Positions 1 through 64,000 of a stretch of 64,000 nucleotides of DNA are shown piece by piece. The translations under genes were made by a program, and so were the position numbers. How positions within the stretch are numbered: the stretch's first letter is position 1; every line of letters starts with the position of its first letter. Source of the DNA: Datnioides undecimradiatus (taxonomy: Eukaryota; Chordata; Actinopteri; Lobotiformes; Datnioididae); assembly GCA_008933995.1 (NCBI GenBank), contig WARS01000038.1, positions 4,606,010-4,670,009 of the forward strand, in the 5' to 3' direction. Under the pieces are notes generated by a model. The model did not search any database and was not told the origin of the DNA. It saw nothing but the letters and a program-made list of their open reading frames with translations.

Positions 1-282
1 CATTGCCACACATAACGCTCCCCCCCACAACCGAGGAGTAATGGCTTTCCTCTGATGTAATGCTCGCGGTTTCTTCGTTAGTGTGTCAGGAAGTCAAATA
101 TTGAGAGTGCAATACTCGCTGCTGCAGACGGAATGCAAGTGTGGAGCGGTGGACGTCTTGCACAAGCAATAAAATCCAATTTCATCTGTGGGTGTGCGGC
201 TGTAAAATTAAATGCCCCCATCTGTAATTTGTTTCAAACACTTCGGCTTTACCAATATTATCTGGACACTGATTGAAAAGGT
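1..282. other. Non-coding flank, no gene seen
   Basis: No long ORF or splice-bounded coding segment is visible. There is a short C run near position 20. Two diverged copies of a ~22-bp word starting 'TTCATCTG' occur at about 178 and 302, on either side of the RE1 motif; about 18 of 22 bases match, which is weak. Confidence 0.5.
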
Positions 283-303
283 GCTGCTGTCCGTGGTGCT
301 GAA
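283..303 (-). promoter_or_regulatory. RE1/NRSE motif, candidate REST (NRSF) binding site
   Basis: Read on the minus strand the site begins TTCAGCACCACGGACAG, matching every position of the 17-base RE1 core consensus (NTYAGMRCCNNRGMSAG) and then continuing GC; only the last bases differ from the 21-base textbook element. REST is a zinc-finger repressor that silences neuronal genes in non-neuronal cells through such sites; that is family knowledge. A full match is rarely seen by chance in 64 kb. The nearest supported exon lies about 34 kb downstream, so assignment to that gene is inference; a gene left of the window is an equal possibility. Confidence 0.75.
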
Positions 304-488
304 ATTCATCTGCGGGTGTACAGTCGGCAGCACAGTGGTCAATATCTCTGTGGGCCACGTTTTGCGTGACTGTAAATCATCCTGATTACATGTAAATTAT
401 GCAGCAGATCTCATATTAAATTGCTCTTTATTCATGAAGTGGAATCCATCATAAAAACAATACCTTAAGCTACGTTTCAAAGCTACAT

Positions 489-511
489 CTTGACTGCAGC
501 TTGCAGTCAAG
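489..511. repeat. Perfect short hairpin (10-bp arms, 3-nt loop)
   Basis: The arms CTTGACTGCA and TGCAGTCAAG are exact reverse complements around a 3-base spacer. A further partial copy, 'CTTGACGGCAGC', follows at about 520. It is too short for a miRNA precursor. No function is assigned. Confidence 0.6.
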
Positions 512-1333
512 TGTTCAATACTTGACGGCAGCTTTGTCTCTGCACCTCCAATGAAATTCTACTCATTTTCCCGACATATTATGTAACTATGCTGAATCGC
601 ATATTGAATTGCAGTGATCATGTTGGTGTTCAATGATCATATCTGCTGTGTTTAAAGCACGTTTTACATGTCATACATAAGGTAATATCTTTGTTTGTCT
701 TCCTCACTGGTTATTCCACTGATTGGGAGTTGCTGGTGGTAATGCACCTGTGAAGTGTGCAGTGAAGATTGCTAGCTCGCAAACAGCTCGTAAACAATGT
801 ACAATTTTAATTATTTGCAAAAACAGGCTTGGTAAATCTTTCATAAGCTCAGGAATGTCAATATCACTTGTCAAAACTGAATGTAAACATAACTGTGTTT
901 ATGAGAAAACTCTGCAGTGCACCCTTAATTGCTTGCTTTGCTGCGGTGGACTCCGTGGTGAGTCAGTACGCTATGACATCACCGGTGGGCGTGCTTAGAT
1001 GCAGCGCACTTCTGACCATCAGGACCACACCAATAATTGCTACTGAGCGCAGTCAGATATGCAGCCAGAGAGGGCAGTGAACCACAGATGCAGAGGTTGG
1101 ATGTGTATTGAAATCTTTGTTGTTACTGTGTGTACTAGTTATTGATTCGGTGTAGATGTAAATATGTAAATAACATATCGAGAAGCTGCTGTCTGATGTT
1201 GTGGCTGTGACTTTTTATCCTGCTGGTTGTGAAGATGTTATAGATTTAAAGGACAGTATGGCTGAATTTCAGGATGTGAAGATGTGAACACTGTGCGCTG
1301 GGTAGTCATTATGTTGTAGCGAGCTCTGTACTT

Positions 1334-1335
<2 letters not shown>
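512..1335. other. Non-coding, nothing recognised
   Basis: Two short overlapping open frames around 723-1080 (91 and 70 codons) show no signal peptide, domain motif or splice context, and I treat them as chance. No repeat family was recognised. Confidence 0.5.

Positions 1336-1371
<36 letters not shown>
1336..1371. repeat. (GT)n microsatellite
   Basis: About 35 bases of uninterrupted GT dinucleotides, a typical fish microsatellite that is probably length-polymorphic. Confidence 0.97.
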
Positions 1372-1373
<2 letters not shown>

Positions 1374-4128
1374 GTACGTGAAGGATGAGGGTTAGGATTC
1401 TTCTCATACTTGTGAGGACCACTGCGTTAGCCTCATTATGGGCTACATCATAATGACTCCACTGCTGCTCTCTATTCTATGGATTGCTAAAGGTCAGATC
1501 AGCATCTTAATGTGCTATCCGCCTGCCTTCTGACCCAGATGCAAACTGTGGTCACTTGGATCAGACCCACATAGTGTGTTCACTCGCCTGTAGAATATAT
1601 AAATCAATTTTCCTTTAATGACAGTTCATTTAATTAAACCTTGACATTTGTTTGAGCCCCCAGATCACCAACAGCAGATGAGTCTATAGCTACGGGCTTT
1701 GTCATAACAGCTCTGGTTGAGTGGCTCATAGAGTCGATGTTTGTCTGCAGAGGAGCTGAACAGACAGTGTTATGTGTTGACGTATATGATATCAGCTAAA
1801 TGTTACACCCACATATGATTGTCCGCTACATCCATGTACATTGATCTTTCAGTATAGCGGCTTCCTCAAAGACTTTAGACCCAATTATGGGACCTGGCTG
1901 CAGGAGGTGGTTCCCGTGAAGCCACTTTTGTTGAAATCACCAGTGACGTGATGATATATAATCCAGGAAGTCCAGTTAAAGTAGCTCGTCAGTGTGTTTA
2001 GAAGTTCATCAGGTGCCAAAACACTGCCCAGCGGTTCGCAATACTCATAGGCAAGAACTATTATCTTGTGTTGAGTTGCAGTACAGTATTTAGGTTACAA
2101 GTGATGTACCAGGAATGTGCAGTTGTCTTTGTGTGACTGGCCAACACAGCACTTCCCAAGATGACCTCTTCTGTTGCTGCAAAGTTGAGAGCCTGATTCA
2201 GTATTGTTGCCGGATGACCTTGCTTTGTTTTGCCAGCGCGCTCTTTGTCGGCTCCCTCCATGCACCATTGTACTCGCTACATTCAAATGAATAAGAGGGC
2301 TGCATGTTTCTCATGCCACGGTCGGACTGATGTTGGGCGATAAGGCCTGCCTCACGGTCGGCATGTCAATTTATTACAGAGCTACAGGTTGAAGGACTGG
2401 GAAAACCATTTTTTCTTTGTGTTTGGGAGGCATTGCCATGTTGAAAGAGGAGAAAGTGTCGCTCAACTGTTGCCACAAGTTGAAAGAAGACTAAAGGCCA
2501 TGATATCATTGTCTACTGCTGGAGTGAGATTTCCCGTAGCTGGAATCACCTTATATAGTATAATGATTTTAACCATGAGAGCCAAAGTGGACATGTGCTC
2601 TACTTGAACTTTGGTGATTGGACACAATCTATAATCTATGTGAAGCTTCATCTTCATTAAGCATAGAACCCTGGAGTCCAGACGCTGGTCTTGGTGAGCT
2701 AAAACCAGCAGGTGGTTGATGGAGGTCGTGGTGGGGACGGGGGGAGGCGGTGGGCTGATCAATAGTCGGTCTGAAAGACTGAGCAACAGGCAATGAAATT
2801 GGACAGAGTTATTTATCAGTAGTTATTAAAAGAACAACCCGAGGGCTCAAAGATCATTGGTCAGATATGGTGACATTTGAGTTTAAGGATATTAGGACGT
2901 TTGACAGGGTAGGAAACTGAAATTTATGGATAAAATAGAGCTAGAAGAATCAGCACAAATCCACCCACTGAGGAAGAAAAGCAAAAAATTGAGAGAACAG
3001 ATTTTCCTTATTGTGCTCTAGCCGACGCTTCTTTACTATGAATAAATTGCTGTTTTGAGCAACGGCATCAGTTTGAAAGAAGTGATGCAATGCACGTCGA
3101 CACACGAGAATAAAAAAAAAGCTTTAGGACAGCACGATAACAAGAGACAAATTTCACTTCTGCCCATGAAATTTAGAAGTACGCACATTCTTGTCTTGTC
3201 ACACACACAGTTGATTAAAACAGCACCAGGCAAGATTTCCATATAGAAATACAGCAATCTGAATCATAGAGCTGCTGCATAAGAAAAGGGCTTTGTGAGG
3301 ATTTTCTGCAGTGTTCATTTCAGCCTTTCTATTTGCCTCTTCCTGTGGGCTAAGAATATATCCGTAACTGACCACTGAATTAAATCAGCATGATTTTAAA
3401 TTAAAAAAAAAAAAAGTTGAGTTTTGGATTAGAAATGTAGTCAAGAGGTGACCATGACTCTAAGTGTGGCACAACCTGAAGCTCAAACACAATGTCAGAT
3501 CATTGTGCCCTGATAAGTCATTTCATGTTACTGTTTCTCTCACTGCAGACTTTGTCTCATGAGAGCATGAACAGTTCCTGGGTTGGGAATCTGAAATAGG
3601 TTTAAATTGGATTCATCTGAAATGAAAGACTTGAAAGGCCAATGCAGCACATCTGTGAGCAACAGGTGAACGGGCTGCTCGGGATACAGCCGTGGCGTGT
3701 GTACGAGCAGCTGTTAGCTGATAGGTTTTGCCTTTTGATCAAAGCTTACTTTCTTTCGTCCCCCGCCCCCCTTCTAGATGTATTTCTTTGCGTCTCTGTG
3801 TGAATAATTGGCTGAGTGTTCAACTTCTGGCTGTGTTTACATAAAGGAGCCTTTGTGTTATTAATAATCTAAGGCCAAACCACATGTGCATGCACACACT
3901 TTCTCACACAGTTTAGCAGTTAGATTACTCTCTGTCGGCCTGTCGCCCAGGCTGGGGTTTCAGCCTCAGTAAAACGCTGAATGGAGCTTCCTTTCCTTAC
4001 CTCAGAGCCTAGCTGCCACTCCAACACAGTAATTACCTCGTCCTTCTTTACTGCTAATGAGAAGGTAAAATATGAGCGTCTGGCAACCGCAGTCATTTGC
4101 GACCCCAGCTCGCTCCCGGCAGGAGAAG
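1372..4128. other. Non-coding; one G-rich patch
   Basis: No gene is supported. Bases 2,728-2,753 are G-rich, with runs of 4, 6, 2 and 3 Gs, and might form a quadruplex. The overlapping minus-strand frame there gives only low-complexity proline. A run of 13 As lies near 3,402. Nothing else is recognised. Confidence 0.5.
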
Positions 4129-4152
4129 AGAGGGAGAGGGAGAGGGAGAGGG
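4129..4152. repeat. (AGAGGG)4 short tandem repeat
   Basis: Four exact copies of a 6-base all-purine unit lie inside a purine run that starts near 4,121. Confidence 0.9.
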
Positions 4153-7100
4153 ACTAATTTCAACCCACAAGCAACCTCTGAATGATACCATCCATCCTCA
4201 ACCCACCTGTACGCGTTATGCTACGTAACCCAGGGCCTGTGTTTGGCAAACATGACGCCAGACAGGATAACGAGTTCAGCAGTGGTGTCAACTTTTCCCA
4301 AATCAAATGAAGAACAGATGCTCTTTTTTCCTCACACATAGTTACATCTAGGACCAGCTTGCCTGTAATGCAAAGTACAAAATAATGTAATATGAAGCAC
4401 AGCAAGCGCTGCCGGCGGTAAGCTAGTTAGCCGAAGCTGCTAATATTTGCAGCTTACAATAGAGAATGCAGTTTATTCAGTTCCTTACAATTTGGCCCTT
4501 GTGTTAAATACAGACACTTCTTACTACGCCCCCGTGCACCCTGCTTCATCAAAGCTTCAAAGGCCTGCTGTACTTAGTTACGGTTGCTAAGCAATGGTGG
4601 TACAATCACAGTTAAGGGATGGGGTTTAGCGAAGAGCCAAATGGTGTGACAGAGGGTTATTTACATTTGGTTTCAGTTTCATGACCCTCCACATGTTTGT
4701 TCTGTTCCTTGATTTGCGCGTGTGAAAGGACACAAAGTGTAAAAAAGAGAAAATCAACAATATGTAGAGGGCCAACCTTGTACAGTAACACTCTGCGTGA
4801 TTTAGCGGTCACGATAGATGACCTCAAGTAGGAGCGTGTGACTTGAATTTGATCTCTCAAAGGCACCTTTAACCTCTTATCAGCAACAAAACATGAACAT
4901 TCAAATACTGTTGGAATGATGCGCGTGCTTTATGGGCCCGCAAGACTCTTCATTCACCAGACAATACATATTTCCATGTCATCACCGCTGTCCTCTGTGC
5001 CATTATCATTTTTTATCTGATAGGAAACAAATCAAGGTTTTTCCAGTGTCGGGAAGAAAAGCCATTTTCATGCTGAAGGTTATAGAAAAGCATAGTAATG
5101 TAAGTGAAAAGATTATATTGGTGCCCTTCGGATAGACTCCAATGTCACACATGAGGAGACAAAGAATTTCATCACAGCAGCAGTGGTTTTTGAAGGCAAT
5201 CAGAAACATTTTATGCTTTTTTGCGGAGCTTCGTATTTGCCATAAAATCTTAGAGATTGACTCCAAACCCTTACCACAGGGGTGAAAAAAATCCCATTAG
5301 ATTGAAAAACAGCAAGGGACATTGAAAACGTATTAGCAATAATAACAGAGATTCCCGAATGCATTGCATTCAGTGTGACTATTTCAGTGGAAATGATACA
5401 GCCAGGGCATGAAAAAATTAAATTCATTTCAGAGGATCGTGTAAATGCTAATGTTTACCGGTTATACAGACACTTGCATTAGGAAACCATTAGCAGGACC
5501 ATTACAATGATTAACTTAAAATTGACTTACCGCATCAATTCACTGATTCACTGATGCCACTGACCATATTTCAGCGTACTCACCAGATTATGGAAAGACT
5601 TGTTTCTGTGGCAATACACTTCAGTCTCAATCTGTGTAGTGGAGTTGTCTGCGAGGGACTAACTGGATTTAAAATCCACAGATTGATAGATGTCAATATG
5701 ATGATATTACAATAAACCTCTTGGCCTGACCTCTAGTTGCGGCGAACAGGAATTCGGCTCAGCCAATGCAATTACAGCCAGATAACACAGTGATTGCATT
5801 GGAAAGTTAAAGATGTTATTCTGCAGCTGTTACACATAGTTTAAGTGCACTTGAGCAGCGTTTTCAGATGGAAATGTGGTTAATTTCCCAGAGGTCATTG
5901 GGAGGTTAACTGCAAATTGTTCTTGGCACATCAAAGCGCATGTTGAACCTACAACACAAACGTGCGCACAATGCCGGTATTTTCTTAAAGGCACACTGCT
6001 CAGTTTTTTGGAGAAATGGTTTTAGAGGTCCATGTGTCGGTGACTATCTCATGCAAAAGGATGAACCTCGCATGTCCATGTGCATGTACTGACCTGACGA
6101 GCTGTCCTGCTTTTGGTGTCATTCGTCAAGGAAACAATGTTACCTTTCCAATGTTTCTTTGCACCTTTACACCCTGATGATGATGCTTAGTTAACAGAAA
6201 AAGAGCAAAGGAGCTGTGCAATAAAGAAAAGTGAGAAAATCTAATCTGCTCGATTTGTGCACCATTGCAGGCGCTAAAAGGCATGAAGAGCTGATGCAAA
6301 AACCTTGGACTGGCTGCTACACTGGTTGCTTTTCAAGCTTCTTGCTCCTCCTCAGGCAGCATCAAGAGGTTTATACTTTTTCAAGGCTTTTTCACATCAC
6401 TTCTTCCATCCAAAAATGATCACTGGAGGGTCGAACAGCATTTGAAAATCTCCCTAAACACCTTTCTTGCATTGAAATACAGCTACGTTGAGTCCAGCTT
6501 TTTTTTTTTTTTGTAAGAAAACCAACAATTCATTTGGACGATTTCATGCAGCAATTGTCTGGCTTCTAACAAAAACTATAAATTTAAAGGATTATCCTCT
6601 TTATCGCTCGCTTTTCTCTGGAAGCGGATGATTCTCACCCCACCTTTATATACCTTTATATATAGATTGCCTTTTGATGTGAATGGTCAGTTTGCTGTAT
6701 GAGCATGTCCTATTTGACCCTTTGAACCCTTTGATGCAGCTTGATGATCGCAACCTTCCAGCAGAAGCGTTGTTTTATGTCCCCCCAGTGAATTCGTTTG
6801 TGCACAAATTGAGCAGATTAAGATTTTTCACCTCTCTGCACTGACCTGCTCCCTTCTTTTTTGTGTTTTTATGTGATCCATCAGGATCTCCTACGAAATC
6901 TGGCAACCAAGTGAAGCAGAATTAGGCCGCTGTTAGGCCAAACCATTTTGGAAACCCATCTTTATGATGCATAATAAAACTGGCTGGCTGCAAAGTGCTG
7001 AAAAATGTTATTTGCCTTTGCTTTTGAAAACCTATATGCACTTAGTGCCTTTCTAAGAGTTCCCCACCTGCCTAACAATATGGTTTTTCCAATACAGTGT

Positions 7101-8137
7101 TATAGAAGCACCCTTTGGGAAAAAAAAAATAACTGGTCATCTGTGGTAATGATTTCTGATTGTCTTGGCTCAGAGTGGGAGTGTGAAATGGGCTGATTAC
7201 GGTCAATAGCACTCTGAGAAAAAAAACAAATAACCAGCTGTAATATGTGTTAAAAGCTAAATAAAGATTCTTCAAGGATTCATATTGGCTCCAGAGCACG
7301 CATTAATGCGCAAGCATTTAGCGAAATGTAAACACGTGCGGTTTACATTCAGTTACCACTGACACGCTCATTCTCACTCCTTTAATTATTCATCTGCAGG
7401 TTTGTGCAGATTTCCACTTCTCTTGAGGCAAATTAAAAGTTAACAAGCATTTTAGGAGAAAAAAAAGAGCCAATTTTCAGACAACAACAAGGTGCAATGT
7501 ACTTAAAAAGTAAAACGTTTCTCCCTGAACGTCCCAATGTAACCCCACCCCCACAATGCTTGTAATTAAATGGGAACTTGTACATCATTGTGCGTTCGCA
7601 TTGTTCAGCTACCAATCAATTAACCGCAAGTACCTCTGTCTGTCTCAGCCTTTTATCATGTAGTGTTTCTCTAATTGACTGAAAGTCCTAACTCCGCTGT
7701 TAAAGTTCTGAATATAAGCAATGCTGAGAGAGACTCTTTAGAATTAAATGGATGGGTTCAGTAAACGTGAAACACAGCGGCTGGTTGCCGCTGCCAAAAC
7801 TGTGAAATGCTGCGACTAGAAATGTTTCCCCTCTCTGCAGCTAATGAAATCTATTGCATCACGCCATTTCAAACCAGGTGAACAACAATATGTTCATGCT
7901 ATTCACATTTTTCCCAATGAGCTATAACCCATGGTCCAGTTCACCATGTCATATAAAAGCTGCTCCATTTGCATGTTAATCCTTTATATTCATTTTGTTA
8001 ACTTTGTTAGTTGTTTTGAAGTTATAGCTGTGAATTCCACCACTTTGCATTAATGTTTCAATCTTTACTTGTATTTATAATCTCATTTGAGTCTGGATAA
8101 TAAAACCTCACTAAGCATCTATTTAGTTGCGCCCTGG
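4153..8137. other. Non-coding; isolated factor-binding words
   Basis: No credible exon; the longest open frame is about 86 codons and unremarkable. Bases 4,583-4,594 read GTTGCTAAGCAA, an imperfect RFX X-box-like inverted repeat. Bases 7,967-7,980 contain an octamer ATTTGCAT next to GTTAAT, a POU/homeodomain-type word. Both are single-motif observations with no context to support function. Confidence 0.4.
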
Positions 8138-8151
8138 CCACCAGAGGGCCC
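8138..8151 (+). promoter_or_regulatory. CTCF-like core motif
   Basis: The sequence CCACCAGAGGGC fits the CTCF core CCASYAGRGGGC at every core position; the next base departs from the usual purine. CTCF is a zinc-finger insulator and loop-anchor protein. Only the core is judged here, and chance matches to such a core do occur in 64 kb. Confidence 0.4.
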
Positions 8152-9651
8152 CCGAGAACTCTTAAAATGACCCACATCGTAATCATCATATAATGTTAAC
8201 AGGCTGGCTACTAGTTGTTTAATGAGTTCCCACCGCTTCTGTCAGAACTGGTCACACGTTCATGTGCTCTGTAACTGACCGCGAACTGCATTTCGATGCA
8301 AGCGCAGTCAGTCAAGCCAATCAACATGTCTCTGACCCAGGGGATGCCCATGTCAGTCATGTCAGTGGAAAGGCATGATGGATGGCACAGGTGCTGTAGC
8401 AACTGTCCAATCAATCATCACGCTGCTAAAGTACGGTGTGATGGTTTAAAACAGAAAGTATGACGTGATGGTAAAGTTGATGCTGTTGCTTTGGGCGAGT
8501 TTACAAAAAGGCTTCACAAAATGGATTCAGCATCGCACGTAATTCAACAGCTTGACAGCTGAATCATCAAACACAGCAATAGAATTCTATACTTCCAACA
8601 GTGTGAATGGTAAACACGAGTTGAAACAGTGCGTTTGCAAGTATGTGCCACTTCTCTTGGCAGGTAAAGCACCCTTCAGACACAGAGGAGCCTGCATGCT
8701 GTTACAGCAACTGGCACGATATGTTTGGCACAAACAATTAATGTTACTATACAGTTTAGATTGTGCCCCTGCTTCCTTTTTAGTGCGATAATTGCAGCTA
8801 ATAATACAGTATACAGTCTTTCTCTCTCTCCTTATCTCCGTCTCTGTCTCTCTGGGATCAATAATGGCCACAGCTGTTTAATAATCATGTGTCCTGCTTT
8901 TACATTGTGCTGTTTGTGATAATTGTTTGTGAGCCTTGTTACTGAGACCTCTGATTTCAGGTCTGGGGGCTTAATTCTTAATGAATATCTCATGAAAGGA
9001 AGCCTGTTTACTGCTAATGTGTGTTTTGTGTATTGCGTGTTTTCTCAGCTTTGATTATGGGGGGGGGGCTGTTTCCGTGATCAGCTTCTGCATGGCTCCA
9101 AATGCTGTGGTGCTCAGAAACCTCAGAGAAGAAGGCGCTCAGATGAGCCATTTGAAAACGCATAGTTGTTGGAAACAAAACATGGTGCCACGGTTGAGGA
9201 ATGTTGTCCAGCGTTGTCTATAAATTCCCTTGAAGTGCAGATTTGATTATACAGATTTCTAAAGCTTGGTGAAATATTTCAGACTGAATCAAAGTGTTGG
9301 AGCAAGAGACACACCGGACTCTGCCATAGCCACTTAGCCATAGCCTGCTTGTTTTACAAAAAGTCACTGGGAGTTGTCGTCAGCTTCTTCCTTGTGTTTT
9401 TATGTCCAGGAGTTAGATTTTTTGATCAAACACCACATATTTTCTTCCCCGGTTACTAATTTATTGTGCTCATCATTCGTATTTGCTGAATTTTAAGAGA
9501 CTCAGAAATGCAAATCCACATTTGTAGTTGAATTTGCTCGCACATTTGTTTTCTTTGACATCGTTTTCAAGGACAGGCAGTCGTACCTATTCCTGAATTC
9601 CTAAACTGATTATTTCAGTTTTCATCTGAACTGGAATTGTGCAAAAAAATA
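8152..9651. other. Non-coding, nothing recognised
   Basis: The ORFs here are short and overlap on both strands. There is an 11-base G run at about 9,059-9,069. No repeat family or exon is recognised. Confidence 0.5.
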
Positions 9652-9672
9652 AAAGAAAGAAAGAAAGAAAAA
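9652..9672. repeat. (AAAG)n short tandem repeat
   Basis: About five AAAG units follow an A run. Confidence 0.9.
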
Positions 9673-12504
9673 TTGTTTAGGCCAGTGCGAATCCCCTAAC
9701 AACCAGAGCCTGATGAAACTGCAGCGCTATAAAGCAAAGCAGATCAGAAAATGACATCTCCCTATTCAGATTGACTGATTCTCGTCAAGGCTTGCGCGCG
9801 AAAGGCGCACGCTCCGAGCGGCTAGTACAGAAGGCTAACCACACGTAGATAAGGCCGAGCCTGGCTGGTGACACGCCTGGCTTGGAAGGAAAAGCAAATC
9901 ATTCAGGACAATCTATTCCCTCCGCTGCCAGTCACTTCACTGCTGTCAATTGAATACGGGCTGCTCCGGAGCAACACAGTGGCCTGTGAATACCATTTCC
10001 ATATAATTATTCCTACATAAATGGCAGACTGCTTGCTGTTTCATCAACCTTTTGGACCACATGCTGGCAAACAGATAAATAAATAAATAACATTCACTTG
10101 CGAATGTTTCGCAGGGGTGAGGAAAAGCTAATGGGATGGAGCGTCCTGCAAATGGGCAGCAGGAAGTGTTTTGTAGCTGCGGTCGTCCTCATTGTTGGAT
10201 GGGGCGACCCTCGCTCAGAGAAGCATTTGTCACTGGTGGAAATGTTGTTGTTTTTTTTTGTGGAGACACAGGTGAGGGTCCGTGCAAACAACAAGCGACA
10301 CAAATTATTAAAAAAAGAAGTGGCTGCAGGTACGAGCGGATATACTAAATGGATACATGTTCTCCCGTGGGGTGATGTCACCAGTTGTTTTTCCCCTGGT
10401 TCTGTGCAGACACACTCTTAAACAAAGTACTGAGAACGTACGTAGTGTATTTCCAGCACGAGTTTCAACAGCGTGATCAAACAGTCGCCGAGCTTAAAGG
10501 CAAAGTTTGCTTTTGAAACTCTCGTCCCGTCATCAAGACCAGTGACTTTTCCTGCAGACTCTCCCCTGCTGTGAAGTTAAAAGCATTTGCATTTCACAGC
10601 CGCACTGGCGTGACGACAGCTTTGATCGACCTAAGTGCCCTTTTGAATTTCTTAACATATAATTTGAGTATAAAGCATACTTCCCATCTGTCAATCAAGG
10701 CTAACATTCATCAACAACATAGCCCTAAAACTCAGTACCTTCAATTAAACCCGTGTGTTTTTTTTTTTTTCTTAAACACTTCACATCGAGAATAGATTTT
10801 TATTTTATTTTCACTGCTGAAACAGAACGAAATAAGACCGATCAATCACCTGACACACAAAATTCTGCATCCATGACGTGCAAACTAGCTTACTTATGGA
10901 GTCACCTATTATTTATAGAAGACCAATGACAGCATGGATCAGATATACTAAAACCACCTCAGCTAGTTGCATTAATAGTTCTTGCAGCTGCAATGCGAAT
11001 GTCAGACTGACATTTGGACAGAATTGTCTGTACCATGGAGGGGATGGAACAAGGGGAGGAGCGTTTTCTTTGATCGAGCCTCGCAGATTTTACTAAACGC
11101 ATTAGCTCCTGCAAACGTCTCACCAGTGCACCTCGATTTCAGATGGGAAGATCTTTAAAACATTGTCAGCCTCAGACCTTTATTGCAGGCTGATTGCTAG
11201 AAAATTAAGTGCTACGGAGGCTGATGTTCTTGTGCTAATGCATCACTCTCGGTTTCCCAAATTGATCCTGAAATTGACAGGCTGACCACTTTTTTCTTCT
11301 TCCTTGCTTGTCCTACCTGCACCCGCTGGGTCGTGGTCTCGGGCTGCTCGACTCAGGTCCTTGCTCCTGCTTTTGCTTTTTGCTTTTCACGCTGTTGCAT
11401 CATTTTTCATCAGATAACCAAACGAGCTAGCAAGTGCTAATTAGTCAGCATTAATCCACAGTAAGCAGAAAAGAATCAATTTCGAGACTTGGGAGATTAT
11501 CATTGGTATTTGCAGTGGATCCAGCAGCTCCTTCAGTGTAATTAGTAATATATTTATTATTAGTTTTTCAAATAGGATTGATACAGCGTAGCTGTGGTGA
11601 GTACATTTAGTCAATTCATTTCAGAGAGGAATAATGTGCATTTTACTCTCTGCCACAATTATTTGACAGCAACAGCTGATAATATATGAGTTCATCAGCA
11701 TGTAAGAAGCATGCGGATAGATGAAACTGCGGTAAATCAGCTCCACCTCGACTATCTTAGCAATAAAATGCTTGCAGTGGCGTCTAATCTGGAATCTGGA
11801 CCTCTCGAATGCGTTACAGGTGTCACTTTGATTTACAGGACAGAGAAAAAAAAAAATAAATGAATGTTCACATTTCTGACTTTTCTCTATTCTATGATTT
11901 ATTTGCTTTTCCTGTGGAAAAACCTGGATACCTTCACCTCTGCAGGCCTGTCAAGATGCATCAATTGTAGTAGACATTGTTTCATTTAGAGAAGCCCTAA
12001 GGTAAAATAAGATGGCAAGCCCCAGAGTTGTAATCCTTGTGATTTTGATGCAATCAAACTCTGTTTTTGATTCTATTCATGGTCAGTGTTTGTTCTGCAG
12101 TAGCGCTTCAATGTATTTATATTCAGTAATGATTGTTTGTGGGGTCTGCCCTCCTTACGCTGATTTTGGATGAGGGATTCACAGGAAGCAAGGCCTGCAT
12201 GTTAACCAATGCAATTATATCCCATTAAAATCAGCCTCACACTTCACTGTCCTCTCTTTTTACACCTTGTCAGAATTAATGCAAATGAAAGTCAAAGGGA
12301 GTCCAGTGAATCTATGCTAACGGAGACTATTTGTCAAAAAACTGTGAGCAAACAAACCAGTGAGTGTTTGCTGCCCCCAGAACTCTGGTTTCTGTAGTGT
12401 TAAATTGCACTTGCTGTAACCAGGGTAACCACAAGTGTCACTAAAATCAACCAGTGCTGAATGATTACTGTGTGATTATTATTAACTGTATGGCTGCATA
12501 ATGG
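9673..12504. other. Non-coding, scattered short ORFs only
   Basis: Overlapping frames of 95-107 codons on both strands at 10,094-10,421 are mutually exclusive and lack recognisable motifs; I do not call a gene. A perfect POU octamer ATGCAAAT sits at 12,279-12,286. Nothing else stands out. Confidence 0.45.
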
Positions 12505-12715
12505 CTGCATTTATAAAGCACCTTTATCCAAAGTGCTTTTCGCAAATTGCTCATTCTCACGCACATACCAGTGGCAGACGGAACGGTGCCATGCCGGGCC
12601 GATCATTAGGAGCAATTTGGGGTCAGCTTGGTGCCAAAGGGTCAGCGTCTGCCCTGGGACTGGAACAGTGGTTACCCTGTAGTTAGTGGATGACCCACTC
12701 TACCTATACAGCTCT
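12505..12715 (+). mobile_element. SINE-like teleost interspersed repeat, diverged copy
   Basis: The order of landmarks matches a repeat I know from many percomorph genomes: a start like 'TTTATAAAGCACC...AAGTGCTTTTCGCAAA', 'CTCACGCACATACCAGTGGCAGA' territory, 'AGGAGCAATTTGGGGTCAG', and the end 'TAGTGGATGACCCACTCTACC'. The copy is diverged by several substitutions and small gaps, so it is old. Orientation is plus by that consensus. The family name is not assigned. A 61-codon open frame inside it is a by-product. Confidence 0.75.
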
Positions 12716-15700
12716 AATGCACTAGTGATTAAGGATCTCTAAGAAATATAATAACATACAACCAGCCTGCGTTATGAGAGCTTTTACTTTTGATAGTGGT
12801 GATGTGAATAACTCTTACTTAAAAACCCTTGAGTAGGATTCAGCGGTTTCTAATGTAACCAACTAAATACTCACCCTTCTTACATGAACCCTGTAGGAAA
12901 ACCAAAAAAAAACTAAAGGTCGTCTCTAGATCCAGTTTGTCCATTCAGGGCTACTGTAGAAACATGGTGGTGCAGCATGGCAGGCTCTGTAGAAGCTGGT
13001 TATTTTAATGTAGAGAAAACAGAAAGAGTTGTTTTTGTGAATTTATACATTAAGCATGAATACTGTATTCTGTTACATACTCATATCGTATACGCTGGAC
13101 CTTTTAACTAATACTTTACATCCACATCTCCAAATTGCAGAGCATGCATTTTTACATTGTCACATGACTTATATTTCACTACTATACTTGGAACAGAGCA
13201 AAGTGATCTGAATACCTCCTCCAGTGCTGACTTTGAATAGCAATCTGCTGTGGATTCATTTTTCACTTGTCAGAAGCTATTCATAAATGCTATGGAAACG
13301 GCAGCAAGCTGAAATGTGTCTGGCAGCTGCAGACCATGAAAAGTTCAGCTGTGGCCGATTTTTCTCAGCTGACAAGCTTGTTGAACGCACCTTAACCCTG
13401 TTGTAAACAGGTTTGCACTACGGAGACGAGATGCACGTGAACACTTCGAGCCCCTGTAAGGAATACACGTCATTTCCTACCAGGCTTGATCTGATGTAAA
13501 TTAATCTGAGCCAGTGAAGCAGATAAGTAGTCCCTGGTATCACAGGTCTCTGTTGGGGTTAAATCAGTCTTGCGACAATGCTGCAACATCACAATCTGCT
13601 TAGTCAGTGTTACACACGGACGATAGATCGTGTTTGGATTGCACCACATCGGCGTGATCTCCCTCTCCATCACTCTCTTCACTTTCCCTGTAAACACAAC
13701 ACACACACACAATTATGTGCTCGGCTCACAAACATCATTCACAAATAGTCTTTGCTGGCAGTCATTAGAGTCCCATGAGCTCTTTTGCTTGTACCTCCTC
13801 AGTCCCGTAGATTTCCATTGCCAATAATCGTTATAATTGATGTTTCCCTTCTAAGCCTCTAATGATGTTTTTAGTATTTATGGTTACAGACAGCCAGGCA
13901 AGCTGATTCATAATAGTTTCTCCCTGCCATTTTATTGGCATGGCGTTTCTCACATTCACATCAGTAAATTAATTTTGACCCGGCGATGCCATATATCACG
14001 GCAAACCACTGCACGCTGTCTCCCCGTGACCAGGTTTTCTTAAGCTGTTGTCGTAAAGAATGGTTTATCGATCCTCCCCGCTGACGCTTTAATAAGTGCT
14101 TTGCATAACAAGTGTTTTACTGCGGGATAAATCACGTGGGCTGGCTGGCGGCTGTCAAAGGCGCGAGTACGCACACATATGTGGACGAGTCAGTGCAGTG
14201 GAAGTCCGCAGAAATGAGTAACCAGGTTGAACGAGGAGCCGTAAAAGTTTTTGCTTCCTCAGAAATGAATATGTGACAGAGTCAGAGGCATCAGCTAAAG
14301 CGTTTAAGCTCATTTGAGCTCTTCCACGTTAAAATCAACTGTCACCCACTTAAGTAATGTCTTGCTTGGTGCTAGCACGCTAGCCGACGCCAGCGGATCT
14401 GTTTAGGAACGAGAGGAATTCAATCAGAGAGATCCATGAGCCAGTGCAGAGGCCCCTGAGTGAGATCGATGGCCTGAGAAGGAGGTTTGGAAGGGGGCAG
14501 CTCCCCCGGTACAGTGTTTTATCCGCGTCCTGTTGCCACTTCTGTTTAGGGAGCGTGACTCCGGGTGGAGGGGAAAGGAATCGGAGGCCAAAAGCTCTGC
14601 TGCATCCAGGTCCCAGAGGCAGGCCAGGCCTACCACAATAATATCATTTTATGTCAGCCATGAGTGAAAGTTTCTCCAACTTGGGGAGGGCTGATTGATG
14701 GCTGGTGTAAATCAGTGCTGAGCATGCTGCATGGGGTTTTATAGCTGGGGGAAAATACTGCAGGTTGTATACATCTCACAGAACTCTCCGTAAGCCTGAT
14801 GCTCTTACCTTCATCTTACTAATCGAGCTTTTGATACTTTTCAAAGTAAATGCATTGTAGAATAGAATTGGTAGGTCCAACTGGGCAAATTGGGCAGCTG
14901 CTCCCGGGCTCCAAAAGCTCCCAGGGCGCAACATGTGAATTGGTTTTTGGCAATATGATTGATTGCAAATTAGTAAGGGAATCTGCACCACTGAAGTGCA
15001 ATATCAACTAATCTAGCCAACAATTATGATCTTCTTGTTAAGTCTTGACTAGGGGCCCTGTGTCAGAATACACGTCAAACATCTTTACTAATTTAGTTTA
15101 AATTGTGGCTGTGAGGTAACAGGGTACCCACGCATTGCACAGAGACTAAAAGGTTCTACCCTGCAGCCGAATAATGGGTAACTATGGCTCTGATTAGGTC
15201 TGGTAAAATTTGAAAAATGCTCAAAATGTGTTTCATGCCATTCATGTGTGTGGGCAGTCAGCAGGAAGTCGGCCAGTCCAGCCGGACAAAGCCTCCGGAG
15301 CACATGTTTCTAAACAGCAGGGGTCTCCTGCCCCAGTGACTGAGAAATGGGTACGCCTGATAAAGCCTGAAATTTTTCTTTTAAGGCTGGCGTGTGGAGA
15401 TCCTATTGCATTGGAGTGAGTGGGATGCCATATTTGAACATGGCGCAATCCTAGTCCCAGGCCAAATCCAAGGCAAGACCACGCTAATCTAGGAGATTAG
15501 TTGATTGCAGAATGAAACCCAGACAAGACACAGCCCAAGAATTGCAGCCATATTGGAAAAAAACCTTTACCCCAGGATTTACATCCAGGTGGAAGCAGGA
15601 GATTAAAGATCGCTCCCCATCAGGGACCTCTAATTAATCTTAGCCTTTTTATTAACCTTTAAGTCCGTTAGTTCTCAGCCCTAAACATACCCAAACCATA

Positions 15701-16752
15701 TTTTTTCTTGCTCTACCCACAACCTTTCCCTTCCCTGAACTGTATCATAGATCCCATTCGCTGATATTACAGAAGGCTAAAACGTTGGCATTGATCTTAA
15801 AAATGTTTTTCAGCATTACCTCTGAGTTTGCTGAAATATCAAGGCTTTTTTGATGACAGGGTTGAAAAGATCTGGACTAATGATGACAAGGTCTCTGCAG
15901 ATAAAGAGGTTTAATAACACAATATTACTGAGCTCTGCTAGTATGCAAAGGAACAATAGTGCCAGATGAGGAGAGATGAACTGTGTCACCCAGTTGCTTG
16001 GGATTTAAATTCTTAATCACTTGTGACGACTTGTAAGAAGTCATGGGACACAAAGGCCAAAAGATTATATGTTGGAGTTGCAGGTGCAGCTGCTGACATT
16101 ACACTTGAAGCTGTTCCTTTAAGAGATCTCATGTCATGTTCTATCTATAACTTTGTTTCATATAAACCTGTGGAGACGATACTGAAGGGTAATATATATG
16201 TGATGCTGAGAGAAATGTTTTCATTCCCCATTTACATTTGTGGGCATTGCCAGTAAATGTTAACTGTCGGCTAGATGCAGGTGCCCACAAATAAAATTAC
16301 TGTGAAAATCTTTTGAAAGTCTAAAAAGAGAACTTGATTGAGTGATCAATACCAAAGACTTGTAAAGATGCACAGCCTTCCCTTGAAGAGATCACTAAAA
16401 AAAAATAAAATAAAATCTAAGAATTCTGATTAGTCTGTTGATACGGCCATCTGTGAAGTCGAGACTAAAATAAAAACCGGAGAGCTCATAAAATCCATCC
16501 AGCTCAAAGAGAAGGAGAAATAATAAGTGACAGGGTGGAGGGAAAAGGGAAGAAAGCAAAACGCAAAAAATAACATTAAGCTTGACTGAGTGTGCGCGTG
16601 CATGGGAGGCAAAAGTCATGTCAGTCAGGTGATTGTGTGTGAGGAAGCAGAGGAACTGTTGGGATAAAAGACGTTTGATCACTAGTTTTTAAAGCTGGTG
16701 CGAGACATCAGATTTGAAAAACAGTATATTATTACTGATATGAAATATGTAT

Positions 16753-16756
<4 letters not shown>
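12716..16756. other. Non-coding, nothing firmly recognised
   Basis: Frames of 60-95 codons occur on both strands, with none better than chance. The minus-strand 95-codon frame at 16,395-16,682 is rich in F, L and S from an A/T-biased stretch. The moderately GC-rich block 14,430-14,640 has no splice signals I would trust. Confidence 0.45.

Positions 16757-16818
<62 letters not shown>
16757..16818. repeat. (AC)31 microsatellite
   Basis: About 62 bases of uninterrupted AC, the longest pure microsatellite in the window. The His-Thr repeat it would encode in one frame is an artefact of the dinucleotide. Confidence 0.98.
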
Positions 16819-19800
16819 CTCCAAACAAAGATAGCAATAATTTGCGTGAGGCAGCAGGAAAGAGGGAAAATCATGTTGCTGTTAATTTGCCTGATGTAAG
16901 CGAGGCATTGTGCGACTCGGGGGATGATTATTAAGAAAGCTGAGAATGAAGATGTTTTGAGGGCCTCAACAGTTTTTAATGCTCCTCAGCAAGAACAGCA
17001 GATGTGGATGTGGATGCACTTTGCACGCTTAAAACATGGCTTATAATTGTGCTAGAAAATGTGTGCAAATGGATCATTTGTACTGAGTGCTAACAGGCCT
17101 CTCTGCCTCGTTTGTGGACTTGACTCATGAACTTGTGGAAAGGCTGTGATGTTTTTATTTTACACCTTTTTAGGCTGATTGTTTACCAGCCACAAAACCA
17201 GTTGCCATATGACCTATATGATACTTGAAAAATGTGGAAACTGCTCTTCGGCTTTGGATAACATTCACACAGGGCAACAAACAAAATGTTTCATGGTTAT
17301 TTAACAAAGCAAACAGACTCTGTAATTAGGAATCATCTTTACCTGAATTAAATGTATCTGGGCTTTGCATCAGACTCCTATTAGTATTCAATATCATAAT
17401 CTGTTAAGTATATGCATCACAAAAGTCCCCATGGCAGCACTGAGCTCTGCTAAGCTTGTTAGCGTTAGCTGGAATTATGTTCTGTATGTTCCAAGTAGCG
17501 CCGCCGCCGCTGTAAACCAAATGAGTAAAATGAGCTGAAATATCCAAAGCTAGCTGCAGCTATATCATATCATATATTGCTATATCATACAGCACTCTTG
17601 CTTAGTCCTGTGACATAAGATACAATGAACAATAGTGCACAGTAGTGCCAGGGTAAAACAGGTGTCAATGGTAAAGTCTTCAGTCTAAGTGTTGGGCAGG
17701 CATGTAGTTTGCATTTGTGTCCTTGCAGGGGTAGTGTTGTTCAAAGTTAGATACTGGTAAATGAAGTAGTTGAATCTATAATACTGTGTTGTGAACTGAT
17801 TGGAACCAAGGTGGGCGTTGTTTTTCTGCTCTCATAAGTGCTCTCCATCTTGACCCCGACGAATGTTCATTGAACTCATTTTCCATTCAGCCAACATGTT
17901 TTGTTTTTTTTTTTTCTTTGAGAATGGTATTTAAAGGGGATCAATCAAGATTTTCTCTAAAGCACCAAATGAGCTCTGCCAGGGCGACTGTTTTGTTTCC
18001 CCCGTGATCGTTACAATGTTGTTGTGTATGAAAAGCGAGAGGAATGCTGTCAGTCCTGCTCTCCTTTCTGTCTCACTTCAGGGAATTGATCTGTGCATGG
18101 CACTGTCCTTCATCTGAAGGCAACGTCCCCCTTTTTGAGATTATATGCCCTAGTTCCTAGAGGACACCTGAACCTTCTCTGTATTCACATCTATCAGTTC
18201 TTTTTCGGGTTGCTTGGTGCTTACTTGTCAACGGCTGACCAGATGTCCTCAATGCAAAGGTGGTCAGATGAAACGGCATATACAGCGCTGGCATGCGACT
18301 GTTTAATGTGACATTGCTCTGCGTGTTTGTCCTGAAGGTTCTTGTACCTGCTGATGAGTGACTGATTATGTGACACATATTGGGCAGGTTTGAGTTATTG
18401 TCAGCGAGGCTCTGCGTACAGGTGCGACGGTGCTGTGGCTGCGTGTTTCGTGGTTCTCACTCTGCATTTCAGCCTACGGAGGGAGGCCTCAGACTCAGGA
18501 GATAATTTAGCGTACCGTGTGTAATTTAATGCAGCTGTTACAGTGTTATGTGGTAATAACAAGCATCATCAGTTGTCCCATCACTGCCGGTGGCCGTAAA
18601 CATGAAAGCAGGGCGCTCCTTACCTCACAACTTCGTGACAGCCCTCCTGACTTCCTTTTTGGGCCGTCCTTCCCTTTTTGGAGGGAAGCAGGAAACGCAT
18701 CATTGATTATCACCTGTGGTGGATTCAGTCAATTTCTCCATCTTTCTCTCTCTCCCCAGGCTTATAGTTTGTTGTTTATGTTCATTACACTCCATGATAC
18801 ATTATCACACATACAAAACACCACTGAAGCTGCAGATTTACATAGTACATAGTGCCCTAGGTTAACATATATTATGTTAATCATCTTTTGTCTTTAAAAG
18901 TCATGTGGTGTATCTGTTTGCTCTCTGTGAGCACTCATTATAATGCAGATGGTGTTATAATTGTTGCATTACATTAAAGCCATCAGATTAATACTGTACA
19001 TGATTACTTTCTGACAAACCTCCCAACAGGTTGCATGAATATGATTGGCTTGCTTGTTTTTCCTTTTGTAGTTTCATATGAATGAGTTTGAGAGGGTGGA
19101 AGCGCTGAAAATGCAAAGTTATAATAGAAAGACATGCCACAGCAACCAGCTAAACAGTTAAATCAAGGCCGGGGAAAATTACAACTTCAATAATTGATAT
19201 AAAAATCCTGCAAGAGCTGAAACCGGGCAAACAGTTCATATCAACAATATATCTTTTACCGCTGTTTTATTGCTTGTTTCAGCCTGCGGCAAGTGTCTAA
19301 AGTGTTCCTGTTTCATATTTGATTTGATATCTTATGAGCAAATGTTGCATTCACAATAAACAAACTGCTGACAGCGGCCGGGAATTCAACACTTTCTTTT
19401 AAGGTTTGATATTGTTACTATTTACACTCTGTGCACTTTAAGTAGCTGCATTTAACTTTGACTGGTTTTGAAGGAATAAACAGACTTTTTGTTTGTTTCA
19501 GTGATGTGTTTTATCAGTTACTGAGGTAATTATGTGAGGTGTTCCCAAACTCTCTCCTTTTTGGATTTATTACTGCAGCCAGTGGCTATATAGATGCTGT
19601 TGTTGAATGCATTGCCTTATGAAGGACTGTGACTGAAAAGTTGCATTTTCAATAACGGCCGTACTGAAACTGTGCAGGGATTCAATACCTTGTGCTCCAG
19701 AAGCTGCAAAAGAAAATGACTTTGCTGCAGTTGAGTTATATATTTCAAAACTTCACGCTACTTAGCTCACAACTGTAGTTTGGCTGTGGCTTTCCTACTT

Positions 19801-21509
19801 TAAATCATGATTTTTACGAGCTATTACACGCAGCTAGTCCCTAACACAGATTAAAGAAAACATTGATGCAAATCCAGTGGCTTGTTTATTGATCAGGACA
19901 AGCAGAATGCAGCTCTCTAAGTCTTACTGCCGCCCTTTTTGAGACGTATTTTACATTTTGGCCTTTTTTCAGCTGAGAACTGCCTCGAGAGCGAGCTCAG
20001 TAATTATTGCACTTGGATTCAAATGTAAAAGCTTTGGAAAAAAAATAAAAAATAAAATAGGGGCCATTACTCCACTATGGCAATTTAACCATGGTTTTAT
20101 GGTCGTTCTCTCTGTCTTTCATAGTTGTACAGGTTACAGCACTAACACACACGTTCACAGACACACATGAGCACACACACACGCACACAGGAGCCTGCCA
20201 AGTCATAATCTTTCGTGCTGCATCTAGCGATATGAGGAAAGCTGACTTTTCCACATCAAGATGAGTGGGGGGAGGAAAGGCATTATCAGCCCCAGAGAAA
20301 GATAAGAGTTACGTCGGTGGGCCAGGAGTCCTGTGTAAAAATCCAAAGGTCGCCCGAGCTTGACTTCACACCAGCCGACATGGAGACACTGAAGGTCAGA
20401 GAGATTGAAGGGGTAATCCATTCACAAGGATGACAACCACACCTTCAGTTTCACCCGGGTCCATTTCCTCTCCACATCTTTTCTTTTTTTTTACTCTTCA
20501 CAGCCAAACATTTGTGAGCTTTTGTCTTTTTATTTTTATTTTTTTTGGTGCCCGACAATGCATAGGAGTGTTTTTTTTTTTTTTCAAGTGGGGAGGACAA
20601 CATTACAATTATTACCCATGCAGAAAGGTGACCAAGAGAATGAGAGAGGCAGCGACAGTGAGTAAAGTCCACCCGAAGCAGAGCACTGAACCCTGGTTGT
20701 ATCAAGTAGCATATTAATTCTAGTGGAGCACCCTGGATAAGTGGGGCCCCTGGGCAATACACTCTCTGGATATAATCATGAAGTTACTGCAGTCGATAAC
20801 ATAATAAAATATACAGTATAATGCTAAGCTGTGAAATGGATGTAAACAATCCAGCAGAAAAGACAATCATGAAGATGGAAATTGCAATGGTTTCATAAGC
20901 TAGGAAGTTTATTCAGCTCGTGGATGAGAAATCAGCAATACATGAGGTATCTGTTGGGGTGGAAATTGGAATGCGACTGAATTGAGCCGTGCAGCAAATC
21001 AGATTTTTGGCAATCGGCTCGGAAACAGCTTCCGCATACAGTGAAACAGTTTCTGGATTAGCAGCGGTCACATATTCACATTTAAAACATCAACAGTCGT
21101 TGATAATATCCTTCATTTTAGCCACGCAGCGGTAAAACAAATATAAAAATTCTCTGTGTGCCTTCGCATCAGGCATGTTTGTGGTGTTTTTCTGACCCTC
21201 AGTATGGACCATTTACTCCTTTAGTGCAGTTTGTTTGTGCAGCATAGGTCATTCAAAACAAATAAATAACTGCACTGAAAGGCCTGACGGTGCAGGTCTC
21301 AGTCCTGTGCTGGGGTGCAGTTTGTCAGGAGCGAGAATGCAATATAAACTCCTACAGTTTGTACTGGACAAACAGTACATCTACTGTCTTAGAAGCAGCC
21401 CACAAAACAGCAGGTTTTCGTGGGTAAAAGACGGATGTTGACTCCTCATAGCCAGCAGTCCTTCATGTCTGAAAAGCCTGCCCCGAGTAAAATTAATTGA
21501 GGGCAAATT
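16819..21509. other. Non-coding, nothing recognised
   Basis: No supported exon. There are T runs near 17,899 and 20,570 and short AC-rich patches at about 20,145-20,190. The longest frame (111 codons, 18,517-18,852) has no family signature and crosses pyrimidine-rich low-complexity DNA. Confidence 0.5.
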
Positions 21510-22215
21510 GAAGTCTGAACCAATGATCATATTCAGCTATTTCTTCCCTGCGCTCTGTACTGCTCTGAACTGTAGTGTGAGTGAAATACAGACTATAAGG
21601 CTTGCCAAAAGCCAGCTCACAGTGGGTGTTAAGACTCCACCAAGGCTGTCCGTTGTTGCTTAATCTGTTTGTGATTTTCATGGAGAGATTCTCTAGGTGC
21701 AGCTGAGGGGTGGACGGCGTCCAGTTGGGTAAGATCAGGACAGCGGATGATGTAGTTCTGTTGGCCTAATCGACCTGTGACTTTGCGCGGCGGCAGTTTG
21801 CAGCCAAATTTGAAATGGCAGAGATAAGAGTCAGCACTGCCAATTCTGAGGTACTCTGCAGGGGAAAGGAGGAAGTGAGTTGCAACACTGAATGAAGTTG
21901 TAGTTTGTTGTAGTTTTGGCAGTAATGCCTGCATTGTGGTAGACTTGACGGGGGTAAAGAGTCAAGCCACTGATCTCCTAACTCCCGCCCATGATCCAGA
22001 CAACTGAAATGAGCTCCATGCACAGAGTGATGATTTAGCACAGGGTAAGGAGCTTGGACATGTTGAAGGGGGCTAATTTGCATTGAAAGAAGCCAGCTGA
22101 GGAGGAGAGGAGTCCCAAAGGTGGCCCCAGAACAGGCTAAAGGGATAATAAAGCCCATCTGGCTTAGGATCCTCCTCCTCCTGGGGGAAGTACCAAAGGA
22201 GAAGGGCATCACGTC
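21510..22215 (+). mobile_element. Decayed non-LTR retrotransposon (LINE), reverse-transcriptase and C-terminal remnant
   Basis: Read in pieces on the plus strand, the sequence gives RLHQGCP then LFVIFMERFSRCS, then the catalytic-site remnant ADDVVLLA at 21,743-21,766, then RRQFAAKFE and RVSTANSE. This is the usual order of palm-domain motifs in a fish LINE polymerase (RxxQGCPLSP, FADDVVLLA, RFAAxCE, GMRVSTSKSE). Around 22,040-22,200 a second block resembles the C-terminal tail (ERSQLR, then the Arg-rich segment and the 'EEL' end). The middle (thumb with YGHE) is missing and stop codons and frameshifts interrupt it, so it is dead. The aromatic residue before ADD is lost through a small deletion. 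Clade not assigned. Minus-strand frames of 101 and 148 codons here are antisense shadows. Confidence 0.85.
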
Positions 22216-25200
22216 TACTTCCCTTTGCCTGATGAATGCCTAAAGCTTAGTTACAGGAAACATATTACCAAGGCTCTGTCCAATGAGCTATCCACTTGTC
22301 GATCCTACCTTTTGTATAAAAAACACTGGCACTTTGAATCAGACTCTCTGCACTCCAAGCCAAAACATAACAGATTGGGTTTTCCTTAAACCAACTGCAG
22401 GTACAATCAAACCCTTTAAGTGCCTCTTCAGTCTGGTGCACCACATTCTTTAGATGTCTTTAGTTCCTGGTCATTACCTATAACATCGCTCTCAGCTTGA
22501 AGACATTTGCCACACAGTGTGGCACCATTAGGAATGAAAAGTTCTCCAAGGGCTAAAACCCCTCTTGGATTTTCTCAGCCTCCCGCCCTATGACCGCGCA
22601 TCGTGTCGGCTGAGCCTAATCTGACAGGATGCTAATAGATCGTCTAATTAACATAATGTCCACCCATTAGGAGTGGTTAACCTTTGACTCATCACACTGA
22701 CAGGGATAATGGGAGAAGCGGAAAGAGGGACACAGATGCTCATGCACTGTGAACTTATGTTATTTACATATTACGTGCATGCAAGGACGGGAGCGGCCGT
22801 AGCTGTGATTTAAATCTTTTGATACAGACACACGGATGCACAGCTGCTGTCCATTGTCACCGCGCACAGTGGCTCGGGTTCTTATGCTGCCCACGTGGGC
22901 CCCCATAGATGACAGGAGCACTGGGCGGTCAGGCAATCGTCATTTCACCTCACTGAACTGCTGTCGCCGCTTCACCCACTGTGATGAACCAGACCCCACC
23001 ACTTTCCACAGCCTTGAACTCTGCTTCGCTCCCCTCCGCATGCACACCACACACACTGCCCACAAACATATGTGCGTCCACGCCACTGATCCGTCATGAT
23101 GTCTCATTCCACCTCATTTCCTCAGACCCCTGCTTCTTTCTAATTGAGGCGGCAGCGAATACAATTATGGTGAGAATCATCCCGGACTGATGTGAGGACG
23201 GATTAACGGGATTAAGAAGATAATCTGTTGACCCTCTGGCCCTGGCTCAGTATGAGGCTGGGAAGGCAATTTGAAGCAGAGAGAGGAAGAGATAGGGGGG
23301 CTTTAATGAGCAGGCTGACGAAAGCCTCTGACCACCGAGAGGCTCGCTTGGCGTGCCGCTGGGGGATTACTTTCTGCAAGGCTCCCCCTCCACAATCTCA
23401 CCTAACCCCTCACATCCACCCAGCTGCCCACACACTCACTCCTGCTTCACTGATGCTCAGGAACAACCCCATGCATGCACTAATGAAGCATACTGCTTTA
23501 TGAAAAACAGCAATAGCAATAATAGAGCCCTGTACATTACATTTCATCCTAAACGTCCTTAAGACTTTGTGCAGGATGCAGGGGATGAAATGGATCAATG
23601 AAGTGAGTTTTCCAACTTTTTTTTAATTGTGAAGCGAGTCGACCGCTTGTCACTCGTAGGCTGACGTGAATCAGTCTGACTCACTGCAAGAAATGAGCAC
23701 TTCACGTTGGAGGAAAACTGCCAGTTCCTGAAAAACAACTTTAATGATGACCTCATCCTGCCCAAACCGCCGTAAACAAACTAATTTTCCTCCACCTGGA
23801 GGAGGTGATACAAGTCTCCAAAACAACACTGACACTGACAAGTGACTAACATGTTAGCAAACGGCTCCGCCACTGATAAAATCCAATATTTTCTGTTATA
23901 AAATGCTCCACTGTGCTCACCGGGCTTGTCACTTTGTGTTCTTGTTTGCTGTTTGGTGCAGAGCAATAGGTGCTCAATTCATTTATTGGTGAGTAAACCA
24001 GAGCAGTAACTTTGAGGGCTGTAAAACCAATTTACAATTTATACCGACTGGTTGTATATAAGTGTTAATTAGCGGCACAGTGCATTGTGGTCCCTGTGTC
24101 GACAACAAACACATTGCACTTTGAATAGGTCTTTAAACCTTTTTAAACTCATAAGTCCTATGACACTGATATTAGCTATGGGGGAAACAAAAACACAAAA
24201 CACACAAAAACAGTATTGTTGGTTTTATGTGTGTGGCTAGAGGTTGCAACAGTGAAAAGGCTGAGGAAAGAAGTTTTATCCTTGCAGGTTTAAGGCGCTG
24301 CATAATTGATGAGAAGATCCAGACAGCTTAAAATCCTAACTGTGGTGTTAAATTAATGACAAAATTACCCCATAAACCGTGTAAACAAATGAGTTTTATG
24401 GCTCCTGTGTGACCCTGGCAACTGACAGACTGTAAAAGTTACTTATGGATGCAGTCAGAAGAAAGTTTGCAGTGCCACACACCTATACATAAAAAATATG
24501 CTTAGGGTAGACCCTGGCAGAGTGTCCTGTCTCCGTGGTTTTCCTGCAAGTATAAAAAAAATTCTGCACTCTTGTGTGAAAGTGTTGAGAGACAGGTGCA
24601 TGAGAATGGCCACCGTCAGGGGGAAGCGTCCAAAGAGACCGGCTGCCACCACATTTTACCAATACACAGACAATATTTCAGTCTGACAATGATCCTGCTC
24701 GAGTTTTGATGTTCAGACAGTCAGCGGGATTATCTTTTATCTTTTGTCCTGCAAGTAAAGTGTATTTCAAATTTATTTTCACCGTGCGACCTGTCAGGTA
24801 TCATCCTGTAGAAACCCTTTTAATTTAATAGCTGTGTTAGAGTTGTTGATCTGCGGCACTCCGGATCAATGGACTGAGATTAAAAATGATGTTTAATGGA
24901 TGTTTGATGGGTTTAAGTGATGCTTTTGACTTAAGCTGCAAATCATCTTCCCTTTGCTGTCTAACAGAACTGTCTAATAGCGCAAGAATGAAAGGCTTTC
25001 CTTCAGAACAAGATTTTCATCCTTTGACACCTGTCCTGTACTTTTCAAAGAATAATAAGTGCTTAAAGTCCGCGCCTGACAGAATTAATAACACATTTAC
25101 AGAGAGGATGCTTTAAATTTAAGGAGTGTTGAATCACACCTTGAAAACTGTGCTCACTCATGTGATGCTCGGAGCTTGCTCAGATCCACGATGGTTATTA

Positions 25201-25669
25201 GTTACGTGCGTTTTAAAAAGCATTTCCGTTTAATGTCAAAGAACAAAAGAAACGTGCGTATTTCATTTGAAATAGAAACATGAGTTGCAAAATTTTGCAA
25301 TAATGTTTCTGTTCACGCCTTGTTTCCGCTACCTAGCTGCTATTAACCTGCTGGTTTGTTTCCATGTGTGAGCCTGTTAATTAAATGTACCTGCAAGATA
25401 CAAATGAGAAGGAGATTTGGGGTTGCTCCTGCCCTCTTGGCTGCCTGGTTGGTGTGGTTTGATGGAGCAAACGTGTCGACTTTTGGGGGCGGGGCATCTT
25501 TGCAGTGCAGCAACAGGTGGTTTGGTTCGATGTAGGAAGATGCTGAGTAAATAGTCTTATATAATAATGGGGTTTTGTATTGATTCCAATGAATTTAAGG
25601 TGGTCATGTGCAATGTTGAATCCAAACAAACTCTTTTACTTCCAGCTCTACCCAGCCAGATATCACAGC
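22216..25669. other. Non-coding, nothing recognised
   Basis: Short frames only. No repeat consensus or splice-bounded segment stands out. The 22,840-23,500 block is relatively GC-rich with overlapping 69-91 codon frames, without motifs. Confidence 0.5.
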
Positions 25670-25694
25670 AAAAAAAAAAAAAAAAAAAAAAAAA
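25670..25694. repeat. Poly(A) run of 25
   Basis: An uninterrupted A tract. It could be the tail of an old retrocopy or SINE, but the upstream 100 bases match no element I recognise and no target-site duplication is obvious. Confidence 0.9.
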
Positions 25695-28600
25695 TCGACC
25701 GCATGTAATACAGTGTGTAAAGACGACGCAGGGCTGCTCAGGGTTAACAGTGTATCATCTGCATTAATATTTCATTTCAAATTGTGCCCGCAGAGGTAAA
25801 AAAACCTTCAATATCTTCTTTAACGCGAATAGCACAAAGGTGAACTGTGAAGGACTCTCGGGGCAAACCCTGCCTTACGCCATGCTTGACAGATATAGAG
25901 GAGATGGGGGGGGGGGTCTAGGCTGAGGAGTCATTACATAAAGCTTTGACCCAGCAGCAAATCACAGGGTCCATCCAAACCTATGTGGCATAAGACACTG
26001 CAGCAGTTTATTATGCTACTAGTAATCCAACTTGGTCTAAGTGAATAAGTGCTGCCTTCTCAACACGTATCAGTATTGCATCGTATATCTCATAGTCGCA
26101 TTTTATCAATTTTGCCAATATCTTTAGCTGCTTTTGAAATAACAACTTATGAATGCGGGCCCCTGTTCAGACACTGAAATGTCCTCAATTTATTTAAGTG
26201 AAAGTTGTTCACGCACGCATTCATGAAATTCAGTTCCCAGGTAGCGGCCTACCATTTCCATGATTGCTGTTTGTATTTCCATTAAAGTTACATCCATCTC
26301 ATAGCTAATCACGGGAATACTGCTGCCCCTCAAAGAGCCTTCTCATTCCCCTGCTTGCTGTGCTAATAGTGATATCCAATCTTGAATGAAATGCCCTTTT
26401 TATACTGGTTGCATCATACTGAGTTCTCTATCTGCCTGATCCTGTGTGCCAACTTCTCGCCTGCCTTATCGCCCATTTCAAAATATTGTCCCCTGAGATG
26501 GAAAAGTGTCCTGGCGTACACGCTTCTGAGGATCTGCTCTAATTGCGAGCAGAGAATCATCCGAGGTGGTGTTGGGAGGCTCAGCCATGTGAAACTACTG
26601 CAGCCCCTTAAGTCTAGATAGAAGTTTTGATGTTTTTCTGCAGTTGTAAAACTAATTACCCGTCCTCTGCAGGTGACTTTAAAGGCATCCCAGAGAGTGG
26701 ACACCAAAGGAACAGAGCCAATTCAAAATATCCAGGAGTTTCCTACTTTGTTTGCATAGCGGGGAAATTGCAACCAATACCGGAGCATGGTCAACCAGGA
26801 AATTGAATATTCTGGCCTCTAATACACAGTGAACTAGGTGAGAAGAGATTAAAATACAGCCTTTTTATGAGTGTGACTTATGGACTTATTCAAATGAATT
26901 AGGCACATCGCTTAGGGCGAGTTGCAACTGTAGCTCGTTCATTGCAGCTAATGCCTGTCTGTCTGAGGGGAGAGGAGCTTTAGATCTGTCTAATAGCAAG
27001 TCTTCAAATCCCAACCAATTAATATACATTTCTTCAAAAAGCAGCTAAACGTTGGCTTGTGGGGTTTTCAGGGGGCGTGAACAGGTGTGCGGCAATCTAT
27101 TGCTGGTGACACTGGTGGTGCTCCGGCAGTGACTCTCGGAAACTTGGAACTTATTGATTATAGACTTGTAAAATTGAGATCACGGTGCTGGAGACGGTTT
27201 TTCACCTCCCCAAAGTCGACTGAAAGAGAAGCCAAAAGCATTCGACTGAACGTCTGACCTCTCCTTCCAGGAAATTGAAAGCTTTCAGGACATTTTGCAT
27301 GACTTCCTTGAAAGTGAATCATGTTTTACGTGATAATAGAAGTTATGAATGTGTGCGAACCACTGCAAATGAACAAGGCAGTTTGCTAACAGGTTCAGCA
27401 GACGGCTCAGACAGGCAGGTTGGCCAGGAGGTAGATTGTGTATGCTGTGTGCTAACTAACGTTCGGTTCGGCTCCAAACTGATTTATGTAAAGCTATTAT
27501 TATTTAGAAAGCTTTAAGACATCTTTTGGCGCGGTAAACAGTCTGTATTGAGTGCAAAGTTATCACTCCACCCAAAGTCACTAAAATATCAACTGTGTTT
27601 TTATTTTCCACTCTGGGAAAAGTGCGATTTGTTTTTTACAGCAGATTATAACCCAGGGGAGAGAGGCAAAATAAAACAAGTGTAAAGCTTTAAAGGCCTA
27701 AACAAAACTGATATGAGAGTGTGAATCCTTTGGGAATCTGACTCCCACCCTGCAACATTTTTTTTTTTCTTCAATTTTCAGTTACACAACTGCTCTTTTG
27801 ACTTTGACTTTACCCCAAAAAAGCACTTCAGACAATGAAACACATTTGCAGTTGCCACAAAGCGAGAGAAAGACACCACAAGCGCTTCCCACAAGCATCT
27901 GTTTGTAGCACACAGCCCTCGCAGACTGTTCAAATACAATTAGCCGAGGGATTTGTAATTGATTTGTACGTGCGGGATGCCGCTGAGGATAGAAATGTTG
28001 AGGAAACAGAGTCGACTCTGAGCTCTCAGCCGGCGCTTTGCTGAGTTGTGAGCGGAGCCCGGCAGAAAGATACAGCAGGTGTGGATGTGTGTCGCACAAA
28101 GACATGGAGACAATGTGTGTGTCTGTGATTTTTATTACCAAGAGGTTCAGCGGTGCCTCTATCTGCTGTCCACATTGTGTGTGCTGAGTCAGGAGGCTGT
28201 CCTGGGGTTTTTCAATCACAGCCTGGACCACTGGTGACTGGTCTCCCCTCCAGGCTGAAGATTGGAGTGACTGACTAAAGTTGAACCTGAAAGGTGTTAA
28301 ACAACCGATTAGCCCCCCTCGTGTCCAAGACACACACTTCCATCCCGTCCTGCTTTCTGTCTTGCACACGCTCACACGAACTGATCCTGCACATGCTGCT
28401 AACTGTTGAGTGTTTGCTTTACACGGCTTGTTGATGCGGCCGTCTTTGTACTCCGTTTGCTAGCTTGATCTCCTGAGATCCCATCAGCGTGGCTTTTGCC
28501 CCATACCATGCATATTTGATGCACGCTTCCAGTTCGTCAGCCGCTGTGAAACTCAAATGTTTGTTGACCCGATGTGTTTTCTGTGTGATCATTCAATGAC

Positions 28601-28868
28601 GCAGTTGTCATGTTAACCCTGTCTCCTATAGGTTAGGTTCCTATTCCACAGATTGAGTGCAGTGGAGCTTCGTAATCAACAATGCCTGCGATGTTTCTGG
28701 CAAAGCACGTACATTTTTGCAAGAAGTAGGTTTGCGTGTTTCGCTGCCATTGTTGTTCATTTCAATGAGTTTGGTTTCAATCGCCAGAATCCCCACATGG
28801 AAAGATATCTGTTTTGCAGACACTCTGTTTTATTTTGTAAGTATGCAAAATAAAAGACACCCTCTGAC
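25695..28868. other. Non-coding; longest minus-strand frame judged spurious
   Basis: A G run of about 11 lies at 25,906-25,916. The longest open frame in the window, 197 codons on the minus strand at 27,782-28,375, has no signal peptide, domain or repeat and mixed composition; on the evidence here it is a chance frame. A weak RE1-like pair of half-sites with an 8-base gap occurs at 28,162-28,188. Confidence 0.45.
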
Positions 28869-28895
28869 AAACACACACACACACACACACACACA
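28869..28895. repeat. (AC)13 microsatellite
   Basis: About 27 bases of AC. A TGTAAACATCC word just after it resembles the start of miR-30 but has no matching star arm. Confidence 0.95.
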
Positions 28896-31186
28896 GCTAC
28901 AGAACATGTAAACATCCACCCAGCACCCACAGTTGCAAATTCAGATGCTTTCTGTATTTTGTTAATGTTTCGGTTCAGGCTCCATAAAACGACTTGCTGA
29001 GGTTGACAGTCTGAGCGCGCTCTGAAGGGGACGACCATCTGGAAGTCCCTTCTAGGCTGACAGACATTCAATTTATCTACGTCTACATCACTTTGGACCA
29101 TTTACTGTACACACACAACTTTAAGCGTGTGTAATTTTTCTGAATCAACACGGTTCCAGTAGCTCTGCTCTCTGTCATTTGCTTAAAAACATTTTATGCA
29201 CCGCATTAATCATAATAATCCCGCTTTTCATTGTATTGAATATAAAGTGTGTTTTGTGTTGGAGAAGTTGCTGAGGCAAGCTTTTTTTTTTCTTTTTGCT
29301 TGTTTTTCACCGCCTCGATTTCACCAAATACACAGTGTTTTCTTTACACTTGAGAGAAAAAAACACTTTAGGCAATGATGTGCATAACTCTATTTGTTGT
29401 GTGCAAGTGTGTAGCTGACGTCCATGCAGCGTTATAATGCGTAGTGTGGCATATTATCGAGGGAGCTGAGGGTTTGACATGCAGCGTACACCCGATCGCT
29501 CCTCGCTCTAAGCGGAATATAGAGAGAAACGTGCCTTTGTCTTTGGGGAGACAAGCAGAGATGACAGAACTCTTAATATATTTTGAAAGACAAGAAACAA
29601 ATAAATAAAGGGTGGTGGACTTCCTCCCCGCTGTCCCACCTGCATATTACAGGTCAACATGTGCTGCAGGGACTCGCATGATATGAGATGTTTACTCATG
29701 GAAGAATTCAGTCTAATTGGAAAAAGGCCCGCTGCAGATAATATTGTGTGAAATTTAAGTGTGACGGGCGCATGGTTTGTCTTCGAGATCCCAGCAGTTG
29801 TAAATACACTCATTTGTTGTGTATAGTGCTTTTATTCAGCAGTAAAGAAGTCCTCAGATTCTTCATTTAAGAAGTAGGAATACACAATGTGAAAATACTA
29901 AATGGTGCCTATCAATGTAGTATAAAGTACAAATAACTTTAGTAGACCTATGTTATATATTCTGTCATGTATTGAAATTATCTGCAGTGTTTTCAAGCCC
30001 AGATGTTCAAACTGAAATTCGCTGTTTTATTCAAAGTAACCTGTAAATGGCGTCACGTCGCCTTTCCAGAAACCCCGGATGATACATCAGGGAGAGGAAG
30101 GAGGTCTGCAAACACGACTAAACATCACACGGCCTACAAACGCATCTGCCCGAGTCACATCAGACAGGGTTTCAGCAGCACTGGTGGTTGTTTAACAATA
30201 AAAACAACAACTCCCATGAGCCCCCGGTGCTTCATCAAACTATATCTTTTGAGTAGTGGCAGGAAAGACACGCAGCATCTCCGAGAACAGTAATTTACCT
30301 ACTTCAACAGTGCTAATAATGAAAAGAGGAGAATAGCGCCTTTAAGAGTTATATTTTGATATATTGCATTAATGGGACCTTGCTACTGGTGCATTAATAT
30401 GGAAGCAGCAGCTGGTGGACGTGGAAGACATTTTAACCTCTATGCATACAGTTAGCTTAAAGCATAGTGCATCACATTTTAAAGTCTGGTCGAGCCTTGT
30501 GTACGTAAAATATAAAGTGCAGTTGTACCCTGGGTAAATGTGAGAAACGCTATCACCTGATGAATGAACGTAGTGAAGTAATGTGTATGAAAAGTAGCAC
30601 AGTGTTAATATAAAATGTAAATACAGTGTGTACATCCAAACTGGACTTTTTCACAGTGCTTCAGTAGATGCACTTCCTCTCCGCCGCTACCCATGGAGGA
30701 TATTGACGGACTGGAAGTTATAATTTGTGGTAGCCGTCGTGATATTCCGCAGAGGTCACAGAAACCGTAGCGATACCACAGCGTTGACAGGACTTGTGAG
30801 TAAGCAGGCCAATGCACATTTGTTCCGAGCTAATGTGATGAAAGCTATTCGTCCCCCACGCAATAAAATGGAAGAGGGACTATGGATCACACTGTGTTGA
30901 CATCGAGCATTGCATTTTGCCACAGTGTTTGCACACTCTGAAAAACTGCAGCTCTTGTGCTAATGTAGGCGTTATAATCACAGGTCAAACCTCAAGGCTT
31001 TGAAATCTGAGTGCTGCACTACCACTGAGGGGTTTTTTATAAACTTGAAGTACTAATGCGCCTTCATCACTCATCAGGGGGATGGCGTGCTAACTTGTTT
31101 AAGCCTCACAAAGACCTCAACAATGAATTATCTGTGCATATTACTTCCAGTGTGAGGCCCACTCTTCAATACAGCCATTTAGCTTG
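28896..31186. other. Non-coding, nothing recognised
   Basis: Open frames of up to about 114 codons overlap on both strands and include the translated dinucleotide repeat. No exon or repeat family is identified. 'ACAACTCCCATGAG' near 30,208 is a word common in fish DNA elements, but no ends could be drawn. Confidence 0.45.
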
Positions 31187-31200
31187 GTTGCTAAGGCAAC
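31187..31200. promoter_or_regulatory. RFX X-box motif
   Basis: GTTGCTAAGGCAAC is a 14-base inverted repeat of the RFX half-site (GTTGCY-NN-RGCAAC), matching the X-box at all informative positions. RFX factors drive ciliary genes and MHC class II genes and also act in neurons. It lies about 3 kb upstream of the supported first exon at 34.2-34.5 kb. Confidence 0.6.
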
Positions 31201-34181
31201 AGGCTGGCTCGGGTGACAGCGGTGATGACGGAGCGATCAGTGACAGACTGACTTCAAGACAGGCCACAAGTTCTTCCACTGGTGCAAAACACTTGGTCCT
31301 TTTTTTCCCCGCAGCACAAAGGAAGCTGCATTATGCAATACTTCGCAACAGTGAGGTGGTGCGTCCACACCAGTGACACGTCTGTGAAATGGACTGTGGA
31401 CTTAAAATACATTTGGACAGACTCCGACAGCGGTAATTATGTCATTATACATTTAAAGCAAGTGGAAAATGTGGCTTTTTAAAGCAATGTAATGATAGAA
31501 ATTGTAGTTCTTTATGTTGATTATATGTATGCACACTCACTGCTCACAAAGAGTGACGGGTGGATATAATTTGGCCATCACCGTGATAGCCTGAATGCTA
31601 TATAAACTCAGCACGTTCAGCATGAATGTTGGGATTTATGTGCTGAGTGTCAAACAAAACAGCCGAAATCAAATCTAGAGTTCTGTATCTTTACACTGTA
31701 GAGGACCAAAGCACCCAAGGGGAGCTTACATGAACTAAGATAGAAGCCCCAACATTTGCACGCAAGACCCTCTCGCTCCGAGCAAATGTTCTTTTTCTCT
31801 TTAAACAACCTCGTTTTATTAATGCCGCATTGTTAATGTCAAGAGTGTCTCACACAGGCTCCGGATTATTCTGCATTACAAGGTCTTTTTGCACCTTCCC
31901 CGTCCCGTGAAAGGGCAGGGAGACAGTTTACATCACCGGGCAGAAACAAAAGCTTGAACTTTGCCATTTCGGTGACTCGGGGCGCCACGCTTTTGTCCCC
32001 ATTTCATCAAGGAGCCAACTGTAACACAAGTAATGGACGTGGAGTTCAAACTTGTACTTGTTCTGATGAGGAAAACTTTGCGATTCATGTTCTTATATAA
32101 TATTCACACCTTCAGGAAGAGAGAAGCTGGAGGATTATTACATGGTTCTTAACGCTGTGGTGCAGCTGTGGAAGGAATAAAAGCCTCACTCTGAATTTAA
32201 AGGTGACAATGGGCAGTTGGTAACGGCACCAGTTATATTTATGTCCTTTTATCTTCTGCTAAACTTCATCTACATTTGCGGCTCTGGTGAATGCTCTCCA
32301 GCTGATCCTCACTGGGAAATGATTGTTGCTCGCCGTGTTCACGCCATTTTCCAAGTTTCCACTCAGTTTGACACACATTGCACCGTAACGAAATCCTGCG
32401 AGCCCACAACTCACCTCTGTTAGGCAGGTGGTGACTTTCCCTTATCTGCCTCTGTTACCGTCATTGCATCAGTCTGTCAGGCGACTGTGGGGAATTACAG
32501 CCCCGGAGCCCTTTTGACACATGTCCGTTAGTAGCACAGCAATATGGGTCAAGTCTCGGGTCTCGTCCTGAACTGACACTCAGACAGAGCGGTGTGGATT
32601 GAAGTCCCTCCAGAAGTCAAATGTGATGTTAGTGCGGGCGTGAATCAGTGATTTAGGCAAAATTTGGTGGGACGATTTGAGTTTTCTGGCTCCTAAAAAG
32701 AGATGTTTTTTCTCATTTTGACCAAAATCAACATATCTCAACCTAATACTCTGAACTCAGGGCTCCATAGATTCCAAACTCCAAACCTCATTTTTGTGTC
32801 CTTGGCTAGGTGGATCGGTATTTTGTCAGTTTTAATTCATCACTTCATTTGCTCCCAACGGGGGATGCTTGCAAGGCTGAGATCTCTCACTGTGACTCCA
32901 TGTGAGGTGATAATCACTGCCTTTACAAATCCAAGGATGCCTTATGTTGCAGCTGCTGAAATTTGTCCGTTTAATGTTGTGTTCGTTGTGTTTTTAGATG
33001 GAATCAGATGTCAGTCTGCAGTGAGTCTGCGGCGTCTTTTCACAAGTCTAAAAGGGTGACGCATGTGCATTTAGCTGAGTATTTCAGCTGACCCGTGTCG
33101 TTTCATATGTTAGCACTGTTCCCAGGATGCTCCTGGAGTTTAAACCTGCTCACTTGTTGGACACTTGGAGGCAGCAAAACAAGCTTATACTGACAGATTA
33201 TCACCTTATAAAGTTAAATAAACAAACAGCTGCCTATGTGCTCACCGCATTGTTAGCTTGGAGAGCTTTGTTTTGCTTAATTACTGTTTTTTCATTGAAA
33301 GACATGGTGTGCAAAGGCGAACAGGAAGTAAGGAGGCTAGTGAAGAGAGGATAAACACTGTTTCCACTTTAACCAGCGTCTGTAGCCCTGGAAAGCTCAC
33401 AGACCGCATGCATGACATGTAAATCATTTCGCATGACGCTTCACCGCCTGTCACCACCTGTACGCACTCTGGTTAGCATTAGCAATCACTCCCTGAGCAA
33501 CACACACACACACACATGCAAAGGAGAGACGAGAAATAAGTGAGTCAGAGATTCACGTGACACGCCAATGAAAAGAAAAAGTAGACGCTGAAAACAGCTT
33601 TTAATGCAGAGTGGACAGACACTTACATGTTCACTCCTCCCACAGACAGTTCAAAACCACCTATTTACTGAGGCCGTGGCCGTTATTAAAAGCGCCACTA
33701 CTAGACAAAGCACAGAGCATCTTTTGAGCAAACACAAGCGCTCAGTTCTGAACTGCAGACAGATTCGGTTTGTGTGGCTCTGAATCATAGCACAAGTTGG
33801 ACATTATGATGTTCTGGGCCTCTGCCTGCCTGCCCTCCTGCCTAGACTAGAATATAAACCAATTTTGCGGGCGGACTTTAATTTTTTACAGAGTTCAGTG
33901 GAAAATTCTGCATTGTCATGTGCATTTGGGACATTTGAGATAAATATGCGCAGCTTTAGGTGGTGGATTTGAGGAGCCAATAGCTGGATGGGATCCACAG
34001 GTTTTAAAGAAGGCCACCAGAATTCCTCACAGTCCCCCAGGAACTCCAGGAACTAAATGTTTTGCTAGTCTCCGGATTTTCTGTCTTCAACTTTACATGT
34101 TTTGAAAAACAAAAAGTCACTGCAAAACACAAACATGTTTTGGTTAATTGTTCCATCTTCTTGTCTGCTTTTCATCACCAG
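31201..34181. other. Upstream non-coding DNA of the first exon
   Basis: No upstream exon is recognised. A 118-codon frame at 32,703-33,059 has no family motif and I reject it. A short AC repeat lies at about 33,500-33,515. The last 30 bases, 34,150-34,181, form a pyrimidine-rich tract ending in CACCAG. It could act as a 3' splice site, so the exon that follows may be spliced to an unseen upstream 5'UTR exon. Confidence 0.45.
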
Positions 34182-34420
34182 CTTCCAGCAGTGGAGGGAT
34201 GTGATGCTGGAGGGGGGCTCCTGAGCGCAGAGCAGGCGCGGTGAACGAGCGGCGACCGGGAGCGCGCGTATAGGAAGGAAGGGAAGGAAGGAGCTGAGGC
34301 AGATCAGTCGCCAGCGGAGCCCAAGACGGTGGATGAACGGAGCCGAGAGTGTGTGTCGCCCTTGTCGCTTATTTTACAGCAGCTCAAAGCAGCGTCCGGC
34401 AGCCCGAAGCCTGGCCGAAA
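34182..34420 (+). promoter_or_regulatory. CpG-rich promoter/5'UTR region with small upstream ORFs
   Basis: GC and CpG density rise sharply from about 34,200, as expected for a CpG-island promoter or 5'UTR; no TATA box is evident. The left edge is uncertain, because 34,182 is set by a possible splice acceptor and transcription may begin later. Three upstream ATGs precede the main start: a bare start-stop ATG TGA at 34,199-34,204, a six-codon ORF at 34,204-34,224 that overlaps it by one base, and an out-of-frame ATG at 34,333 whose frame runs past the main start and reaches the donor. The last has a T at -3, a weak context, which would allow leaky scanning. An in-frame stop TGA at 34,334-34,336 precedes the main start. 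Confidence 0.6.
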
Positions 34421-34472
34421 ATGATGCTCAAACTCGTCCATCTCCTCGGGGTGCTCGTCTGCGGCAGCCAAG
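34421..34472 (+). CDS. First coding exon of a secreted or membrane protein (partial gene, signal peptide)
   Basis: The exon encodes MMLKLVHLLGVLVCGSQ plus one base of the next codon. It then meets the donor CAAG|GTAAGG, a near-ideal 5' splice site, so the intron is phase 1. The peptide has the form of a secretory signal: Lys at residue 4, a hydrophobic core at residues 5-14 (LVHLLGVLVC), and a small-residue end (GSQ, plus a Gly-start codon) suited to signal peptidase. The start at 34,421 is chosen because it is the first ATG after an in-frame stop (34,334-34,336) and has A at -3; a second ATG follows at once. The CpG-rich leader supports a true 5' end. The rest of the protein is not recognised in the following 29.5 kb, so the first intron is probably long. 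Phase-1 introns after signal peptides are common in receptors, adhesion molecules and extracellular proteins. RE1 motifs on both sides hint at a neuronal gene. I cannot name the gene from 17 codons. Confidence 0.72.
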
Positions 34473-34590
34473 GTAAGGAAGCGCGCGTGAGTGCGTGAAA
34501 ACCTTTGAGCTTGGTGACTTTGTGGACAAGTTGAGCGTATTTTGCCATCGTGATCCGCAGCACAGGCGGAGAGAGAGATAGAGAAGCTAC

Positions 34591-34596
<6 letters not shown>
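34473..34596 (+). other. Start of inferred first intron
   Basis: It begins GTAAGG and stays CpG-rich for about 30 bases before base composition returns to background. Confidence 0.55.

Positions 34597-34624
<28 letters not shown>
34597..34624. repeat. (GA)14 microsatellite
   Basis: A pure GA run about 125 bases inside the inferred intron. GA repeats near promoters can bind GAGA-type factors, but nothing here proves that. Confidence 0.95.
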
Positions 34625-34629
<5 letters not shown>

Positions 34630-34994
34630 GGATTGTTTAACTGGACGTTATTTTGTAGTTGAGGCACGTCTTGCAGGGGCCAGAATGCTTTCTAACTGAA
34701 AAGGGGGATTATGATGGGGGTCCTTTTTGAGGGTGGGCGAGCTGTTGAGATCCGCACTCTGTACTCCCCGGACAAAATAAAACTGTTATCCCGATCAAAG
34801 AAGACGGTTTACCCTTGCTGCTTAGTTGTTTAATCTTTAGGAGCAGCCTCTGGGGTGCTGCTTTGTCTTGGTGTTTGGATGCCATTGGCTAAAAACTGCC
34901 TTTAGTCGTCTAGATCGATGAAACTTAAAACTGGCATCATACATGGAGACATTCATTTCAACTGGACCACCGCCTTTCTTGCCCTCCCCTCTTA

Positions 34995-35014
34995 TACACA
35001 CACACACACACACA
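34995..35014. repeat. (AC)10 microsatellite
   Basis: About 20 bases of AC. Translated readings of it create the cysteine-valine strings in minus-strand frames here. Confidence 0.95.
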
Positions 35015-35119
35015 CTCCAGTCCACTCTGTCTTGCTGTGTACTGTAGAAACATACTGTAGATCGGAGATTGCAAACATCTTCCCTCGGTGTCTGCATCTT
35101 GTGCGCAGGCTGTGCGTGA

Positions 35120-35470
35120 TAACATCGGGCCGGTGATGCGGTCCGGAGTCTGAAACGTACCGGAAAGTTTGGCCGATACGAGCCGCATTTGTGACATCAG
35201 AGTGACACTTGGCCGTTAATTGGGTTCCGCGTGCGTGGCGCACCTGATCTGGAGATGATTGTCCCTGCGCGCGCGCCCGTGTGTGTGTGCGCGTTGCATG
35301 CGCGGTCGCTGGGGTAAATAAACACGTTACCTGAGTGTCTGCAGCTCAGGAGCGCTCACTGACAGCGTTTGCACGGTCGCCTTTGGCCCCCTTTTCCTCT
35401 TGTGTATGTAACTTAACAGTGTCCTGGTCAGCGAGGCGCGTCTCCGCGAGCCCCGCGTGCACTGCGAAAA
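35120..35470. promoter_or_regulatory. Second CpG-rich block with Z-DNA-prone core
   Basis: CpG density is again high from about 35,120 to 35,470, some 0.7 kb after the first exon. Bases 35,266-35,304 are nearly all alternating purine-pyrimidine (GCGCGC, GTGTGT, GCGCGT, TGCATGCGC) with small breaks, a sequence that favours left-handed DNA. It may be the downstream part of the same CpG island or an intronic regulatory region. No ORF or alternative first exon with a clear donor was found. Confidence 0.4.
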
Positions 35471-36849
35471 ATGCCCAACTCCTCTAGCTTCACATTTACT
35501 AGTAATCCATTATTTTGAAGCGAAGAAGAATTGCTCGCAGGGTGAGATTATTTTATCTCTTTCGGTACATGCATGCATTTAAGGCAAGCGTGTGATATTC
35601 CAAAAAGAATCTTGCAACAAGTTCATTTGCATGGACGATAAGTCGGGTTATCTCACCCCCTGGGCGAGATTTTTCCACTTATTAAAAAAAACAAAACAAA
35701 AAACCAAACAGGACGTCTCAAGACCAAAAACCAAAAAGAAAGTAATTAGATGGACATTTCTTGCAGTGTGGCCACACTGGGTTCCTGGCGCACAACGGCA
35801 GGTGGGGGTAGAGCGCTGCAAAGTGCTGCCAAGAGTGGAGCCATAAGCCGCCGGTCGTTAAAAGCATGTTGCATCTCATCCATTCACGCGGCTTTCCTTA
35901 AGTCCTTCAGGGTAGTGGGTCTCTTAGTGGGGGTTAGGAGGGGTCCTTGAGGAAGCTTCAGAGGATCCCCTGAGCAAAAATGGAGAATCACAGATATATT
36001 TTTTACTGCACCTCAGTATGCTACACATAACCCCAGCTTGAGGAGGTGTAAAAATGACTATGAATTTTAATAACAGGTCCCTCTGACACTACTAATGTAT
36101 AATTCTAACAGTTGTCCCAAGGAAATTTGCATATAATTTAGACTATAAACCAGTAGCTGCCTTGTCTTGTGGAGATTTGTGGGACCGAACTGCATCAAAT
36201 GGGAGTCCACATGAGCGAATGTGTTTGTTTTGGTGGGTTTGTGGCGTGAAATCAGCGGCAGACCCTCAAAATAAAGATTTCAAGGATAAATCAGGAAAAT
36301 TCTTTGGAAGCCACTCGACATTTTTTTTTACAAGAGCTCTAGTTTATTGGTTGTTCAGACATCCACCATTTCAATGTACAGGCTGCTCACAGCTGCTGCA
36401 TGCTGGAGTATCTGTGACTTGTGTTTTAATTTATGATTACATGTAATCCCACTGAGGCAAGACCAAGAGACATAGGCTATACTGTTCTCATGCCTTTAAC
36501 TGGAATATTCATGGCTTTGTTTCTCTCCCTTTGTTGCAGTCGTGTTACATCACCCCAACCACCCAATTTCCATTCTTATCATGCTTTTCATGATAGCAAA
36601 GTCCACACAAATGACCTATTAGACAACACAGAGAACCTGCTGTAATGTGAATAATAAGGCTAGCCCTGGGGGTGAAGGGCAGTGTGCTGGAGCCTGGGTA
36701 TAACCCTGACTTCTCACTGTCTTTTTATCAGTGTGAGTGGCGTGAAACAGACATTTAACCATCGCCAATAATCACTTTGTGGCGACATCTGGAGTCAGCT
36801 GGGTGCCCTCGCTCCTGCCACACTAACTCTGCAGGTTGCCTCCGTTCAA
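35471..36849. other. Intronic DNA; possible old transposon scrap
   Basis: Around 35,915-35,990 the words 'AGTGGGTCTCTTAGTGGGGG', 'GGGGTCCTTGAGGAAGCTT' and 'GAGCAAAAATGGAGAATCAC' recall a common fish repeat beginning 'agtggttctcaacc...'. The match is partial and no ends are visible. Nothing else is recognised. Confidence 0.3.
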
Positions 36850-36863
36850 CCCCCCCCCCCCCC
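36850..36863. repeat. Poly(C) run of 14
   Basis: An uninterrupted C tract in otherwise mixed sequence. Confidence 0.9.
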
Positions 36864-38331
36864 GGCTCCTGAAGGAAAACATTTGCTTTTGAAGTCCCAG
36901 CTCACCGTCTCACCTCGCACTTGAGTATGCATCCTTGAAGGTTTATGTATTTGGCTTTTACCGATGCTTAGTACAATGAATTATATGCTTGCTTGGGCTC
37001 ACCCGGGACTCGCCGATGTGATGTTAAGTGGCGTAATTAAGATATTTCGCTGTATCTCTGGGGGGAAGAAATGTCAGTGGCTCAGGGTTTAAAAGATTTA
37101 TGCCCCTGCGCTTAAGTGTCTCTCATTGCACCCTGAGCCCGGGCTTAAGCATGCGTTTGAGGTTTGCTTACATCCTGTACTTCTGGTTTATGTACGTGTT
37201 CACATGAGTGATTATAAATGCAGGGGGCTCACTCACTTACCCACACGTGCACACAGTACTCAACCTCAGACTACACAAATGAATCATGAGGTAAATATTT
37301 ATGAGGGAAGAGCAGATTTTTTTTACAGAGATGGAAATCAAAGGTCTTGCAGGAAGCTTATATATAATTTTATTCATTTATTTATAAAATCTATAACCCC
37401 AAACGTTCTGTTTTCCTGTTTCTCCTGATTTCTTCTGCTGATGACTTGATACAGGAACAGTGCTGCACGGGATTCTTAACGCCATGCAACACCGGTCACA
37501 AACTCCTATTAAAGACATGCAAAGCTGTTCACAAAAGAAATGGCCTGTGTCGTGGTCCTGCAAGGTGAAATTGATTGCATTATTTGATTAATAGACTAGG
37601 ACGGAGAGCATACATATAGAGAGCCAGTGTATATATGAAAATGGAATCGCCCCCTCGAGGCAGCCGCATATGAGAAATCAATTTAAGGAACGACTAGAGT
37701 CAGCAGGCCTTTGAATTGTACAAAGGGCAATCTCAGTGTTATGGATATGCTATTTATTTGCCTGCAAGCTTTTGATTTCTCATGTGTGCCCTTTAGCACC
37801 TGATCCGCCAAGATCAGGCATCAGCATTGAATTCGTACACTGCATAGAAGACAGGGGGAGAGTGTTATAATCTAAACACCTGGATGCATGAGAAAAGCCA
37901 AGCATCTGTGCTGCAGGGCTGTTGTCAGCTTGCGGGGAATGAAATAGTAGAAATAAGGCCGAAAAGGAAATGAGCCGCTGTTTTGACACATGACGTCGCC
38001 ATATATTTCTGACTTCTACCTGCGTATGTTCCAGTTTCTTTCCAAACTCAAAGACTGTAGAACTGTTTAATTATTAAAGTGTAATAACAGACGCTGTGTG
38101 AGTACTAGTAGTAACTTTGCCAAATGCCATGTTTCAGCAGCTCCAGGAAATGTATGTATATTTCTATCAAAGAACCTTCTATACATAAGCAGCGGCCCAG
38201 AGGCCCGCAGGGTCAGCAGGTCAGGGTGCCTCTGGACCAGAGCCTCCGTTTCTAGTGACTGTTGGAAAAACAGATTGCTGCGAAGAGACAAAAAAACAGT
38301 TGGACCGAGATGCTAAACATCCACAGGGAGG
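36864..38331. other. Intronic DNA, nothing recognised
   Basis: Only short chance frames; no repeat consensus or exon stands out. Confidence 0.45.
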
Positions 38332-38661
38332 CTGAGAACAACCACTGAGAGACCACAAAGAGACGCAAAACAAACAAAAAGGGACACAAAATGACCACAA
38401 AGAGGCACAAAGTGACTACAAAGAGATACAAAACAACACCGGCGGAGGCAAAATGACGGCAAAGACAAACAAAATGACCAAAAATGGTATAAAACTACGA
38501 CCAAGAGATGGAAAATGGCTGCAAAAAACAAGTATAAAGACACAAAATGACAATAGTGAGATGACAAATAACAATAAGGGGATACAGAATGACCACAGGA
38601 GGACGAAAACTACCTCAATGAGACACAATTAACTACAAAGACTCACATAATGACTCTGACT
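38332..38661. repeat. 21-bp minisatellite, about 15 diverged units
   Basis: Units resemble GAGACACAAAATGACCACAAA (21 bases), with lengths of 19-22 and heavy substitution. Examples start at 'GGGACACAAAATGACC', 'GAGGCACAAAGTGACT' and 'GGGATACAGAATGACC'. The plus strand is A/C-rich and nearly T-free. Because 21 is a multiple of three, the minus strand stays open for 70-84 codons and yields a periodic Phe/Val/Ser/Leu/Cys/His string; I regard that as a product of the repeat, not a gene. This array type is familiar from other teleosts. Confidence 0.9.
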
Positions 38662-39050
38662 AAGCCCATCGTCTCGTAATCTCAACCATGTACGGAATTA
38701 CTTCAGTGAGTAGTTGAGAGGTTGACTCTGGTGCATTGCCTCAATAGAAATGAATTGCCTTGCTCAAGGGAAGCTTGGCAGCCTCCGTCTACAAGGCGCG
38801 CAGTTCACAGCTCAGTTAACAGGATTAGTATCAGGGATTAAGAGAACTGTGCGGCACATATATTCATACTTATTTGTAGACGTATTGTCTGGTAACGGCA
38901 CATTACGGGGCTTTTAAGTAACTTAGATGGCAGAAGTGCTGAGAAGAGAAGACGGCGTCCCAGAAACGAGCTGCAGTAGGTGAAATTTGGCGTTTGGTTA
39001 ACCTTCGGCTTATTTGCAATACTTTGGGCAAAAACAGCAACATGTTCAAT
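38662..39050. other. Intronic DNA; doubtful repeat fragment
   Basis: 'GAATTGCCTTGCTCAAGGGAAG' territory at 38,751-38,772 resembles part of a fish SINE-like repeat (compare 61,975-62,165), but the flanks do not follow it. Confidence 0.3.
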
Positions 39051-39066
39051 ACTGCCCTCTGCCAAC
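39051..39066 (-). promoter_or_regulatory. CTCF-like core motif (minus strand)
   Basis: On the minus strand the site reads GGCAGAGGGCAG, fitting the right 11 positions of the CTCF core; the left CCA is not matched. It points towards the plus-strand candidate at 8,138. This is weak single-motif evidence. Confidence 0.3.
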
Positions 39067-42000
39067 GTCGGTCTATTTCCACTCATATTACCCATTATTA
39101 TCATGGAAGTGACTAATGTTCTCCTCGGGGAGTCTCTCCCAACCAGAAGCCAAGGAAATGTAGATGCACTAAGCAGTCAGGGTCCTCTTGTAGGAAGAGT
39201 TTGGCGCCGCTCATTATATTCTATATTCTGAAAGGGAGAATTGGGGAGGATAGAGTGAGCAGTGAGAAGATTTATACTGAGGCAGGAAGGGAGGAAGAGA
39301 TTATGTTTAAAAATTCATTCAATTCAAGTGAATCTGATTGCATCTAGTTAAATTGCATTGCCAGAGATTGAATCAAACTCTGTGGAGTTACACTGTGCCA
39401 AAATTAATAAAATGTAATTGAATCCTGTCGAGATGGAATCAAATTAGGCCAGAGTGACGTGATTGGAGGAGGCAGCTGCTGCATGTTGCCGTGTGCTCCT
39501 GTGGGTTTGTCTACTGTTTCACATCAGTTCGGCGCTAGCCAAGCTGGAGACCCTTTGGCTCCTGCTTATGAGTGTCCTGCCAGTCTAAATGCCAGTCTAA
39601 CTAGCAGGCTAATAGGCAGAGCCGGGATGCCAGGGTGACAACAGAATCAGTGGGCAAACTGGCTGACTGACAGATGGATGGAGGAAAGTGGTTGCGTGGT
39701 CCTCCCCTCCCTCTCCTGTTGCTCGCATTATTTTATGCAGCTCCTGCGTGGCACGTGCGCGCACGCAGTCGCACGCTTCACAGTCTTCTCCTCCAAAAGC
39801 GCATCCTCTCACGGGACGCTTGGTCTGGGGCTTACGTTTGGGTTTGGGCACCGGAAGGCATGATTAAATGAAGAACAGAGGAATCAGAGAAAAGGCAGAA
39901 GAGCTTCAGAGCTGCTCCAACCTGTGCTGTGGCTTTTGAGTGACCCACTTAGGCCATATTAATAACTGCACTGACGGCATGGGGTTTGCCTCATGGTGGC
40001 GTGAATCATACGTGAAATAGGAATTGCAGTAGACAGTTTAGATTAAATACCAGCAGACTTTTTGTTTCTTTGCTTGGTGATCATCGTTAAAAAAATGTAG
40101 ATTTTCAACTTTTTTTTAAGTTATTAATGTTTTTTTTTCCCCAGTAACAGTCATTTTGGAAGTTGATAATGGTGTGATATGGTGTGTGGTGGTGGTAATG
40201 GGAAGTTCAGAGGTGTCTTGAATCACATGTGGTTTGGCTAAGCTCGCACGAGCATTTGCAGAATATAAACGTTTCTACCATATCCTCAAATTGATTCACC
40301 AGTGTCGACGCTGACAGAGCAAATGTGCAAGTCTGCTGGAAAACAGAGGAAATGTTTTTTTATTTTTTTTGTTCTGGTCTGGAGGTGAATAATTAGTTGA
40401 TTAGGTTCTTGCACCTGCCTTGACCTCTCAGAGCTCTTCCAAAGTCCCATGTGCTTGCTGTACCCTCCCGCTGTAATATTCTCATTTCTTTACTCATCTA
40501 AATTTATTCGTTCCCAGTAAAAGCGGCAGTTTACGCTCACATAGAGAAAAGAAAAATCAGTCAACTCTTGTGAAAAAAAACATTTCTTTACTCTTCTTTT
40601 TAAATATTTACTTTATTTAAAAAGAAAAGCAGCACGCAGTCTTCTGTATTATTCCCCCAGTCACACACACACACACAGCGAATGAAATGCAGCTTTTAGA
40701 CCTCGTTCAGCGCAACATACTCTTGTGCACTGAGCAACTAGGGCACCAAGGTCATATCTGAATTTTGACAAATTAAACAAAAGTCGCACCTTGGAGTAAA
40801 CCTCACAGAGACAGCTCCACTGCCTCGTCTCTTCACCTTCATATAACATTGCACCTAACATAACTTTCAATTTTTTCAGTTGTCAGTGTTTCTGGAAACA
40901 CCTTTCCTAGGTGCACCCGCAGTCTGACTAACAAATAAAAGTGAGGTCCTAATGACGACACATTGTATCCATTCAGATTCCCTGCATCGACTGTTTGCAG
41001 GTTTAACTACAACCTTTCCGCATAGACCTTCCATGACTGACAGTCAATTTGCAAAGCAGGCTGTGTTGGAGGATTTTAACAATTCTCAAACTCCTGCTGT
41101 ACCATATCAGTACATATCCCTGGGATGTGTCTTTAAAAGCAGCAAACAGTAATATCTATGCAATTTCTAGTAAATGGGCTAAAATGTGCAAAGATATAGA
41201 TGCAGGCTTTAAAGAGTGAAATAGATGTTGCCTGGAAGTACAGGGGAGGCAAGAAGTTTGCTGAAATTGGATGGATAAATTAGGATGGGTAGTGAATCGG
41301 TACAGACACTGGAACTGTAAGAGGCTGCACTGCAGGAATAATACTAAAACCTCTTTATGAGTCATCATTAAAAGGACTTTTTCATGGAAGCGGACTGATG
41401 CGCTGCAGCAGGTGAAGCATAGTGGAAGGGTTGCCAACACACTTGACAGATGAAATTTGGACTCAGACGGCAGAGAGATGGACATGGACGGATGACAGGA
41501 AGGGGTGGCTGGATGACAGGCTAACAGACAGTTGAATGTGCAAACGCTGAGAGACAGATATAATGAAGAGGAGCCATCTATTGACAGGCAAAAAATATTT
41601 CTTAACTTCCTGCCACTGGATGTGGGCCTCGCATCAATCGAGCGTGAGTTAGCGCTGGTCCACAGAGGCTGTCGAATGTCTGTATGGTCCATCACCGTGA
41701 TTGAGAAAGGGACTAATGTAATTGTAGCCATGCTGGCTGGCAGACACTAATAAGAGAGTGGGACACCAATGTGTTGAGATGAGCTAAGGAGTGGTCTTTA
41801 TGAAGTTACCTTAAATATCTGTATTTGTGCTTGAGTTAAAACCACATATGGTAAAAACAACCTGCAGGGACAAGCCTTAGGAGCCAAGAACCAATTGGAA
41901 ATACGTCTGTAGTTTTAGGAATGGTAAAGTGCTGAAAACTGGCGTTGAATGTCTGAAGTGTGTTGTTTTAAATGTGTTTTCCAGTGTTTTTGACTTTATA

Positions 42001-42330
42001 TGGACACATGGAGGTGACGGGAAATGAGGAGGAGATGACAAAGGTGTGAGGGCTGCTCAAATTGAATCTCATACTCCGAGATCATCAGGACAAACTTGTT
42101 TAAAGCGTAGATAATAGCATAATAGCACCCAGCAGATAAAATAAGCTCCAGCATCACATATTTGGGGAAAAGTTAAGTGAACGCTGTGAACTCGTGTCTC
42201 TGTCGGCTGGCATCGACTGCTGTCTACTCTTTTCTGCGCTGGCACTGCAATTTGAGTTTTCCTCTGGGCTCGCTGTATCAAATTATCTTCAGCTGTATTG
42301 TGTGGCACTGGATCCATCATATTTCCTTGT
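39067..42330. other. Intronic DNA, no gene supported
   Basis: A 191-codon minus-strand frame at 41,156-41,731 has no domain, repeat or splice context and I treat it as chance. T runs occur near 40,131 and 40,360. Nothing is recognised. Confidence 0.45.
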
Positions 42331-42354
42331 ATCCATTCATCCATCCATCCATTC
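42331..42354. repeat. (CATC)n short tandem repeat
   Basis: About five ATCC/CATC units with one interruption. Confidence 0.85.
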
Positions 42355-45300
42355 AGACAGTGGGCCCTTGGCTTGTCACTCCTGCTGGTTAATTAAGTCA
42401 AATTGTGATTGATGGACTCTCAAGTGAATAGTGTGCGGTCCCGTCGCTGACCCGCCCAAGGAGATCAACCCAGCTGCCAATCACATCTCACAATTGCCTC
42501 GTATGAGGGGCAGTCTGCAATGGTGAGGGCATGTCCTGGTTCAATTCCACCTCCCGCTGGTGCTTCCAAGTGTAAGGATGACTTCAGGTTGTCCGGTGTC
42601 CTTGCGGGGTTGGTTCTGCTTGGAAATGATGCAGAGCCCATCTTGAAAAGGGATCAGTCGTCTCAGATTTCTTGCCTGGTGGCCAATATCCTTGTTTATG
42701 GGAGGCAGCACTTGATGAGGAATAGATGAGAGAGAAAGACGGAAGGGGAGGAGGAGGAGGGACACTTGAGATGTGTTCGTGGTGCAGCAGAATAGCTCGC
42801 AGTGAGGCCAAACAGTCTCTGCTCTCCTGATTGCCTCTCCATGCCAGACAATCTTCAAACGGAATCTCCTAATGCAATGTGGGCCAGCTTATTTTTGTTT
42901 CCATCTCGTTTGACTCCTCTCTTCCACTTTTTCCCCACTTTCATTTCTTCCTCTTTTCATGTGCTCGCTCTGTTTTCGTGGTCCTCCCACACTAGTCTCA
43001 TCACCAGCGTCTGTAGGGGGAAGATATCCTGTTCTCCCCTACGTGGGAAGCTTTTCAAGCAGCACCCATGCTTAATGTTATTTGCTCTGGAAGCTAATGA
43101 TGTTTGTTGTTGTGCTGCTCAATATAGTTATTAACACCTATGGATTTTGTGTTGCTTGACTCTCTTCTGCACAAGAGCGGTCAGGAATTTTCAACTCTAG
43201 CTGTTTCGGGGGTTGTTCCGTCAAGCGTGTTATTATCTCTCAAAGTCATAATGATGAACGTTTTGCAAGCACTCAAAAGGCGCACCAGGCAAATTGTAGG
43301 CGTGTTTTTAATTACTTTCTATATCTGCATAACTTCCCATCATTCATAGCTGGCCTACTCCCAATGTGGGCACCCTGGGATTGCTGTCTTCCCGCCCACC
43401 ATCCGCAGAGTTCCCAAGGACGCTTGCCTTCATGGGAATACACAAAGGATTTCTCCGTAATTAAAGAACCTGTCTCATCTTTACTTAGATTGGATGTTTA
43501 CTGACGTGCTGGCACTCCAGGTGAAATAAGTTTTCTCACGTGTCAGTCCCAGTCCTTTTTCGCCTTTGAAATCACTGGGTCCCACATGAGACGCTCGGCT
43601 GAGGATATTTTTGGAGAGACTTCACTGTCCTACCTACTAAACCTTGTTTTTCTTTTCCTGTTCTGTTGCTGTATGTGCACAGAACGCCTGATCGCCGTGA
43701 TGTTCATACTTCCCTCCTGCATCAGCCTCAGAATGAGGAATCCGTCAAACCCGCGCATTGCTGTTGTTTTTCCCTAATCAGACCTCATTCCCATCGTTAG
43801 TGTGCATTTAAAGGTCGGACGAGATAAAGGGTGTTGATGGAAGAAGTCAATGTAGAATCTTTGTGGGAAGAGTGCCAGTGTTTGGCCATCCTTTCATATG
43901 AATGTGTATGCTTCAGGGCATGGGTCTTGAGAGAGCCTTGTGATCTCGTGCTTTCACGTATGCCTTTGTAGCCAGCAGGCTCTCTTTGATAGAGCCTGAT
44001 TGTAATGAGCTCCATAGCGACCAAAACACCAGAAAAACAAGGAGCGTTGATAGACGATATGACATTGTCAAAACTCAAAATGACAGTTTTACTGACAGTT
44101 ATGGATTCTCAGTCAAGACTAATGTGTGTTAAACTAATTCAGTTTTGAAGATACATTAAGTTGTTTATTTGATGTTGGCAACCCTCCACAGGAGGCTGCT
44201 GCTCATGAAACTGTACTGCTGCTGTCTTCTTTGCTTGAATTTTCTGTTATTGTGGTTTTACCTCAACATGGGCTTTGTAACAGAACCAGATTAGATTTCT
44301 CAGAGCATGCTATGTTGTAGGAACAGAGTTAGCTAAAGCCTGTATCTTGCTCCAAGAACCAAGATTACTTTTATTTCACGCTGCTTTTCATCCATCCTGC
44401 AGAGTCTGGAGTAGGCGACCAAAGAAATGATAGATAGTCTCGGCACTTGAGGCGAAAGCCACAGCCGCGGACGTGGAGAAACATTGCAATGCAGCTCCTC
44501 AGTCAATAAGCAACAAGAAGCTTTGCTGGAAGCTGCAAACGGGATGCAGGACTGGCTGTGGCAGCTCTCTCCCCAAGGAGGCGGCCTGAGCCACAAATTA
44601 ATAGAGCGCTCCCACATGATCGCAGAGTTTCATTTGGAACCGTCACGGTACATAAAGCCCCACAGAAATGAGGAGTTCACTGAGGTCCCCCTCTACTTCC
44701 CCAAGAGTCCCCAAATAACCTGTGTGATTGTAACACTCTGCCCACTGCTCCCCCACCTATGCACCTCCCTCCTTGAGATTCCTGGGCAAAGCTTTGCCCT
44801 TGCTCATCCCGGTTCAATTACCACAACTCATTGTCTCTCTTTTTCCCCTTTTCAAAGTGTGTCACACGGATCCTGTTGCCGATAGTCTTCAAGCTCCTCA
44901 GAACATGAGCATCCCAGAAATACTCCGACCATATGAGCGATGATATTAAAAGTTCCACAAAAGAATCCAGAGAAAACTAGAAGTTATAATGATTAAAAAG
45001 GGAAAAAAAACAAGGGGGAACATTTCAATTTCATCCGGCTGCCCTGATTTATTGGCCTACAAATTTTAAGCGCATCTTAACATTTCTGCAAAACTCATTT
45101 GACAACAGCGTGAAATTCTCAGTGACAAATGTGGAGAGCGGTGTGCCCCCGGGGCCTGCTTCACTCTTATCATTATCTTTGCAATGCCTGAGATTAGACA
45201 CAGCAACCAGCACTCTCACAACAGCGTGCCCCCGAGCGAGGATTAGCACAATGACTAATCACTCAACTCACTGGACACAAAACATACAGTACTGATTCAT

Positions 45301-45579
45301 ATTTTGTCACAAAGTCTACTTAATAAAAATTGGCGTAGAATATTTGCTTTTGGCGTAACATCGTATACAACTATAAATTTAGAGAGAATAACCCAATCAT
45401 CTTTTTGTCTCAGTTTAACAATTTGCACAATGGTGGTTTTAGGATATGTTTAAAATGAGAGTATTGACATGTTGCGGAAGCCATTTTGGAGAATTTAAAT
45501 CAAGGAGGTTCAGATCAGTACGTGTACGTGAATGCTCTGTGCATATGCATGTGGTTTGGTTTCGTGACCAAAAACCTGT
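42355..45579. other. Intronic DNA; one Pol III B-box-like word
   Basis: GGTTCAATTCC at 42,539-42,549 fits the B box of a tRNA-type promoter, but I see no convincing A box or cloverleaf upstream. At most it is a worn tRNA-derived SINE head. A 133-codon frame at 44,484-44,885 has no recognisable motif. No exon is supported. Confidence 0.35.
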
Positions 45580-45775
45580 GAGATGTAGGGCATTCCCATC
45601 AGCCTCAGCTGCGCCTTGTCTGTGGAGCCGGCTAGCAAACGTTAGCATGGAGAGCTTAGGTGGTAAACACAATATCTGCTAAACATCAGCATATTGCTAT
45701 TGCCTCTGTGGCATGCTGATGTAAGCATCACGCTCAAAGCTAAGTCCAGCCCCACACAGCTGCAGGCTTTGCTCT
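45580..45775 (+). mobile_element. Teleost interspersed repeat of the 'GCTAAACATCAGCAT' type
   Basis: The sequence follows a repeat I know well from percomorph introns: 'CATTCCCATCAGCCTCAGCTG', then 'CTAGCAAACGTTAGCATGG', 'GTAAACACAATATCTGC', 'TAAACATCAGCATATTG', 'GGCATGCTGATG', 'AAGCATCACGCTCAAAGC' and 'CTAAGTCCAGCCCCACA'. The order is preserved and substitutions are moderate. Non-autonomous; class not assigned. Confidence 0.75.
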
Positions 45776-48700
45776 TGATATTGCAATCACTCCATCTTCC
45801 CATCCAAGTCTACCCACATTGATATCCTACATTTCCCATGACCGTCCCTATGAACGTGCATCCAGTGCTAAACGTGGACGATGTTGCAGTGAAAATGCTT
45901 CTTTAAAAATAGTAAATCAGCGCAGGAAGGAGCCCGACAACACAAACTGATATTTACTGTTGATGTTGTTGATGTAGTTTGCTGCCTTTAGTCTAAAATC
46001 TCCATGTCAACATCTGCCCAATTATCTGTGGGAATAGAATAATGCATCTGAAAACAAAACAGTCCCTGTTTTAAAAGAAACATTGCTTAAAGCATTTTTT
46101 AAAAAAAACATTTCACCACTTCTACTGTTTCTATTTTGTGTAAACATTAATGACATTACCACAAGGAATCTGAAGACCGCAACAGCCAGCACGGTCCCTC
46201 GTGGTCAAGGTCATGGTGTTATTCATTTCTCGAGGCTCCACTTAGAGTCATCAGATTGGGTTTTACAAAACACACATATAAGCAATTTGTTTCTGGTTAT
46301 GTGACATAAAAAAAAGAGAAAGGGGTGTTTTTAGCGTTAGCACTTTGAAGTTTGTGCTGGGTTGTTTGCCAGAGATACAGTAGAGTGTAACAATTTTCAG
46401 CACACTGCAGGCTGGCCCTATTGATCTATTGTCTCAGAGTGTTGCAAACAATTTTGCTTCTCTCTCTCTCTTTCACTTTGTTCCTCCTCCTTCCAAGAAT
46501 GAGTATCTGTTAGCTTTATGAATACTGATCACTGCTCTCTGCTCCCTCCACCCGAGGTGTTGTCAAGAAATCCCAGGAAAAAGAGAAAGACTCTTTTCAA
46601 AACTGCAGTTATTGCTCGAGTCAAAATTGAGTCGGCGAGACAAACGCATGCTGCAAAACAGGAAGTGCGAGACTTTGTGTGCATTTTCATAGTGTTCGCT
46701 AATAGATGATCGACGTAGCTTTCATCATATGTCACCTATAGACAGATTAAAGGTCTGAATACTTGAAATATGGAGGCCATTCTTTCTTTTGCAGTTCTTT
46801 AACACAGAATACTTGTTACAAACTGTTACCTAACCACGTACCAGGGATTTAATCCCCCAAACATCGGTCCCTTGAGTGTGACTGTTCCCCTTATCGTTTT
46901 TACTGTAGGTGGGTGTGTGGCACTACCTGCTTTTAGCACAGTGCTTGCATAACCGTTCACTTGTATAACCTGAGAAAACAGGAAACAGAAAGACAACGTC
47001 TCTACAATATCCGAGGGTGCATAGAGTGCACAAAACCATTTGTTATGTGCAGAGGTAGCGGTGTTCGCTGTGATGAAGCGCACGGAGCTCGTCGGCCGTG
47101 ACGCACGGCCCGGGCTTTGGCCGATGTTGTGTCACTCCAAGGTTGTTTAATGGGAGTCTTTTCCCTGTTATAGATCTGGGCTACGTGACTCTGTGTGTTT
47201 GTGCGCAGAGGATATGAGCTGATCCGAAGCTCATAGGTCATCCCGCTGAGAAGTCTGACACTGCATGTGTGTAAATCAAATATGGCTCTTGCAAAGAGCT
47301 GCTAAAGTGGAAAATGAGTTACAAGGGGGAAGATTGCGGCTGTGCGTGTTTGTTTGTGTGCGTATTTATTTCGGGATTTTGCTTACTCTTTGATTTTCAC
47401 TGTTTTGGGCTTTGCCCCCTTCTAGCTCAAGGCTCCAAGCTTTGAGTGAAGATGCGGTGCCCGTATCTGCCCGCATCAGCAAAATAATATGCAAAGCAAC
47501 GTACACTGAGGAGCGTAGGCAGACTCTCTCTAACACACACAGACACATTTAAGATTTCCTGGAGACCCTCGCGTCTCATATTACGCCCGGCGCCGGGCTT
47601 GAAATCTGGAGATAATTGCAAAAGTTTTAATTTAATGTTCAACCATGCGACGTGTGTCCCTGCGATGACAAGAAAATCAGATAAGTGGAGGAGAAAGTTC
47701 AAGCACTGAATCAAAATCAGGACCTCCCAGCTAGCCGGTGATTATAGTCCAATCATAATCTCTTGGCGGGATTCCTACTTCAGCAAGTGATCATGAGAAG
47801 GCCCGATAGTCCATCAGCAGCACAGAGGGAGGGAGATGCACTCAATGTGGCCGGCGCTCAACATGCTCAGCCATCTGCGGCGTGTTCCTGGCCACAACAG
47901 AGCTGCAGAACTCCTGCAGTTTTTGGGAGAAGTTGTAGAAAGCTGTGAGGAATGAAGAAATGAGCATAAGTGCTGGGCGAGGTCGGCGGAGCAACACTTA
48001 CCACTGAGCTCTCTTTGTGAAATGTAAATGTCTGAAAACATGCCAGACTCTAATCAGTATTTGTCTCCTTGCTCAACTCTGTGGCCCAAACTAGGAATCA
48101 ATTAGATTATTTCACAATCCCGGAGTAATCCTGTGTGCCATAAAGCAGCCGGCGTGTGATTCGATATGCCGATTATCTGACAGCCTGCGCTGCGGAGTAT
48201 GTTTGTGCGAAATGGGTGGCACGCACTTTCACAAAGCGGCTTGACATCTGAGCAGCAGGCGAAATCAGCCGCTCCCACCTCTGCAGGAGCTGTAAGTCGC
48301 TTTAAATTTCACCCTCGCCTCGTTTTTGACACCTATCTTGTAACGCTATTTCACCTGCTGCTGTTTGCTGAAGAAGCATGCCGTGATATTGAACTTTCAC
48401 CTCCAGATGCTCGAATCAAACTGTGCGTTACTCCGTTGAGTTCGTAAGGAAATCCATCAAGTGAAATGTAAGTTGGTGTATGACTGGCCTGCGGTTTTCT
48501 GCCGTCAACCAACAGCGATTCATGTGCTTTGACCACAGGAATCGACCCAACACTGTAAACAAACACGTATTTGCCCATTTCACACGAGTGAGAGTCATGC
48601 GAAATGGCCCTGTGTCAGCCTGCGAGACAGAGAGAGTAGCCATTGTTTGCTTGTGCGGGGCCAGTGATGCTATCACTGCTAATCTACTGACTGGGTTATT

Positions 48701-50026
48701 GTGCTGGGAGCTGCCAGAAGAGACGGCACCGCTCCATATGAACCTCGGAGCGGGCCAGTCAGAGGGCTCAGGGTTTGTCACAGTGTGCATGCTGGGTGTG
48801 GTGTTTGACGTTACAAGGGAAGGTAACGTTGTCTGTGGTCACTGAGTTGTTTATTTGTTTCATTGTTGCTTACTTTGTCTGATAAAGCCTTCAAAGTATG
48901 ATCTGGAATGAGGAAAGAAAGAAAATACCCAGTTTGAGAAATTAAAACTCCCATAGTTTTGTTTAATCAACATAATTAGCAGCAATAGTCAGATCATGAG
49001 CTCCTCTGTCAGAACATTATGACCAGAATCAAGAAAAATAAAGAAAAAAGAAATAAAATCATTTTATTTTCTTTCCCCAAACCAACAAACCGTAATTTTA
49101 CAGCCATTGTTGCTGTTGAGGTCCAGACAAACGTGTCGCAAGTGTGCATGTGCGTCCTCATGGCTGTGCGTGATGCCATGCAAAATGAGGAGCCACAAAC
49201 AACAACAACACAACAAACGTTGCCTCATTGATAACTACACACGGTACCTTTTAAAAGGCGCACGTGTTCATTAACATTTTCATGCCAAAATTGAGAATGT
49301 GACCTTGTTTCAGCTGCTCGTTCTTGAGGATTAGCTGCTTTTGTTTGAGCCATATAACAACATATCTAATATCTTTGGATTTCCGGCTGTTGGTCGACAG
49401 AACGAACCGTTTGAATCGTCACCTTGGGCTTTTGGAAACTGTGATCAGCAGTTTTTACTGTCATTTAATAGCTGCAGAACCAGACCTCAGCATTGTGTGC
49501 AGATTGCTTGTCATGCACACGCCTGTGAACGACACCCCGGTACTGTTTAGTCCATCCCATGTTCATTTCCTCGTCCAGTCATGTGAGGAAGATGTAAACG
49601 ATAAACGATGCCGGTAGGAGGGAAATCAGGGGTGCAGGTGCACGTGCGAACTGTGTAAGAGTGAAACGCTTTATTGAGTTTGCATCACGGAGAACATGCT
49701 GGAGTTGAAGCATCATCTTGGCATCATTCATTCCCATTGTTCACATTCCTGGTGGAGGTCGTTATTGTCCTCTTTGCATTTTTATTCCCTCATCACGCCA
49801 TTTCGGATGAAAAATAAACTGGAGGCGTCACTTGCACGCATGCGAACTCTATAAAATCAAAGACTGTACCTATAACATTAAATGAATTTATAAACAGGCT
49901 AATTTGCAGTGGCTTTATATGATGGTGAGACAGACTCTGAGTGTGTGGCTCCTCCAGGCCCTCAAATTGGTTGTACAGTATTTTAGTGTGTATTAAAGCC
50001 ATGTGTTTGATGGCTCTATTTAAGAT
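45776..50026. other. Intronic DNA, no gene supported
   Basis: Overlapping frames of 120 and 121 codons on opposite strands at 48,428-48,845 are each other's shadows and neither has a motif. CpG-rich patches occur at about 47,070-47,115 and 47,580-47,600. No repeat family is assigned. Confidence 0.45.
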
Positions 50027-50045
50027 TGTGTGTGTGTGTGTGTGT
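50027..50045. repeat. (TG)n microsatellite
   Basis: About nine TG units, followed by a TATA break and an alternating GCGTGCG tract. Confidence 0.95.
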
Positions 50046-50227
50046 ATACATGCGCGTGCGAGTGCACAGACCCATGTGAACAAGTGATTTATGGGCTGTT
50101 TTTAATCAGGCGGTAGAAAATGTTATTAGACAGCCTTCTCGCGCTCTCTCCGCCTGCAAATGAGCCGGCCCCCGCTGCACCCTGGGATAGCCTCCTGTAA
50201 TTAGTTCTGGGAACTCACCTGTTACTG

Positions 50228-50408
50228 AGCGAGATGGAGGGGAGAGGGAGGGACACGATGAGAGGATGGACTGAGAGGGTAACAAGCAGACAGATAAACA
50301 AACAGGAAGGGGGAGGGGGGGGGTGAAAAAGGTTGAGGGTGAGAAAAAAGAGGGGAGGGAGGGGAGGGAGGTGCAAAGATGAGAGGAGGTAGAAAGGGAA
50401 GGAAACTG
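50228..50408 (+). repeat. Purine-rich tract with G-quadruplex motif
   Basis: Over about 180 bases the plus strand is overwhelmingly A and G. Bases 50,352-50,369 contain four G runs of three or four separated by single As, the compact form of a parallel G-quadruplex; a second G-rich patch lies at 50,307-50,322. The minus-strand frame here is low-complexity Ser/Pro/Leu. Confidence 0.7.
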
Positions 50409-51596
50409 ACCTCAACACCACCACAGCCAGTCTTCTAACAAGCTAGCCAGCATCTGCCTGACTTTACCAGCATGTATTAGGTCTGGATGATACTGTGGGA
50501 AGAAGCACCATCGCTCTCTGAATACAACAAACCTGGTGGTAGGTGTGAAAATTTGCTCTCGGGCGTAAAGACTCAGAGTTAGGTATCGACAACAACTTTC
50601 CTTTCCTTTTCATTCCGTGGGTATCACCTGATAAACAACAGCCATCATTCGCAGGAAGCTGGTTTCTGGGGTTGTTTTTCATGTTTTCTTTCATGCTTTA
50701 AAAAGACTAAAGACTAAAAGAGAGGTTAAACTGTCCGAAATTCACCCAACTCAGCTGAAACATTGTTCTTCTATTGTTTATTGTTTAGAGGCATTCACGC
50801 AATATCATTTTTGCTAATATTAGGTCTGAATCCTGATCAATACTGCTGGAGATAAAGCTGCTTCTGCTGCTACTTATATCTACTGCTGCTGAATAATTTC
50901 CCATTATCATTTATCAACTTACAGCACCATAGAATGATTATATTTATAATAGTGTTTTTCAGATATAAACCTAATGTAATATTGCACAGATATGTTGGGA
51001 AAATTGATGATTCCAAGCAAACCGCAGTTCAAAAACAAGCCATTTAAAGCCGCACTAATCAATATGACTGCATGTAATGTCACCAGCGCTGCTATTAGTG
51101 ACAAACCCGACTGCTCTGCACACTTTAGTGTCGCTTTCAGTTGTGTTTCATCCTGATGTGCATATTGTTGGAGCAAACCTCTCATATTTTCCTGTGAAAC
51201 ACAAACCCAGTGATCCTTTACAGTTCATATCTCCTTCCAACAATGGCTTTTGCACATAAGAAATGCTGGCTAACATATTAGTTGGTATAGACTGTGGCAA
51301 GAAAATCTATTTTTCCAGTCTTCCCACCCTGCAACAATCACCATGTGACCTGCCTGCTCTCTGGTGCATCACTGAGCCCTGATGAACTGACTGTAGCTGC
51401 TGGCCACAGGCTCTCCAGTGAGCGCTGCCTTGACAGCCAGTCACAGCAGTGGCCTGTCAGTCTGTACCATGCACACACAGCCATGCAACTAATCACAAAC
51501 ATACATAACACACACAAACACGCAAATGCAAAAAAAACTGAAATAGCCTGCACACATGTATACAATTTAAATTTGCACATATGCAGACACACAAAG
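50409..51596. other. Intronic DNA, nothing recognised
   Basis: Short frames only, with no repeat consensus. Confidence 0.45.
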
Positions 51597-51621
51597 ACAC
51601 ACACACACACACACACACACA
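51597..51621. repeat. (AC)12 microsatellite
   Basis: A pure AC run preceded by interrupted AC-rich DNA from about 51,470. Confidence 0.95.
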
Positions 51622-52394
51622 TATACTGTGCATCTCCTGCGCTCCTGACAGGCCAGTAAAAACATTATGAAATATTCAGTAAGTCTCACTGTGGTTTGGG
51701 TTCTACCTGTCTCAGCTTTTCTTGCTGCTTTGTGTGCGTTTGTTTGTACGAGAGAGGAAGAGATGCTGCCTGCGTGCATGTTGGCATCAGTTCCACTCCT
51801 GCTTACATATTCACAGTAAACGTGTGTTTGTGCGCGCACGCCTGCGTGTATTTGATTGTGTGTCCGCGTTTGGACATGTTTGCACTACCTTTCAATTCTA
51901 CCTGTCATGGTTGTGTGTAATTGGGTCTGAGCCAGCCAAGTCCTTTGTCTATGTGCTGCCTTGTGCTTACATCAACTCTGTTGCTCTTCTAAATAACGTA
52001 GCCAAGTAGACAAACTTGGAACCAGACTCTCAGCCTCTCTATTTTCAGCCCTCAAGCATATATCAAGTGTTTTTTTTTCTTCCATTAGCATTAAATGGCA
52101 GTTAAGGGTACCAGTGACCTTTTTCTGAGCTCATATACAAGAATTATCATAATGATAGGCTTTTACTCAATGTTGCTCATACTGTTAACTGATCTTTCCA
52201 TACACATTGCCTCCATGAAGTGTGACAAGTTCATAAATAAATCAGATTCCAGACCTTTTCCCCCAGAAACTGAAGCAATTCTCAGCTGAAGCGGGCAACT
52301 GCGGTTCTTGTGTTTTCAGTTAATCAATGGAAATATACTTGACCATGCAAAAACACTGGGTCAGCACTCCAGATCCAGCAGGAGACTCAGAGTA
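51622..52394. other. Intronic DNA, nothing recognised
   Basis: Frames of up to 95 codons overlap the AC/GT-rich patches and are Cys/Val-rich artefacts. Confidence 0.45.
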
Positions 52395-52490
52395 CAGCTG
52401 TGTAAGCCTTTGGGGTCCCACAGGACTCTATTCTTGGCCCCATCCTGTTCTATTCATTTAAAGCTCCTTCACCTCAGTTTGATTATTCAT
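52395..52490 (+). mobile_element. L2-like LINE reverse-transcriptase fragment
   Basis: In one frame (52,415-52,459) the sequence reads VPQDSILGPILFYSF, a clear match to the polymerase motif (V)PQGSxLGPxLF of L2/CR1-type LINEs, with Gly changed to Asp. The frame closes within about ten codons and no further domain is seen, so this is a short, dead scrap. Confidence 0.75.
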
Positions 52491-53227
52491 GAGACTGACC
52501 CCGTCTAAGTCTCAATATTAGTTGCATTGAGCGATATAGTTTCTTTCTGTAGTTGAGAAGTGAAGATTGTTCTTTGATTACGGTTTAACTTTTGACAGGG
52601 TAAAGGTGTTATCTCGTCGTGCTTCCTGCGTTTTGAAAATTATACCCCTGTTACCCTCAGCTGCCTGTGGAGAGGGCCTTCTGCACAGTAATATGCTCGT
52701 GATTGCTCCGTGGCAGTTTTGTTTCCTCCCACTTGTCTCAAAACTTTTTTCTCTATCTGACTCAGACAGTCGCCACTGGGGATGCTGTCTGGCGATTAAC
52801 AGACCATATCACCGTTGTAGCCTCTCTGCACAGATGAGGGAGTTTCATCATTTGTGTTTAGAAGAGCAAACACAAAAGAAGACTTGTTAAACGACTGTGG
52901 TTAAAACCTCCTTGATAAAATCACCAAATGGGCATTTATTCATATGAAAAAGTTGAATATTTCTGAAAAAGACATTATATTTGTTTGAAGATCTGCTATA
53001 ATAAAAATAGAAATTCTTAAATTAAACCCAAAACATTCTTCATATGATTCGTGCTTTATTGAATTATTTACTGCAAAGTGAGATTAGTGATCAACCATGT
53101 TTAGTTGAATCTGTCCTGATGAATCTAACTCTGTTATTAACAATGAAACCACTCATTGAACATGTAGCCTTTGGTCTTTTTAAATCAAATTAAGACGAAT
53201 ATAAGACCTGATAAATATGCACACACC
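52491..53227. other. Intronic DNA, nothing recognised
   Basis: A 107-codon frame at 52,567-52,890 lacks motifs. The sequence from 52,910 on is AT-rich. Confidence 0.45.
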
Positions 53228-53400
53228 AATTATGAAGCTACTGTCAGCTGCAAGCTAAGTTAGCTTAGCATAAAGGCTGAAAAACATCACTTTTAAGGGC
53301 GATTACATGCAAAGCTAAATCTATTGGTGGCTAACTTCCTGGACTCTCCTCTTGTTGCCTGGCAACTTGTCCTTACCGTGAGACAGCTTGCCATATAACC
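53228..53400 (+). mobile_element. Teleost 'TTAGCTTAGCATAAAG' interspersed repeat, carrying an RFX X-box
   Basis: 'AAGTTAGCTTAGCATAAAGG', 'CTAACTTCCTGGACTCTCC' and 'TTGCCTGGCAACTTGTC' follow the order of a common fish repeat (TTAGCTTAGCATAAAGACTGG...). Bases 53,354-53,366 read GTTGCCTGGCAAC, a perfect 6+1+6 inverted repeat equal to the RFX X-box. Fragmentary and diverged. Confidence 0.6.
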
Positions 53401-56228
53401 CTTCCTAAACTGAAAAATGCTTCAGTTATTTCACATATGTTTTTACTTGAGTACTGAAGCTGCAGAAAAACACATTTTTCAAACCTTGAATCTTTAATGA
53501 AACAAAGCAAAATAAATAATAAGTTGTGTATCACCATCAAAAGTAGAACCAAAAAAGATGAAGGCAATGTCTTACTTGAATTTCTCTTCCTGAGACATTT
53601 GCTCCAGCGTGTTTACAACCCCACCACGTCGCGGTTGGAAAGAAATGATTGACGCAGCTGGAAACCTATAGGGGCTGAGGTGATTTTTCACTCAGTCAGA
53701 TGGGAATACTGACACGACTCTTTTTCCTACCCTGCATGTTAACAGCTTCATTAAATTATTCCAGACTAGATTAAGAGGCAATAATTAGGTTACTGGACAC
53801 ATGTGAAAGTCAGTTTGGAATGCCTAGCACCCACACACGCACAGTATCTGACATGCAAAAACATATAGTTGGAGTCAGTGTTGTCCCCGTGTCTTTGAAA
53901 GGATCAAGGAACATCCCCATGGAGCTGATTGAGAGAGCGTGTACTGTTAAAAAAGCCATCTGTGGCAGCCTCCCAGCTCCTGCTGTGCTTTGAAAGCCTG
54001 TTCTCATTCACCAAGGCACATCAGGCAGCGAGGGCCGAGGGAAAAAAAAAAAAAAAACTGTCAAAGGATATACTTCGCACAGTGCTCAACACCAAATAAA
54101 TCACAGAGACTGGCTGATTTCGGCAAACATGCTGTTGACCAGTCTGTAGTTTTCTCCCAGTGTAAATGTATATCAGGTTAAAAGGTTTTTAAACATATAA
54201 TACGGTTCGTATTCGTGGACTAGAGATGTTTTCTGTCCGTCATTGACTGGAGGTTGGTAAAGTAAAAGTAAAGCATTACTCAAGATGGAGCTTATTTATA
54301 GTACTGAGCGTTTATCCGATTCAAATGAGGCAAGAAATCAAAGTTTGCAGCCAGCAAAATGTGAGCAAATGATTTAAAAGTGATTACATTGAAAGAACAG
54401 TTTCAGTCCAAAGTTTTAGTAGATGAGAAGATAGATACCACTCTCATGTTAAAACAGCAAATATGAACAAAGGCATCTAGCCTAACTTCCTTTTCCCCTT
54501 TGTTACACATGTATACATATTTAAAAGATATACCTCTAAAACAACTTTTAGGATAGCTTCAAAAGAAAAAGTTGGCAGAATAAGGTCTGAGGCATCTCCC
54601 GGCTCTTTAAAAGGCTTCACAGTGTATGATGCAGGTTGTGATATTAATGGAGAACTGCCAGCATGTGCAGTCTGATTTAAATGTAATGAAATGAAACTTT
54701 TCCTTTAATTTCCTCATCGTGTCAGTGGCAGACTTTTAATTACTCGCTGTCTAATGAGAGCGCTTGCTCATAAACAGCTTAGTTCCCGGCTCGGGACTGA
54801 TGCCGTTTAAGTGCTAGAAGCCAGCGGGAGTTCTTGCGTCACTCCGTTGTCACTTGAAAATCATTAAAGCTTTTGCGGCGTACGTTTTTCGCTTCAGTTG
54901 GGGGATTACGTGGGCCTCCGTAGGCCGAGAAAGCGTTCAAATCCATTTCAAAACCTGGTTTAAAAAAAAAAATAAAAAAAAAATCAAAAACAAAACAACA
55001 AACATCTTTTTATAAACAGGACTGATTTTCTTAATTCCTTAAAACTTGCCATTTTTGAATACACCATGCATTATCACTTTTACCTTTTTTTTTTTAATGC
55101 TAATGCTTACCTGGAGCATAATACTGGGTAACACAGTGCCAGGGTGGAGGAGCAACATATCCATGTAATGGGATTACACTGATCTACTATAAAAATGGTA
55201 ACTGTAATAATCTCCACTGTAAAAATAGCTCTGTAATCACATAAGTAGTTGACAAAAATAATTATGGTTGGATCACAAATTGTCGGGTCATAAACGGGGA
55301 AATTTGGCACAACATAAAACGACACTTTAGACTATAGATTATGCAAAATGTTGTGCAAAGTACAAAATATGTCCAAGTGCTGAGCGATGGCCACCTGTAG
55401 CTCTCTCATTCTGGCCAAACATTTGAATCTAATCAGCTAATTAAATATGCAAATTGAATTCACTGGTGGTGCTTTTGTTTGCACATAAATCGTTGTTCAT
55501 TTTAAGACTCTCGGACAATTTGGAACCGCGTGATCCTGTGTCTTGTTTTCACCCGTTTGCATTCAGCGCAGCAGATGGATTACTAGCCCGCGTCTGCAGC
55601 GCTTTCACCGCCCATTAGTACTTATGATGCAATGTCCGAGACCCCCTCCTCAAAGACAGAGTGATGGCCGTACACGGTCCCTCCATCCCAAACACATGTC
55701 GGGTAGTGTTCATTAGTCCCACCATTCTGAGAGGTTCATAAATCACAGCCATCTGGAACGCTCTCACTGCTGCAAAGCGGCACGCTCGGTGCACAACTTC
55801 TGCCCGCTTCCCCTCCCCTCTCCTCCCTCCTGTGCCGCTGGCAAACAGCCAATCAGATAGCAGATCCCGTAGTGGCACGTCATGGCTGAGCCAGGCTGGG
55901 AGCAACACAACAGGCAACCTTTATTAAAACTTTCATTCTGTTGGAGATGGACACAGTTCCACTTGGGTTTTATAGCGTCTCACCGCCTCCTCTGCAAAAA
56001 GCTCATTTAGAGGAGAAAAAAGGATGAAGCTCGAGTTCAGCTGCTGATTTTTAATCACAGACAAACCAGATATCATTTGGAAAGGCTAATATGGTTTTCA
56101 CTGCAGCACCCAGCAGCGTTTGGGTTAAACCCCCATTGTAGGGCATCATTTAGGGCATACTGTTACTCAAAGAGTCGGATTAAGTCACTGGTATTTTCTT
56201 GTTAATCCAGGGTTCTTCTACAGATACA
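53401..56228. other. Intronic DNA; A-rich runs and homeodomain-word clusters
   Basis: Bases 54,042-54,057 are 16 As, and 54,962-55,005 is A-rich with interruptions. Two AT-rich patches hold clustered developmental-factor words: 54,737-54,776 (TAATTA, TAATGA, ATAAACA) and 55,438-55,482 (TAATTA, ATGCAAAT, TGTTTGC). They look like candidate conserved enhancers, but conservation cannot be judged here. No exon is supported. Confidence 0.35.
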
Positions 56229-56654
56229 TAAAGGGATAAGTTCTTGTGTTTTCAGTTCCATCTCAATGCAACACCCACATGGTGACGTGGCCATTGACAG
56301 AGCCCTTCAGAATACTGGAGGAATTCATTTGAGGACAAATTCCACCATATTCATTCTCTGCAATAATGCATTTGATAGTTAAGGTGACTGTAAAGTTGTC
56401 ATGGTTGCATGTTCTTGAAGCCATAAATACAAAGCAAAAGTGACATTGGGAAGTACACACCTTACTGTCTAACTTGCATTGGATAGGCGTAAGAATGCCT
56501 TTGTGCACAGCTCATAGATTTTTGTCCCCCATCTCTTACTTTACATTGAAACCAGCTAAACAATTACAGCAACTAGTAACTCTTCCAGTTTCGTGTTGGC
56601 AAGGGAGAATATGGTTTTAAGACTGACTTACAAAAGTGTGAACTGATCCTTTAA
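56229..56654. mobile_element. Non-autonomous DNA transposon (MITE-like) with terminal inverted repeats
   Basis: The left end TAAAGGGATAAGTTC and the right end GAACTGATCCTTTA are imperfect inverted repeats, and both resemble the 'TTAAAGGGATAGTTCA' termini common in fish. Interior words near the right end ('CATTGAAACCAGC', 'GCAACTAGTAACTCTTCCAG', 'AAAAGTGTGAACT') also match my memory of such an element. Length is about 425 bases with no coding capacity. A target-site duplication is not clear. Confidence 0.6.
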
Positions 56655-56856
56655 ATGCAAAAGCCAGCAGTATGTCACATCAAAGTTTGTTCTCTGATCT
56701 TGAGACTGCGGCAGACTGCAGGTTTGAATATGAGAAGTTGAGCTTAGCAGACCTCTGCAGTCTCACCTCTGCTTGAGGCTAGAAGCTCAAGGCCACATTA
56801 GCTGCTACTGGCATGGTCCATCTAAATTTGTGACTGAATTGTTGGTGGCTGAGTTG

Positions 56857-56948
56857 CATTGTGGGTAATGTAGGTTTAGATAACGTAGAAGGACGTTATC
56901 TAAACCTACATTACCCACAATGTAGGTTTAGATAACGTAGAAGGACGT
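56857..56948. repeat. Perfect 30-bp snapback palindrome with adjoining 30-bp direct repeat
   Basis: Bases 56,857-56,886 and 56,893-56,922 are exact reverse complements separated by only six bases (AGAAGG). In addition 56,867-56,896 is repeated exactly at 56,919-56,948, 52 bases downstream. Thus a segment, its inverted copy, and a second direct copy stand in a row without a single mismatch. This is the signature of a template-switch (fold-back) replication error that inserted 52 bases, and the lack of divergence suggests it is recent. Confidence 0.93.
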
Positions 56949-57814
56949 CAAAAATAAAAATATATCTCTGTTTATATGTTTCTGCTGCAGATGTAGCTTC
57001 AAGCTTCCCTTAAGAGTCGCAGTAGCACAGCTAGTAAAGCAATATCTCTGAAACATGTTTGCACATATTTATTTAAGTGAGAGGGATCTGAATCAACAGC
57101 CTGCGCAGCTCTGCTACCCCCAGTGGAGCTTGCGTGAACGTTTGCATGCAGTCGGTCTTAATGTCATCCCAGTGGTAATAAGATGGAGCACATGCACACA
57201 CATCCACACCATAAACCACCATACATCTTCTGATTATTTCATTATTTTAATGTTGCTGGATCAACGTGCAGCGCTGGCTGTTTGGTATTTATAGTTACTT
57301 AGGATCGAGGACAGATTATGATAATTTTGCTTTAGATGTCACCTTAAATGCTAGAATTAGAAATGTGCGTGTGATCCTTCTGATTTGTGCATGCATGCAC
57401 ATGCATATTCAGCTCAGCTCATTTAGCAAACAGGGCACAGCTATCTCACAGCTAGCCTGCACGCGCGCTCACACACACACATGCGGGCACAAGACAAAGT
57501 GTCGAGTCTTCTTGATGTCATTTATCCTCGACACATCTTTGCTCTGCTGACATTTGTTTGCTCTCGTGGTTATCAGCTGATCCACAAAGCAAACAGCAAA
57601 GAGGAAATTAAACGGGTACAAAATGAGCAAGACTTCAGTATTAAGATTGTGTTAAAAGTCGATAAGATGGGCGGGGAGAAAAAAAAAAAAATCTTATTTG
57701 ATGTGACATGTTTATATTGTCCAGGGCCATCTGGATGCTGTTAAACTGAGTGAAACTTCGAGAGGAGGGAGATACGGCAGCAACAAGACAGAAAGAGACA
57801 TTTTCAGCCACGAG
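56949..57814. other. Intronic DNA, nothing recognised
   Basis: Short chance frames; a 12-base A run near 57,680; AC-rich patches at about 57,185 and 57,471. No exon or repeat family. Confidence 0.45.
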
Positions 57815-58620
57815 CAAATCCTCTCCCTGCCACTGCTCTCGTCTTCCTCTCTGGGGAAATCACCAACCGTGGGGGAGAGAGGAGGGATGTTGTTTTCCTT
57901 TCACTCAAGGTGCTCTGCTGCCCCTGCTTTCTCTCCCCCCTCCGTCCACCTGTGCCCTCCTCAGCCCTTCCTGCAGCACAATAATAATCTCCCCATCTGC
58001 TGTAATCAAACTTTTCCCCCACTTCCTCCTCTCTTCATCACTTCTTCTCCCCCCTTTGTGTGACTTTGCACCACCTTCTCCTTCCTAACGGCCTTTCTTT
58101 GTATCCTTTCCTCTCCTTTGTCTTTCCCCCTCCCTCCTCCCTCAATCACAGCCTCATCATCCCTTCCATCTTCCTCATTACCCCCACCCCCCTCTTATCC
58201 TCGCTTCCCCTCTTCGCCTCCACAGCGTCGCCGGCAGAACTCCAGCAGGCCATTATTGATCAGCTTAATCGGAGGCGTTAGAATGCAATTCCACCTGTCT
58301 TCTCCGCTTCATAGCTCCGCGGGCCATTCGATAACGTTTAGATGCTCGGATGCAGATGTGGCCGTGTTGGTTGTCAGTGACAAAGGGGGAGGGAGAGGGG
58401 AGGGACGGCGCTAATGATGAGCCGCTGCTTTCACGCTCCCTCAGTCTTTTTCTTCACCGCCTGTCAAAACCGAATCTCTCTTTCTCTCTTTTTCTCTTTT
58501 TTTCCCTCCTCAGCCTGTTTTTCTTTGTCTTATTTACCCATCTGAGTCAGAGTATCCCTCCCTGATCCCCCCGTTTCTTCCTTTCCATCCCCGTCTTCCT
58601 CTCACTTCCTTTCAGTTACC
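57815..58620 (+). repeat. Long pyrimidine-rich tract (strand-asymmetric), one splice-acceptor-like end
   Basis: For most of about 800 bases C and T dominate the plus strand, broken only at 58,225-58,435. Plus-strand frames of 64-112 codons are Ser/Pro/Leu-rich low complexity. The first half ends CGCCTCCACAG at about 58,225, an excellent 3' splice-site shape. It is followed by an open stretch giving SPAELQQAIIDQLNRRR and then a stop; no donor or family supports it as an exon. It could form H-DNA or bind PTB-type proteins in RNA, which is inference. Confidence 0.5.
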
Positions 58621-60120
58621 TACAAATATTCCATGTCTCATCGTGGCTGAGGGGGGTGTATTTTGAACAGACGGGATCCTGTATTGATATTCAAATAACT
58701 CTCCTGCGGGAGATAAGGCGGTCCATTGTCTCTCATCCTTGATGTGTAAACTTTAATTCCCATTTTCCTCCACATTTTGCACGCATGAAATAAATCCCAC
58801 GCCGGCTGGGAGGACCCAGTTGTGGAGAAATGGTTTCGCCCCCATCAGCAACTTTTTGCGCTCGTACCCCTGAGCAACACACTTAATCCCCAGATTTTGC
58901 TCAATGCCCAGAGGGACTAGATTAACAGTGATTTGGGCTGAAAGGTATGAAAGCGTGGTCTTTTTCAGCATCACAGCATGATGCACCAATACAAACTGGG
59001 AGCTGACCTGTACAGCCATGATCTGCACATAAGTCAGCCACTGATCTGCGCAAACAAATGCAGAAAAACACAGATTTCATGGCTGCTATGAAAAGCCAAA
59101 TCCTTCCTGCATGTGTGACGCTAAAGAAGGTTTAAGTCGAGAAGTATTTAAATGTACTTTCTCATGTCCCCGCTTTCCCTCGGCCCTCTTTATCCATTTG
59201 ATTTTATATTTCCATGCTCTTTTATTTGGACAACTCCCCGGCAGCAGATGTGCACCTGTTGCGGCGGGTCACATGTAAAGCCCAAACGACAGAACAACAG
59301 AAGCGAGTGTGTGGGAGGCTCGCCTTGGCCACAAAGTGTCGATTAAACTGAAAAACGTGTTTCTGTCGAGGTGCGAGTGGCACGGAGGAATGCATTGTTT
59401 ATTTATGGATCTTCAGGTCCTGTTGATCTTCCCGATGCCGCTTCATAACTGGAAGGGATGCGGGCGAGCAAACATTGGGCTGCTGCAGTTGCTCCCCAGT
59501 GAAGATGCCCTAACCTGCTCTGTGCACCAGCGGACAGGCTGAACACAGTGTTTCAGCAAAGTTTTCCACCTCCGAGCTATTTTTATTGGTCAGCACTGGT
59601 GCTGCTGTCCTTTCTGTTTCCCTTCCAGTTTTCAGTCAACGTGGAGGACGCTTTCTGAGGTTGAGGAACGCGTCTTTGCGCTCTACAGCAGCCTTTTGAT
59701 AAGAATAAAAGGAAGGTGTTTTGAGGGAGGTGTGTGATTTTAACACCTTCAACTAGAAAGAAACAAATCTGATCCCCTGCACTTGTTTGTTTCTAGTACA
59801 TCCAGACAGCTCTTCCCACTTTTCTGCTAGAATTTGCTCATTGTATGTTAGGATGAGGTGCTACGCAATAACTGCAGGCTTTGAGATTCGTGCACAATCG
59901 AGGTAAAGGTTCCTTCCTTGTGGCTCTCGTGAATGAGAAGAGAAAATGTCTCTGAAAACATCTCAATGAGACGTTATCCGCTGAAATCTCTCTGCTCGAT
60001 AGGCGTCTCTTCACCATTCTTCAGCATAGATAGCGAGCAAACGAGTGATGAAACGCGCGCCGTGCATCCTAGTTAGAGTCACAGCGGTGAGCGTTTTAGC
60101 CCCGTAACTTTGATTTGCAG
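58621..60120. other. Intronic DNA, nothing firmly recognised
   Basis: 'CCCCTGAGCAACACACTTAA' at 58,868-58,887 resembles part of a fish repeat ('ccctgagcaaggcacttaaccccc'), but the match dies out on both sides. Frames of up to 91 codons have no motif. Confidence 0.4.
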
Positions 60121-60199
60121 GCAGCCCTCTGAAGTGCTACTGTACCCGGGGCTCGGCGGGAGGGCCGGTCGGCAGGCTGGGTCCTCGGGAAGAAAACAG
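60121..60199 (+). other. Weak candidate internal exon (79 bases)
   Basis: The segment follows TTTGATTTGCAG, a plausible acceptor, and is followed by ACAG|GTGTGT, a plausible donor. Joined in phase 1 to the exon ending at 34,472 the frame stays open and begins GSPLKCYCTRGSAGG. The Cys-x-Cys after a signal peptide would suit an extracellular domain, but I do not recognise the rest. It is GC-rich and a second frame is also open, so an open phase is only mild evidence. Confidence 0.2.
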
Positions 60200-60949
60200 G
60201 TGTGTCGGCTTACGACGGGCCTCACTTTGAGCCTAATTCATGTGAAAGCCTCAGAGAAGGCCCTGTCTGCTCGCATCAAAGCACACAAGGCCTCTTGTTG
60301 TCTCACTGCCTCTGGTGATTAGTGCGGCTCGCTCAATTTCACCGCCGCCTAACAACCGGCTGGTTACTGTACTGCCTCTCACTCGACTGCGTTGGTTAGT
60401 GCAGATCACAGAGGAGTGGCGTACACACACACACATATATTGGTCAGAACTGAGTCCATTAAAGGGCTGGTGACTGGTCCACCGGCAGTTTAGGTAAGCG
60501 GCGATGAGAAACATCTCAAAAAGCAGCTTTTTCTTCTTGTTTTCATACAGTTGGATGAATTCAGGTTTGTGTTTCATTGGCTCATACGCTGCGGCTTCAG
60601 GAGAACGTGGAGTTTGACCTTGAGCGGCCTGATCCATAGAAAAAGTACGTCAGAGAGCGGCGTGTCCTTCATAACAGGATGAACTGTACATTACATTTTG
60701 TGGTGTGATGATCTAGGCGATGGTTGTTGTTGTTGTCCATGTTGGCTGTGCATCGTGCCCTTGGGGACTCAAATATTGAACCAAACAAACAAGCATCCAC
60801 CCAGTGAAAATAAACACAGAGTCAGTTTAATGTATGGTTTTCAGGTATTTAATTAAAGACGACCCATTTCTCTTCCCACTGTCACACTTTTAATCCCATG
60901 AGGACTGTATGAAAAGATTGATCCTTTCTATGTAATTAGGGATACGCGT
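60200..60949. other. Intronic DNA, nothing recognised
   Basis: A 128-codon minus-strand frame at 60,251-60,637 has no motif. A short AC/AT run lies near 60,423. Confidence 0.45.
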
Positions 60950-61500
60950 TTCATCACCCGTTACCGTGTCAACTATTTTTCAATCAACCGATTAATCATT
61001 CATTCAGTCTATGAAATTGGTTTTAGCCCTTCAAACTGTTTTCAGCTCAGTAACACAGAGGAGCAACAAGGTGGAACCAGCGGATGAAGAACCTGCCACT
61101 TCATCACATCAGCAGTTTTACAAAGATGGTGTACAAAGACGTTTCTAATAGTTCATGGTAACATGAATCATCCATCCTCGTATGATTATTATTATTATTA
61201 GTATATTATTTACTATAGATCTATGGTTCAAATATATTCTGTCAGTCCCACTTTTGTTTTGAATTGTAAGTCACTAAATTGAGTTCTTTTTTTGTTTATT
61301 TGTCGTTATTTTATTGTTATTTTTGGTTTGTCTGGATTTGTTTTGATGTGGAACAATAGTCTCTCTTCAGATGGAGCTAATTGGGATCCGTAATTAATTA
61401 CATTTTCACATTTGAGCAGCTGAAACAGTAACAGTTTGTCAACTCTGACTGACGAATGTTGATTAATTTTCATGTTATCACTAATTTTTTGGATGTGCGA
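60950..61500 (+). mobile_element. 'ATTAATCGATT' teleost repeat, two ends of one diverged copy
   Basis: The left part (about 60,985-61,020: 'ACCGATTAATCATTC', 'CAGTCTATGAAATTGG') and the right part (about 61,408-61,480: 'CACATTTGAGCAGCTGAAAC', 'GTTGATTAATTTTC') match the two ends, in the right order and orientation, of a fish element I recall. The middle is diverged and includes a short ATT repeat near 61,183-61,200. Non-coding. Confidence 0.6.
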
Positions 61501-61689
61501 CATCAGAGCAACATTTTTCCTCCTGTTTTGTTTGAACGTGGCGACGTTTGACACAAATTAGCCGCTTTGAATCGCAGTTCGTTGCCCTGTAGCGTCACAT
61601 GTTTCCTTATTACCATAACTTCTGTGCTTTGGCTCTTTAAATTCATGCTTTTACTTTTCCAACTAGTGTTTCTGTTTGGAAGTCAGCTA
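61501..61689. other. Intronic DNA, nothing recognised
   Basis: No motif, repeat family or supported exon. Confidence 0.45.
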
Positions 61690-61711
61690 GGGAGGGAGGG
61701 AGGGAGGGAGG
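61690..61711 (+). repeat. (GGGA)5 tandem repeat, G-quadruplex motif
   Basis: Five GGG runs separated by single As, the strongest type of short-loop quadruplex pattern. Confidence 0.9.
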
Positions 61712-61974
61712 CAGCAGCGGTGCAGCAGATTGTCCTTGAACCTGAAATCGTTTCAACTCCTTTCACAATTCGTCGCTTCCAAAGAAAAGCACTTCAGCTC
61801 ACTACTTCTCATCTCAGTGACTTCGGAAAGAAAAAAAACAAAAAAAAAGCTTGTCGAGGGAATTTTGACCCCCTCTCATCCTCTGTTACTCCTTCACATT
61901 CACGCCATAACACGTGGTGACACTGTTGCTGCTCTGTATAACTGCCTCCTACCGCTGTCGGCCACTCGGCTATT
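61712..61974. other. Intronic DNA, A-rich patch
   Basis: An interrupted A run at about 61,828-61,848. A 172-codon frame that starts at 61,730 runs on through the repeat at 61,975-62,165 and the GT microsatellite, so it is not a gene. Confidence 0.5.
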
Positions 61975-62165
61975 CCCCCTGAGCAAAGTGGGGCTCGCTG
62001 TCTTGCTCAAGGGCACCTCTACGGAAGATGTTAAGGGAGCGGAAAACCTTTCTCACTCAATTTCCCCACATAGATGTTCCCAGCTGGTGTGGCACTGGAA
62101 AAGGCGACCTTGCCGTAACAAGCTCACTGCTGAACCTCCAGGCCACTGTCCCGCTGTACCTCCGT
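61975..62165 (+). mobile_element. SINE-like teleost repeat ('CTTGCTCAAGGGCACCT' type), diverged copy
   Basis: 'GCTGTCTTGCTCAAGGGCACCT', then 'CACTCAATTTCCCCACATAG', 'GCGACCTTGCCGTAACAAG' and 'CAGGCCACTGTCCCGC' follow in order a repeat that ends in 'accattaggccacgactgccc' in other fish. It is old by its divergence. Confidence 0.7.
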
Positions 62166-62208
62166 CCCCAGACTGTGACTGCAAGGTTCACGGGAAGGAC
62201 AACACTTG

Positions 62209-62262
62209 GCGCGCGCACGCGTGTGTGTGTGTGTGTGTGTGTGTTTAAAGTGTGTGTGTGTC
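62209..62262. repeat. GC/GT alternating tract, Z-DNA-prone, plus (TG)6
   Basis: Bases 62,209-62,244 alternate purine and pyrimidine without a break (GCGCGCGCACGC then GT repeats), a classic Z-DNA-forming composition. A second TG run follows at 62,251-62,262 after TTTAAAG. Confidence 0.95.
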
Positions 62263-62709
62263 TTTCCACTCGTCGTCACGGCTCCGCTGATTTTCTCCAC
62301 GCTGCTGTTGTTTTTTTCACATCCACTGTGCCACAGTGAAGTGGGTGGTATGACTGACCTTGGAGTAGATAAATGCTGACAATGAATCCGTGGAAGAATA
62401 GTGGTTTCCAAGGTAACAACTATTAGGAATCCCAATAAACAATCATAATCAATAGATACTGTATTCTCCTGCGGTGAATGGAGCTTTCCATTGTCCCGAG
62501 ACATCACTAACGTTGTGCAGTTGTGTTGTTTTGAAACCTGTTGAAAAGTCCATTGTCTGAACTCCTGTAAGAGGTTGTGAAGGCGTCGCCGCTGTCAGGG
62601 AAGTGTTAACACGTCCCTCTGGGATGAGGGAGAAGAACTAAAAGCTGCTGTTACTCCTTCTGTCGGGCAGGTGGAGCGCAGTGCTTAGGCGGCGCAGTTT
62701 TAGGGCCTG
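62263..62709. other. Intronic DNA, nothing recognised
   Basis: No repeat family or exon seen. Confidence 0.45.
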
Positions 62710-62880
62710 AAGATGAGCTTATTAATCGATTTGACAGCGAGTGAGTCGCCAATTTTCTTATTTATTGTGCAAAAATTGCCAAATGTTCTCTGGTCCCGGC
62801 TGCTCAAATTGCTCCTCGGTGAGCTTCAGATCTTTTTTGTTTTTGGTTTGTTGCCCAAACAGAACATAGAATACGAAGCC
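62710..62880 (-). mobile_element. Second 'ATTAATCGATT' repeat copy, opposite orientation to 60,950-61,500
   Basis: 'TTATTAATCGATTTGACAG', 'GAGTCGCCAATTTTCTTATT', 'GTGCAAAAATTGCCAAATG' and 'CTGGTCCCGGCTGCTCAAAT' match the same element read from its other end. Only about 170 bases are recognisable. Confidence 0.65.
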
Positions 62881-63279
62881 ATTAGCTTTCCCCTCCAGTG
62901 CTGCACTAAATTTACCTGGCGTTAGTGGCGTCGGACACACAGTGCAGTCAGAGGCAATATCCATCGGTGTTTTACTTGGGAAATATGCTGTTAGCTGCAG
63001 TGCATTGAGGAGCAAATCGCTCTCATCTCATAGAAAATGAGTGTGGGTCCGAGTTAAGTCATTTTGGACAAGTTAATATTGCTGTAGCTCAGTTAAACGA
63101 GCTCTGTTGGCCTCACCAAGCTTCTTCCCTCCTAACGAATGACGCAGCTGCCATTTTTTCGGCTCTGTGTTTTAAATAAAAGGCCCGAACAGGCGCTCCT
63201 ACTGAATTCAGCCGCTCTTTCGAAGTTTGAGAAACATTTCGGTGCGAGTGGAGGAGATACAGCGAGATCCAGGAGAAGA
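62881..63279. other. Non-coding, nothing recognised
   Basis: Mixed sequence with short chance frames. Confidence 0.45.
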
Positions 63280-63325
63280 GGGAGGGAGGGAGGGAGGCAC
63301 CCAGCGGGGGGGGGAGGGAGGGGGG
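63280..63325 (+). repeat. Double G-quadruplex motif
   Basis: Four GGG runs with single-A loops at 63,280-63,296 are followed at 63,306-63,325 by runs of nine, three and six Gs. Together they form one of the most G-dense stretches of the window. Confidence 0.85.
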
Positions 63326-63570
63326 TGTGTGATATATTTCTTAAAGATTTTTTTTTTTATTTTTAGACTCTCTGCTTTCGTCTTCTCACCTCCCCTGCCA
63401 CGTGTCAGCCTGCCTCTGTGTTTGTTTCGAATTTATCTTTGATCCGTCTCCTTGTCGCTGCACCCCCGCCCCCCCTCCTACGAGGCCCTCCCGGCAGGTT
63501 GGAGATCACATATCTTCGGCCCAGCTGGCCTCCTCCCCGCCCTGGGCCAGCCAGGAGGCAGGCTGGAGGG
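63326..63570. other. T-rich then GC-rich non-coding DNA
   Basis: A T-rich run at 63,349-63,364 is followed by a C/T-rich and then GC-rich block. Frames of 89 and 117 codons are Pro/Leu-rich, overlap in different phases, and lack splice or domain support. Confidence 0.4.
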
Positions 63571-63596
63571 GGAGCTGTCCGGCTGCCAGTGCTGAA
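63571..63596 (-). promoter_or_regulatory. Expanded-spacing RE1 candidate (REST half-sites, 7-base gap)
   Basis: Plus-strand GGAGCTGTCC (9 of 10 to the left half GGCGCTGTCC) and AGTGCTGAA (8 of 9 to the right half GGTGCTGAA) are separated by seven bases instead of two. Half-site centres are therefore 16 apart rather than 11, which falls within the 16-19 range known for non-canonical REST sites. It sits 30 bases from a canonical RE1 in the same orientation. Confidence 0.5.
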
Positions 63597-63626
63597 TCCG
63601 CCCCTGCTCGCGTGGCAGCTAGCAGT

Positions 63627-63647
63627 GGCGCTGTCTGTGGTGCTGAA
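63627..63647 (-). promoter_or_regulatory. RE1/NRSE motif, candidate REST binding site
   Basis: On the minus strand it reads TTCAGCACCACAGACAG followed by CGCC. That is 20 of 21 bases of the textbook RE1 and a full match to the 17-base core consensus. It is the second canonical RE1 in the window, and by the current model it lies in the first intron about 29 kb after the exon, or else near another gene beyond the window. Confidence 0.78.
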
Positions 63648-64000
63648 ACTGAGCCTCCTCTCCCCACCTAGGAGTGGGGGAGCAGCTCAGCCTCCTGCAC
63701 CCCGGCTCTGCCTGGCCCTGTCAGTGATGACGGCAGATGGGGGGGGGGGAATGGGGGCGGAGGTTCTGTGATGCTATTTTCATGTAACTGTGCGGATGAC
63801 ATGAGCAACACCGGCGCGCACTCTCTTGTTTCTTGCACGTGGTGTGTCTTTCCCAATCGAACGATGGAGGCAAGGAGCATAGAGGGGGAGATAAAGAAGA
63901 ACGTAGGCGGGGAAGGCTTAAAGATTTGACAGGAATGCGTGACTCTGACAGGAATACAGCATTTCAAGGCAGGCAGGTGAAACGGGAAGGAAAATGTTTC
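63648..64000. other. GC-rich to mixed non-coding DNA
   Basis: A run of about ten Gs lies near 63,740. 'CTCTCCCCACCTAG' at about 63,659-63,672 looks like a splice acceptor, but the following open frame has no recognisable protein content and no clear donor. Confidence 0.4.

Follow-up and report, generated by a model that had tools for sequence, protein, structure and literature searches.

The question raised by this locus is how two differently spaced recognition sites for REST (NRSF), a canonical RE1 and an expanded RE1, would share the work of silencing when they lie side by side. Within the window, the whole stretch of 64,000 nucleotides analysed here, the two sites are placed as follows, together with a second canonical-type RE1 that was absent from the original prediction.

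283-303, minus strand: another RE1 of canonical type, 19/21 matches
63571-63596, minus strand: expanded RE1 (two half-sites and their gap, itemized in the next three lines)
63571-63580, minus strand: right half of the expanded RE1, GGACAGCTCC, 9/10 matches
63581-63587, minus strand: gap of the expanded RE1, GGCAGCC, 7 bp
63588-63596, minus strand: left half of the expanded RE1, TTCAGCACT, 8/9 matches
63597-63626: linker separating the expanded from the canonical RE1, 30 bp edge to edge
63627-63647, minus strand: canonical RE1, TTCAGCACCACAGACAGCGCC, 20/21 matches to the RE1 consensus

Read along the minus strand, the canonical RE1 comes first, followed by the linker and then the expanded RE1, so that the two sites share their orientation, with centres about 53 bp apart. 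The canonical site is a 21-bp RE1/NRSE match with its halves 2 bp apart, its sole mismatch to the consensus falling at position 12, and its 21-mer recurs at four other places among the 100 listed of the 349 RE1s found in this genome. The consensus used is identical to the 21-mer printed as the canonical NRSE in PMC3529185. The expanded site carries its halves in the canonical order with a gap of at least 7 bp, the hallmark of that class, and a half-site centre spacing of 16. Its gap of 7 nevertheless lies outside the 8 or 9 bp that repress in a human MPRA, which lowers the claim that the expanded site acts as a silencer but not the claim that it binds. The layout originally predicted, namely a left/right half-site pair with a 7-base gap and centre spacing 16, a canonical RE1 with 20 of 21 matches 30 bases away, and a common orientation within a GC-rich block, proved exact in all these respects.

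We consider that the pair probably forms a homotypic REST silencer, in which the canonical RE1 is the main site and the expanded RE1 a genuine but weaker helper, so that REST would bind at the locus, act less strongly through the 7-bp arrangement and control a putative target. The canonical site is expected to carry most of the activity and the expanded RE1 to help. As the main site, 63627-63647 would receive zinc fingers 3-8 of REST in its major groove, while on the expanded RE1 fingers 3-5 would engage the right half and fingers 7-8 the left, finger 6 being swung out over the 7-bp gap. The distance between the centres and the common orientation would place two REST molecules side by side and thereby raise the local occupancy of corepressors (CoREST, Sin3, HDACs). 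A neighbouring neural promoter would then stay closed in non-neural cells and be relieved of repression once REST declines. Contacts of fingers 3-5 with the right half and of fingers 7-8 with the left have been described, as has the flipping of finger 6 across the gap of expanded sites in molecular dynamics (PMC8096226). In zebrafish, embryos with neuron-only expression were reported to be proportionally most frequent when two NRSEs were separated by a 27-bp spacer, and four NRSE copies to suppress skin and notochord expression more, but that of the brain also (PMC3531662); the same paper, in which Bruce et al. (2004) is cited, refers to ChIP occupancy being greatest for two sites within 30 bp. 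These results with paired and multiplied NRSEs make a strong or graded silencer plausible for the present pair, which appears to add a further case to a known type of REST-site switch, predicted here from sequence. The pair also provides a natural test of the cooperation between canonical and expanded RE1s, with a layout that recurs in one genome and is portable to zebrafish reporters.

The distribution of such sites was examined in the assembly from which the window comes, 581 Mb in 497 contigs, where the window occupies C483:4606010-4670009; all genome scans used this assembly. The 349 RE1s with at most two mismatches (control 0) are accompanied by 164 canonical sites when TTCAGCAC and GGACAGCNCC are both held exact (control 0) and, with the same two half-site cores exact, by 72 half-site pairs with enlarged gaps of 3-32 (control 0). 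Gaps of 7-11 bp hold 64 of these 72 sites (4, 15, 17, 18 and 10 respectively), with none at gaps 3-6 and the other eight at gaps 12-21; a gap of 7 is thus the rarest within the band (4/64, a class of only four sites). Half-site spacing has been reported to be most often 0-1 or enlarged by 7-11 (PMC2573930), and human ChIP-nexus data gave noncanonical gaps of 7-9, with gaps of 3-6 not possible (PMC8096226); the empty 3-6 interval and the crowding at 7-11 seen here agree with the inability to span 3-6 bp that the latter paper describes. The expanded band of mouse and human is reproduced in this assembly and is visible from the bare sequence. At equal stringency, expanded RE1s constitute a large and sharply spaced class in this genome, with 64 sites at gaps 7-11 against 164 canonical ones.

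Comparison of the two classes highlighted a difference in the right half. A T in GGACAGCNCC, which gives the right half the form GGACAGCTCC, is present in 55/64 expanded sites as against 41/100 canonical sites (100 listed of the 164), and the right half at 63571-63580 has this form preferred by expanded sites. The difference persists at 54/62 versus 35/78 (p 1.8e-7) when the canonical count excludes 22 hand-picked repeat copies and the expanded count two duplicate places; the repeat copies were recognized from flanks inspected for part of the 100 canonical sites and canonical duplicates were left uncollapsed. No such right-half difference is described in the excerpts of the REST literature that we compared. 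The ninth position of the left half presents no class difference, being C in 55/64 expanded and 86/100 listed canonical sites, so that the weak conservation of the ninth C reported for human noncanonical sites (PMC8096226) is not repeated here. At the expanded site of the pair this position (within 63588-63596) is a T, the minority base found in 9/64 expanded sites, and the substitution may on that account be a weakening change of the expanded RE1. The T is found in three of the four gap-7 sites as against 6/60 at gaps 8-11 (p 0.007, on very few sites).

Close pairing of RE1s was surveyed around 96 of the 100 listed RE1s (16 exact and 84 one-mismatch matches among the 349), which fall in 95 loci. 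The survey kept both copies of the C215/C218 duplicates (99.8% alike) but excluded the four C472 places, which nearly duplicate C471. A second RE1 was scored where it lay within 110 bp, matched at least 7 bases in each half and at least 16 of 19 overall, and had a gap of 2 or of 7-11. Eleven of the 95 loci contain one, compared with 0.08 expected from first-order Markov simulations, and the orientation is the same in nine of these 11 pairs. Four of the 11 combine a canonical with an expanded RE1:

L096: expanded gap 11
L117: expanded gap 10, left half 7/9
L136: expanded gap 9, inverted orientation
63571-63647, the present pair: expanded gap 7

Gap, distance and orientation vary among these four, and no fixed composite layout is seen; their share of the close pairs indicates that the pair at 63571-63647 is real but not unique. 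Canonical/expanded pairing is thus uncommon but recurrent in this genome. Mixed canonical/expanded pairs were absent from the literature matches listed, and the letters of the two sites, searched as text, gave no match in the literature. Starting from the expanded class, 52 of whose 64 in-band places were covered as 51 loci, a second site was found at three, namely L041, L161 and the present pair. L041 (C328:6025350-6025750) contains two expanded RE1s of the same orientation with gaps of 8 and 9 and full half-site matches, 28 bp apart edge to edge, and no canonical site at threshold in its 401 bases. Another layout is seen at L044 (C471:4236500-4236900), where two canonical RE1s of the same orientation lie 7 bp apart edge to edge, a pair found also on C472.

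That the pair arose by chance, or is a copy of an RE1-bearing repeat, would be conceivable in a genome where a dispersed repeat of this kind accounts for 28/96 of the canonical places examined. Chance is nevertheless expected to supply very little: no match to the RE1 consensus with up to three mismatches occurred in 100 dinucleotide-preserving shuffles of the 64,000-nt window, reversed-pattern controls in the same genome returned 0 for both the canonical and the expanded patterns, and the i.i.d. expectation of an expanded match near the canonical site (left half at least 8, right half at least 9, any of four gaps, 500 bases either side, both strands) is 1e-5 with the composition of the window and 8e-5 with that of 63451-63750. 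A genome search with the 801 bases around the pair recovered no second copy of the locus and, besides itself, only a 54-base match to a purine-rich stretch outside the pair; nor do the flanks of the dispersed repeat match the pair locus, L023. Comparison of the pair's flanks with those of 79 canonical loci gave best scores of 29 upstream and 27 downstream, the 99th percentile of a shuffle control run for L076 alone being 30. Two matches to the pair locus were set aside as driven by the RE1 or by chance, one of 31 bases at L092, with 29 identities and about 20 columns within the RE1, and a gapped GC-rich one at L076. The tandem patterns were, as expected, absent from viral and from bacterial and archaeal contigs. 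An origin by chance or from the repeat is, on these figures, scarcely credible.

More serious is the proposal that only the canonical site works and that the expanded RE1 is a non-functional or weakened neighbour. The 7-bp gap is the rarest in the band, the T at position 9 is a minority base, and gaps other than 8-9 bp were without repression in the human MPRA (PMC9903721), yet human ChIP-nexus does include 7 among its noncanonical gaps of 7-9 (PMC8096226), and both halves of the expanded RE1 are near perfect in a position where such a match is expected at only 1e-5 to 8e-5 by the i.i.d. estimate; we regard an idle expanded site as possible, though doubtful. Conversely, the two modes might contribute about equally, giving the strong or graded two-mode silencer of the original prediction. 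Part of that proposal is supported, given that both arrangements far exceed chance, that RE1 pairs recur at 11/95 loci against 0.08 expected, four of the 11 being mixed, and that the number of NRSEs (one, two or four) affects strength in zebrafish (PMC3531662), where the NRSE pair provides a precedent. The equal share is not supported: a gap of 7 stands at the edge of the range (4/64 in this genome, and repression in the MPRA at 8-9 only), which makes an equal contribution of both modes unlikely, and the four mixed pairs, one of them inverted (L136), differ in gap, distance and orientation. We therefore judge a silencer with two equal modes to be very improbable, and retain the canonical RE1 as main site with the expanded RE1 as its weaker helper. 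A wider and rather unlikely scheme would have REST in this lineage read two site codes, the expanded class being selected, with its own right half GGACAGCTCC and gaps of up to 11 bp; genes of graded release would combine one site of each code, the gap-7 sites with T at position 9 would form a sub-mode, and a dispersed repeat would have seeded many of the strongest RE1s.

Known systems offer partial parallels. The REx2 element likewise consists of two non-identical RE1s, with a spacer of 27 bp compared with 30 here, although both of its sites are 16-bp canonical cores whereas the present pair joins a canonical to an expanded site (PMC3531662). Snap25 and Celsr3 have tandem RE1s within 1 kb and are, as here, homotypic pairs, but both of their sites are canonical and the target genes are known, while in our case one site is expanded (PMC2573930). 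The expanded NRSE of PCDH-alpha HS5-1 resembles 63571-63596 in presenting its half-sites in canonical order across an enlarged gap; that gap is 8 bp, in contrast to the 7 bp of the present site, which in addition adjoins a canonical RE1 (PMC8096226).

The surroundings of the pair were searched for a promoter and a target gene, and the following features define the local and regional context.

63172-63178, plus strand: TTAAATA, a TATA-like motif some 400 bases ahead of the pair
63463-63768 (approximate limits): GC-rich block around the pair
147917-147937 in window coordinates (4417-4437 of L017): third strong RE1 of the region

The CpG observed/expected ratio is 0.54 over 63152-63850, so that the GC-rich block falls short of the usual cut-off for a CpG island, and four GGGCGG/CCGCCC hexamers occur in 63466-63760. 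The TTAAATA at 63172-63178 may be part of a putative promoter, and the pair would then fall within the 5' transcribed region. Codon bias was scanned over 253.5 kb around the window and splice sites over 203.5 kb, in both cases with human frequencies and with short exons liable to escape; weak segments but no convincing exon emerged, and seven stretches (nine weak-segment contexts) were inspected by eye. Pfam searches with 10 of the 57 ORFs returned nothing at E 0.1, Rfam nothing at gathering scores (window and 14 flank loci, 140 kb), and ARAGORN, run with the bacterial code, no tRNA. Thus, no target gene was found near the pair from exons or from Pfam and Rfam matches. The same 253.5 kb contain three RE1s with at most two mismatches (at 283, 63627 and 147917), compared with 0.15 expected, which suggests a single REST-controlled locus; scanned as in the pair survey, the region yields one weak site besides these and the pair. 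The RE1s at 283-303 and 147917-147937 lie on either side of the pair, within some 250 kb of sequence that gave no convincing exon.

The repeat considered above is at least about 200 bp long with the RE1 in its middle (13 copies aligned). At a flank E of 1e-3 its copies make up 28/96 of the examined canonical places (20 of L058-L136, five of L001-L008, and L033, L034 and L039), rising to 30/96 at 1e-2 with the addition of L064 and L111, whereas its flanks were found at none of the 40 expanded loci L137-L176. Repeat-bearing loci include L001, L002, L003, L004, L008 and L033-L040. RE1s in fish repeats were absent from the literature matches listed. Searching with one flank gave 117 candidates, of which 40 copies were scored; in 20 of the 40, the RE1 slot matches at 19/21 in five, 17-18 in five and 16 or fewer in ten, a sample that leans towards loss because five known RE1 holders were left out of it. 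With these five included, 10/25 copies keep at least 19 matches, and the slot counts across the 25 give no sign of selection maintaining repeat-borne RE1s. The counts indicate that the repeat is a source of RE1s and that decay has since overtaken many of them; such repeat-borne sites bear on the spread of the REST network.
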